From contig NZ_FQVJ01000030.1 of NCBI RefSeq assembly GCF_900129125.1, forward strand, positions 1-44,370: a stretch of DNA of 44,370 bases. The letters are read 5' to 3'. The notes beneath the pieces were generated by a model that worked only from the letters and a program-made list of their open reading frames with translations, searched no databases and was not told where the DNA came from. Positions 1 to 44,370 of the stretch are shown piece by piece. This DNA is from Acidocella aminolytica 101 = DSM 11237. Its GTDB lineage: Bacteria > Pseudomonadota > Alphaproteobacteria > Acetobacterales > Acetobacteraceae. The translations under genes and the position numbers were made by a program. How positions within the stretch are numbered: position 1 is the stretch's first letter; each line of letters starts with the position of its first letter.

Positions 1-1
1 G

Positions 2-310
2 ATCCGCAACTGGTTCGTCAAGCGGCCACGCTGGCATGTTCACTACACACCCACCTCAGCGTCTTGGATCAATCAGGTCGAACGTTTCTTCGCTTTGTTG
101 ACAGATCGAGCCATCAGACGCGGCGTGTTCCGCTCCGTCGCAGAACTCGAGCGCGCCATCACAGCCTATATCGATACCAACAATGCCAATCCAAAGCCGT
201 TCAGATGGACCAAGAGCGCCGACGATATCCTCGCCTCAATTCAACGCTTCTGCCTGCGGTCCCTCACAAAAATGCCCAAAATGAAGACAAATTCCGAATC
301 AGGACACTAG
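2..310 (+). pseudogene. IS630-family transposase, 3' part (cut by window edge)
   Basis: The frame is open from base 2 and encodes about 102 residues of the C-terminal DDE domain of an IS630-family transposase. The stretch HYTPTSASWINQVERFF carries the catalytic Glu of the third DDE position and is typical of this family. The N-terminal helix-turn-helix part and the first two catalytic Asp residues lie outside the window or are lost. The stop at 308-310 falls inside the element's terminal CTAG. A 5' piece of a similar element, same strand, lies at 5500-5925. Confidence 0.85.
280..310. repeat. IS630 right terminal inverted repeat
   Basis: Read on the minus strand this begins CTAGTGTCCTGATTCGGAA. 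It matches the left-end sequence at 5500-5530, which begins CTAGTGTCTTGAT. Both outer ends are CTAG, in keeping with the TA-centred target used by IS630 elements. Confidence 0.65.
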
Positions 311-479
311 GGACATTGCATCGTCTTGTGGGATGAGCACGATCTACCCCTGCACGATACCTACTTTCTCTACGACGAGCACCCGTCCCGCTCCGATCAG
401 TGTGGCATAGTCATCGTGCATAGGGCTAGGCTCACTGCCGATACGTACAACGCAGGGCGCATAAGCCGCCTGCACTATC

Positions 480-701
480 TCATGGTAGCCACTTTGCGCG
501 GCTTGATCGGTCATGGCAGGCTTTCTCGCCGCGGTTGCGCCATTTACGAACTGTTTCATCGCTGAGGCCATCCCGTTTGGCCACAACGCTCCTCGGGTCA
601 AGAGACCGCGCGATCTCCGCTCGAACTGCTGGAGTCGTTCGTGCTTGCAGAAGGATCTGCATCATCACAGCTTTTTGCTTTTGAAGGGCGTAAAGCGCCA
701 C
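480..701 (-). pseudogene. IS481-like transposase, N-terminal remnant
   Basis: The minus frame encodes a helix-turn-helix segment with ARTTPAVRAEIARS and SDETVRKWRNRGEKA. This resembles the N-terminus of IS481-type transposases, whose DNA-binding domain precedes an rve catalytic domain. The frame ends after about 70 residues and no catalytic domain follows on either frame, so it is a fragment. The family call rests on motif resemblance only. Confidence 0.55.
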
Positions 702-829
702 GCACTATGGGCGATAGCCCAGCTTACTTGGCGCCAAGGACATTCCGCAACCAGACACATACTCAAGGGACAGATTGGGGCCCCGTCAACATGCCTCCCG
801 CCCAGTCTCAGTGGCCTCACACCCTGCTG

Positions 830-1002
830 ACGAGATCTGCCGGGCAAGCCACCAAGGTCGAGCACTGTTGCAGCGTAATGATGTGTGTACTCCGCATAAC
901 CAACGTCCGCTACCGGAGATCAACAAAAATGCCGACCGACTGTTTGAGATCAGCGCCCTAGTCTTTCTGTTGATAGCCAAGCAGCATATGTTGGCAGATT
1001 AA
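830..1002 (+). pseudogene. IS5-family transposase, 3' remnant (frameshifted)
   Basis: Two frames together give the IS5 C-terminal signature. One carries KVEHCCSVMMCVLRITNVRYR, which corresponds to the family's KVEH-F-VMK-KVRYRG region with the last catalytic Glu. A second frame continues with INKNADRLFEISALVFLLIAKQ. A frameshift near 905 separates them. A second diverged copy of the same 3' end lies at 24707-24945, ending in the same ATAGCCAAGC motif. Confidence 0.65.
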
Positions 1003-1198
1003 CCCCGCCCCGGTCGCATTAGGCTCGTCCTGTGATCAGGCTTATTCAGCAGGACACAGAAATTGCCGATTTATCCGGTGGATCCTTAGCCACAAAGGTT
1101 AACAAATCAATCTTTTTTTAAGGATTTAATGTATTAGACTTAATAGCAATATCGACAAGTAGATTAGATTTGAAAGTGAAGATAGGTGGGATCAGTTC
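1003..1198. promoter_or_regulatory. Leader region of the EAL-HDOD gene
   Basis: No gene is seen here. The last 110 bases are AT-rich, with a run of seven T near 1110, and lead to a weak GGTGGGA ribosome-binding site about 8 bases before the ATG at 1199. Promoter elements cannot be assigned with confidence. Confidence 0.3.
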
Positions 1199-2479
1199 AT
1201 GGAATTTTTGGAAACCGAGGCTCATGGTGTTTCCTCTTTGACGAACTTGACTAGCCAAGAAAGTCCAGAGAACGTCTTTCTCGGGCGACAACCTATTCTT
1301 GGACGCGACCGCGAACTTATTGCCTATGAACTGCTGTTTCGTACTAGCTTCAATAATGCTGCGATGGTCGTCGATGACTTTGCTGCAACAGCACATGTGA
1401 TCGACAGCGCTTTTCTCTCCCTTGGTATCCAGCAGGCTATCGGTAAAAAGACGGCTTTTATCAACGTCAATGCCGATATTCTTAAAAGTGATATCATCAA
1501 CATTCTCCCACGCGAACAGGTAGTGCTTGAAATCCTCGAGCATGTCGATCTATCGGACGAACTGATCAAGCATTGCCAACAGATGAAGCAGAATGGCTAT
1601 CGTTTAGCATTAGACGACGTAATAAATTTACGACCAGAGCATATATCGATGTTATCAACAGTCGACTATGTAAAATTCGATATCCGTGAAATCCAACTTG
1701 ACGAAATGCGGCCGCTGATCGAGATGGCTCACGCCCATAGCGTGAAAGTAATCGCGGAAAAGGTAGAAACCGAAGAAGAATTCCAGACTTGTCATGATTC
1801 CGGAACGGATTATTTCCAGGGATATTTCTTTGCCCGTCCAACCGTTATTAGCGCTCGCGCCGCCCGGCCGCCGAGGCCAATTCTCATTTCCCTTCTAAAA
1901 TATCTACACACGGAAGTTGATGTCAGAATTATTGAAAGCATGATCAAAGGGGCTCCTGATCTTACAGTGAGGCTGCTGCGGCTTGCCAATGCTGTCGGAA
2001 TGCGATCACCAGTCAAGATCAGTAGCATTCGAGGCGCCATTCTACGCGTCGGCATAACACAGATCCGGCGTATGGTTTCGATCTCGTTGCTAGCGCGCTC
2101 CCAGTACAGCGACATTTCTGTCGATCCGATCGTGCAGGCTGCCGCCATACGCGGTCATCTTATGGAGAATCTCGCGTTGGCGAAAGGTCTTAGCGCCCTG
2201 CGTGAAGAAGCCTTTATGGTTGGTATCCTGAGCCTCGCCGCGCCGGTATTCGGTGCGTCGATGACAGAGCTCTTGCAGGTACTGGATCTTGATGACTCTC
2301 TACGGGAGGCACTGGTGTCGAGGTTGGGCCCGACCGGGGAACTGCTTACCTTTGTCGAAGCTTGCGAAAATTTTGATGCTCCAGAATCGCAAACTCTTCT
2401 TAGGCGTCTTTCGCCAGCCGAGTTAAAGGAAATCAACCGTATGCAGGCCGAAGCCGTTATCTGGGCAAGCAGCCTCTAA
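1199..2479 (+). CDS. EAL-HDOD (YuxH-like) signalling protein
   Basis: This 426-residue protein has an N-terminal EAL-like domain (about residues 25-225) and a C-terminal HDOD domain (about 225-420), the architecture of YuxH/CdgJ-type proteins. The motif that should read E-A-L is YELLFR, preceded by FLGRQPILGRDRE. Other EAL metal-binding positions are also poorly kept (LALDDV in place of IDDFGTG). It is therefore unlikely to hydrolyse cyclic-di-GMP and more probably acts as a protein-interaction or binding module; HDOD domains recruit partners in signalling. It has no signal peptide or membrane segment, so it should be cytoplasmic. It converges on the H-NOX/GGDEF-EAL operon, suggesting one regulatory neighbourhood. 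The start is the first ATG of the frame; the ribosome-binding site is weak. Confidence 0.85.
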   Translation: MEFLETEAHGVSSLTNLTSQESPENVFLGRQPILGRDRELIAYELLFRTSFNNAAMVVDDFAATAHVIDSAFLSLGIQQAIGKKTAFINVNADILKSDIINILPREQVVLEILEHVDLSDELIKHCQQMKQNGYRLALDDVINLRPEHISMLSTVDYVKFDIREIQLDEMRPLIEMAHAHSVKVIAEKVETEEEFQTCHDSGTDYFQGYFFARPTVISARAARPPRPILISLLKYLHTEVDVRIIESMIKGAPDLTVRLLRLANAVGMRSPVKISSIRGAILRVGITQIRRMVSISLLARSQYSDISVDPIVQAAAIRGHLMENLALAKGLSALREEAFMVGILSLAAPVFGASMTELLQVLDLDDSLREALVSRLGPTGELLTFVEACENFDAPESQTLLRRLSPAELKEINRMQAEAVIWASSL

Positions 2480-2485
2480 TTATCG

Positions 2486-2538
2486 ATTTGGGCTGAGACT
2501 TGTTGGGCCGTTCCAACATAACAAATCTCACCCCAAAT
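2486..2538. terminator. Long imperfect inverted repeat between convergent genes
   Basis: The left arm (2486-2506) and right arm (2513-2538) pair as ATTTGGG with CCCAAAT, TGAGA with TCTCA, TTGT with ACAA and TGG with CCA. Single mismatches or small bulges lie between these blocks, and the central loop is about six bases. It starts seven bases after the EAL-HDOD stop and lies between converging genes, so a bidirectional terminator is plausible. There is no T-tract. The following 220 bases, up to the stop of the GGDEF-EAL gene, hold nothing I recognise. Confidence 0.45.
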
Positions 2539-2760
2539 TAACCGCCAGACCACATTAGACGCAAAATCTCTCGCATATGGCACATGCGCACTCTTCTCGC
2601 TGGTATCAATCCCATTATCCGCAACAGTCAAAGAGGCAAACCAGACGTAGCTAACAAAGCTGCCATAACCACCTGATCGCCAGGGTGGCATCAAATCAGA
2701 ATCATGGCCGAGAATACCTCCGTCTCCCTGGTCACAATCATTCCAGCATGGCGGACACAT

Positions 2761-4605
2761 TCATCTCGAAACCAAAAGGCGGCATGCTCCGGAATCATCA
2801 CCAATGACTTCCCCAAACTTCGTTATCGGCGCGGGCCTCCCAATTAAATATCCCTGCAACAGAGAACACCCCGCCGTCCGAAGAATTGTCGCTTGCTCCT
2901 CGGTTTCCACTCCTTCAGCGACCACTGAAACGTTCAACGCGCGGCCCAGCCCCAAGACAGCCATCACGATCGCCTCTGCTTCACCGAGCCGACCGAGATC
3001 ACTTACGAAAGATCGGTCGAGTTTAATTTTGTCGAAAGGGAACATTCGCAGCGTTGCCAGCGATGAGTAACCAGTTCCGAAATCGTCAATGGATATCTTA
3101 ACTCCCAACGCCTTAATGCGTGCGAGTACGTTGGTCGCCGCATGGACATCGGATAACAAGAGCGACTCAGTCACCTCAAGTTCGAGCCGCTCGGGCTCGA
3201 GCCCACTTTCGGCTATTGCTGCGGCGACCAAGTCAGGAAGCCCGCCATCCTGGATCTGAATAGCAGAGATGTTTACAGCAACTCTCAGCTTTTTCGCCCA
3301 ACCGGCCGCTTCGCGGCAGACCTCGCGTAGTACAAAGGTCCCAATCTCGATTATACTGCCTGTTTCCTCGGCAATTGGGATGAATACTGCAGGCGACACC
3401 TCGTCCCCGCTCCTTCTCCAACGTACCAGCGCCTCAAAGCCTACAATACGGTCAGAGGAGATTTCGAATAGAGGTTGGTAATGCACAGCCATTTCCCCTC
3501 GTTCGCAAGCACCGCGTAAATCGGCCTCCATCCGTCTGCGGTTGAGCTGTGTATCATTGATATCAGCGTTGAATACCGCGAAGTCATTACGTCCGGAAGA
3601 CTTAACTTGGTAGAGCGCCATATCAGCATGCGACAGTAGCAATTCGGCAGTAGCTCCGTGATCTGGTGCCAACGCGATACCGATTGAAATCGAGCCAGCC
3701 AGTGTATGGCTCTCGGTTTCAGCCAGTCGATTCCTCACTGCGCCAAGAAGGCGCCCGGCCAGCGCACAGGCGTCCCCTACATCATCCACGTTTGCCTGCA
3801 GGACGACAAATTCGTCACCGCCGATGCGAGCTATCAGGTCGTTTGCTCGAGCTTCCTGCTTCAAGCAATTAGCTAGGTCTATAAGCAGGCGATCACCTAC
3901 CGCATGGCCAAGCAAATCATTAACACTTTTGAAACGATCAACATCAATGATGTGAATAGCAAATTTATTACCTTGACGACGGCTAATTTCGAGCGAAACC
4001 TCGATTAGTTCATTTAAACGTCTACGGTTGGCGAGGCCAGTCAGAGCGTCGTGATCGGCGAGATAGCGGATTCGTTCATTGGCGCGGCGGCGATCCGAGA
4101 TATCTTGGGTAATCACGAGGTACCCAGAAATGTCTTCCTCATCGCGCAGAGCGGCAACTTCGGTGCGAAACCAAGAATTGCCATTTTCTTCCGGCCATTC
4201 AAGCGCACCGCCATTACCCTGAAAGAGTTCGGCGACAGCCTGACGGTAGCCAATAGCCACGCGATCGACAAACCACTTGGTCCCGTACATCGATGCAGCA
4301 CTAACATCCGGCAAATGACGCATACGACCGATGGGTACTACTTCCTCATGAGGCAGGAGCAATTGCCACGCAGAAAGTCCGGCGATCCTCTGGACCTCAT
4401 CTAGCGCACCGGCATAAGCGTGGCTACGCTCGACTCCGCGTTGTGCAGTTTCGAGCATGAAATTCGTCAGCAGCGTCAATTTTTGGACAGTTAGATCTGT
4501 ACTCTCTGTCTTTAACCGAACAGAGAGATCCCCTGTAACAACGCCGCACATCGATTGGCAAAGCTCCTCGATCGCAACGCGGTCAACCTGTTCCATATTA
4601 TCCAT
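2761..4605 (-). CDS. GGDEF-EAL enzyme, H-NOX-associated (HaCE-like)
   Basis: This 614-residue cytoplasmic protein makes and/or degrades cyclic-di-GMP. An N-terminal helical region and a PAS-like segment (roughly residues 75-175, ending ITQDISDRRRANERIRYLA) precede a GGDEF domain and an EAL domain. The GGDEF domain reads RIGGDEFVVL, and an RAND sequence five residues upstream fits the inhibitory I-site RxxD. The EAL domain has FEALVRW, LEVTES, IDDFGTGYSSL, KLDRSFV and VVAEGVET, so the catalytic residues of both domains look intact. The start codon is five bases after the H-NOX stop, so the pair is an operon. This matches the known H-NOX-associated cyclic-di-GMP enzymes (HaCE), in which NO-loaded H-NOX shifts the balance of synthesis and hydrolysis. 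Which activity dominates cannot be read from sequence. Confidence 0.9.
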   Translation of the reverse strand: MDNMEQVDRVAIEELCQSMCGVVTGDLSVRLKTESTDLTVQKLTLLTNFMLETAQRGVERSHAYAGALDEVQRIAGLSAWQLLLPHEEVVPIGRMRHLPDVSAASMYGTKWFVDRVAIGYRQAVAELFQGNGGALEWPEENGNSWFRTEVAALRDEEDISGYLVITQDISDRRRANERIRYLADHDALTGLANRRRLNELIEVSLEISRRQGNKFAIHIIDVDRFKSVNDLLGHAVGDRLLIDLANCLKQEARANDLIARIGGDEFVVLQANVDDVGDACALAGRLLGAVRNRLAETESHTLAGSISIGIALAPDHGATAELLLSHADMALYQVKSSGRNDFAVFNADINDTQLNRRRMEADLRGACERGEMAVHYQPLFEISSDRIVGFEALVRWRRSGDEVSPAVFIPIAEETGSIIEIGTFVLREVCREAAGWAKKLRVAVNISAIQIQDGGLPDLVAAAIAESGLEPERLELEVTESLLLSDVHAATNVLARIKALGVKISIDDFGTGYSSLATLRMFPFDKIKLDRSFVSDLGRLGEAEAIVMAVLGLGRALNVSVVAEGVETEEQATILRTAGCSLLQGYLIGRPAPITKFGEVIGDDSGACRLLVSR

Positions 4606-4610
4606 GCGGG

Positions 4611-5171
4611 CTAAACCGCTTGCGCAGGTTTGAGTCGCACTTCGATGACAGAAGCAACTGAGTCGTGATCTCCATCAACAAAGATAATTTCGGCTATTTC
4701 GCCGCGACGGGTGGCAAGGCTACGGGCCAGTGCACAGTAGAAGTAGCTCAGCCGATTACTTGAACGATATTGAAGCCTAACTCCATCAGGTAAAGCAACA
4801 ACTCGGAATTTGTCCGCCACCTTGCGCTGCGCGCTAGACCGTAGACCACAGGCGAGGCTGTTGTGAATGTCTGGCTGCATTAGCAGAAATCCTCGGGTAT
4901 CAGGAGCCGCTTGAAAAAAACCTGAAAAATTCTGTTCAGCCCATTCGATGAAAAACTCGGCGATACTGTCAAAAACGCTTTCTGTCGTTGTGCCCATTTC
5001 GACCGCAGCGGCGCCAACCAGCGCGCAGCAAGCCTTGTCATCATATTCGGCATCAATTCTGAATGTATGCCCGTAGGGAAACCCTGCCCTCACGAGAATT
5101 GCCTGCCTCGTATCTAAAGCAACTTCCTGCTTGAGATACTGATCGATTGTGTGAGGAATGATACCTAGCAT
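4611..5171 (-). CDS. hnoX: H-NOX heme nitric-oxide sensor
   Basis: This 186-residue single-domain protein matches the HNOB/H-NOX fold in length and motifs. It opens MLGIIPHTIDQYL, like the family's M-x-GII start. His103 in GFLLMQPDIHNSL aligns with the proximal heme ligand. The heme-propionate motif YxSxR appears as Y135-R-S137-S-N139-R140-L, so the usual Arg position is Asn and an Arg follows directly. It should bind heme and report NO to the GGDEF-EAL protein encoded five bases downstream. The YxSxR change may alter heme affinity or may be a one-residue shift of the Arg. The ribosome-binding site is weak, and no earlier in-frame start looks better. Confidence 0.85.
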   Translation of the reverse strand: MLGIIPHTIDQYLKQEVALDTRQAILVRAGFPYGHTFRIDAEYDDKACCALVGAAAVEMGTTTESVFDSIAEFFIEWAEQNFSGFFQAAPDTRGFLLMQPDIHNSLACGLRSSAQRKVADKFRVVALPDGVRLQYRSSNRLSYFYCALARSLATRRGEIAEIIFVDGDHDSVASVIEVRLKPAQAV

Positions 5172-5499
5172 AGAAACACTATGCTCACAAATTATTGATC
5201 TTCTATTAGCAAGCTAAGCCGGTTACCTCGCAGAGAGCATCCCCAGTAATCGCGCAGGGATTCCGGCTTAATATCAGCCACCGTTCGGAGATGAAATCGG
5301 CTACCGGGCGGCAATTCAGGCAATTTCTTCAGGGGATTACACTCTAGATCCCATGTTTTGCTTTCCAATAAGAGCCGGCAGGGGAAGGCCGGATTTTTCC
5401 GCTGAGATTTGTCCCCTACGTACATTTGCTGATGAGCCTTGCTCAAGCACCGACCACTCTAGCCTGAAACAGGCGAGTTTCGCGCCCGTACATCAACCG
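5172..5499. other. Gap upstream of the H-NOX operon, no gene recognised
   Basis: An 84-codon minus frame (5192-5446) is open but resembles no family, lacks a clear ribosome-binding site and would end just before the H-NOX start. I treat it as unsupported. The H-NOX promoter presumably lies here. Confidence 0.3.
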
Positions 5500-5531
5500 C
5501 TAGTGTCTTGATCGACAAATAGTCTAAATTC
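5500..5531. repeat. IS630 left terminal inverted repeat
   Basis: The sequence CTAGTGTCTTGATCGACAA is the mirror of the right end at 280-310, with a few differences. It precedes the N-terminal transposase remnant on the same strand by about 75 bases, as expected for an IS630 left end. Confidence 0.6.
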
Positions 5532-5606
5532 TGACTAAACCTTGAACGCGGAGAGGCTGGAATGGCCAAGGGGCATGCGACTTCTGTCATGTATGATGCT
5601 ATTTAA

Positions 5607-5925
5607 ACAGTTGTCCTGACCGGGCTGATTCGCAAACATGGAGCACCACAGTTGCTCGCCTTGCGCGCCCGCATTGTGCTTGCTGCGGCGGAGGGGCTGA
5701 CCAACAAGGAAATTGCGATGCATCTGAATGTCTGCGCCTATACCGCTGGCGTGTGTCGAAATCGATTTGCCCGCGATGGTCTGGATGGGCTGTACGATGA
5801 GCCCCTTCCCGGGGCACCGCGCCAGATTGGTGACGATGAAATTGCCCCCACAATCCGTAAAACCCTGGAGACGTGGCCGCAGGTAGCCAAACATTGGAGC
5901 TTGCGGACTATGGCGAAAGCTCGTG
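5607..5925 (+). pseudogene. IS630-family transposase, 5' remnant
   Basis: The frame opens after a TAA at 5604-5606 and reads through LALRARIVLAAAEGLTNKEIAMHLNV, a helix-turn-helix. It continues to GLDGLYDEPLPGAPRQIGDDEI and LETWPQVAKHWSLRTMAKA, all characteristic of IS630 N-termini. Homology stops around 5925 and the catalytic domain is missing. The 3' part of a related element is at 2-310, in the same orientation but upstream, so the two are not a simple contiguous element. Confidence 0.8.
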
Positions 5926-6078
5926 GGTCATTCACCATCCGATTCCCCCAACCCGGCCGATAAGGCAACGACCACGAGTGTCGGATTTGAGTATGCCCCC
6001 ATCCGGGTTGGACGACTAGGAAAGACGCATACAGTCCATCTAATATTTTAGACGATATAGACAGAAGCCTGTTCTACC

Positions 6079-6092
6079 GCTCTAGCTAGAGC
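6079..6092. terminator. Perfect 14-base palindrome over the cupredoxin stop codon
   Basis: GCTCTAGCTAGAGC is fully self-complementary and contains the TAG stop of the minus-strand cupredoxin gene. With almost no loop it is a poor intrinsic terminator, and it may be incidental. Confidence 0.25.
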
Positions 6093-6592
6093 ACTTTAAT
6101 CCATCCGGCCATATAGCCATCACGGTCGGGACCATCGAAGCCGTGGGACATCGCCCAATGGCTTGGTCCATCGCATTGAAATATACAGTGCCAGCGGAAG
6201 TTGCCAGCTTTCTCAGGAGTGAAGGTATAAGTTGTGATGGCAGGCTTAATGCTGCCATTTGGCTCGTCAGTACCGGGCTTGATCATGATGTTCATAAGCC
6301 CCGGCGCGGTCATTGAGTGGTGGCCGTCATCGAAATTGATCACTGTAAACGTAACCGGCACCCCTACCTTAAGCACGAAAGATGATGGGGCGATCGTGTC
6401 ATGATGCTGCTTATCCGGGCCGATGAAACCCATGCTACCCGGTAGGACATAAACTGTATAATGCTGTCTCGTTACATTGGCGAAGGCTGTCCCAATTGCT
6501 GTGGGAGTTCCAGGCTGACTGGCTGCCAGAGCAGGTTGTACTACTGCAACGCCCAAACCTAATACCGCGCAGGCGATAAGACCTGTTTTCAT
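6086..6592 (-). CDS. Exported cupredoxin with a CuA-like motif
   Basis: The 168-residue product has a clear signal peptide (MKTGLIACAVLGLGVAVVQPALA, cleavage near residue 23), so the mature protein should be periplasmic. A cupredoxin-like beta-sandwich is suggested by VPVTFTVINFDDGHHSMTAPG, whose His would be the first copper ligand. The C-terminal FRWHCIFQCDGPSHWAM gives C-x3-C-x4-H-x2-M, one residue longer than the CuA site of cytochrome oxidase subunit II (C-x3-C-x3-H-x2-M). No membrane anchor or oxidase genes are nearby. It could be an electron-transfer protein, a copper carrier or a stand-alone CuA-type domain. A GGAGAAATGAG ribosome-binding region precedes the ATG. It is isolated between IS remnants. 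Confidence 0.75.
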   Translation of the reverse strand: MKTGLIACAVLGLGVAVVQPALAASQPGTPTAIGTAFANVTRQHYTVYVLPGSMGFIGPDKQHHDTIAPSSFVLKVGVPVTFTVINFDDGHHSMTAPGLMNIMIKPGTDEPNGSIKPAITTYTFTPEKAGNFRWHCIFQCDGPSHWAMSHGFDGPDRDGYMAGWIKVL

Positions 6593-6824
6593 CTCATTTC
6601 TCCCATGAATTTATACCCAAAATTTTCGCGATTATACACCGTCAGAACCTCAGAGAAGAAGGGTTTATATCGATTATGCGCCTTAGTATTGACTTCAACC
6701 CCCGGGCGTCATCAGAATCAGCTTCCCAATACTTACGCCGTCCACGAGCACTAGGGTCAAAACCCAATAAATCTATTGTTATTTCCTTAGTTTGATGATT
6801 CGCTACTCCCGATTCGGGGGGCGC

Positions 6825-7585
6825 ATGCGACGGAATTTATTTTGGCTGTCTGACAAGCAATGGGCGAAGATTGAACCGCTTTTGCCAACTGACGTGCGCG
6901 GCAAAGCGCGTGTCGATGACCGGAAGGTGCTGAGCGGCATCTTGCATGTGCTGAAAAGCGGTTGCCGCTGGTGCGATTGCCCGCCGGACTATGGCCCTCC
7001 GACGACGATTTACAATAGGTTTGTGCGCTGGGCCGAGCGGGGCGTTTGGGAGAGATTGTTTCAAAATCTTGCCAAGCGTGGCCGTTCGACTGGCACGCAA
7101 ATGATTGATTCCACTCATATTAAGGCGCACCGCTCGGCATCGGGCGGAAAAGGGGGGAGCAAAAACAGGCGATTGGTCGGTCACGCGGCGGCCGCAACAC
7201 GAAAATCCATGCAATCGCAGATGCTAAAGGACGTCTTCTTTCCCTCACCCTGACAGGCGGCGAGGCGCATGACTGCCCGGTCTCTGAACCGCTGATCGAC
7301 ACAACCAAGGCGCCCAAGAAATTCCTCGCCGACAAAGCCTATGACAGCGCTGAACTACGCAAGGCGCTGAAAAAGCGTGGTACAAAGCCAGTTATTCCAA
7401 ATAAGTTCAACCGCAAGAAGCCTTTCAGCTTCAGCAAAAAAGCTTACAAAGAGCGCCACCTTATCGAAAATGCCTTCTGTCGACTGGAAGACTTCAGACG
7501 TATTGCAACGCGTTACGACCGGCTCGCCAGAAATTTCGCCGCGTCAATCTATCTCGTCGCCGCAGTTGTCTGGTGGATATTATGA
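6825..7585 (+). mobile_element. IS5-family (IS427-type) transposase, two frames joined by a -1 shift
   Basis: The first frame starts MRRNLFWLSDKQWAKIEPLLP and includes MIDSTHIKAHRSASGGKGG with the first catalytic Asp. The second frame is -1 relative to it and reads AIGRSRGGRNTKIHAIAD, then FLADKAYDSAELRKAL (second Asp) and KERHLIENAFCRLEDFRRIATRYD (catalytic Glu), ending at 7585. The switch falls at a run of four A and six G (7148-7157), the kind of slippery sequence used for programmed -1 frameshifting in this IS group. All three DDE residues are present, so the element may be functional. Terminal repeats could not be located with confidence. Confidence 0.8.
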
Positions 7586-7845
7586 GTCTGGGCCCTAATA
7601 ACATCTGCGATCATTGTGCAGTGATCAGGATCTCCAGCTAAATATACAATAGGTAGGGCGTCGTTCATCATCATACAGAGGATATTAGCAATTAGCCTCG
7701 CGTCGATACTTGCCGATCCAAGCACCTGGCGATTGTCCGCGATGCTGAGCACTATCTCTAAGGTCACAGCAAGAGCATCATAACGGAAGATGGTTGGGAA
7801 ATACATCACTTCGCTACGACTGACAAAACAACAAATTCGCTTGAC
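7586..7845 (-). other. Unidentified coding-like tail joined to the IS1182 remnant
   Basis: The minus frame continues open past the IS1182 homology for about 85 codons, including LAVTLEIVLSIADNRQVLG and SIDARLIANILCMMMNDALP. This does not resemble a transposase and I cannot assign a family. It probably represents the 3' end of another, truncated gene onto which the IS1182 fragment abuts. Confidence 0.3.
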
Positions 7846-8400
7846 CCTAGCGGCTAGAAGGCCAAGGTCTAGAACCTGATTACACACCTCCTGCACGGCG
7901 ATCAGCTTGTGTTTCGTGTCTACGGCAAGCTGGGTATTGTAGCCGACTCCCACCTTCGTCATGCGCGCCATGGCGCGAGCATCGGGATCGGGCAGTGATA
8001 TTTGGTCTTCGCCATTGCGGCCTAGTTCATACAACAGGGCCTGACGCCGTTCGCGTTTACCCTTGATTGCTGTGATCTTTTCGGCAAGCTTCCCGTCTCC
8101 ACGGCCAGAGCCGCCACTATTGCCGCCAACGCGCTCTTCCGCGGCGTCGCCGTCATCAAGACGCTTTATGTAACCGGCCAGCTTCTTGTCGGCCTCGCGG
8201 ATGAACTTCGACAGCGAGGCGCGGGGAAATTCTTCTCCTTGTTTTAACTGCCTTAATCCGTGCGCCATCGACGTCCAGCAGTTCCCGTCCAAACAGGTCC
8301 AACTCGCGGCATAGGAAGACGAACTCGCGGAATACCTACCCGGATGGCCAGCGACGGCAGGTAAGGACAAACGCTGCTGTAAGGTGGGGTATGGGCAGCG
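7846..8400 (-). pseudogene. IS1182-family transposase, internal remnant
   Basis: The frame contains SKFIREADKKLAGYIKRLDDGDAAE, EKITAIKGKRERRQALL, EDQISLPDPDARAMARM and KVGVGYNTQLAVDTKHKLI, a well-known central block of IS1182-type DDE transposases. Upstream, the family sequence ELDLFGRELLDVDGARIKAV appears in another frame, so a frameshift lies near 8245. The C-terminal catalytic region is missing after VLDLGLLA. Both ends are gone, leaving a relic of about 550 bases. Confidence 0.75.
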
Positions 8401-8446
8401 TCCCATTTGGAATGGATCATCCAATGCCTCAGGCTCCGAGAATCTA

Positions 8447-9199
8447 CTATGTTTCTTCTGCGCTGGAATCCTGACCTTTCAAGCTGTGCGTAGATGACGG
8501 AGGTGTATCCTTTTTCTTAAAAACAGCGCGATGGTTAGGCGGAGGCAACAATGTTATTAACCGAGCAATTACAATCGCGACATAAAATTGACCAGTAACG
8601 GCTTCGAATGCTGTTAGGATTCGAGCAAAAGGATTGACCGGCAAGATATCTCCGGATCCAAGAGTAGTTAAGGTCTGCAAGCTAAAATAGATCGCGGCAT
8701 TTGGATTTAGGGCGAGATGCGAATTGTTCGAAAAAGCCCCAGGATCGCCCGCGCTAATCAAAAGATATATATTAGACCAGATGCAACCGATAATTAGATA
8801 CCCAGCCATGGCAGCACTTATTGTTTCCAGGTTAACTTCGTCGGCTATCAGAGTTTTCCGACCGACAAGAAGCAACACGGTAAAGAGTAAGGCAGTCAGG
8901 AGAGCAGATGACACCCATGTGTAGTCAACAACTCCGAGCTCTGGCTGGCTTACCAGCCAGCCTAAAGCTAAGGCTAGGACAATGAAGAAAGTCGAACGCT
9001 TTTTTCTGGTATGATGAATTGTGCCAACGACGAGAAGGGCAACGGCAGGGGCCAATATAAAACTACTTCTATTCCACGCGTCCATAATGGGATTGATGGC
9101 GATAAGCATCACAATGGACGACAAAAACAAACTGGCTCGATGGGCATTAATCCAATGCAAAAGTCGCTTCCGGTAATGGTCTAATATCAGTGTCCTCAT
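8447..9199 (-). CDS. Potassium-channel-like membrane protein with GSGD filter
   Basis: From the ATG at 9199 the product is about 250 residues. An AAGGAG site sits six bases upstream, so this start is preferred over the in-frame ATG at 9307. Hydrophobic stretches at LFLSSIVMLIAI, FILAPAVALLVVGTI, FFIVLALALGWLV, SALLTALLFTVLLLVG, MAGYLIIGCIWSNIYLL and FEAVTGQFYVAIVIARLI suggest six membrane segments. Between the last two is a pore loop, YFSLQTLTTLGSGDILP, as in two-helix-pore ion channels. The selectivity filter reads TLGSGD instead of the usual T-x-GYGD. The inner-membrane channel role follows from the family; ion selectivity is uncertain because of the Tyr-to-Ser change. It has no ligand-binding domain. 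Confidence 0.75.
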   Translation of the reverse strand: MRTLILDHYRKRLLHWINAHRASLFLSSIVMLIAINPIMDAWNRSSFILAPAVALLVVGTIHHTRKKRSTFFIVLALALGWLVSQPELGVVDYTWVSSALLTALLFTVLLLVGRKTLIADEVNLETISAAMAGYLIIGCIWSNIYLLISAGDPGAFSNNSHLALNPNAAIYFSLQTLTTLGSGDILPVNPFARILTAFEAVTGQFYVAIVIARLITLLPPPNHRAVFKKKDTPPSSTHSLKGQDSSAEET

Positions 9200-9307
9200 G
9201 TAGTCTCCTTCCGCCGAAGCTGCTCGGCGCAGATGGTGTGGACGGGTGTCCTGAAGCATCCTCACCTGTTCCAGCAGGGGTACGAACACGCAAGTGTTTT
9301 TATGCAT

Positions 9308-9481
9308 GCTAGCCGTGAACAGATATAAGCCGCAGCGTAAAGGTCGTCCATCTACATCCTTTCAGCGGATCGCAAAGAGGGCTGGTGGTTTTGCGTGACA
9401 AGATGAAGAGTAGCCCGAAAAATCTATAATGAATGGCCGCTTACCTAATTTTTCGTTCCAGATCAGCCAGACTGTTCACGG
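9308..9481. other. Intergenic, nothing recognised
   Basis: No coding frame or RNA gene is supported between the channel gene and the resolvase relic. Confidence 0.3.
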
Positions 9482-9670
9482 GTCGAACTCACCCGTTCGG
9501 TTGGCCGCATGACCATCAAGGTGATCGTCGCCGTAACGGAGTTCGAGCAAGATCTGCTGACTGACCGCACATAAGCTAGAGTCCACTAAGCCAGAGCGAG
9601 CGGCAAGATGATCGGTTGGCCTTCATCTTTGACGAATGAACCAAAAGCTACCGTGAGTGCGAAGGCGGGG
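9482..9670 (+). pseudogene. Serine recombinase (resolvase/invertase) remnant
   Basis: One frame reads GRMTIKVIVAVTEFEQDLLTDRT then a stop; this matches the resolvase helix with A-x-FER-DLL-ERT. A second frame, from about 9597, reads ASGKMIGWPSSLTNEPKATVSAKAG, matching the GK-LGRP-SLT segment that leads into the C-terminal helix-turn-helix. Both the catalytic Ser domain and the final helix-turn-helix are missing, so this is a decayed central fragment, probably left by a transposon. Confidence 0.6.
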
Positions 9671-9886
9671 TATCAATTTCATCTCTGGTGTGGAAATATA
9701 TTGTTAACCGTCAAGCGATGGGGAGTGTCTTTGAATGAAGTATGCCCCATCAACGTATCACCCGGAGAATCTTATTTCCGAAATCGACTCTGTATTTTTC
9801 ACACATTTCGGATGTGGCTTGGTAAAGCGCTTGTACAGCATTGCGGTCTGTACCGGCCGGAAGATCAAATATGACGATTTCGATGA
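9671..9886. other. Intergenic, nothing recognised
   Basis: This short stretch lies between the resolvase relic and the tautomerase stop codon. The open frame continuing from the relic loses homology here. Confidence 0.25.
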
Positions 9887-10294
9887 TCATGATATTCGCT
9901 CCGGCTGAATGAAACGACGCTCCTCCTGCGTGACTCCTCCATAACCATAGGCTGAAGCTCTACAATCGATGACATGAATATTTGAGTGCGGGTGCAGATT
10001 GCCAATCATCTCAGACAGTAGAGCGAATGCCTGCCTGTGAAATGCCGCCTTTTCCGCCTTGGTGTTGGTTTCATCTGTGATTGTCACCTCAAGCTTAAAA
10101 GCGTTTTTACCAAGAGCAGAAAGTGACTGACCTCCAATAAACCAGTCCTCGTGGGGGAGATACCAAACTTGCACGGCAGTCCGCTCTAGCTCTTTTTTTA
10201 AGATTTGACAGGTAACTTCCGCGACTTTGGCCGCTAACTTTTCACTCAATTCGCGGTTTGGGTGACCTGCGACAGTCAGAATGATCCCGGGCAT
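9887..10294 (-). CDS. Tautomerase-superfamily (4-OT/MIF-like) protein
   Basis: From the ATG at 10294 the product is 135 residues and begins MPGIILTVAGHPNRELSEKLAAKVAEVT. After removal of Met, Pro1 would be the catalytic base typical of the tautomerase superfamily. A GAGGAG site lies six bases upstream, so this start is preferred over the longer frame from 10345. The length corresponds to fused double-domain or long 4-oxalocrotonate tautomerase-like members. The substrate is unknown. A LysR regulator is divergently encoded about 100 bases away and is the likely controller. Confidence 0.75.
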   Translation of the reverse strand: MPGIILTVAGHPNRELSEKLAAKVAEVTCQILKKELERTAVQVWYLPHEDWFIGGQSLSALGKNAFKLEVTITDETNTKAEKAAFHRQAFALLSEMIGNLHPHSNIHVIDCRASAYGYGGVTQEERRFIQPERIS

Positions 10295-10353
10295 GCTCGG
10301 CTCCTCAAGGTAATTGCCGACCCGGCTTGAAGGAAAACTTGCCATTTGAAAAG

Positions 10354-10388
10354 CCGGAAATTAAGGTGTCAGCCATCGGCATTTCCGG
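10354..10388. promoter_or_regulatory. Inverted repeat between tautomerase and lysR
   Basis: CCGGAAAT (10354-10361) is exactly mirrored by ATTTCCGG (10381-10388), with 19 bases between. The right arm abuts the lysR start. It is a candidate operator for autoregulation of lysR and control of the divergent tautomerase gene. Confidence 0.4.
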
Positions 10389-10391
10389 TTG

Positions 10392-11267
10392 ATGACTATG
10401 GCCCGCCCTTTTGACCTTGAACTTCTCAACACTCTCATCGCCGTCTCGGAAGCTGGAAGCATTTCGACAGCTGCACCTCGACTTGGGCGATCACAGTCGG
10501 CGATCAGCGAACAGATCAAGAAACTAGAAGAGATGTGTGGGCTTTCGCTTTTCATCCGAGGCAAAAATGGAGTGAAGCTGACGCCCGCGGGCGAGCGGCT
10601 AGCGGAGCACGGACGCCGACTCCTGGCCCTAAGTGACGCAGCCCACCGGGATCTCCATGGTCTGCAGCTTGAGGGCGATCTGCGATTTGCCATCACCGAC
10701 TATTTCCGCCCCTTAGCACTTCCAAGAATCCTTCGGCGAATCCGGGATCAATTTCCTAGGCTGCGTTTGCACGTTTCCATCCGCAAGAGCGCGCTGATCG
10801 AGCACGAAGACTCCACCGAAGATTTCGACATCGGCCTGTCAATGACCATCCTAGACACCGAAGCCAGGCGAAAAGAAGCCGCGCGACGCATCATTCTTCG
10901 AACTGAGCCATTATCGTGGGTTGCACACAAGGCTTTTCGCCTTCCGAATGACGGCGTGCTGCCACTCGTGGTGATGCCAGACTCGTGTTCTCTCCACCGC
11001 TTCACGGTCAGACGGTTAGACCAAAGCGGTGTTCAATACTCAGTGATGCACTCGGCCTCGGGCATTGCGGGCTTGCAACTGGCTCTGGCGGCTGGTCTTG
11101 GCGTGACATGCCTAAACGCTTCCGCCATCCCTGAGGATGCCGAACCTTACGGCGGCTCGACGCTGCCGGCATTACCACAGGTCGCCTTTACATTGGCGCC
11201 GCCACGAAACGGAGAGGCCGATGTCGTTTCTGGCGTACGAAAATTACTGATCGAACAAATGAGATAG
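10392..11267 (+). CDS. LysR-family transcriptional regulator
   Basis: The protein has about 291 residues. The N-terminal winged helix-turn-helix includes FDLELLNTLIAVSEAGSISTAA and LGRSQSAISEQIKKLEEMCG, then FIRGKNGVKLTPAGERLAEHGRRLL. A periplasmic-binding-like effector domain follows from about residue 90. ATGs at 10392 and 10398 are both possible starts. Divergent placement next to the tautomerase gene suggests it activates that gene in response to the tautomerase pathway's metabolite, which is unknown. Confidence 0.85.
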   Translation: MTMARPFDLELLNTLIAVSEAGSISTAAPRLGRSQSAISEQIKKLEEMCGLSLFIRGKNGVKLTPAGERLAEHGRRLLALSDAAHRDLHGLQLEGDLRFAITDYFRPLALPRILRRIRDQFPRLRLHVSIRKSALIEHEDSTEDFDIGLSMTILDTEARRKEAARRIILRTEPLSWVAHKAFRLPNDGVLPLVVMPDSCSLHRFTVRRLDQSGVQYSVMHSASGIAGLQLALAAGLGVTCLNASAIPEDAEPYGGSTLPALPQVAFTLAPPRNGEADVVSGVRKLLIEQMR

Positions 11268-11295
11268 GCTTGGCATACCGTCAATTAATTAAGAG

Positions 11296-11546
11296 GCGGC
11301 ACAATATGTGTTGCCGACGACGTTACTGGTCATTTTTGCAGGACCAGGGGGGGCGCGGGCACGGCGCCAATCTGCGGGGTAACGGTCCCGATACTGCTTC
11401 TGATCCTCGATCCACCGGGCTGCCAGCTGCGCCATAACCGCCTCGATCGCGGGTTATTGCGCGGCGATTAGCGGGCCAGCAACTGCAACGCATCTCGCTC
11501 CCGGCGCTGCGCCCGTGCGCAGATGGCGCGTTTACGCGATGTATCG
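11296..11546 (-). pseudogene. Decayed coding remnant
   Basis: A minus frame reads PAIEAVMAQLAARWIEDQKQYRDRY and continues to a TAA near 11296. Upstream the same frame carries stops near 11548, 11536 and 11463. The composition looks protein-like but I do not recognise the family. It may be the broken 3' part of the gene at 11547-11849. Confidence 0.3.
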
Positions 11547-11849
11547 TTAAACGGCTCGATACAATAGTCGGGCTTGAATCTTGTAGCCGGGCCTCCCCAT
11601 CAATGGGAAGCCGCTCCAAACGGCCAAGTTGTAATTCCCGTAGGCTTGTCCGACCAGACAATTCGACACACCCTGCAAATCTGCATGAACCACACTCTTG
11701 CTGCCCGCAGGCGCAGCAGCAGCGTTTTGTCTCACCTGTCGGAGATACGCCGAACTGGATGCATATGCGCGAGGCGGCAAGAAGATCTCGGTGATAATCG
11801 GGGCGCCGAGAAACAAGGCCAACCATCCGGGCCAACTTCGATGCGACAT
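11547..11849 (-). CDS. Small exported or membrane-anchored protein, unknown
   Basis: From the ATG at 11849, behind a strong AGGAGAGG ribosome-binding site seven bases upstream, 100 residues are encoded. MSHRSWPGWLALFLGAPIITE begins a hydrophobic N-terminus ending near PPRAYA, consistent with a signal anchor or signal peptide. The rest (SSSAYLRQVRQNAAAAPAGSK and onward) matches no family I know. It starts 38 bases after the stop of the phosphate-transporter pseudogene on the same strand and could be co-transcribed. The C-terminal third may be altered by decay. Confidence 0.4.
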   Translation of the reverse strand: MSHRSWPGWLALFLGAPIITEIFLPPRAYASSSAYLRQVRQNAAAAPAGSKSVVHADLQGVSNCLVGQAYGNYNLAVWSGFPLMGRPGYKIQARLLYRAV

Positions 11850-11887
11850 CGCGTCCTCTCCTGCTTGTCGCCTTTTATTCCCGTCGA

Positions 11888-12844
11888 CTATCCGGTGATC
11901 GCAACGATCGCCCACACTGAAAGGTAGGTGATGAAAAAACCGGCGGCAGGCCCGATCAGCCAGCCTCGAAGGATTCCGAAGACCTGTTTCGTCTGGATCG
12001 TCTGCCGCCCACGCGCGAGGCCAGTGCCAGCCATGGCGCCGATCAGTGCCTGATTCATCGAGGTGAAATAGCCGAAGCTCACCGCGACAAGCACCACCAA
12101 CGCCTGAACGGACTGCGCCGCCGTCGCCATCACGCGGTCCATCCGGACGACATCGAAGGCCACGCGTTCAAGCAGCGGCCGTCCCCAGGTCAAGACACCG
12201 AGGGCAAGTCCAAGTCCGCCGAGCACGCCCGAAAAGAGCGGCCCCGCCATGTGGATCGACAGGAACACGGCGGTCGCGTTCGAGACATCGTTGGCTCCCA
12301 TCGCGACGGACGCTACCGCGCCGACGATCACAAGCAGACGAGAGATGACCAGCGCCATGCCGTCGCCCTCGAACCGGCAAATGCGATCGAATGTCCGCGT
12401 CAGGACATAACCGAGGACGCAGGCGACCAGCGGTGCCATGATCCATAGGACGACAAGGACGAAGATGCTGCGCCAGCGGATGCCCAACCCTAGCTGCACC
12501 GCCGCCCCGATGAGGCAGAAGACCAGAATCTAGATTGTAGAGGTCGGTATTCGAAGCTGCGTGAAGAGGGTTGTAAGAAGGAAGGCGACAGCAATCACGG
12601 TAATTGCGCCGATCATGCCGAGTTGATCGGTCACGATGCCATGACCAACCTGCTCAAGGACACCGCGACTGAGGAAGCTGGCTCCGAGCAGCGTCATGAG
12701 CGCCATCAGAAGCAGGGCGGGCCGCAGCCTTATGCTTCCGGAGGCGTAAGGCATGCCCATGCAGGCGCCCGTATAGTGTGCGCCCATACTCCAGGCGAAA
12801 GCGAACGCGATGGCAGCGAGACTGAATGTGCTGATGGAGATCAC
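11888..12844 (-). pseudogene. pit: PiT-family phosphate transporter interrupted by one amber codon
   Basis: A GTG start at 12844, with AGGTAAC just upstream, opens a frame of about 318 codons encoding an inorganic phosphate transporter of the PiT type. Hydrophobic segments include FSLAAIAFAFAWSMGAHYTG, AITVIAVAFLLTTLF and LLVIVGAVASVAMGANDVSN. The family's paired GANDVSN signature is seen once and its N-terminal counterpart is degenerate. The only break is TAG at 12530-12532, in RIPTSTI-stop-ILVFCLIG, where the family normally has Gln (CAG). The same frame continues intact to the TGA at 11888. A single C-to-T transition explains the stop. The gene is either newly inactivated or read through. 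Confidence 0.75.
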
Positions 12845-12904
12845 GTTACCTGCCCTGCTTGAGACACAAGAAATTCGGCCCATCGTTTAATATCGGTACC
12901 TCGA

Positions 12905-13345
12905 TAATGACAACCGCTGAACCCGAATTCCACGACCTTCTGGGCGGCTTCATCCGGCTGCACATCCTCCACCGCACTGCCGCTGTTGAGATCAGCGCCG
13001 GGACGATAAAGGCGTTGGTAGCAGATCCGGCGGGCTTTCGAAGTGGCAGAGACTTTGCGGCCTGGCTGGGCCTGACGCCGAAATCGAACTCTTCCGGCGG
13101 CAAAGAATAGCTGGGGAGAATCTCCAAGTGCGGCAGCAAACAACTACGGACCTTACTTGTTGTCGGAGCCACATCGATCATCAAGCAGGCCCGACGCGGC
13201 TTGGCAGTAACAAATGGATCACCATGCTGCTGGCGCGACGGCCCTACAAGGCTGTTGCCGTGGCATTAGCCAATAAGATCGCACGCACGATTTGGACATT
13301 GCTCGTCAAAGGAGGAACATAATCGAGTGGAAGATCAGCAAAGCT
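12905..13345 (+). pseudogene. IS110-family transposase, 3' remnant
   Basis: The C-terminal transposase_20 region is spread over several frames. ISAGTIKALVADPAGFRSGRDFAAWLGLTPK is followed by GRISKCGSKQLRTLLVVGATS and then NKWITMLLARRPYKAVAVALANKIARTIW, with frameshifts near 13110 and 13205. The N-terminal RuvC-like DEDD domain is absent. It adjoins the start of the pit pseudogene and may have replaced its upstream region. Confidence 0.75.
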
Positions 13346-13421
13346 GCCGTTACCAACAAAGGCCGCACACAAAATAACGGCCATGCGGTCATTCAATGCC
13401 AGACCTGTCGCTCATTCCAAC

Positions 13422-14405
13422 TCATCGCGCACTAGGCTGCGGTTTTTTCTGGAAGCTTTCCCGATAGCGCACCGGCGTAATGCCGAGCCGTCGCTGGAAG
13501 GCGGCCCGCATCTGTTCAGGCGTGGTGAAGCCGCAATCGAAAGCTACCGCCTTCATCGCCCGGTCGGTCCCTTCAAGCAAGTTGCGCGCTTGATCGAGGC
13601 GAACGCTCTCGACGTAGTCATGCGGCGTTATGCTCAACTCCCTTATGAATATGCGCGCGATGCTGCGCGGACTGGTCCCCGCGATCTCAGCAAGCCGCTC
13701 GACTGAGAGCGGCTCGGCAAGATGCTCCAGGACGTAGGCTTGCACGCGGCCGATCGGCGTTTCCGGATCAGTGCGCGGCTGGAGCAGTGGGCTGAACTGC
13801 GATTGGCCGCCCTGACGCTGCGCCACCACCACCAGCCGCTTGGCACAGGCTAGTGCCAGTTCGGCGCCGAAATCCTCGCTCACCAGCGCAAGTGCGAGAT
13901 CGATCCCGGCCGTGACGCCCGCGGACGTCACCAACGCGCCGTCGCGGATGTAGATCCGGTCCAGCTCGATGTGTGACGCTGGGAACATAGCGGCGAGTTG
14001 ACCGGCATTCTGCCAGTGCGTCGTCGCTATCCGGCCGTCGAGCAAGCCGGCATGGCCGAGCGCGAAGGCGCCCGTGCAGATCGACCCGTAACGCGTCCCG
14101 CGCACCCCCCATTGCCGCAGCCACGACGACATCGCCTCATCCTCAGGAGCGTTCGGCAGCGCTGGACCGCCAGCGACCAGGACTGTGTGGAAGGGCCTGC
14201 ACGCCTGCGCGAATGTGACATGCGCCATCATCATCATGCCGTTCGACGCCCTCAGCGGTCCCGCCTCGGCGGCGATCAGATAGCAATCATAGCCATCCAC
14301 GGCGGGGATTCGCGCATTCGCCTCGGCGAAGACATCGAGCGGTCCCGCTACGTCGAGCGCCTGTACACCGTCATGGACAATCAAGGCGACGTTTTTCCTG
14401 CCCAA
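13422..14405 (-). CDS. GlxA-type regulator (DJ-1/PfpI domain plus AraC helix-turn-helix)
   Basis: This 327-residue cytoplasmic regulator has an N-terminal DJ-1/PfpI-like domain (about residues 1-185) and a C-terminal AraC DNA-binding domain (about 220-320). The first reads NVALIVHDGVQALDVAGPLDVF, and GSICTGAFALGHAGLLDG holds the nucleophile-elbow Cys position. The second has LAEIAGTSPRSIARIFI and FDCGFTTPEQMRAAFQRR. It opens with a TTG codon. It is divergent from the catalase-HD operon about 300 bases away and is the obvious candidate regulator of it; the inducer is unknown. Confidence 0.85.
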   Translation of the reverse strand: MGRKNVALIVHDGVQALDVAGPLDVFAEANARIPAVDGYDCYLIAAEAGPLRASNGMMMMAHVTFAQACRPFHTVLVAGGPALPNAPEDEAMSSWLRQWGVRGTRYGSICTGAFALGHAGLLDGRIATTHWQNAGQLAAMFPASHIELDRIYIRDGALVTSAGVTAGIDLALALVSEDFGAELALACAKRLVVVAQRQGGQSQFSPLLQPRTDPETPIGRVQAYVLEHLAEPLSVERLAEIAGTSPRSIARIFIRELSITPHDYVESVRLDQARNLLEGTDRAMKAVAFDCGFTTPEQMRAAFQRRLGITPVRYRESFQKKPQPSAR

Positions 14406-14709
14406 GGTTGCAGCTCTCCCATGCGCTCAACTCATTTCGCAATCTTCGCGATCAACACAACCCGCCGCGCGGACCCATCGGCAGCTTATCCACCAAGATT
14501 GGCAGGATATCAATGATTGTGATGTTTGCCGCCAATCTGAGGTGATGCGACAACGATCGGGCCAGGCGCAGGGATCATCCCCTTACCGAGACGCTGCTTC
14601 ATCCCCTGCGCCGGCACCGACTTCAACAACGGACGATTAGCGCGTCCACCGTTCGTGCGGGGCCCGTTCGCGGCAACCTGGCGTGCGACCGCAAGGCTGG
14701 AGAGCTACC

Positions 14710-16170
14710 ATGGCTGAAAACAGACGCTTTACCACCGCCGCCGGCGTTCCGGTGGCCAACAACACAGATATCATGACCGCGGGTCCCCGCGGTCCGGCAC
14801 TGCTTCAGGATGTCTGGTTGATTGAGAAGCTCGCGCATTTCGATCGCGAGGTTATCCCCGAGCGCCGGATGCACGCCAAGGGCTGGGGCGCCTACGGCAC
14901 CTTCACCGTCACCCACGACATCACCCGGTTCACACGCGCCAAGATCTTCTCGGAAGTTGGCAAGAAGACCGACCTGTTCACGCGCTTTTCGAGCGTGGCG
15001 GGCGAGCGCGGCGCCGCCGATGCCGAGCGCGACATCCGCGGCTTCGCGGTGAAATTCTACACCGAAGAGGGAAACTGGGATCTCGTCGGCAACAATACGC
15101 CGGTTTTCTTCTTCCGCGACCCGTTGCGCTTCCCGGACCTCAACCACGCGATCAAGCGCGATCCGCGCACAGGTCTGCGTTCGGCCGACAACAACTGGGA
15201 TTTCTGGTCGCTGCTGCCCGAGGCGCTGCACCAGGTGACGATCGTTATGTCCGAACGCGGCCTGCCGAAGAGCTTCCGGCATATGCACGGCTTCGGCAGC
15301 CACACCTTTTCGATGATCAACGCCGCCAATGAGCGCGTGTGGGTCAAATTTCACTTCCGCACCCAGCAGGGCATCCAGAACCTGACTGACGCGGAGGCCG
15401 GCGAGATCGTTAAGAATGATCGTGAAAGCCATGGCCGTGACCTGTTCACAGCGATCGAGTGTGGCAACTTCCCGAAGTGGACAATGTTCATTCAGGTGAT
15501 GACCGAGGAGCAAGCGAAGCATCACCGGCATAATCCGTTCGATCTTACCAAGGTGTGGCCAAGGGGCGCGTATCCGTTGATCGAGGTTGGCGAGTTCGAG
15601 TTGAACCGCAACCAGGAAAACTACTTCGCCGAGGTCGAGCAGTCGGCCTTCTCGCCGGCTAACGTCGTTCCTGGGATCGGCTTCTCGCCAGACAAGATGC
15701 TACAGGCGCGGCTGTTCTCCTATGCCGACGCGCAACGCTACCGCCTGGGCGTCAATTTCAACCACATCCCGGTCAACGCGCCCAAATGCCCGTTCCACTC
15801 TTACCACCGCGACGGCGCGATGCGGACCGACGGCAATCTGGGCGGCACCAGGACCTATTATCCCAACAGCGACGATCTCTGGGCTAACCAAGCCGCCTTC
15901 GCGGAGCCGCCAATGTCGGTCGATGGCGACGGCGCACGCTGGGATCATCGCGTCGATGATGATCACTGGGAGCAGCCGGGCAATCTGTTTCGCGCCATGA
16001 ATCCCGCGCAGCAAGAAGCGCTATTCGGCAACACCGCCCGCGCGATGGGCGATGCCGCAGATCACATCAAGCGACGCCACATCGAGAATTGCACCCGCGC
16101 CGACCCGGCCTACGGCGCCGGCGTCGCCGCTGCGCTCGGCCTCGCGCTGGTGGCCCAGGCTGACGAATAA
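14710..16170 (+). CDS. katA: Monofunctional heme catalase, small-subunit type
   Basis: The 486-residue product converts hydrogen peroxide to water and oxygen. Its length fits clade 3 small-subunit catalases. The catalytic His is in [16 protein letters not shown], the active-site Asn region is [19 protein letters not shown], and the proximal heme Tyr is in [17 protein letters not shown]. No signal peptide is seen, so it should be cytoplasmic. The ATG at 14710 has a GGAGAG site just upstream, so it is preferred over the GTG at 14683. The HD-domain gene follows after 23 bases, and both precede the hairpin at 16856-16887. Confidence 0.92.
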
Positions 16171-16193
16171 ACTTTTCAACAGGAGTGAAGACC

Positions 16194-16853
16194 ATGACCG
16201 ATACCCTTCTGCACACCGCCGGGATCCACGGCATCAAAATTCCGGACAGCACGCTCGGCCACGCCATTACCGCGTTCATCCGCGACACCGAGACCGAACT
16301 GCTCTTCAACCATTCCAGCCGCGTCTACTTCTTCGGCGCACTCGCCGGCCAGCAGCGCAACCTGAGCTTTAACCACGAACTGCTTTATGCTGCGGCAATG
16401 TTTCACGATATCGGGCTGATGGAGCCGCACAGCAGCGAGCACCTGCGCTTCGAGGTCGACGGCGCCAACGCGGCGCGTGATTTCCTCAACAGCTACAACC
16501 TCGACCCTTCCGACATAGAGAAGGTCTGGACCGGTATCGCGCTGCACACCACGCCGGGTGTCCCAGAGTTCATGCACCCGGTGATCGCACTCACCACCGC
16601 CGGCGTCGAAATGGACGTGCTCGGCCTCACCTATGACAAATATGACGCGTCCGTCCGCGAGGCCATCGTGGCCGCATTTCCGCGCACGCCGAATTTCAAG
16701 GAAGACATCATCAATGCCTTCTATAACGGCATCAAGCACAAGCCCGATACGACCTTCGGTAATGTGAAGGCTGATGTGATCGCCGATAAGGAGCCACACT
16801 TTCACAAAGGCAACTTTTGCTCGGTAATCCGTCAATCTCGATGGAAGGCGTAA
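16194..16853 (+). CDS. HD-domain hydrolase (cyanamide-hydratase-like superfamily)
   Basis: The 219-residue protein has HD metal-ligand motifs: FNHSSRVYFFGAL for the first His, AAMFHDIGLM for the His-Asp pair, and WTGIALHTTPG for a later His. The spacing and the NHS-RV start resemble fungal cyanamide hydratases and related bacterial HD proteins. It is a metal-dependent hydrolase or hydratase of unknown substrate. An AGGAG site eight bases before the ATG supports this start. It is translationally close to the catalase gene, which hints at a shared stress or nitrile/cyanamide context, but this is inference. Confidence 0.75.
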   Translation: MTDTLLHTAGIHGIKIPDSTLGHAITAFIRDTETELLFNHSSRVYFFGALAGQQRNLSFNHELLYAAAMFHDIGLMEPHSSEHLRFEVDGANAARDFLNSYNLDPSDIEKVWTGIALHTTPGVPEFMHPVIALTTAGVEMDVLGLTYDKYDASVREAIVAAFPRTPNFKEDIINAFYNGIKHKPDTTFGNVKADVIADKEPHFHKGNFCSVIRQSRWKA

Positions 16854-16855
16854 GA

Positions 16856-16887
16856 TACGAGAGCCCGGAGAAAGCCGGGCTCTCGTA
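16856..16887. terminator. Perfect 13-bp hairpin after the catalase-HD operon
   Basis: TACGAGAGCCCGG (16856-16868) pairs perfectly with CCGGGCTCTCGTA (16875-16887) around the loop AGAAAG, three bases after the HD stop codon. No T-run follows, but the strength and position argue for a terminator or mRNA-stabilising stem. Confidence 0.75.
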
Positions 16888-17045
16888 CATCGACACGACG
16901 GCAGTTAGTCGCGCCGTTGCTTCCGAAGAACCCGCACGTCAGCAAAATCTTCCAACTTGGACGGTCACGCGGGTTGAAGGAGCGTCTACTTTCAAGATGG
17001 GGCATAGGGCCATTTATTGACGTCATGGACGCTGCCCAGGCAGCG
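16888..17045. other. Intergenic, nothing recognised
   Basis: No gene is supported between the hairpin and the likely left end of the IS5 remnant. Confidence 0.25.
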
Positions 17046-17555
17046 GATAACTAGGGCCTGTGGTCATTTGAGTGAGGGATTCCTGCGCGCGGCTTTTCCT
17101 GATTCATAGGCGATCAGCAATTTGAAGGGCTGATCAACGGGGCGTTACGGGCTGAAGGCCGAGCAATGGGTGCGGATTGAACATCTTCTTCCTGGTAAGG
17201 ACGGAGATGTTGGTGTGACAGCGAAAGATAATCGCCTTTTTGTTGAAGCCGTTTTGTATCATTACCGCTCTGGGATACCCTGGCGCGATCTGCCGGATCG
17301 GTTTGGCGATCCGTTGAACATTCACAAACGGTTCAGCCGCTGGGCGAAAAGCGGTGTCTGGGAACGGGTCTTTGCTTTTTTAGCTGCTGACGCTGACAAT
17401 GAATACGCGATGATCGACAGCACCATTGTGCGCGCCCACCAGTACAGTGCCGGCGCCAAAAAAAAGCGGGCGAAGACCAAGCCATCGGACGATCTCGCGG
17501 CGGGTTGAGCACCCAAATACATGCCCTGGTAGATGCGCATGGATTGAGAATGCTC
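17046..17555 (+). pseudogene. IS5-family transposase, 5' remnant
   Basis: GGGCCTGTGGTCATTTG near 17052 resembles an IS5-type left end. The frame RYGLKAEQWVRIEHLLPGKDGDVG continues with FVEAVLYHYRSGIPWRDLPDRFG and MIDSTIVRAHQYSAGAKKKRAK (first catalytic Asp). It then shifts at a run of A near 17458 into AIGRSRGGLSTQIHALVDAHG. It ends where IS701 homology begins near 17556. No ATG is found at the expected N-terminus. Confidence 0.7.
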
Positions 17556-17968
17556 AAGTCGGTGCGTTCCTTGCCTATGCGAGCCGTTGTGGCCAAGCGC
17601 TGATCGACCGGCAACTCTACTTGCCGGAAGCCTGGGTCAACGCTGCTGAACGGCGAAATGCCGCCGCCATACCGGAGGAGATCAGCTTCCTTACCAAGCC
17701 GGCGATCGCGCGTGACATGATCACGGCTGCACTCGATACAGGAATGCCTTGCGCCTGGGTGCTGGCCGATGCGCTTTACGGTTCGGATTCGAAACTTCGT
17801 CATATGCTCGAAGCGCGCCGACAAGCCTATGTTCTCGCAGTCCGGTCCAACCATTGCCTGCGCATGGTCAAGGAACACGAGGGCCGCTCCTACGCGAGCG
17901 TCCGAAGCTGGCGCGTGCACGTTGGGTTCTGCCGCTTCATGCCCATGGGAGAGCGCGGCCTGCTGTGA
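17556..17968 (+). pseudogene. IS701-family transposase, internal remnant
   Basis: The frame reads FLAYASRCGQALIDRQLYLPEAW, then IPEEISFLTKPAIARDMI and GMPCAWVLADALYGSDSKLR with a catalytic Asp. QAYVLAVRSNHCLRMV follows. This is the DDE core of IS701-type transposases. Homology ends near 17920 and the rest of the frame is unrelated, so the gene is truncated on both sides. Confidence 0.75.
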
Positions 17969-18097
17969 CAGCCCCCGGAACCTTACCAAGGTTTCCAAGT
18001 TGGATCCGTGGTCGAGGGAGCCCACACATATGCAGTTCCGGCCCCATGGCGCTATACCGGTATGCGTACACTCAGATTGGGACCACACGATCTATTC

Positions 18098-18991
18098 ATG
18101 GATACGATCTGGCTTGAGGATTTCCTGGCTGTCCTTAACGAAGGCAGTTTTTCACGGGCAGCTGAACGCAGAGCGGTTAGCCAGCCAGCCTTCAGCCGGC
18201 GCATCAAGACACTTGAGATTTGGATCGGCACCCCTCTATTCGACCGTACGACGCATTCAGTGAAATTGACAAAAGCCGGAGAACATTTCCGGCCAGCGGC
18301 AGAGGACATGCTGCGGCAACTAAATCAGGCGCGATATGACGCGCTGATCGCCGCTCAGCTTCAGTCCGAGACGCTCAAGCTGGCGGCGACCCATGTGTTG
18401 TCTCTAACCTTTTTCCCGGTCTGGTTGCGTAAGCTTGAAGCCCAGGCTCCGTCGCCAGTAACGGTACAGTTGACCGCAGACCATATGGCGGCGTGTGAGA
18501 AGGTGATGCTGGAAGGGCGGGCGCAGTTTCTGCTCTGCCACGACCATCCCGCCGCGGCGACCAAGCTGGCGAGCAATGCGTTCCGCTCCGTCGAGGTCGG
18601 GCAGGATGTACTGGTGCCAGTGACCCAGCCCGCGCTGTTACAGGCTTACGGCGAAAGCAACTTGCCCTACCTCGCCTACACGTCGGAATCAGGCATGGGC
18701 CGGATCCTTGCGGCGAGTTGGGCGAAGACGGGCCGAAAACCGCCAGCGGACCCCAGTTTTTCCTCGCATCTCGCCAGTGTTCTGGCGGCCATGGCGCGCG
18801 ATGGCCGGGGCATGGCGTGGTCGCCGCTCAGCTTGGTGACCGACGATATCGAAGGCGGGCGGTTGGTCCGGCTCCGGCAGGGCGCGGACGACGTGCCGAT
18901 GGCAATCAGGCTGTTTCGGCCAAGGGCGCGCCAATCGCCCGCCGCCGAAGCGCTATGGAACCGGGCTCTAAAGCTCTCTAAAGTGGCTTGA
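18098..18991 (+). CDS. LysR-family regulator, probably of the leuCD-hydrolase operon
   Basis: From ATG 18098 the product is 297 residues. MDTIWLEDFLAVLNEGSFSRAAERRAVSQPAFSRRIKTLE is split here only by description: the helix-turn-helix spans roughly residues 18-37. PLFDRTTHSVKLTKAGEHF follows, then an effector domain. An earlier ATG at 18062 is possible. It converges on the hydrolase gene with a 14-base overlap of the 3' ends. It is the nearest regulator of the leuC-leuD-hydrolase operon, though a divergent layout would be more usual. Confidence 0.82.
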   Translation: MDTIWLEDFLAVLNEGSFSRAAERRAVSQPAFSRRIKTLEIWIGTPLFDRTTHSVKLTKAGEHFRPAAEDMLRQLNQARYDALIAAQLQSETLKLAATHVLSLTFFPVWLRKLEAQAPSPVTVQLTADHMAACEKVMLEGRAQFLLCHDHPAAATKLASNAFRSVEVGQDVLVPVTQPALLQAYGESNLPYLAYTSESGMGRILAASWAKTGRKPPADPSFSSHLASVLAAMARDGRGMAWSPLSLVTDDIEGGRLVRLRQGADDVPMAIRLFRPRARQSPAAEALWNRALKLSKVA

Positions 18992-19889
18992 GGAAGGCGA
19001 GCAGCTCACTGGTCGTTTCCTCGGGACGTTCCTCCTGCAGGGTATGGCCGCAATCGAAGGCGCGTCCTCTCACATTCAACGCCTTCTCGCGCCACGTCTC
19101 CAACACATCATAAAGTTCCCCAACTGTGCCCATAGCGCCCCAGATGGCCAGCAAGGGCGCCTGAATCCTCACCTCCTCGTCGGCGGCGTCATGGTCAAGA
19201 TCGATGCTGGCGGCGGCGCGGTAATCCTCGCAGATGGCATGACGCGTGCGCGGATCGCTGTAGCAGCGCAGATATTCGGCAAAAGCCGCCGGCTCCGTCG
19301 CGCCTGGGGTTTTGGTCTGCCCCTCGATATGGGTCCTGAGAAAAAATTCCGGGTCAGCGGCGATCAGCCTCTCCGGCAGCGGTGCCGGCTGGATCAGGAA
19401 GAACCACCAGAAATACCGCGAGGCGAAAGCCTTGTTGGTTCGCGCATACATCGTCACGGTTGGGGCGATGTCGATGACGGCGATTCGTTCCACGGCATTG
19501 GGATGATCGAGTGCCATCCGGTGGGCAACCCGTCCACCACGGTCATGCCCTACAACGGCGAAGCGCTCAAACCCCAACGCCCGCATCACCGCGACTTGGT
19601 CCTTCGCCATCTCGCGCTTCGAGTAGGCAACATGATGTTCACCGCCTTCGGGCTTGGAGCTGTCCCCATAGCCGCGCAGATCGGGAGCAATAACGGTAAA
19701 ATGCCGGGCCAACGCCGGCGCTACTTTTCGCCAGGTCACATGCGTCTGCGGATGGCCGTGGAGCAGAAGCAAAGGCGGCCCCTCCCCGCCAGCGGCGGCC
19801 CGTATGGCAAGCCCGTCCGCAAGCTGTATATCAGCCAACCTGAACCCTTCGAGGAAGGGTGAATTGCCCCGTTCAATTACAGCAGCCAT
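18978..19889 (-). CDS. Alpha/beta hydrolase of the fluoroacetate-dehalogenase family
   Basis: The 303-residue protein has the family's core: LLLLHGHPQTHVTWRKVAPAL (oxyanion region), VVGHDRGGRVAHRMALDHP (nucleophile Asp in the elbow), FFLIQPAPLPERLI and CEDYRA in the cap, and FDCGHTLQEERPEET (catalytic His). The halide-binding His-Trp pair of characterised fluoroacetate dehalogenases (…HW…) reads WW here (SRYFWWFFLIQ). Defluorination is therefore uncertain, and it may hydrolyse another C-halogen or ester bond. Its ATG lies inside the last codons of leuD (13-base overlap), so the two genes are translationally coupled. Confidence 0.82.
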   Translation of the reverse strand: MAAVIERGNSPFLEGFRLADIQLADGLAIRAAAGGEGPPLLLLHGHPQTHVTWRKVAPALARHFTVIAPDLRGYGDSSKPEGGEHHVAYSKREMAKDQVAVMRALGFERFAVVGHDRGGRVAHRMALDHPNAVERIAVIDIAPTVTMYARTNKAFASRYFWWFFLIQPAPLPERLIAADPEFFLRTHIEGQTKTPGATEPAAFAEYLRCYSDPRTRHAICEDYRAAASIDLDHDAADEEVRIQAPLLAIWGAMGTVGELYDVLETWREKALNVRGRAFDCGHTLQEERPEETTSELLAFLKPL

Positions 19890-20485
19890 GGATTTGCCCG
19901 CAGATAGGAATGTTCGAAGGCTTTGATATCCTCCTGGTAGCGCAGCGTCTCGCCGATGGCATCCCGCCCTTCGATCAAAGCTTCCTTGCGCGGGATGTCG
20001 ATATCGAAGCGGATGCCGGCGCAGCCTGACATCTCAATGCTCTGGCTAGGCAAATCGATCGTCAGGCGGTTGGCTTTCGGGTTGCTGGCGCAGCCCATGA
20101 TCTGGGCCAGCGCCGCTTCACCGACCGTGATCGCCAGCAAGCCGTTGCGGGCGCAATTGTCGAAGAAGATGCCTGCGAAGCTGGTGCCTATGAGAGCGCG
20201 GATACCCAGCTGCCTTAGCCCCCACACCGCATGCTCACGGCTGGAGCCGCAGCCGAAATTCTCACCCACAACCAAGAAGCGGGCCTCCCGCCATGGGGCC
20301 TGGTTCAGTACGAATCCAGGATTTTCCTGACCCGCCGCGTCAAAGCGCAAATCATGGAACAGGCCACGGTCGAGCCCGCTGCGGTCAACGCCCTTCAGAA
20401 ACTGCTTGGGCATGATCACGTCCGTATCGATATTCGCCGCCGGTATCGGCGCCGCGATTCCGGTGACGCTGACAAAGCGTTCCAT
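19877..20485 (-). CDS. leuD: Isopropylmalate dehydratase-type small subunit
   Basis: The 202-residue swivel-domain subunit is recognised by PAANIDTDVIMPKQFLKGV, the GENFGCGSSREHAVWGL loop and ALIGTSFAGIFFDNCARNGLL. With LeuC it forms the hydro-lyase that isomerises 2-isopropylmalate to 3-isopropylmalate in leucine synthesis. The start at 20485 has GAGGAG upstream, so the longer frame to 20626 is rejected. leuC ends 11 bases before it. Absence of leuA and leuB, and coupling to a dehalogenase-like hydrolase, raise the possibility of a catabolic hydroxy-acid substrate instead. Confidence 0.9.
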   Translation of the reverse strand: MERFVSVTGIAAPIPAANIDTDVIMPKQFLKGVDRSGLDRGLFHDLRFDAAGQENPGFVLNQAPWREARFLVVGENFGCGSSREHAVWGLRQLGIRALIGTSFAGIFFDNCARNGLLAITVGEAALAQIMGCASNPKANRLTIDLPSQSIEMSGCAGIRFDIDIPRKEALIEGRDAIGETLRYQEDIKAFEHSYLRANPWLL

Positions 20486-20496
20486 TGTCCTGCTCC

Positions 20497-21909
20497 TCAA
20501 AGCGTCCTGGTATCGGTCAGGCGGCCACGTATCGCGGCCGCTGCGACCATCGCCGGGCTCATCAAATGGGTGCGACCGCCCGCCCCCTGACGCCCTTCGA
20601 AATTGCGGTTGGTGCTGGAGGCGCAACGCTCGCCCGGCGCCAGCACGTCATCATTCATGGCGAGGCACATGGAGCAGCCTGATTGCCGCCACTCGAAACC
20701 CGCCTCAATGAACACGCGGTCCAGCCCCTCCGCCTCCGCCACGCGTCGGACGGCACTGGAACCCGGTACCACCATGGCCCTGACGCCGGAGGCAATACGC
20801 CGCCCCCGTACCACCGACGCCGCATCGCGCAGATCCTCAATGCGCGCATTGGTGCAAGAGCCGATGAAGGCGCGGTCGATGGCGATGCTGTCGAGCTTTA
20901 TTCCCGGCCGCAGGCCCATGTAATCAAGCGCCCGCTCCATGTCCCGGCGACGATTTGGGTCCAATTCATGGGTGGGGTCGGGCACGGCATCGCCAATGGG
21001 TAGCGCCTGGTCGGGACTCGTGCCCCAGGTGACCATGGGCTGGATATCCGCGCCATAAAGCGCGATCTCCCGGGCGAACGGCGCTTCCTCGTCGCTGCAC
21101 AGCCCCTTCCATGCCTCGACGGCCTGCTTCCATGCCGCGCCACGCGGCGCGCGCGGGCGCCCCTGGAGATAGGCCAGAACCTTTTCGTCGGGTGCCATCA
21201 CCACGCCGCGCGCGCCGCCTTCGACGATCATGTTGCAGATCGTCATGCGCCCCTCGACGCTGAGTGCGTCGATGGCTGCTCCCGCGAATTCGACCGCGTA
21301 TCCATTGGCACCGGAGGCGCCGATCTCGCGGATAAGCGCCATGACGATGTCCTTTGCCGTAACGCCTGGGGCGAGCGTGTCGTTCACGATCACGCGCATG
21401 GGCCTGAGACGCCGGTAGATTAGCGTTTGAGTCGCCAGATAATGCTCGATGTCAGAGGTGCCGATGCCGAAGCCCAGCGCTCCGAAGGCACCGTATGTGG
21501 TGGTGTGGCTATCCCCGGCGGCGATCACCATACCGGGCAGAACAAGCCCGAGTTCCGGCATGACTACATGCTCAATGCCCTGGTTCTCATGCAGGATGTC
21601 GAACAGCTCAATGCCGAAATCTCGGCAGTTTCTTTCGAAATACTCCGTCTGCCGCGCGGCCTGTTCATCCGGCATTGCCGCCGTACGGCGCGGCGCGGTC
21701 GGGTTGACATGGTCTACCGTGCCAAGCGCCGCACGCGGCCGCCATACTTCGCGGCCAGCCTCCCGCAGCCCTGTGAAAGCTTGCGGGCTCGTATATTCGT
21801 TGAGGACGGTGCGATCGACATAAAGCAGCACCTGTTGGCCCGCCTCGTCCAGCCAGCGGATCGTGTGGCTGTCCACAAGTTTGTCATACAGGGTGCGCGG
21901 GTCGGGCAC
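20497..21909 (-). CDS. leuC: Isopropylmalate dehydratase-type large subunit
   Basis: The 470-residue protein from the GTG at 21909 has an aconitase fold with three Fe-S cysteines, one in FIGSCTNARIEDLR and two in SGCSMCLAMNDD. Other motifs are DSHTTTYGAFGALGFGIGTSD and NMIVEGGARGVVMAPDEK. GGAG lies nine bases before this GTG, and the length matches the family, so the longer frame to 21984 is less likely. It is the first gene of leuC-leuD-hydrolase. No leuA/leuB is nearby, so it may be a paralogue with a different 2-hydroxy-acid substrate. Confidence 0.92.
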   Translation of the reverse strand: MPDPRTLYDKLVDSHTIRWLDEAGQQVLLYVDRTVLNEYTSPQAFTGLREAGREVWRPRAALGTVDHVNPTAPRRTAAMPDEQAARQTEYFERNCRDFGIELFDILHENQGIEHVVMPELGLVLPGMVIAAGDSHTTTYGAFGALGFGIGTSDIEHYLATQTLIYRRLRPMRVIVNDTLAPGVTAKDIVMALIREIGASGANGYAVEFAGAAIDALSVEGRMTICNMIVEGGARGVVMAPDEKVLAYLQGRPRAPRGAAWKQAVEAWKGLCSDEEAPFAREIALYGADIQPMVTWGTSPDQALPIGDAVPDPTHELDPNRRRDMERALDYMGLRPGIKLDSIAIDRAFIGSCTNARIEDLRDAASVVRGRRIASGVRAMVVPGSSAVRRVAEAEGLDRVFIEAGFEWRQSGCSMCLAMNDDVLAPGERCASSTNRNFEGRQGAGGRTHLMSPAMVAAAAIRGRLTDTRTL

Positions 21910-21988
21910 GTGGATTATCTCCAATGTTTGAACGGGCAACCGATGCCACTCTACCGTGCTGAATATACGCCGAAAATTCCGCACGGTT

Positions 21989-22003
21989 ATGCAAACTATG
22001 CAT
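21989..22003. promoter_or_regulatory. T-N11-A dyad upstream of leuC
   Basis: ATGCA-AACTA-TGCAT is a perfect 5-base dyad containing T-N11-A, the consensus shape of LysR binding sites. It lies 80-94 bases upstream of the leuC GTG. It could be the target of the LysR protein encoded at the other end of the cluster. Confidence 0.45.
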
Positions 22004-22289
22004 CAATTCATTTGGTATCGGCCTTGGAGTTCTGGGCACACCTCGGGCTAGGCGGGAAACCTAAGCGGTCATTAGCCACTGCATCGACGGGCTCTGGAAT
22101 CCAGCCCATCGACATTCATTACTGAACTTCATCAGCTTAGCTGCTTACCAGAGGCGGACACCGTATTCAAAACAGCTCAACACTTTTCCAAAACAAGTCC
22201 GGTCAGTCGTCAGCTCGCAAACAGGTTCGAAGATCGCTCCCCAATGGCGTGAGAAAATACGGCAGCGCATAAAATTTTACACCGTCTCA
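22004..22289. other. Intergenic between sorbitol dehydrogenase and leuC
   Basis: No coding frame or structured element is supported beyond the leuC dyad. Confidence 0.25.
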
Positions 22290-23072
22290 TCAGCTCATCC
22301 ACTGTCCACCATCCACATTGAAACACTGTGAAACGATGTAATCCGCCTCCGGCGTCGCGAGAAATATCGCCATGCCTGTCAAGTCTTCAGCGCGTCCCAT
22401 GCGGCCAAACGGAACTGATGCTCCTACTTCTTTCTTCTTCTCTCCGGGAGCCTTGTTTTCGTATTTCGCGAAGAAGGCATCGACGCCATCCCAATGCTCA
22501 CCATCAACCACCCCCGGCGCAATCGCGTTTACGTTGATGCCGTGTCCAATCAGGTTCAGTCCCGCACTTTGAGTCAAGGAGATCACGGCAGCCTTGGTTG
22601 CACAATAAACGGCAACTAAGCCTTCGCCGCGCCGCCCTGCCTGACTAGCCATATTGATAATCTTGCCGCCTTTTCGACGTGCGATCATATGTTTAGCCAC
22701 CGCCTGCATTGTGAAGAGCGTGCCAGCGACATTGACCGCGAAGGTCCTGTCATAGTCTTGTCGCGTGATTTCAGCGATGGGCGCTGCGGTGAAAAGGGCC
22801 GCATTATTGATCAAAATGTCGATGCCATCAAATGCTTTGGCAGCATCCTCTACGGCCTTGTCGATACTATCCTGCTTAGTGACATCCATCTCGATGGCAA
22901 TAGCTGATTCTCCAAGCTGGGTTACGGCTTCCCTCGCCCGTTCGATGTTAATATCGGCGATGGCCACCCGCGCCCCCTCGCGCAGATATGCCTTAGCGAA
23001 TTCAAAACCGATTCCGCGCGCGGCCCCAGTTATTAGGGCTGTCTTGCCTTCAAGTCGTTTTCCAACAGACAT
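22290..23072 (-). CDS. smoS: Sorbitol (L-iditol/galactitol) dehydrogenase, SDR family
   Basis: The 260-residue short-chain dehydrogenase closely resembles Rhodobacter sorbitol dehydrogenase (SmoS/PolS). It has the NAD site TGAARGIG, NNAALF, active-site Ser in INMASQAGRRGE, YCATK with the catalytic Tyr-Lys pair, and the clade-typical GINVNAIAPGVVDGEHWDGVD. It should oxidise sorbitol to fructose, and related polyols, with NAD in the cytoplasm. No polyol transporter or kinase is in the window. An AraC regulator lies upstream on the same strand. GGAG about 11 bases before the ATG supports the start. Confidence 0.9.
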   Translation of the reverse strand: MSVGKRLEGKTALITGAARGIGFEFAKAYLREGARVAIADINIERAREAVTQLGESAIAIEMDVTKQDSIDKAVEDAAKAFDGIDILINNAALFTAAPIAEITRQDYDRTFAVNVAGTLFTMQAVAKHMIARRKGGKIINMASQAGRRGEGLVAVYCATKAAVISLTQSAGLNLIGHGINVNAIAPGVVDGEHWDGVDAFFAKYENKAPGEKKKEVGASVPFGRMGRAEDLTGMAIFLATPEADYIVSQCFNVDGGQWMS

Positions 23073-23297
23073 TTTTATTACTTCTCCATTTATAGTTCAA
23101 TCTGAAAATTGCGTTTGCAAGCGAGCTATTTTTGAATCGTTTACAGCCATTTTGATGGCACACACATGGTACATCTCGTCGACAATCTCGGGCAGTACCA
23201 AAACGACCCGAAGACTGATCTGTATGTCTCTGTATCGATACTTGGGCATGGATCAGGCGTTCGTGTCTAGGACGGGGTCGTCACATAGAAGAAAGCT

Positions 23298-23500
23298 CTA
23301 CAACGCGGTGCATTCAAACGGATGCGATATCGTATCACGAAGGCCGTTAAAATCAGGCGTGCTTGGGGCGTCAGTTAAGGCATCAAACGCGCGTGCCGCT
23401 TTGAGGTTATGCTCCCTGAACTTGGTATCATCTGGCGTCGTCGAAAGCCCGTAGCAAGGCATCCTTGTAGACCTCGCCATACAAGAAAAGTATCGATGGC
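23298..23500 (-). pseudogene. Possible decayed gene end, family unknown
   Basis: One minus frame ends PDDTKFREHNLKAARAFDALT and onward to a stop at 23298. An overlapping frame just upstream reads LYGEVYKDALLRAFDDA. Together they look like a protein split by a frameshift near 23440. I cannot assign a family and the call is weak. Confidence 0.2.
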
Positions 23501-23666
23501 GCTCTGATCAAGATGCCGCACAGATAATGGGGTAATCGTCGAAATATAACATCGTTCTTCCTCCCAGCTGCATATCAGCCAAAAAGAGGATATCTAACTT
23601 GCAATCAGCCCCGATAGAGCTAGCGATGTAAAAAACTGATGATATTTTGTCATAACGTCATCTGTT
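23501..23666. other. Intergenic, nothing recognised
   Basis: No gene or regulatory structure is supported in this stretch, which directly follows the AraC gene's stop codon. Confidence 0.2.
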
Positions 23667-24593
23667 TCATGAGCGTGACAGCTTGCGATAACTGGAGGGT
23701 GTCATTCCGCGCACTTCGCGGAAGGCACGGTTGAAATTAGACAGATTTTTATATCCAACCTCGCTGCAGATCTCGGTAACGGGCAGATTTGTCTGGGCCA
23801 GCAATTCGCATGCTTTGGCGGTTCGAAGCACGGCCAAATGGCGAGTGAAGGTATTCCCGGTCTTATCTTTAAAGAAACGAGAAAACGAAGATTCAGTCAT
23901 CCCGGCAATGTCTGCGAGGATGGAGAGGCGCAAGTCCTGCCCAAGGCTGCTCGACAAGTAGCGGAAGACCTCGTCTAGGGTGCTGCTGGATTTTCCGTCC
24001 AGCTTGGGGGCAAAGCCAGCCGAAGACAATAGAATATATTCTTTTGTGTGAGACAGAAGATGCAGGAGATCCAACAGTTTCGCTAATTTTTGAAGGCCGC
24101 AGCTTGTTCCGATCGCCTCCATCATAACGGCCCCAGCTTGCCGTGCCGCACCTTGGAAGATCATCCCACGCCGAGCTTCCGTCAACAGCCGGCCCAATTG
24201 TGACATTTCAGGCATTACAGAGCTAGCTGATTTCAGGCGATCCCCGTCGAATTGCAGGACGACATCGCGACCTTTGATCACCTGCCCGTTGCTCAGCGGG
24301 GTCACCCAGTTGTGTGGCAACTCCGCTCCGATGAAGAACAAATCACCGGGAGAAAAACGTCCGATATGGTCACCAACATAGCAAGAGCCCTCCGCATTGC
24401 GGATCAGATGCACCTCGCATTCCTTGTGAGTGTTCCAGACAGCCCGCGAAAGCGGATAGTCATCACAGCGCCAAACAAATGATTCCGATGGGAGCGGCAC
24501 GATGGGCTCCGTGACAGGCGGACTTGGTTTCCATTGCGTGAATGTCATCGTGGTAGCGGGCAAAAGGTTCAGAAGGTGATCGCGAAGTACCAT
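23667..24593 (-). CDS. AraC-family regulator, probably of polyol genes
   Basis: The product is up to 308 residues: an N-terminal cupin-like sensor domain (ECEVHLIRNAEGSCYVGDHIG and FSPGDLFFIGAELPHNW) and a C-terminal double helix-turn-helix. The latter reads LSILADIAGMTESSFSRFFKDK and ICSEVGYKNLSNFNRAFREV. It shares strand with the sorbitol dehydrogenase 600 bases downstream and is its likely regulator. ATG 24593 lacks a good ribosome-binding site; ATG 24548 is an alternative start. Confidence 0.82.
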   Translation of the reverse strand: MVLRDHLLNLLPATTMTFTQWKPSPPVTEPIVPLPSESFVWRCDDYPLSRAVWNTHKECEVHLIRNAEGSCYVGDHIGRFSPGDLFFIGAELPHNWVTPLSNGQVIKGRDVVLQFDGDRLKSASSVMPEMSQLGRLLTEARRGMIFQGAARQAGAVMMEAIGTSCGLQKLAKLLDLLHLLSHTKEYILLSSAGFAPKLDGKSSSTLDEVFRYLSSSLGQDLRLSILADIAGMTESSFSRFFKDKTGNTFTRHLAVLRTAKACELLAQTNLPVTEICSEVGYKNLSNFNRAFREVRGMTPSSYRKLSRS

Positions 24594-24689
24594 TATATTA
24601 CAGGTTTAAGCAAAGATTGTCAGCCTACTCCTCCGTGTGAGGCATTCACGGCATCGGATGTGGGGGCTGTGGAACCCGGGGCTGGCGCG

Positions 24690-24945
24690 CCCCGCGCTTA
24701 TCGCGGGTGATCCGCCGCTGCAAGCTAAAGTGCGTCGTCAATGAGGCCAAGACAAGTCGGAACGCGCGGGAATCTAAAATCCACGCCAAGATCGAGCACT
24801 GCTTCAGTATAATGAAGCTTGTGCTAGGCTCCACCAAGGTCTGCTACCAAGAAATCAATAAATACGCCGATTGGCTGATCTCCACCTGCGCGCGGGTCAA
24901 TCCGTTCATAGCCAAGCGGTCTGTTGGCAGGATAGCCGCTCCTAG
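24690..24945 (+). pseudogene. IS5-family transposase, 3' remnant (second copy)
   Basis: The frame carries SKIHAKIEHCFSIMKLVLGSTKVCYQ, with the last catalytic Glu, and NKYADWLISTCARVNPFIAKR. These are homologous to the remnant at 830-1002, and both end in ATAGCCAAGC. The N-terminal part of the transposase is missing. It lies upstream of the AraC gene and downstream of the iron-transport operon. Confidence 0.65.
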
Positions 24946-25151
24946 TTGCCTACCCCCTTGGCTGCAGCAGCAAAAATCTAGAGTTTCCGATCTTGGAAGA
25001 TTCTGCAAATGCCGTCCACGGCTTGGCCCACTCAGAATGGATCCTAAATTGGTAACTTGTTCAACGGCTCATTATAAACGAAGTTTTGTTAGCCGCATTT
25101 GGGTCATCGCACGAGTATGGCGAAAGCCAAGTTTTCAGACGGTTCTCAAGT

Positions 25152-26180
25152 CTATCCAAATGCCCTGACCGGATCCTCAATTGCAATGCCAACCTGCTGC
25201 CCCACTCGAAGGAGAAGCGGTCCACTAACCCTTGCAATGAGGTCCAGGTCTGACATCCGAAGACTTATCGAGGCGTCATGACCATAATAATCAATTGCAG
25301 TTACCGTAGCAGGAAGCGACGTCCCTTCAGAGCACGGATCAATGCGAATCTGCTCGGGGCGTATCAGCACTTCCCCTGAACCAGCAGGAAGTTCGGAGCT
25401 GAGAGCCAACTGGCCCAGTGCGCAGTCCACACTTCGGCCCTGAATTAATCCGGGGATCAGGTTAGTCTCTCCCAGAAAGCGGGCCACGGCCGCGTTTTTT
25501 GGTTTGTTGTAAAGTGTTGCGGGCGTTGCAACTTGGGCAAGATTGCCGTCCAACAACACGGCGACTTCGTCGCTGAGCGACAGTGCCTCTGCCTGATCAT
25601 GGGTCACCAAAATTGCTGTCGCTTTAGCCAGCCGCAGTGCCTCGAGTATCGCCTTTCGGGTTTCCGCCCTCAACCCGGCATCCAATGCCGAAAACGGTTC
25701 GTCGAGCAGCACGAGTTGCGGCTGCGGGGCCAAGGCACGGGCGAGCGCCACCCGCTGCTGCTCACCGCCGGAGAGCTGGTACGGCGCTCGATCGGCATAG
25801 GCTTGTGGTAGTCCAACGAGATCGAGCAGTTCGTTGGCGCGGATACCCCGACGGCGTTCGGTGCGCGACAGTCCGAAGACGATGTTCTCACGCACGGATA
25901 GATGCGGGAAGAGCGCGCCATCCTGCGCGACGTAGCCGACGCGCCTGCGTTCAGGTGCCATGTGCAGGCCGGGCCGCGCCACAACCTCGTCGCCGATGCG
26001 GATTGTACCGGCGTCACAGCGTTCGAAACCGCAGATGAGCCGTAGCAGCGTCGTCTTCCCGCTGCCGGATGGGCCGAGCACCGCGAGCAGATGCGCGGGC
26101 GACACCGTTAGGTCGATCGCGTGCAGGATGGTTCGGTTACCAAATGTCTTTTTGAGGTTGCTGACAGTGAGGTCAATCAT
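25152..26180 (-). CDS. fbpC: Ferric-iron ABC transporter, ATP-binding protein
   Basis: The 342-residue ATPase has Walker A GPSGSGKTTLLR, the signature LSGGEQQRVALARAL, Walker B LVLLDEPFSALD and the switch His in LVTHDQ. A C-terminal regulatory TOBE-like extension follows. It energises iron import at the cytoplasmic face of the inner membrane. It starts four bases after the permease stop, so it is the last gene of fbpA-fbpB-fbpC. Assignment to ferric iron rests on the binding protein and permease type. Confidence 0.9.
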   Translation of the reverse strand: MIDLTVSNLKKTFGNRTILHAIDLTVSPAHLLAVLGPSGSGKTTLLRLICGFERCDAGTIRIGDEVVARPGLHMAPERRRVGYVAQDGALFPHLSVRENIVFGLSRTERRRGIRANELLDLVGLPQAYADRAPYQLSGGEQQRVALARALAPQPQLVLLDEPFSALDAGLRAETRKAILEALRLAKATAILVTHDQAEALSLSDEVAVLLDGNLAQVATPATLYNKPKNAAVARFLGETNLIPGLIQGRSVDCALGQLALSSELPAGSGEVLIRPEQIRIDPCSEGTSLPATVTAIDYYGHDASISLRMSDLDLIARVSGPLLLRVGQQVGIAIEDPVRAFG

Positions 26181-26184
26181 GGGT

Positions 26185-27789
26185 TCATGCCACGGGTGCT
26201 GTGCGGTCAGATATCTGGCTTGGTTGGTGGGACTGTGCCGGGTCGCCGACGCGGCTTTGCCCGAACTGTCGGGCGAGCAACCAACTGGCTGTCAAGGAGA
26301 GTGCCATCATGATGGCAGCGTATGGGGCCGCTGCGGCAAAGGCGAGGGTCGAGGTGTCCGCCCAGACCTGCGTCGCTAGGGTCTGGGTGCCAATCGGAGC
26401 GAGCAGCAAGGTTGCGGTCAGTTCCGTTACCACCGCGATGAAGACCATCGCTGCCGCTGCCCCGAGACCAGGCCCGGCCAGCGGCAGCATGACGCGATAT
26501 GCGACCTGGAAGACGTTCAAGCCCAATGAGCGCGCCGCCTCCTCCAGCCCCAGTTGCGCGTGGGCGAGTGCCGCCCGCACACCAACGACGGCAAGGGAAA
26601 GAAACTGGATGCCATAGACCAGGATCAGCAGCGCTGAACTCTGATAGAGCGGATGGAGGTAATGCACGGTGAGGAAGACCATGGCGAGGGCGATGACGAT
26701 CCCCGGCATCCCCTGCGTCAGGTAGCTCGTGCGCTCCACCAGCGTTACCGTCCGCCCGCGATAGCGCGTCGCCAGGAAGCCGATCGGAATCGCCAGCACC
26801 ATCGCGATCAGTGTGCCGCCAAGACCGTAACCGAGCGAGGACAGCGTCGCCGCCGTCAGCAAGGCCGGCGATACTTCGGCTGGCGTGATCGCGGCGGCAC
26901 CGTGCTGGGTCATCCAGTAGAGCGTGGTGATGAGCGGCATACCAGTCGTGACAACCACCAGCGCCGCCAGGAGGGCGACCACAACCCATTTAATTTGCCC
27001 CAGCTCATGGAGAGAGGCAGGCCGGCGGACGCCACGACCGATCCGGCCGTAGCGCGCGCTGCCGCGGATACGCAGCTCCGCCATCAGACAGAACAGACAC
27101 AGCACGATGAGGATGCTCGCCAGCAGCGAGCCGGTAGCGCCATCGAAGCTGGCCCTGTACTCGATATAGATTTCGGTCGTGAAGGTACGAAAGCGCAGCA
27201 GGGCGAAGGCCCCGAACTCGGTTAGGACGTTGAGCGCGACGAGCAACGTGCCACCCAGGAGTGCAGGATGCAGTTGTGGTAGCACGACACGGACGAAGCA
27301 CACGACCGGCCCGCAGCCAAGCGCGCGGGCCGAATCCTCAAGCGCCGGGTCGAGATTACGCAATGAAGCGGCGACGGGGAGATAGAGTAGCGGGTAATAG
27401 GCGCAGGTCACCACCAGCACGGCCCCGGCGAAACCTTCCAGCGCCGGGCTGATCGATATCCACGCATAGCTGGTAATGAAGGAGGGAATGGCTAGCGGCA
27501 CGGCAAGGAGCACGGCCCATGCCTGCCGCCCCGGTAGCCGGGTGCGCTCGACAAACCAAGCCGCCCCCGTGCCGACGACGATTGCCAGCGCGGAGGATAC
27601 TGCCGTCAGGCATACCGTATTGAGCAAAAGCGTGCCGACCAGCGGGCGTAGGAGGAAGTGTGCGGCCTGCCCTCCGCTCACCTCTGTCGCCCGCAGGATC
27701 GTCAGTCCGATTGGCAGGAGTACCAGGAACGCGCCAACCGCTGCCGCGCCGAGGAGCAGAAGGGGCGGTCGCGCGTTTGCCCACCGCAT
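26185..27789 (-). CDS. fbpB: Ferric-iron ABC transporter, fused permease
   Basis: This 534-residue inner-membrane protein has about twelve hydrophobic segments in two homologous halves, as in FbpB/SfuB-type permeases. Each half carries an EAA loop: EDSARALGCGPVVCFVRVVLP and EEAARSLGLNVFQVAYRVMLP. The start codon overlaps the last base of the fbpA stop, so translation is coupled. It should carry ferric iron (or another small cargo delivered by FbpA) into the cytoplasm. Confidence 0.88.
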   Translation of the reverse strand: MRWANARPPLLLLGAAAVGAFLVLLPIGLTILRATEVSGGQAAHFLLRPLVGTLLLNTVCLTAVSSALAIVVGTGAAWFVERTRLPGRQAWAVLLAVPLAIPSFITSYAWISISPALEGFAGAVLVVTCAYYPLLYLPVAASLRNLDPALEDSARALGCGPVVCFVRVVLPQLHPALLGGTLLVALNVLTEFGAFALLRFRTFTTEIYIEYRASFDGATGSLLASILIVLCLFCLMAELRIRGSARYGRIGRGVRRPASLHELGQIKWVVVALLAALVVVTTGMPLITTLYWMTQHGAAAITPAEVSPALLTAATLSSLGYGLGGTLIAMVLAIPIGFLATRYRGRTVTLVERTSYLTQGMPGIVIALAMVFLTVHYLHPLYQSSALLILVYGIQFLSLAVVGVRAALAHAQLGLEEAARSLGLNVFQVAYRVMLPLAGPGLGAAAAMVFIAVVTELTATLLLAPIGTQTLATQVWADTSTLAFAAAAPYAAIMMALSLTASWLLARQFGQSRVGDPAQSHQPSQISDRTAPVA

Positions 27790-28829
27790 TAAAGAAGGCC
27801 GGCTTCGTGAAGCAGCGTCACGACTGACGCGTCGTCGCCGAGTTGTGAAACGGAGATAGCAGGCGGCTGAAGCTCGTTGAAGGGCTTCAGCACCGGGTTC
27901 GGGGCGATGCCTGGGCGCAACGGGTATTCAAACGTGACCGGCGTGTCGGCCAGCATCTTCTGTGCCGGAGCGCTGACAAGGAAGGCGAGGAAGCGCTGCG
28001 CGTCCTTCGGGTCCTTGCTCGTCTTCAGTACGCCGGCGCCAGAGATGTTGATCAGGCCGCCGACGTCGCCATGACTGAAGTGATAGATATCGCTATGTGT
28101 CTTTGCCTTGCCCAGTTCCTGCTGCAGGCGTGCCCAGTAGTAATTGTTGATGATGCCGGTGGCCACGGCACCGCGGTTGACAGCGGCGACGACGCCCTCG
28201 TCATCGTCATAGATCTTTGCGTTTGCTTTGAGTCCCTTGAGCCAGGCTAGTGCGGCGGCCTTGCCGTGCGTTACGACGACGGCGTTGACCAGCGGCAGGA
28301 AGTCGTTGTCGCTGGGCGCGATCGCGATCTTCCCCTTCCATTTCGGCTTCGCAAGGTCCATCAGGGATGCCGGAAGCGCAGAGGCGGCGATCATCGACGG
28401 ATTGTAGGCGAGCACGTTCTCACGGGCGAGAACGCCGACCCAGGTGCCGTCCGGCGCGTTGTACTTGGAGGGGATCTCGGCAAGGGTCGACGGATCCACC
28501 TTAGCAAGCAGCCCCTTCTCCGCCAGCATCGCGATCTCGGGAGAGTTCTCGGTAAAGAACACGTCGGCCGGCGAGGCTGTGCCTTCCTGGATAATCTGGG
28601 CGGCAACCTCTGGCCCGTCACCGGAATGCACTTTAACGCCGATTCCGGTCTTCTTCTCGAAAGCCGAGACGAGCATGTTCACCGTCTGCTCGTGTTGCCC
28701 ACTGTAGAGCACCAGCGTGGCGGCGACGGCTGGGTGCGGCGTGCAGGCGAGAAGCCCGCAGGCGGCAAGGGCTGCTACTCCCAGGCCAGCAAAATTCGAC
28801 CGCGACCAGCGGTGTTCGAGCAACGACAT
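27789..28829 (-). CDS. fbpA: Ferric-iron-binding periplasmic protein
   Basis: From ATG 28829, with GGGAG upstream, the product is 346 residues. The N-terminus has a hydrophobic leader ending in LLAC then TPHPAVAA, so it is exported either as a lipoprotein or as a cleaved periplasmic protein. The mature start LVLYSGQHEQTVNMLVSAFEKKTG and the tandem tyrosines in IINNYYWARLQQE match ferric-binding proteins that hold iron through adjacent Tyr residues. It heads the fbpABC operon and faces two Fur-box-like sites. Confidence 0.88.
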   Translation of the reverse strand: MSLLEHRWSRSNFAGLGVAALAACGLLACTPHPAVAATLVLYSGQHEQTVNMLVSAFEKKTGIGVKVHSGDGPEVAAQIIQEGTASPADVFFTENSPEIAMLAEKGLLAKVDPSTLAEIPSKYNAPDGTWVGVLARENVLAYNPSMIAASALPASLMDLAKPKWKGKIAIAPSDNDFLPLVNAVVVTHGKAAALAWLKGLKANAKIYDDDEGVVAAVNRGAVATGIINNYYWARLQQELGKAKTHSDIYHFSHGDVGGLINISGAGVLKTSKDPKDAQRFLAFLVSAPAQKMLADTPVTFEYPLRPGIAPNPVLKPFNELQPPAISVSQLGDDASVVTLLHEAGLL

Positions 28830-28877
28830 CAGGCATCTCCCAGGCAAATTGGTAAAACGTATGAGCCCACTCATACT

Positions 28878-28892
28878 TGCGAATAAGTCTCA
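28878..28892 (-). promoter_or_regulatory. Fur-box-like site near fbpA
   Basis: On the minus strand TGAGACTTATTCGCA fits the 7-1-7 Fur shape, with five of seven half-site pairs symmetric. It lies 49-63 bases upstream of the fbpA start. Confidence 0.5.
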
Positions 28893-28936
28893 TTATAATC
28901 CATAAGCTCATGTTTTCCGTCGGTCAATGGGTTGCA

Positions 28937-28955
28937 AATGAGAGTCGTTCTCAAT
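28937..28955 (+). promoter_or_regulatory. Fur-box-like site in the divergent promoter region
   Basis: The 19-base sequence AATGAGAGTCGTTCTCAAT is a near-palindrome with TGAGA/TCTCA arms, close to the Fur 7-1-7 pattern. It lies about 40 bases upstream of the propeller-protein start and could silence both divergent transcripts when iron is plentiful. Confidence 0.6.
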
Positions 28956-28995
28956 AATTGCTACTGGCAGATGTTCAACTGGAGGACCACAGGCA

Positions 28996-30135
28996 ATGAG
29001 AGATGAGAACAACGGACGGCGATGGGCTTGGGCTGGTTTGGCCCTGGTAGCGACCATGCTGGTACCAGCGACGGCACTCGCCGATGGGAAGGGGGGCGAG
29101 TTCCTCTCGAATACCCGGCATCACGTGACACTGGGCTCCATGGTGCCGGCGAACGGCGACCAGAACCCCTATGCAATCGTCGTCGCACCGGTCTCGGCCG
29201 GCAAGGTCCAGAAGGGTGACGTGCTTGTCACGAACTTCAACGACTCGAAGAATCTCCAGGGGCTTGGCACGACGATCATGGACTACAGTCCGGCCACTAA
29301 GAAAGTCTCGGTTTTCGCCAAGATCGATCGCAAGCTCGCAGGCTGTCCGGGGGGCGTCGGTCTGACCACCGCCATGACGATGCTCAAGTCCGGCTGGGTC
29401 ATCGTCGGCAGCTTGCCAAGCCAGGATGGGACTACAGCGACGAAGGGGCCCGGCTGCCTGATCGTTCTGAATTCCCATGGGGCAGTTTCCGGTACGATCA
29501 GCGGTCCCAACATCAATGGGCCATGGGGGAACATCGCCACGGTTGATGACGGCAAACATGCCACGCTCTTCGTGAGCAATGTCGGCTTCGGCGTCGGTGC
29601 CCCCACGGATAACAGTCCGGTCGTCAAGAAAGCGACCGTACTGCGCCTCTCGCTGGATATCCCACCGGGCAAACCGCCGGTTGTCACCAATCAAATGGTC
29701 ATCGCCGATGGCTTCGGTGAACAGGCCGACAAGAGCGTCTTCATCATCGGTCCAACCGGCTTGGCCTTGGGTAAGAACGGTGACCTCTTTGTCTCCGACG
29801 CGCTTGGCAACCGCATCGCCGCTATCCCAGATGCTCTGACCCGTACCTCAAGCGATGGTACCGGCACCACAGTGACCTCGGGCGGATTTCTGCAGCGGCC
29901 GCTCGCGCTAACAATGACGCCGGGGGGGCATCTCCTAACCACCAATGGTCTAAACGGCCAAGTCGTCGAGATTGATCCAACGACCGGAAAGCAACTCGCT
30001 GCGCAATGGATCGACGCTGACGAGGCTCAGCAGCCGCCAGGCAGCGGCGACCTCTTCGGCATCACGCTGACGCCCGACGGACATGGCTTCTACTACGTAG
30101 AGGACGACATGAACACGCTGATGCTGGCGAACTGA
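28996..30135 (+). CDS. Secreted NHL-type beta-propeller protein, iron locus
   Basis: The 379-residue product has a signal peptide (WAWAGLALVATMLVPATALA, cleavage near residue 29) and repeated blade-like units: KGDVLVTNFNDSKNLQGLG, GPTGLALGKNGDLFVSDALG, PLALTMTPGGHLLTTNGLNG and LFGITLTPDGHGFYYVEDD. This suggests an NHL or SMP-30-like propeller in the periplasm. GGAGG nine bases before the ATG supports the start. It is followed 16 bases later by the DyP peroxidase gene and lies divergent from fbpABC, so it probably works in iron or heme handling. No catalytic residues could be assigned. Confidence 0.8.
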   Translation: MRDENNGRRWAWAGLALVATMLVPATALADGKGGEFLSNTRHHVTLGSMVPANGDQNPYAIVVAPVSAGKVQKGDVLVTNFNDSKNLQGLGTTIMDYSPATKKVSVFAKIDRKLAGCPGGVGLTTAMTMLKSGWVIVGSLPSQDGTTATKGPGCLIVLNSHGAVSGTISGPNINGPWGNIATVDDGKHATLFVSNVGFGVGAPTDNSPVVKKATVLRLSLDIPPGKPPVVTNQMVIADGFGEQADKSVFIIGPTGLALGKNGDLFVSDALGNRIAAIPDALTRTSSDGTGTTVTSGGFLQRPLALTMTPGGHLLTTNGLNGQVVEIDPTTGKQLAAQWIDADEAQQPPGSGDLFGITLTPDGHGFYYVEDDMNTLMLAN

Positions 30136-30151
30136 GACGGGAGTGACGATC

Positions 30152-31534
30152 ATGTCCAGATGTCCGTTTTCAACACGGCGCGGCTTTCTCGGAGCGTCCG
30201 GCGGCGCGCTGGCGGCCCCCCTGCTCACGAAGGCTGGCAAGGCGGCGGTGCCTGGTATGACCGCCGCCCCTGCCAGTGATATGTCCGACGGTGGGGCCAT
30301 CCCGTTTTTCGGCAAGCACCAGGCCGGGATCGCGACGCCCCAACAGACTCATCTTGTGTTCGCGAGTTTTGACATCATCGCCCAGAGCCAGTCGGACTTG
30401 GTCCGATTGCTGCAAGATTGGACGCAGGCGGCGGCTATTATGGCTGCCGGCGACCTTGTGGAGCCGGCAGACGGCAACGCGTCCAAACCGCCAACCGATA
30501 GCGGTACTGTACGCGGGCTTGGCCCTGGGCGCCTGACACTGACATTTGGTTTCGGCCCAGGGCTTTTCGAAAAGGATGGAAAGGACCGCTACGGCTTGGC
30601 TGCGAAACGGCCCGCCGCGCTCGTCGACTTGCCGCGCTTCAATGGCGACCAGCTTGAGCCGGCGTACACCGGCGGTGATCTCTGCATCCAGGCTTGTGCA
30701 GATGACAGCGCGGTCGCGTTCCACGCCATCCGTCAACTTGCCCATATGGCCGCTCCAAACGACGCGGCGGATGGCTATGGTGGCAAAAAAGCGGGCGCCA
30801 CCCTCGCCTACAATGCCAAGCCGGGTGTCGCCACACTGCGGTGGTTGCAGACGGGGTTCCTGCCAGATTATCCGGCCGGGGAAACGCCGCGCAATCTGTT
30901 CGGCTTTAAGGACGGCACTGAGAACCCGGGGCGCCCCGATCCGGCCGAAATAAGCCACGGGAAAACCATCGGTAACGGCTCCCTAGGTGAAGCAGTATGG
31001 GTCGGGAATGAGGGGCCGGTTTGGATGCAGGGCGGCAGTTATCTCGTCGTTCGCCGTATCCGAATGGCTCTGCAGCATTGGGACAACACCGCGCTTGACT
31101 TCCAGGAGAGCATATTCGGCCGGAAAAAGGTGAGCGGCGGGCCGCTGACTGGTGGCGGAGAATTCACCCCCCTCAATCTCGACGCCACCGATGCCGACGG
31201 CAATCCGGTGATTGCTGAGAATTCGCACGTACGGCTCGGTGCCGCTTCGACGAATGACGGTGCGCGGATTTTGCGCCGTGCTTATTCTTACAACGACGGC
31301 CTCAAGATGATCGCCGAACGTTGGCCGCCCTGGAGGCAGGGCCTCGAATACGAGGCTGGGCTGATCTTCGTCGCTTTCCAACGTGATCCTAGAACCGGGT
31401 TCATCAAGATCTTCGACAGAATGTCGAAATTCGACATGATGAACCAGTTCACAACGCATACGGGCAGCGCGATTTTTGCTTGCCCGAGCGGCATCGCAAA
31501 GGGCGGGTTCATCGGAGCGGACCTCTTCACCTGA
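30152..31534 (+). CDS. efeB: Tat-exported DyP-type heme peroxidase, EfeB-like
   Basis: The 460-residue protein begins MSRCPFSTRRGFLGASGG, a twin-arginine signal (RRGFLG), so it should be exported folded with heme. The DyP signature is GFKDGTENPGRPDP with the catalytic Asp; the proximal heme His is in ENSHVRLGAAS, and RRIRMALQHWD holds the distal Arg. Length and motifs fit the EfeB/YwbN class A family, which oxidises ferrous iron or releases iron from heme. ATG 30152 is preferred over the GTG at 30143, given GGGAG just upstream. EfeU and EfeO are absent here; the partner importer is likely FbpABC. Confidence 0.9.
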   Translation: MSRCPFSTRRGFLGASGGALAAPLLTKAGKAAVPGMTAAPASDMSDGGAIPFFGKHQAGIATPQQTHLVFASFDIIAQSQSDLVRLLQDWTQAAAIMAAGDLVEPADGNASKPPTDSGTVRGLGPGRLTLTFGFGPGLFEKDGKDRYGLAAKRPAALVDLPRFNGDQLEPAYTGGDLCIQACADDSAVAFHAIRQLAHMAAPNDAADGYGGKKAGATLAYNAKPGVATLRWLQTGFLPDYPAGETPRNLFGFKDGTENPGRPDPAEISHGKTIGNGSLGEAVWVGNEGPVWMQGGSYLVVRRIRMALQHWDNTALDFQESIFGRKKVSGGPLTGGGEFTPLNLDATDADGNPVIAENSHVRLGAASTNDGARILRRAYSYNDGLKMIAERWPPWRQGLEYEAGLIFVAFQRDPRTGFIKIFDRMSKFDMMNQFTTHTGSAIFACPSGIAKGGFIGADLFT

Positions 31535-32740
31535 ACCTTCGCTTGCCCTCCTCCCTGGCTCAGCAAACTCCACTTCCTGTTGATTATGGATGGCCCGCCT
31601 GTCCAAAGATATCGCGTATGGGACCTGTGCTCGGGGAGGATTGCAGCGGCTCGGTTTATTTGATTTTTTATGATAACGAATTAGAGATTGAAATGCCACG
31701 TCGTCGGATCGGGCAGCTAGCCTTGCATTTTCCTGATAGCAACGTGGTAGATCGCCCTTGAGTCAGTTCGTGGTCTTAAATAATTAGGTGTCTGATTGCG
31801 GAACGTCATTTGGATCAGTAAGCTAGGCTAATGCCATGTCTTCGGGCATACGGTTGCGCAACCAGCCTCACGGGAGCTGAGGGAGTCTGGGCAGAAATGA
31901 ACACAGGAACTTCTTCTCAAGCTGAAGAGAGACCCTTAATGCTCCAACGTAGTTTCATTTCAGTTCAAACAATGGCAGTGGTTCAAAGCCTCATGCCAGA
32001 GACTGTTTGGAATTTTGCGCTCTGACGCGTTTTGTTAGGCCCTTGGGAAGCGATCTTCGAACATGAACTTCTGACAGCATGCCATTCGTGCACAGAGCGC
32101 CTCCACTCGGTGGATGCAGCATTCAAAGTCAGATAGATTGGTTTCGCTGCTGCCTTGTCCCCGCGCTCATATTCTTCTCAACGTCATCCTAAACAGTCGG
32201 CTCGTCGATCGCCTAAGCAAAATGCCCAGCGGAGCCACCGACTTTCGTTATAACCCGTCATGGCTTGATGGGGGAGAACCTACACCAATCGGCGGAGCCA
32301 TAGGTGGAGGCGTCAGGCCACCAGGCTTGCCGTGCCTTTGTCATGTCCACCACCATGCCGCTCTTGTCAAATAGATCATTCAGTGAATATCCAGCCATCA
32401 ACTGGTCCAGAAAATCTCTGTAGATGCTCATACACGTGTCCGCTATTCAAGCAGCTACAACGCCAGAGTACAAAATTGAGGATAGTCCAAAAAACCACAC
32501 CGCCCGAAGCTCACCGATGAGCTACTATCAAGGCTCAATCCAAGTTATACTTAAGATTATTTAAGTTTCTGACCACTTCTTATCAAAATAAAACTCTTCG
32601 ATAATTTGCAAAAATGATCTCTGTAAAACGAAGAAACCAATATTAAATAAAACAACAAACAACTTTGCCAATATTAAACTTGGAATAGTTCGTTTTAGTT
32701 TTTAGTTCCAGGAGACCGCTCACGACCAGGACAATTATTA
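31535..32740. other. Gene-poor stretch of about 1.2 kb
   Basis: Short open frames occur on both strands but none shows a family motif plus a ribosome-binding site. The last 200 bases are strongly AT-rich and form the leader of the DUF4168-like gene. A sequence near 31784-31810 faintly resembles the IS630 end. Confidence 0.4.
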
Positions 32741-33181
32741 ATGCCATCTATTGACGCAAACTCATTCTCTGTCACCAACACCTTTTCCAGAAAAATCCTC
32801 GCTACATTTGGATTGATTGGTGCATTTTCTTTCACTGTACCGGCACTTGCTCAGACGCCACAAGGTCAAATGCCTATGCAAGGAGCAACTGGGCAAGCAG
32901 AAAAATACTCTAACAACACAATCAATTCAGTCGCTCATGCTATGCACGATGTTGAAAAAGTTAGGAAGCAGTACCTTCCTGAAATGCAGGCAGCTCAACA
33001 ACACAAGGACCAGCAGAAAATACAGCAACTGAATAATGCAGCATTGAAAGCAGAGAAGCAAAAAATCATATCAAACGGCATTTCGATTCAGAAATATCAA
33101 GAAGTTGTGACGTCCGCCGAAAAAAATCCAAAATTACGCAAGAAAATCCTAACAGCTTACAACTCAAATTCAACGAAATAA
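32741..33181 (+). CDS. Exported DUF4168-like protein
   Basis: The 146-residue product has a signal peptide (SRKILATFGLIGAFSFTVPALA, cleavage near residue 38) and a helical C-terminal domain. VAHAMHDVEKVRKQYLPEMQA, KDQQKIQQLNN and ISIQKYQEVVTSAEKNPKL resemble DUF4168. Its function is unknown; it should be periplasmic. Its base composition is much more AT-rich than its neighbours, and it stands alone, suggesting separate acquisition. The AGGA ribosome-binding site is about ten bases from the ATG. Confidence 0.72.
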   Translation: MPSIDANSFSVTNTFSRKILATFGLIGAFSFTVPALAQTPQGQMPMQGATGQAEKYSNNTINSVAHAMHDVEKVRKQYLPEMQAAQQHKDQQKIQQLNNAALKAEKQKIISNGISIQKYQEVVTSAEKNPKLRKKILTAYNSNSTK

Positions 33182-33534
33182 CTCATCTTGACGGGTTGAG
33201 TCCGCTGCAAGGAAGGGACGCGTACAACCGTGTCCTGCCCTGCAGATGACGGCTTAAAAGCTCTGCTCCTCTACCCCGCATGCAGCATGCCGCTCGGTCG
33301 GACTTTGCTGCGCAGCCAACCTCTTAATGACCGTTTGCGTTTCTGGCAGTTTCAACGCAGGGCCAAGGCGCAAGAAAGCCGGGGTAGACGGTATGCGCTC
33401 ACCGTGTTGCCGCCCCGGCGTTGTTGGAGATGGCCAGTATAATATCTACCGGAAGCCAAATAATGACATGTAAACATATTGTTGTGTCGATGGAGTCGGC
33501 CGCGGTTCATTCGGACACACCAAAAAGGGAGACG
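33182..33534. other. Intergenic, nothing recognised
   Basis: Open frames here lack start signals and motifs. Confidence 0.25.
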
Positions 33535-34012
33535 CTAAATTTTTGTATCATAGTCGTAACCGCTCTGGCCAATATTTTCTATCGGACGAAGAAGATAGCC
33601 ATCCGGGTCCATAACTAAAAACTGGCACTGGCCAACTTCAACGAATTCGACACAGCACCACGCTTCCTCTGGCTCCTGGAATAGCGACCATCTCACGATT
33701 TCCAGTCGTTCCAAGATCGGTCAAAAGCGTGGGCATCCTAATCTGAAAATTGATGCTATGGCCCAGCGGCGCCACGAGCGGCCAGGTTACTCATTGGTCG
33801 TCTGCCGTATTACGCTGCTTAAGCATAACCTGGGCGCCATCCAGGTCCTGATACGCGAAGCCAGCCTCCGGGCGATCATAAGCCACGGAAAAACCGATCA
33901 GTTCGAACCAGAGTGGTAAGCTGGCATCCAAGTCCGACACTACGAACTCCGGATCAACTTTGCCCAACTTTCCATTCTCAGAATACCTCTGAAACCTGCC
34001 CGACCGTCGCAA
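33535..34012 (-). pseudogene. VOC-family (bleomycin-resistance/glyoxalase-like) gene, broken
   Basis: The start region reads PEFVVSDLDASLPLWFELIGF, then YQDLDGAQVMLKQ. A TGA at about 33791 follows in the same frame, where TGG would fit, and the frame goes on with PLVAPLGHSINFQI. After a frameshift near 33700 it continues EPEEAWCCVEFVEVGQCQFLVMDPDGYLL to a TAG at 33535. Together these rebuild a full-length VOC protein of about 150 residues, so the gene has one nonsense change and one frameshift. Confidence 0.7.
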
Positions 34013-34309
34013 TTACCCGCTCCTCTGATCATCGTCGACCCTGCCCAGGCGTATGACAATGGCGCGCTTGTTCCAAGAACCCGCCACTCTTCAGACCATA
34101 ATCGTATATATAGACCGGAGCGGGCTACGGACGGGCACCTTTGGTTTCCAGGACTTGGGTGGGCCCGGTGACGAGAGCGCCTACGTAGCTGCGGTTACCG
34201 CAGTCCGCGAACAGGTCGCTGGAGCCAAAGCACACGACCAAGGCATGCATCAAACTTGGATATATGCGGATCACCTGCTCCATGCCGAAGCCCCTCGATT
34301 GTGCGTTCA
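34013..34309. other. Intergenic, unassigned frames
   Basis: A plus-strand frame (34053-34460) is open and includes GFQDLGGPGDESAYVAAVTAV, but it has no recognisable family, and its end overlaps the small minus-strand ORF that has better start signals. Confidence 0.25.
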
Positions 34310-34468
34310 CTATCCCATAATTTCTTCGATGAGCTTACGAATTTCCGGCTGGCTCATCGGAGAAGTTTCCCGTTTACGATCTTCTGGTGCACTCGGGCCG
34401 CATTGTTCAATAGGGCGAGCAAAAAACGCTCTAGAAATGTTGGATGAATTTTGGATTTGAGTTTTCAT
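34310..34468 (-). CDS. Small 52-residue protein behind an operator-like dyad
   Basis: A short minus-strand ORF begins MKTQIQNSSNISRAFFARPI and ends MSQPEIRKLIEEIMG. AAAGGATAAATA before the ATG is a good ribosome-binding site, and a perfect 15-base dyad lies immediately upstream. The C-terminal part looks helical and charged. No family is recognised. It could be a small regulator or an adaptor, or a non-functional leader ORF. Confidence 0.5.
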   Translation of the reverse strand: MKTQIQNSSNISRAFFARPIEQCGPSAPEDRKRETSPMSQPEIRKLIEEIMG

Positions 34469-34480
34469 TATTTATCCTTT

Positions 34481-34495
34481 GTCGCATAATGCGAC
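34481..34495. promoter_or_regulatory. Perfect dyad GTCGCATAATGCGAC
   Basis: Seven-base arms around a single central base, 13 bases upstream of the small ORF's ATG and just before its ribosome-binding site. The position fits an operator or a short leader hairpin. Confidence 0.5.
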
Positions 34496-34644
34496 GTTAA
34501 TCGATAAGCTGCCACGCTCTTTATTATGTTATATGAAGCACGCGACAGTTAAAATTGGTGAATATTGATTAAGCCTAAAGGGAGAGTTAGACGAAGCTAT
34601 CGGGCGGCACAAACTCGCCTTATAGCGATATACGTGAAACTGCC

Positions 34645-34853
34645 TTATTCGGCTTTAAGATTATCCGCGGCATTCTTGCCGTTGCTGCGATCCTAGACGA
34701 TGTCGAATGTCATCTTCTGGCCGTCTTAAGGGTTGCGAGGCCGGCCCACTCTACCGCAGAGATATGAACGAAGATATCACCGCTGCCAGATTCAGGGCTA
34801 ATGAAACCATAGCGCTTAGTCTTATTGAAGAATTTAAAGGTACCAGCTGTCAT
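34645..34853 (-). pseudogene. csp: Cold-shock protein gene, broken
   Basis: From ATG 34853 the frame reads MTAGTFKFFNKTKRYGFISP, then DIFVHISAVEWAGL, the cold-shock RNA-binding core. One G is missing near 34724 (CTTAAGACGGC where CTTAAGGACGGC fits Leu-Lys-Asp-Gly). In the restored frame QKMTFDIV is followed by TAG (34693-34695, where family members have Gln) and then DRSNGKNAADNLKAE and a TAA. Restored length is 69 residues, exactly CspA-like. The gene cannot make a full protein as it stands. Confidence 0.8.
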
Positions 34854-34887
34854 GACATTTTCCTTTCAATCGATCAAAAAGTTAAAG

Positions 34888-34912
34888 ACTTCGGCGAAGG
34901 ATATGCCGAAGT
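34888..34912. promoter_or_regulatory. Hairpin in the leader of the csp pseudogene
   Basis: ACTTCGGC (34888-34895) and GCCGAAGT (34905-34912) form a perfect 8-bp stem about 35 bases upstream of the cold-shock ATG. Structured leaders are typical of csp genes, so this is probably the relic of that leader. Confidence 0.4.
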
Positions 34913-35149
34913 AGGGGTAATCGATATTGTATAGGAAGTTCGTCAGAGGCGCGTTTGGCGCGGGAAACAAAGCTCAAAATCAAGACCGAGAGTCAGCATA
35001 TAGCCCGTTTGGCGCTTTTGATCAAGTAGGGCGCTGAGCCGCCGCTCGGTCCTGGTCAGGCGGAAGTTGCTCCATGGATAGTCCGTAAAAACGGGCCAGC
35101 CCCCTGTAAAGCAGAAAGCGCCCCCAGGACACGCGCTTGCAGGCGCAAC

Positions 35150-35533
35150 TTAGCCCCTCGAGAGCAGCGCGCTCATCTGGCGGGAACCATTCCGGGCCTG
35201 TGCAAGACAGTTCGCCTCACCGAGCGCGGCACGACGCCGACAGCCCGGAACGCTGCCGAACGGGCCGATAAACTCAATTCCGTCCGCCTGACGCCAGCCA
35301 CCGCTCACAGGCTGGTCAATCAGCCCTAATACAGGCACACCATCCCCTACCAGGCCAAAGAAGGAGTGATTCTGCTTGTCGGCCTCGACCAGTGCCGCCG
35401 CCCAGCGTTGCGCCTCGCCCGGCTCGACACTGAAGTCGGGCGCCAGGGCAGGTACATTTCTAACATAGACGCGGGCACATAACCCCTCTGCAAGATCAAG
35501 ATCGACGAAAATCCCGGTCTCGATCTCGACCAC
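35150..35533 (-). CDS. Hypothetical protein, possibly a fragment
   Basis: The frame from a GTG at 35533 encodes 127 residues, including LAPDFSVEPGEAQRWAAALVEAD and SFFGLVGDGVPVLGLIDQPVSGG. The frame is open further upstream without a clear start, and no ribosome-binding site is seen, so this may be the 3' part of a truncated gene. Codon use is GC-rich and coding-like. I do not recognise a family. Confidence 0.35.
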   Translation of the reverse strand: MVEIETGIFVDLDLAEGLCARVYVRNVPALAPDFSVEPGEAQRWAAALVEADKQNHSFFGLVGDGVPVLGLIDQPVSGGWRQADGIEFIGPFGSVPGCRRRAALGEANCLAQARNGSRQMSALLSRG

Positions 35534-35650
35534 CTCGGAAGGATGAGCTGAGAGTATGGGGGTTGAACAATACGGGATCGAACAACTTAATCTGGCCTCG
35601 TTACCAAGTCGTGCTCCAGATTACCGGCGTGGCGGCAGATGGAAACAAAG

Positions 35651-37459
35651 TCAAAACTCGTCCCAGCTAGGTTCGGCACCAACTGCAACAAGATCCCCGG
35701 AATTGCCCAAGGGCCGTTTCGGGATGGAATGTTGTACTCGGCTATGACGTTCCTGAGCATGCAGCTTTGTCGGCTTCCTGCTCAGTTCGGGCTCCACTGA
35801 CGGTTGGGCACGAGAAGTCGCGCCGATATGGAATTGACCAACTAGACCTGCCAACTCCCGGGCCTCCTGAGTCAGGCTGTGACTCGCCGCTGTGGTTTCT
35901 TCAACCATCGCCGCATTCTTCTGGGTAACTTGATCCATCTCGTTAACCGCCACATTCACCTGGCTAAGCCCCGATGACTGTTCCCGCGTAGATGCCGTAA
36001 TCTCGCTAATCATCCCGTTCAACTTGGTAACGTGTTCAGCAATCCCCTGCAGGGCTTTCCCCGTCTTGCCGACCAGTGCCACACCGGTAGCGACCTGTTG
36101 GGTCGACGAAGAAATGAGCGCCTTGATCTCTTTCGCCGCCTCAGCCGAGCGTTGTGCCAAAGCCCGAACCTCTGTCGCAACAACGGCAAACCCGCGCCCA
36201 GCGTCGCCGGCCCGTGCAGCCTCGACCCCAGCGTTTAGGGCCAGAAGGTTGGTCTGAAACGCGATTTCGTCAATAACACCGATGATATTGCTGATCTGAC
36301 TGGACGAATGCTCGATTTCCGTCATTGCGTTCACAGTATCGGTGACCACGATGGCCGAACGCTCTGCGTCGTCCTTTGCCAAATTAACGACATTGCGTGC
36401 CTCACCAGCACTTTCAGCTGTATTCGCTACGGTCGTGGTAATTTGATCCAATGCCGCAGCGGTTTCTTCGAGGCTCGCGGCTTGCTGTTCGGTACGCCTA
36501 GAAAGATCGTCGGATGCCTGGGAAATCTCGCCCGAGCTACTTTTAACGTTCTGTATGCTCGCCGAAATTGCAGCCATCGTCGATTCCAACTGCTCAAGAG
36601 ATGAATTGAAATCTTGACGAACTTCCTGAAAATCAACAGAAAAATTCTCGATAATTCTGTATTTTAGATTTTTACTCGCCAGCTCTTTCAAGCCAGTTGT
36701 AATGCCATTGACTGCTCGCACACGGTCAGTAACATCGGTCGCAAATTTTACGACTTTTACGACCTTGTTGTTAAGGTCGAAGATCGGATTATACGAGGCT
36801 TGGAGCCAGACCTGCTTTCCTCCTTTGCCAATGCGCTTGAACTCCGCCGCGATATATTCTCCCGACGCAAGTTTCTTCCAGAATTCCGCATATTCAGGTG
36901 ACTGTCCATAATTCTGCTCAACAAAGATCCGGTGCTTTTGCCCCTTGATTTCGTCAAGGCGATAGCCCATGGCTTTCAAAAAATTCTCATTTGCCGTGAT
37001 AATTTTGCCATCCACCGTGAATTCTATCATCGCCTGTGCACGTGAAATAGCATCAAGAATGGCTGTCTCGGCTGCAATTCTTAGCTTATCGGCCGTAACA
37101 TCTGTTGCCTGCTTTATAACCTTAACAACAGTGCCGCGTGAATTACGAACCGGATTATAGGATGCCTGAAGCCATACTTCATGCCCATCTTTAGCAATAC
37201 GCCGATATTCAGTGGCTTCGTATTCGCCGCGCCTCAGCTTTTTCCAGAATTCTTGGTACTCTGCACTTTGCGCATAGGCTGGATCAACGAAGAGACTGTG
37301 ATGCTTACCTTTGATCTCCGAGAGATTGTAGCCGAGCAGTCGGCAGAAATTGTCGTTTGCGGTGAGGATAGTTCCATCGGGGCTGAACTCTATAATCGCA
37401 AGCGATAACGAAAGCGCCTTCAAAGTAGCTTGCGTGTTTGTCTCGATAAACCGGAACAT
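35651..37459 (-). CDS. Soluble double-PAS methyl-accepting chemotaxis protein (BdlA-like)
   Basis: This 602-residue receptor has two tandem PAS domains (about residues 12-130 and 135-250), repeated almost word for word (IEFSPDGTILTANDNFCRLLGY and IEFTVDGKIITANENFLKAMGY). There is no membrane segment. The MCP signalling coiled coil has the tip IGVIDEIAFQTNLLALNAGVEAARAGDAGRGFAVVA. The protein ends SWDEF, similar to the NWETF-type CheR/CheB tether. Tandem PAS plus MCP without transmembrane helices is the plan of BdlA, a biofilm-dispersal sensor in Pseudomonas. No other che gene is in the window. AAGG ten bases upstream supports the start. Confidence 0.9.
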   Translation of the reverse strand: MFRFIETNTQATLKALSLSLAIIEFSPDGTILTANDNFCRLLGYNLSEIKGKHHSLFVDPAYAQSAEYQEFWKKLRRGEYEATEYRRIAKDGHEVWLQASYNPVRNSRGTVVKVIKQATDVTADKLRIAAETAILDAISRAQAMIEFTVDGKIITANENFLKAMGYRLDEIKGQKHRIFVEQNYGQSPEYAEFWKKLASGEYIAAEFKRIGKGGKQVWLQASYNPIFDLNNKVVKVVKFATDVTDRVRAVNGITTGLKELASKNLKYRIIENFSVDFQEVRQDFNSSLEQLESTMAAISASIQNVKSSSGEISQASDDLSRRTEQQAASLEETAAALDQITTTVANTAESAGEARNVVNLAKDDAERSAIVVTDTVNAMTEIEHSSSQISNIIGVIDEIAFQTNLLALNAGVEAARAGDAGRGFAVVATEVRALAQRSAEAAKEIKALISSSTQQVATGVALVGKTGKALQGIAEHVTKLNGMISEITASTREQSSGLSQVNVAVNEMDQVTQKNAAMVEETTAASHSLTQEARELAGLVGQFHIGATSRAQPSVEPELSRKPTKLHAQERHSRVQHSIPKRPLGNSGDLVAVGAEPSWDEF

Positions 37460-38362
37460 TGGGCACCTTTTATAAGGTTATTATAGCAATCGTTCTAAAA
37501 TTGAATTGTTAATAAACAGTTATTCTAACATCATTGTGAACGCTATATATCTATATATGGTTTCAATAAGGGGCGCCAGCTGGGGCGGTGCCAAGCTAAA
37601 TGCCGGCCTAGACTTGGCATAGCCATAAGAAAAATGACTGAATTTTTGCGTTAGTTAGCTGCAAGTTGACCGGCAGAAATTTTCCCTAGGGCCCCGAGGA
37701 GTGAGATCGAGGGGCGAGGATATTTCGGAATAGCTGGGCGCCATCATCTGAGAATCGGTCAGCAGCGTTGCCAGGAGTTAGCCGCCATCGTGGCGTGAGT
37801 GGCGGCTTCGGACCGTTCCCGCCTGAAAGGTAAAAAGCAGCCCTCCAAACTCATTCACATCTTGGTTTGCTCGACGTCAATGAGGTTAATGTCGTCTGGA
37901 CGCCGGCTATAGAACTGGATGTGGGTACTGGCATGAATGGCCATTACGGGAGCGTTCTCCAGAGCACGACCAATCTTCATATAAATAGCGCCAATCGTTA
38001 TGATTTCTAACTACGATCTTGCTCCAAGCCACCTAGCGCGCCGCCAGACCAGGACATAGGTACTGGCCGCTGACAGGTGATCTCCTGATCGCTGATGGTT
38101 GCCTTGTCGATAATGAACGCCTTATGAATGGCACACGCCCTCGCGCTGCAGGCGTATACCTAATTCACCGCCTGTGGAGGCGTCTGATTGTGAGAGATCT
38201 CATATAAACGCTGTTTGCATTTCGATAGCAAAAGGCGGCTAATCTTTTTCCAACCAAGAACGCCCCCTTATCGTAAAGTAAATCAGTTGTCAGCGCGCCC
38301 TATCCCCCCGCCAGCTGAATGAACCGCCCTAGAAATTGACGCGTTCGAGAGCGCGCAGGTGT
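37460..38362. other. Gene-free stretch of about 900 bases
   Basis: The first 100 bases are AT-rich and probably hold the chemoreceptor promoter. Beyond that no coding frame, RNA gene or IS signature is supported on either strand. Confidence 0.4.
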
Positions 38363-39241
38363 TTATTTTGACGCCTGTCTGCCGATACTCTCCAACTCAG
38401 CCAGCGCATGGTCCGGCAGAACAAAAGAAGCAGCCGCTAAGTTCTCATGCAGATGCGCACGAGAAGACGTACCGGGGATTAGCAGGATATTGGGAGAACG
38501 CGTCAGTAGCCACGCCAACGCCACTTGCATTGGCTTTGCCTCTAGCTTTGCTGCCACACGGTTCAGTGTGTCTGACTGCAGGGGCGTGAAGCCGCCGAGC
38601 GGAAAAAAGGGCACATAAGCAATGTTTTGTCGAGCGAGATCATCGATCAGCGCCTCATCCTCACGATGGGCAAGATTGTAGAGATTCTGCACGCAAACGA
38701 TCGGCGCGATGCGCTGTGCCTCGGTGATCTGTTTCGGCGTGGCGTTGGATATCCCGAGATGGCGGATTAGCCCCTGGCGCTGGAGTTCCGCCAAAGCGGT
38801 AAAGAATGGCTCGACCGAACCTTCCTTGGGCCCATGGACCGCTCCCATCAAACGCATATTCACGACCTCCAGATAATCCAGACCCAGATTGCGTAGATTA
38901 TCGTGTACCGCCTGGGTCAATTCAGCCGGGCTGTTGGCAGGTAGCCAGGAAGCATCATTCCCTCGCCGCGCGCCGAGTTTAGTCACCAAAGTCAGTTCGG
39001 CTCGATAAGGGTAAAGTGCCTCTTTGATGATCTCATTTGTGACATGGGGACCATAAAAATCGCTGGTGTCGATATGATCCACCCCAGCTTCCACTGCTTC
39101 GCGCAGCACAGCCAGAGCTTCTGCGCGGTCCTTGGGCGGGCCAAACACGCCTGGCCCGGCCAGTTGCATAGCGCCATAGCCCATACGGCGCACTGTACGG
39201 CTGCCCAACTTGTAGGTGCCTGCTTTGTCTAGATCGCTCAT
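38363..39241 (-). CDS. Aldo/keto reductase
   Basis: The 292-residue protein from ATG 39241 (AAGGAGGATGGA just upstream) has the AKR barrel motifs HIDTSDFYGPHVTNEIIKEAL (catalytic Asp and Tyr) and LTLVTKLGARRG (Lys), then RHLGISNATPKQ and IPGTSSRAHLHENLAA for NADPH binding. It should reduce an aldehyde or ketone in the cytoplasm; the substrate is unknown. The longer frame upstream to 39556 is non-coding. A LysR gene is divergent, about 95 bases away. Confidence 0.88.
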   Translation of the reverse strand: MSDLDKAGTYKLGSRTVRRMGYGAMQLAGPGVFGPPKDRAEALAVLREAVEAGVDHIDTSDFYGPHVTNEIIKEALYPYRAELTLVTKLGARRGNDASWLPANSPAELTQAVHDNLRNLGLDYLEVVNMRLMGAVHGPKEGSVEPFFTALAELQRQGLIRHLGISNATPKQITEAQRIAPIVCVQNLYNLAHREDEALIDDLARQNIAYVPFFPLGGFTPLQSDTLNRVAAKLEAKPMQVALAWLLTRSPNILLIPGTSSRAHLHENLAAASFVLPDHALAELESIGRQASK

Positions 39242-39336
39242 TCCATCCTCCTTGATGATGTTCCCGGTGATCTGGTGATTGACCTTCTGCACGATAATAG
39301 GGTGAAATCGGCACAGGTTGTACGGATTTTTGGACA

Positions 39337-40233
39337 ATGACGAAAGAGCTACAGGATGTGATGGCGTTTCTTGCCGTGGTGGAAGCCGGGGGCTTCCGCG
39401 AAGGAGCAAGGCGACAGAGCATTCCGGCCTCCAATCTGAGTGAGGCTGTGCGCCGGCTGGAGACCAGACTTGGGGTGCGCTTACTGCATCGTACGACCCG
39501 CTCAGTGGCGCCGACCGAAGCGGGCGCACGCTTGGCGGAGCGGCTAAAACCCGCACTTGGCGAAGTGGCGGCGGCCCTGGATATAGTCAATCATTATCGC
39601 GACCGCCCGGCAGGCACGCTGCGCCTCAATGTACCGGGTAGCGCGGCAAGACTGGTGCTGCCCGAGATCGTCACGCCCTTCTTACAAGCCTATCCAGAAA
39701 TTCGATTGGAGGTAATGGTAGAGGACGGCTTCGTTGATCTGCTTGCCGCTGGCTGTGATGCTGGGATCCGCTATGATGAACGGCTGGAGCAGGACATGAT
39801 TGCAGTGCCAATCGGCCCGCGCATCCAACGCTTTGCCACAGCCGCCGCCCCCTCATATCTTGCAGCACGTGGCACCCCAGCCCATCCACGCGATTTGCTT
39901 ACCCACGCTTGCCTGAGGGGTCAGTTCGCTAGCGGCAATGTTCCAGTCTGGGAGTTTGAGCGCGAAGGCGAATTAGTCCGCATTGACCCGTCTGGGCCGC
40001 TGCTCGTACGGCTGGGCGCCGCGGTGGAATTGGCTGTCGACGCGGCGGTTCGCGGATTGGGCATTGTGCATTTGTTTGAAGATTGGCTGGCACCGCATCT
40101 GCAAAATGGAACGTTGATACCTGTGTTGCCCGATTGGTGGCAGCGTTTTTCGGGACCGTTTCTCTACTATCCTGGCCGCCGATTGGTCCCCACCCCTTTG
40201 CGCGCCTTTCTCGATTTCATTCAGCGTCGGTAG
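39337..40233 (+). CDS. LysR-family regulator divergent from the aldo/keto reductase
   Basis: The 298-residue protein has the helix-turn-helix in FLAVVEAGGFREGARRQSIPASN and LSEAVRRLETRLGVRLLHRTTRSV, followed by an effector domain with RFATAAAPSYLAARGTP. It belongs to the CrgA/AaeR-like LysR subgroup. Divergent position suggests that it controls the aldo/keto reductase gene. Confidence 0.87.
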   Translation: MTKELQDVMAFLAVVEAGGFREGARRQSIPASNLSEAVRRLETRLGVRLLHRTTRSVAPTEAGARLAERLKPALGEVAAALDIVNHYRDRPAGTLRLNVPGSAARLVLPEIVTPFLQAYPEIRLEVMVEDGFVDLLAAGCDAGIRYDERLEQDMIAVPIGPRIQRFATAAAPSYLAARGTPAHPRDLLTHACLRGQFASGNVPVWEFEREGELVRIDPSGPLLVRLGAAVELAVDAAVRGLGIVHLFEDWLAPHLQNGTLIPVLPDWWQRFSGPFLYYPGRRLVPTPLRAFLDFIQRR

Positions 40234-40329
40234 TGTTTACTCCGGCAAGATGCCGATTTCGACATGATGCCGCCCAGGGTGCGGTATCTCTCTGGCTGAG
40301 ATTTTTGTGACACTCGCGTCGTGCTGACG

Positions 40330-40600
40330 TCAACCTTTCTCTTTTGTTTTGGTTCGGGTTTTGCGCATGCTCTCACCGTGAAGGTTGAGGCGGTGAGCGT
40401 TGTTGACGAGGCGATCCAGGATGGCGTTGGCGTAGGTGGGATTGCCGATGACGGCGTGCCAATCTTCCACTGGTAATTGGCTCGTGATGATGGTGGATCG
40501 GCGGCCATAGCGTTCTTCGAGGATTTCCAGGAGATCATGGCGGGCCTGGGCGTCGGGCGGCCACAGTCCCCAATCGTCCAGAAGATTGCGCGCAACATTG
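40330..40600 (-). pseudogene. IS21 IstB-like ATPase, 3' remnant
   Basis: The minus frame reads [23 protein letters not shown], then [24 protein letters not shown] and [21 protein letters not shown], ending at a TGA at 40330-40332. This is the C-terminal half of the IstB helper ATPase of IS21 elements. The Walker A part and IstA are absent. Confidence 0.75.
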
Positions 40601-40624
40601 CTCGACGAAATCGGCTATTTGCCA

Positions 40625-40840
40625 ATCAGCGTTTCGGGGCTACCTTGTTGTTCCGCCTGCTTACCAGGCTCTACGAGCGTACCTGCCTCGTCATCACAAC
40701 CCATTTGAGCTTAGGCGAATGGCCGCCGTCCTCCGCGACGCCAAGATGACCATCGCCCTACCCCGTCAACTGACCCACCATTGCCACATCTTGAAGACCG
40801 GCTATGTCCGCTTCAGTCTCAAGAACAGCTCAATCAGTAG
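40625..40840 (+). pseudogene. Second IstB-like remnant, opposite strand
   Basis: The plus strand reads LLFRLLTRLYERTCLVITTHLSLGEWP, then in another frame GDAKMTIALPRQLTHHCHILKTG and SLKNSS. This matches the end of a different IstB subgroup. It lies back to back with the minus-strand remnant, so two IS21-type elements left pieces here. Confidence 0.65.
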
Positions 40841-40965
40841 TCTCAAAAAAGGAGAGAAACCAACCGTTTACCCATTCTGAAATCCACATCATAACCGCCA
40901 GGCAGGTCAGATCTCAGCGGAAAACACCATGTTCCCAATTGAGAGCCATCTGAATGGCGCGTATC

Positions 40966-42384
40966 TTATCTGGCGATTCGTTCAACCCTAAGAACATTAG
41001 TAGTCCCAGCAACGCCAAATGGCTGCCCTGCGGTGAGAGCAAGCAGTTGCCCTTCCCGACCTACACCTTCATTGAGGACCAAGCAATTTGCCACCTTCAA
41101 AACATCCGTCATACCGTTCATCTTCGCTGTAACCCTTGGTCTTACACCCCAGGATAAGCAAAGAGGCCGTGCAACCTCTAGACTGGGCACTAAGCAGAGC
41201 AGCGGTACACGCGGGCGCTCGGCTGAGGCCCGGAAGCCGGTATTTCCGGATGTGGTGTAAGCGACAATTGCAGCAGGCTGTAATGCTTTAGCGGTTTCGC
41301 GCAGGGCCGCACAGATAACATCAGAGACATTGGCACGAGAGACGACCCTGCCCTTCTCTGCAGCCTTCCAAAACTCTTCATCAGCTTCGACATCACCAAT
41401 GATACTAGCCATCATCTCCACCGCTTGTCTGGGAAAACGGCCTGAAGCCGACTCAGCTGAAAGCATGACCGCATCGGCACCCGCATAAATCGCTGTCGCT
41501 ACGTCAGAGACCTCTGCACGTGTGGGAGTAGCAGCGGCAATCATTGATTCGAGCATTTGAGTCGCCACGACCACTGGTTTGCCTAGACGACGACAGGTAC
41601 TTAAAATTCGACGCTGTATACGTGGAACCATCTCCACCGGCATCTCAACCCCGAGATCGCCACGTGCGACCATAATTCCGTCTGAGCGCTCAACAATCTG
41701 TTCTAGGCAATCAACTGCCGAAGGCTTCTCTATTTTCGCCATAATACGTACATGTGGACCGGCCAAGTTACGTAACTCATCAATATCTTCAGGCCGCTGA
41801 ACGAAGGAAAGCGCGATCCAATCAACACCAAGTTCTAAGGCAACCTTGAGATCAATGTAGTCTTTTGGTGTAAGCGCGGAGACGGGCAAAGTCGCACCAA
41901 CCACACTCACCCCTTTACGCGGCAATAAACAACCCCCAACTATTGTGCGAGCTGTGATATGTCCATCATCTGCTTGAACAACCTCAAAGCGCATTTTGCC
42001 GTCATCAATCAACAACACCACCCCAGGCCGTGCAGCTGAGAAAATCTCAGGATGCGGCAGGGGAATGTCTGTAACGACATCACCTTTGCCGGCTGGGGTA
42101 AAGATCACCTGATCGCCCTCAGCCAAATCGAGATGTCCAGGCTCTAATGATCCAATACGTAGCTTCGGTCCCTGCAGATCCGCTAGCACAGCTAGCGGAT
42201 GTCCAAGTACGCCCTCCACTTCGCGCACAAAAGCCATGCGTAAGCGGTGATCCGCATGTGTTCCATGGCTAAAATTAAACCGAAACACATTAGCGCCTGC
42301 CTGTGCCAGAGCTAGAATTTCGTCATACCCTGTGCTGGATGGCCCCAGGGTAGCGACAATCTTGGCATACCGATGCGTCGTCAT
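40966..42384 (-). CDS. pyk: Pyruvate kinase
   Basis: The 472-residue cytoplasmic enzyme makes ATP and pyruvate from phosphoenolpyruvate. It opens KIVATLGPSSTGYDEI, with FRFNFSHGTH (ATP and phosphate contacts), the catalytic Lys and metal ligands in IMAKIEKPSAVD, ARGDLGVEMPVE, and ATQMLESMIAAATPTRAEVSDVA. The C-terminal regulatory domain includes IVAYTTSGNTG. It starts 27 bases after the gapN stop, so the two form an operon. Confidence 0.93.
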   Translation of the reverse strand: MTTHRYAKIVATLGPSSTGYDEILALAQAGANVFRFNFSHGTHADHRLRMAFVREVEGVLGHPLAVLADLQGPKLRIGSLEPGHLDLAEGDQVIFTPAGKGDVVTDIPLPHPEIFSAARPGVVLLIDDGKMRFEVVQADDGHITARTIVGGCLLPRKGVSVVGATLPVSALTPKDYIDLKVALELGVDWIALSFVQRPEDIDELRNLAGPHVRIMAKIEKPSAVDCLEQIVERSDGIMVARGDLGVEMPVEMVPRIQRRILSTCRRLGKPVVVATQMLESMIAAATPTRAEVSDVATAIYAGADAVMLSAESASGRFPRQAVEMMASIIGDVEADEEFWKAAEKGRVVSRANVSDVICAALRETAKALQPAAIVAYTTSGNTGFRASAERPRVPLLCLVPSLEVARPLCLSWGVRPRVTAKMNGMTDVLKVANCLVLNEGVGREGQLLALTAGQPFGVAGTTNVLRVERIAR

Positions 42385-42411
42385 AATCTACATCATATCC
42401 GTTTTCTGAGG

Positions 42412-44010
42412 CTAAAAAATGAAGCCTGTATTGATGAAATTCGATGTACGCTCATGCAGGATGCTACCAAGTAGCGCCTTTCCCGCGGTACTATCCTTGG
42501 TGGCGATCATCGAGCGAATTGAGAATGAACGCAATGCATCTGTTACTGACAGAGTGCCCTCAGCGCTATCTTTTCGACCGGTAAAAGGAAATATATCAGG
42601 TCCACGTTGACACTGGCTGTTGATATTAACGCGGCAAACTTGATTAACAAGAGGATCAACAAGTCGACCAACAATTTCGGGAGATTCGCTGAAGATACTA
42701 ACTTGCTGTCCATGTTCAGATGTCCTGACATAGGCAAGAGCTTCTTCGATATCGTCAAATGGTGTCACCGGTACGATCGGACCAAACTGCTCCTCACGAT
42801 AAAGACGCATGGAAGGTGTCACCGGATAAACTATAGCAGGCATAAAAAAAGTACCAGCTATATCACCGCCGCCTTCGTTCAAGATTCGTGCACCATGACC
42901 TATAGCATCATCAATGTAATCCCGCATCTGCTTGACTTTTGCCTGGCTTGGTAATGGCGTAATCATTACTTGCCTCTCCCACGGCATGCCAATTTTCATT
43001 TTTGATATAGCATGTAAGAGCTTCTCAAGAAATTCATCTATAATCGATCGATGCACTAAAAGTATTTTAAGTGCGGTACAACGTTGCCCATTAAAGGAAA
43101 GTGATCCCACAAGACATTCACTAACTGCTAAGTCAAGATCTGCATCAGGCAGGACAATAGCCGCATTCTTCGCGTCAAGCCCCAAAATTGCGCGCAGTTG
43201 ATTGATCTTAGGATGCAACTTCTTTAAATGTCCTGCGACTTTGCTAGATCCTATCAACGCTAGTGTATTTATTTGACCAGATTCAAGTAGCAGAGGTACA
43301 ACCACCTCACCTTTTCCATAAACAACATTGAATATACCGGGGGGAAATGCGGTTCTAAATGCTTCCAGAAGGGGAGCAAACAGTAGAGAACCAAAACGAG
43401 GCGGCTTAAAAACGACCGCATTACCCATTATTAATGCTGGAATCAGCAGAGCAAATGTTTCATTCAGAGGATAATTATAGGGTCCCATGACAAGCACGAC
43501 GCCTAATGGCGTACGACGCACCTGACCAATTACACCCTCAACGATTTGAAAGCGTGAATTCGAATTATCAAGCTCTTTAAGTGCACTAATTGTAGAGCGG
43601 ATATAATTAACTGTACGATCAAATTCCTTTTCTGAGTCAGATAAGCTCTTGCCGATCTCCCACATTAGGATTCGTACTACCTTATCCCGTACTTCGATCA
43701 TGAGATTAGTAAACCGCTCCATACAGGCGATTCGGTATCCGACCGTCGCCGTGGCCCACTTACCTCTACCTTCATTATAGGCGGTTACTGCAGCCATTAA
43801 AGCGGCTTGAGCTTCTTCAACTCCCCCCGCCGGACGGCTACCCAAAACAATTTGTTGCAACCCATTATCAGTTTTGGCGCAAACTGGCGAGTAGACGGTG
43901 ACAGGATCTCCAGGAAACTTCTGATACTCACCTCCGATTAGTGTTGAACATAGGGTGATAGGCTCAGAAAGCCTTACTTCCTCTGGAATATTATCCATTG
44001 TTAGAAACAT
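42412..44010 (-). CDS. gapN: Non-phosphorylating NADP-type glyceraldehyde-3-phosphate dehydrogenase
   Basis: The 532-residue aldehyde dehydrogenase from ATG 44010 (GGAG upstream) should oxidise glyceraldehyde-3-phosphate to 3-phosphoglycerate, giving NADPH and skipping an ATP step. It has GVVLVMGPYNYPLNE, NAVVFKPPR, LALIGSSKVAGHLKK and the nucleophile Cys in SFNGQRCTALKIL. The general-base motif ELGGK reads GLDAK, so the usual Glu is Gly. A conserved EEQFGPIVPV follows. The family call is by motif; the altered base position is unusual. pyk follows in the same operon. Confidence 0.85.
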   Translation of the reverse strand: MFLTMDNIPEEVRLSEPITLCSTLIGGEYQKFPGDPVTVYSPVCAKTDNGLQQIVLGSRPAGGVEEAQAALMAAVTAYNEGRGKWATATVGYRIACMERFTNLMIEVRDKVVRILMWEIGKSLSDSEKEFDRTVNYIRSTISALKELDNSNSRFQIVEGVIGQVRRTPLGVVLVMGPYNYPLNETFALLIPALIMGNAVVFKPPRFGSLLFAPLLEAFRTAFPPGIFNVVYGKGEVVVPLLLESGQINTLALIGSSKVAGHLKKLHPKINQLRAILGLDAKNAAIVLPDADLDLAVSECLVGSLSFNGQRCTALKILLVHRSIIDEFLEKLLHAISKMKIGMPWERQVMITPLPSQAKVKQMRDYIDDAIGHGARILNEGGGDIAGTFFMPAIVYPVTPSMRLYREEQFGPIVPVTPFDDIEEALAYVRTSEHGQQVSIFSESPEIVGRLVDPLVNQVCRVNINSQCQRGPDIFPFTGRKDSAEGTLSVTDALRSFSIRSMIATKDSTAGKALLGSILHERTSNFINTGFIF

Positions 44011-44186
44011 ACCTATCTCCAAACCGACGATTGAGAAATTTTTAAAGGCCAATTTATCGTAAAAAATTTCTAATTTCGGCGTATTATTCCGAATTAAATA
44101 AGCTTATCTCCTAGGTTTAGGTTTTGTCGATTTCTAAAAATTTCAATTTTTTATGCAATAAACGGTGATCTACGAATCCTCTATTA

Positions 44187-44247
44187 TTGCCGACCAGATT
44201 AGCCTATTCCAACATCAGTAAATCTATAGGCTATTCATAGTCGGCAA
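44187..44247. terminator. Two-tier inverted repeat after the porin gene
   Basis: TTGCCGAC (44187-44194) pairs with GTCGGCAA (44240-44247), and TAGCCTAT (44200-44207) with ATAGGCTA (44226-44233), giving 16 bp interrupted by an internal loop of 5 and 6 bases, with an 18-base apical loop. On the minus strand it begins 15 bases after the porin stop codon and precedes gapN, so it may terminate or stabilise the porin transcript. Confidence 0.55.
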
Positions 44248-44262
44248 CAACTAAACTCCTGA

Positions 44263-44370
44263 TTAGAAAGCGTACTTCAGATAGAAACGGCTGCTGAAGT
44301 ACGGGTTGTTGTAGTGAACATTGGACTCAGAGCTGTTCTGGGCAAACGCGGCATCGGTATCCCAGGCAAC
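44263..44370 (-). CDS. Outer-membrane porin (OprB-like), C-terminal 35 residues
   Basis: The minus frame at the window edge encodes VAWDTDAAFAQNSSESNVHY then NNPYFSSRFYLKYAF and a TAA. A final beta-strand of alternating aromatic residues ending in Phe is the classic sorting signal of outer-membrane porins. The sequence style matches OprB-type carbohydrate porins of acetic acid bacteria. The rest of the gene lies beyond the window. Confidence 0.6.
   Translation of the reverse strand, partial: VAWDTDAAFAQNSSESNVHYNNPYFSSRFYLKYAF

Follow-up and report, generated by a model that had tools for sequence, protein, structure and literature searches.

A conserved OprB porin–propeller–EfeB gene set, usually linked to FbpABC, as a candidate siderophore-independent iron-acquisition cassette

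The window, meaning the whole 44,370-base stretch of DNA that was analyzed, carries fbpC, fbpB and fbpA on the minus strand, divergent from a plus-strand pair encoding a secreted NHL-type β-propeller and a Tat-exported EfeB/DyP-type peroxidase (Table 1). All five genes named in the preliminary description were found at their coordinates by ORF calls and Pfam searches, and the two Fur-like boxes that it placed between the divergent genes both fell within the 121 bp gap separating fbpA from the propeller gene. Scans of this gap for sigma-70-like promoters and terminators found none. The true start of FbpA is probably the ATG at 28829, judging from the signal peptide and the position of the box. 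Among the loci compared, the divergent layout was unique to the window; in seven congeners the genes form one codirectional cluster.

Table 1. Positions of genes and sequence elements of the iron locus in the window.
Feature	Coordinates	Strand	Basis
FbpC-like ABC ATPase	25152..26180	-	ORF; PF00005 (ABC_tran) and TOBE_2
FbpB-like fused two-domain permease	26185..27789	-	ORF; PF00528 (BPD_transp_1), two stretches
FbpA-like periplasmic ferric-binding protein	27789..28874	-	SBP_bac families (Pfam); closest solved HitA
Fur-like box 1, fbpA side	28878..28892	.	12/14 to TGAGAATNATTCTCA; 10/14 to TGATAATNATTATCA
Fur-like box 2, propeller side, about 43 bases 5' of propeller ATG	28939..28953	.	12/14 to TGAGAATNATTCTCA; 10/14 to TGATAATNATTATCA
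Secreted NHL-type β-propeller, 379 aa	28996..30135	+	PF01436; AF2; Foldseek
Tat-exported EfeB/DyP-type heme peroxidase, propeller-linked lineage	30143..31534	+	PF04261/PF20628 (Dyp_perox_N/C)
Codons of module-specific 10-residue insertion MIAERWPPWR (window EfeB residues 389–398)	31307..31336	+	

Linkage was assessed in 80 propeller loci kept from a scan of public genomes, with adjacency determined by tblastn. EfeB was the next gene after the propeller in 76 of the 80; three loci were cut by a contig end and one (L048) was an exception. Of 89 propeller–EfeB pairs, two of them duplicates, 36 had reading frames that overlapped by 4 bases. An OprB-family porin, which the preliminary description had missed, is usually part of the locus and adjoined in 78/80. 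FbpABC was codirectional in 64/80, always with the FbpA–FbpB–FbpC order intact, six loci being cut and ten having no FbpABC in the stretch. The order of six genes is seen in L014 of Andreprevotia chitinilytica DSM 18519 and in L080 of Silvimonas terrae DSM 18233. The co-occurrence of the propeller with EfeB and FbpABC, raised in the preliminary description, was thus borne out over many lineages. When the genus was searched from the DyP side, a DyP was found in 12 of 38 genomes (13 genes), and the propeller stood beside a DyP in all 10 propeller genomes among the 38. The stable core of this module is the OprB porin, the propeller and EfeB, with FbpABC as the usual but replaceable importer: FbpABC is not obligatory, since it was missing from the stretch in the ten loci and since the Acidocella genome G399 has propeller–EfeB but no FbpA match at E 1e-10.

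The porins scored above the PF04966 cut-off, with 336 bits at locus L078 and 271.5 bits for the window genome's own copy (C15), an orthologue that sits alone on another contig, unlinked to the window locus. OprB porins are carbohydrate porins by family name, which counts against an iron reading. According to the passages of PMC8707739, Synechocystis has, besides the Fut iron-uptake system, an OprB-domain porin, Slr1908, that is important for the uptake of iron; the likeness to the module is an OprB-domain iron-uptake porin in a host of an Fbp-type importer. The same passages give no single operon of Slr1908 and Fut with EfeB or a propeller, and cyanobacterial OprB-type porins differ from the module porin by their SLH domains.

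The window EfeB has a twin-arginine signal, and the RRx[FLVMI] motif was present in 89/89 module EfeBs (two of them duplicates). The heme-site residues D235, H329 and R347 (E. coli numbering) were kept in 87/87. Against TIGR01412, the EfeB equivalog model, the window protein reached 398.6 bits, under the cut-off of 428, and the module EfeBs formed a lineage apart from the E. coli-type EfeB (94/99). A 10-residue insertion with the motif ERWPPW occurred in 87/87 module EfeBs; no DyP examined from outside the module had it. In a draw across the class, the DyP carried RWPPW in 6 of 19 DyP genomes, and these were the same six that had the propeller. The structure model of EfeB was of low quality, with a pLDDT of 57.7, and gives no information on the position of the insertion.

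EfeB of the EfeUOB type has EfeO and EfeU as partners, and the preliminary description had both of them absent here. For EfeO this held: a Peptidase_M75 domain (PF09375) was found neither in the 99%-complete window genome nor in any of 93 module loci, whereas three of three EfeUOB control loci were positive. For EfeU it did not, as the window genome has an EfeU/FTR1 permease on another contig, where it forms an operon with a cupredoxin and P19 (cupredoxin–FTR1–P19). The idea that the genome carries a complete EfeUOB at another site was rejected, given the single DyP, the lack of an M75 match and the grouping of FTR1 with cupredoxin and P19. When the window genome's proteins were used as tblastn queries, neither FTR1 nor P19 was found in the 80 loci or in a set of 18 stretches, so FTR1 was rejected as a substitute importer where FbpABC is missing. 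Mutual exclusion of propeller and FTR1 in the genus was also rejected: FTR1 was above cut-off in 13 of 38 genomes, including two of the ten with a propeller (G000 and G399). A lone cupredoxin stood beside the module in some lineages, including some loci without FbpABC.

As a precedent, according to the passages of PMC3577903, E. coli did not grow with S. aureus FepB by itself but did when FepA, its EfeO-type partner, was also present. E. coli's own EfeB supported partial growth without a partner, which is therefore not a strict requirement for every EfeB. Published passages call the roles of EfeO and of EfeB toward iron unclear.

The upstream regions were scanned with a 15-base TGAGAAT form, TGAGAATNATTCTCA, that was picked after the scores of the E. 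coli 19-base consensus had been viewed; the latter scored weakly at several loci, including the window genome's lone porin. Because this choice was made post hoc, an untuned E. coli-type form, TGATAATNATTATCA, and shuffled consensuses were also run. With TGAGAATNATTCTCA, the two boxes in the divergent gap were the only 12/14 sites in the window. By the untuned form they were not the window's best sites, two others scoring 11 (at 6280 and, inside fbpC, at 25279). Sites of at least 12/14 to TGAGAATNATTCTCA were found in 71 of 84 upstream regions, compared with a mean of 0.11 and a maximum of 6 for 98 shuffled consensuses; for at least 11/14 to TGATAATNATTATCA the count was 41 of 84, with a shuffled mean of 2.2 and maximum of 18. 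Four regions were left out of the 84: L006 (10/14), L021 (7/14), the window genome's own porin (only 11/14 in the 15-base test) and L124 (12/14, a duplicate of L079). The 13 regions with no strong box included all five Pseudomonas and both Beijerinckiaceae loci. Outside the Burkholderiaceae, a strong box was present in 17 of 29 regions, a set that includes four Pseudomonas loci at 10/14 (L027, L029, L035 and L038). A Fur-type palindrome is present in the promoter region in most of the family, and the gene set is probably under iron control of the Fur type, to judge from these sites.

Taken together, we think it fairly probable that the module is one iron-repressed, siderophore-independent iron-acquisition cassette under Fur-type control, with the propeller in the place of EfeO and FbpABC usually in that of EfeU. 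The cassette would be repressed by iron through a Fur-type regulator, and the OprB-family porin would admit small iron complexes or ferrous iron to the periplasm. There, the EfeB-type peroxidase may act together with the propeller, a periplasmic partner in the position that EfeO has in EfeUOB, either oxidizing ferrous iron or freeing iron from heme or another complex. FbpA would then bind the resulting ferric iron for import by FbpBC, so that FbpABC would import the iron handled by EfeB. A bolder form of this scheme, which we put forward only tentatively and hold to be somewhat doubtful, is a second EfeB-based architecture in which a new propeller family non-homologously replaces EfeO and docks to the ERWPPW loop, iron is handed to FbpA/FbpBC, and a dedicated OprB iron porin is included, EfeO, EfeU and any TonB-dependent receptor being replaced at once.

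The place of FbpABC in the cassette bears on a different explanation, by which Fur control is all that the genes share: EfeB and the propeller would be a periplasmic defence against peroxide or heme stress under iron starvation, and FbpABC an ordinary ferric importer to which no substrate is passed. The ten loci without FbpABC in the stretch and the lack of an FbpA match in G399 fit such an arrangement, as do the divergent order in the window and the genome G346, in which FbpA is on a different contig from OprB–propeller–EfeB. Against this, FbpABC is codirectional and near in 64/80 loci, and it comes in two gene orders, standing first in Acidocella, L006 and L021 but at the end in the loci from beta- and gamma-proteobacteria; the association has therefore survived or re-formed through rearrangements. 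Furthermore, the porin belongs to the core, which suggests uptake rather than defence. We consider this explanation unlikely.

The propeller matched the NHL family (PF01436) with a whole-protein score of 26.2 bits against a cut-off of 20, none of its individual stretches passing alone. Its AF2 model (pLDDT 81.3, pTM 0.83) was read as six-bladed from the strand list. Foldseek returned mostly NHL domains and designed propellers as best matches, with TM-scores on the query of at most 0.57 among the matches listed, which speaks against the propeller being a lyase- or SMP-30/lactonase-like enzyme. Such an enzyme would open or remove an organic iron chelator entering via OprB; EfeB would act on the aromatic part of the chelator, and FbpABC would import the iron thus freed. 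In its favor, the fifth match was streptogramin B lyase (2qc5), with lactonases lower down (8djf, 2dg0) beside NHL domains, and the invariant residues cluster where the blades enter the inner strand: these sites make up 48 of 344 residues but hold 25 of the 97 invariant positions (p 1e-4). On balance, an enzymatic propeller of this kind appears improbable. ScyD/ScyE and other NHL-repeat propellers have the NHL-type propeller in common with the module protein, which differs from ScyE_fam in scoring well under that family's cut-off (24 against 80 bits).

The fused permease and ATPase genes lie in one cluster with fbpA, whose closest solved relative is HitA (6iwf, E 1.2e-79), other close relatives such as SfuA and YfuA being ferric-binding too. 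In the HitA alignment, H61, E109, Y245 and Y246, which we take to be the ferric ligands, were kept in 72, 70, 72 and 72 of 72 module FbpAs. An ABC importer for a non-iron substrate of the phosphonate or thiamine type, with an incidental EfeB pairing, is accordingly very hard to credit, even though the best partial NCBIfam matches of the binding protein were 2-aminoethylphosphonate transporters, since these were far under their cut-offs (73 vs 310 bits) while the solved relatives and the H/E/Y/Y positions point to iron. The three components and the ferric-ligand positions are the same as in FbpABC, HitABC, SfuABC and FutABC, from which the module importer differs by its linkage to EfeB, propeller and porin.

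The module shares with EfeUOB, FepABC and YwbLMN a Tat-exported DyP deferrochelatase/peroxidase of the EfeB type, placed in a periplasmic iron system that is probably controlled by Fur. It differs from EfeUOB in that no EfeO (M75) or EfeU was found in its loci, the propeller and usually FbpABC being there instead, and in the OprB porin and the separate, ERWPPW-bearing EfeB lineage. In FtrABCD and FetMP (P19–cupredoxin–FTR1), periplasmic iron oxidation is coupled to uptake. This coupling is the likeness to the scheme proposed for the module, some loci of which also have a cupredoxin belonging to that system's Pfam family. The module loci differ in that tblastn with the window genome's P19 and FTR1, which belong to the separate operon, found neither of them.

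Full-text literature searches, with subscription journals mostly outside their scope, gave no paper whose title or start of abstract describes the gene set, and it was not described in the passages seen from PMC5681537, PMC7377471, PMC3759415, PMC5562302, PMC9174327, PMC6461280, PMC8707739 and PMC3577903. The combination of a heme peroxidase, an undescribed propeller and a ferric importer, usually with a porin, suggests an unreported siderophore-free route of iron uptake. A second EfeB lineage with another periplasmic partner, and usually another importer, is a natural experiment on the roles of EfeB and EfeO; the lineage split predicts which partner each EfeB needs, and ERWPPW provides a sequence signature for sorting the two. 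The module also points to an OprB-type porin as the outer-membrane entry for iron in proteobacteria, and its "hypothetical" propeller gains a testable role. In one annotated record, the propeller is entered as "hypothetical protein".

The five-gene observation of the preliminary description was confirmed: fbpABC on one strand, a secreted propeller gene and an efeB-like DyP gene on the other, each Pfam-supported. The nearest solved relatives of FbpA were ferric-binding proteins, with HitA at the top (E 1.2e-79). The DyP protein carries a twin-arginine signal and had deferrochelatases as its top solved matches; against TIGR01412, the EfeB model, it matched in two stretches with 398.6 bits, below the cut-off of 428. 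An AraC-family regulator gene (23667-24593, minus strand) adjoins fbpC.

Genes of the iron locus, in window coordinates
Gene	Position	Strand	Support
fbpC	25152-26180	-	Pfam
fbpB	26185-27789	-	Pfam
fbpA	27789-28874	-	Pfam
propeller gene	28996-30135	+	Pfam NHL
DyP gene (EfeB)	30143-31534	+	Pfam

Scanning public genome contigs for the propeller gave 202 stretches encoding a relative, the best 80 of which were analyzed. EfeB was the next gene on the same strand in 76 of these best 80 of 202; in three the contig ended, and the one exception (L048:3536-4495), the sole uncut locus without EfeB there, has the propeller followed by an ORF that carries a Tat-like signal and lacks any Pfam match. An OprB-family porin (PF04966; 336 bits for locus L078) was adjacent in 78 of the best 80 of 202, upstream in 77 and downstream of EfeB in one, and was not seen in L012 and L020. 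FbpB was codirectional in 64 of the same best 80 of 202 (61 downstream, 3 upstream), with the order FbpA-FbpB-FbpC in 64/64; it was cut off in six and absent from the stretch in ten, including some with short flanks (less than 5 kb follows the propeller in L053 and L065). The co-occurrence of propeller, EfeB and FbpABC that had been predicted holds, with two corrections: the OprB porin, which had been missed, belongs to the gene set, and the usual importer, FbpABC, is not obligatory.

Among 89 propeller–EfeB pairs, two of which repeat a contig, 36 show a 4-base overlap of the two frames, and an RRx[FLVMI] motif lies near the EfeB start in all 89. Besides Burkholderiaceae, the records include Chitinibacteraceae, Pseudomonas, Acidocella, Acetobacteraceae, Beijerinckiaceae and Azospirillaceae, as well as MAG contigs labelled Oligoflexia, Verrucomicrobiales and Solirubrobacterales, where misbinning is possible. 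The Solirubrobacterales-labelled locus L006 (CAJCJG010000225.1) has six module genes in a proteobacterial-like form and is possibly misbinned. On the Paraburkholderia plasmid AP028202.1, the six genes are annotated as carbohydrate porin, hypothetical protein, efeB, and iron ABC binding protein, permease and ATPase. Our literature search found no published description of the porin–propeller–EfeB–FbpABC set.

Some loci without FbpABC have a small lone cupredoxin gene (PF13473) beside OprB–propeller–EfeB, at L076:3887-4246, L079:8329-8652 (the same as L124) and L125:6956-7303; others occur at L048:379-732 and L129:2893-3135, where FbpABC is possibly cut off. The Acidocella genome G399 (locus L122) has propeller–EfeB, an FTR1 permease elsewhere and no FbpA match found at E 1e-10. 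In G346 and G420, FbpA is on a separate contig, and the G420 propeller is at a contig end. Given the loci without FbpABC, some with a cupredoxin, and the FTR1 of G399, the importer seems exchangeable while OprB–propeller–EfeB stays. Mutual exclusion of propeller and FTR1 within the genus was rejected, as FTR1 was over the cut-off in 2/10 propeller genomes.

The window locus is not EfeUOB. In EfeUOB, EfeO and FTR1 lie beside the DyP gene, whereas the module loci have the propeller instead: an E. coli EfeO query found nothing in 93 module loci and matched in all three control loci, EfeUOB-type loci of the same class in which FTR1 and EfeO accompany DyP genes that have no propeller beside them. 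The earlier claim that EfeO and EfeU are absent stood for EfeO, with no Peptidase_M75 match in the window genome, and needed amending for EfeU, since the genome has one FTR1 gene, flanked by cupredoxin and P19 genes. The genome has a single DyP, and no full EfeUOB was found elsewhere in it.

By tree and alignment, module EfeBs and EfeUOB-type EfeBs are different lineages. In the tree, which has some long outgroup branches and no firm placement of the window protein, E. coli EfeB and the three EfeUOB-type proteins fell outside a group of module EfeBs supported at 94/99, slightly short of what the tool counts as a firm branch. Where the EfeUOB-type EfeBs have an alignment gap, module EfeBs carry an insertion of 10 residues (consensus FYIERWPPWR; 389-398 in the window protein); the five solved relatives among the alignments listed also have the gap. 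ERWPPW was found in 87/87 module EfeBs, and in three more with the propeller cut off or located on a different contig (L112, L113 and L142); E. coli EfeB and the three EfeUOB-type proteins lack it. The module signature was likewise absent from the DyP of G417, the second DyP of G415 and the remaining DyP loci of the class that lie outside the module. The catalytic residues Asp235, His329 and Arg347 (E. coli numbering) are kept in 87/87 module EfeBs, and the ferric-ligand positions H, E, Y and Y of FbpA in 72, 70, 72 and 72 of 72 module FbpAs. The EfeB structure model was poor (pLDDT 57.7), too low for placing the insertion.

The propeller matched NHL alone in Pfam (26.2 bits, cut-off 20), with no individual stretch significant, and ScyE_fam below threshold. 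Its AlphaFold2 model, made with 25 relatives as input, was fairly confident (pLDDT 81.3, pTM 0.83), and we read its strands as six putative blades. Most of the top Foldseek matches were NHL or designed propellers; a streptogramin B lyase ranked fifth, and lactonases came lower. Invariant residues cluster where each blade enters its inner strand (25/97 within 48/344 residues, p 1e-4), as would be expected of a functional central face.

With the tuned Fur form TGAGAATNATTCTCA, picked after viewing earlier consensus scores of the loci, the sole window sites at 12/14 were 28878-28892 and 28939-28953, both inside the 121-bp divergent gap. With the untuned E. coli-type form TGATAATNATTATCA, both reach 10, behind two further window sites at 11. 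The annotated fbpA start is only 4 bases from the first box; the ATG at 28829 is the likelier true start. Tuned sites of at least 12/14 occurred in 72/88 regions upstream of the module's first gene, a mostly Burkholderiaceae sample, against 0.11 sites predicted by the rate found elsewhere in the loci. Removing L124 (a duplicate), L006, L021 and the lone porin of the window genome, the last three all below 12, left 71/84, while 98 shuffled palindromic consensuses averaged 0.11 and peaked at 6. At 11/14 or better, the untuned consensus gave 41/84; its 97 shuffled versions averaged 2.2 and peaked at 18. Outside Burkholderiaceae, a strong box was present in 17/25 regions, or 17/29 once four omitted Pseudomonas loci were added. 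The 13/84 regions without one were L007, L008, L010, L013, L014, L019, L027, L029, L035, L038, L065, L114 and L127; all five Pseudomonas and both Beijerinckiaceae loci lack it. The lone porin has an upstream box of only 11/14.

Taken on sequence, the module would form one Fur-type, siderophore-independent iron-acquisition cassette, a reading we consider moderately probable; our confidence is slightly reduced because the untuned consensus ranks other window sites above the two boxes and strong boxes are lacking in the Pseudomonas loci. The genes might possibly share regulation without sharing a substrate, and the non-obligatory FbpABC counts against a single cassette. In such an iron-acquisition cassette, the OprB-type porin would provide entry at the outer membrane. 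An excerpt of PMC8707739 offers a precedent: the OprB-domain porin Slr1908 of Synechocystis, which has a Fut system, is reported as important for iron uptake. In the periplasm, EfeB would free iron from heme or oxidize iron, both of which are proposed for EfeB in excerpts of PMC9174327 and PMC3577903. The propeller would stand in EfeO's place. The precedent is a table excerpted from PMC3577903, in which S. aureus FepB alone gave E. coli no growth on hemoglobin, and growth occurred once FepA, its EfeO-type partner, was present. Partial growth was seen in the same table with E. coli EfeB by itself, so the need for a partner is not absolute. FbpBC would act at the inner membrane in most loci.

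The distribution of the module is patchy, since the propeller was found in only 6 of 385 genomes of a class draw, including the window's own (E at most 1e-40). DyP was found in 19 genomes of this draw, with RWPPW in the DyP of the six propeller genomes and in 0/13 other loci. Among 38 Acidocella genomes, 12 have DyP (13 genes) and 10 the propeller, each beside a DyP. The three remaining DyPs are that of G408, with the module signature, a contig starting just before it and OprB after it, and those of G417 and G415 (its second), which are of other kinds. Seven congeners have FbpA-FbpB-FbpC-propeller-EfeB on one strand, with OprB directly after in 5/7; G004 is cut by the contig end and G397 has no OprB in the stretch.

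The window layout is odd, with FbpABC reversed and OprB missing. A close OprB orthologue (65% to that of L031) lies alone among unrelated neighbors at G000:C15:31546-32799 of the window genome (L104:5532-6812). In trees, the window propeller and FbpB fell outside the Acidocella clades (100/99 and 100/100), and the C15 porin within the Acidocella porin clade (95/99), next to those of G001 and G008, genomes 85% and 80% complete in which no propeller, DyP or FbpA was found. As placed by these trees, the strain probably has a foreign propeller–EfeB–FbpABC set beside a native porin. Two further OprB matches in this genome, C68:10-1053 and C103:10-1053, have equal scores and coordinates at contig starts, perhaps a duplication or an assembly repeat. 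In G367:C15 (L128:6465-7463) there is a distant propeller relative (35%), for which tblastn found no EfeB, OprB or Fbp neighbor within 14 kb. In G057, the propeller (C105:47-1182, L129) matched in two pieces, one containing TAG, and the EfeB, with ERWPPW present, runs into the end of a different contig.
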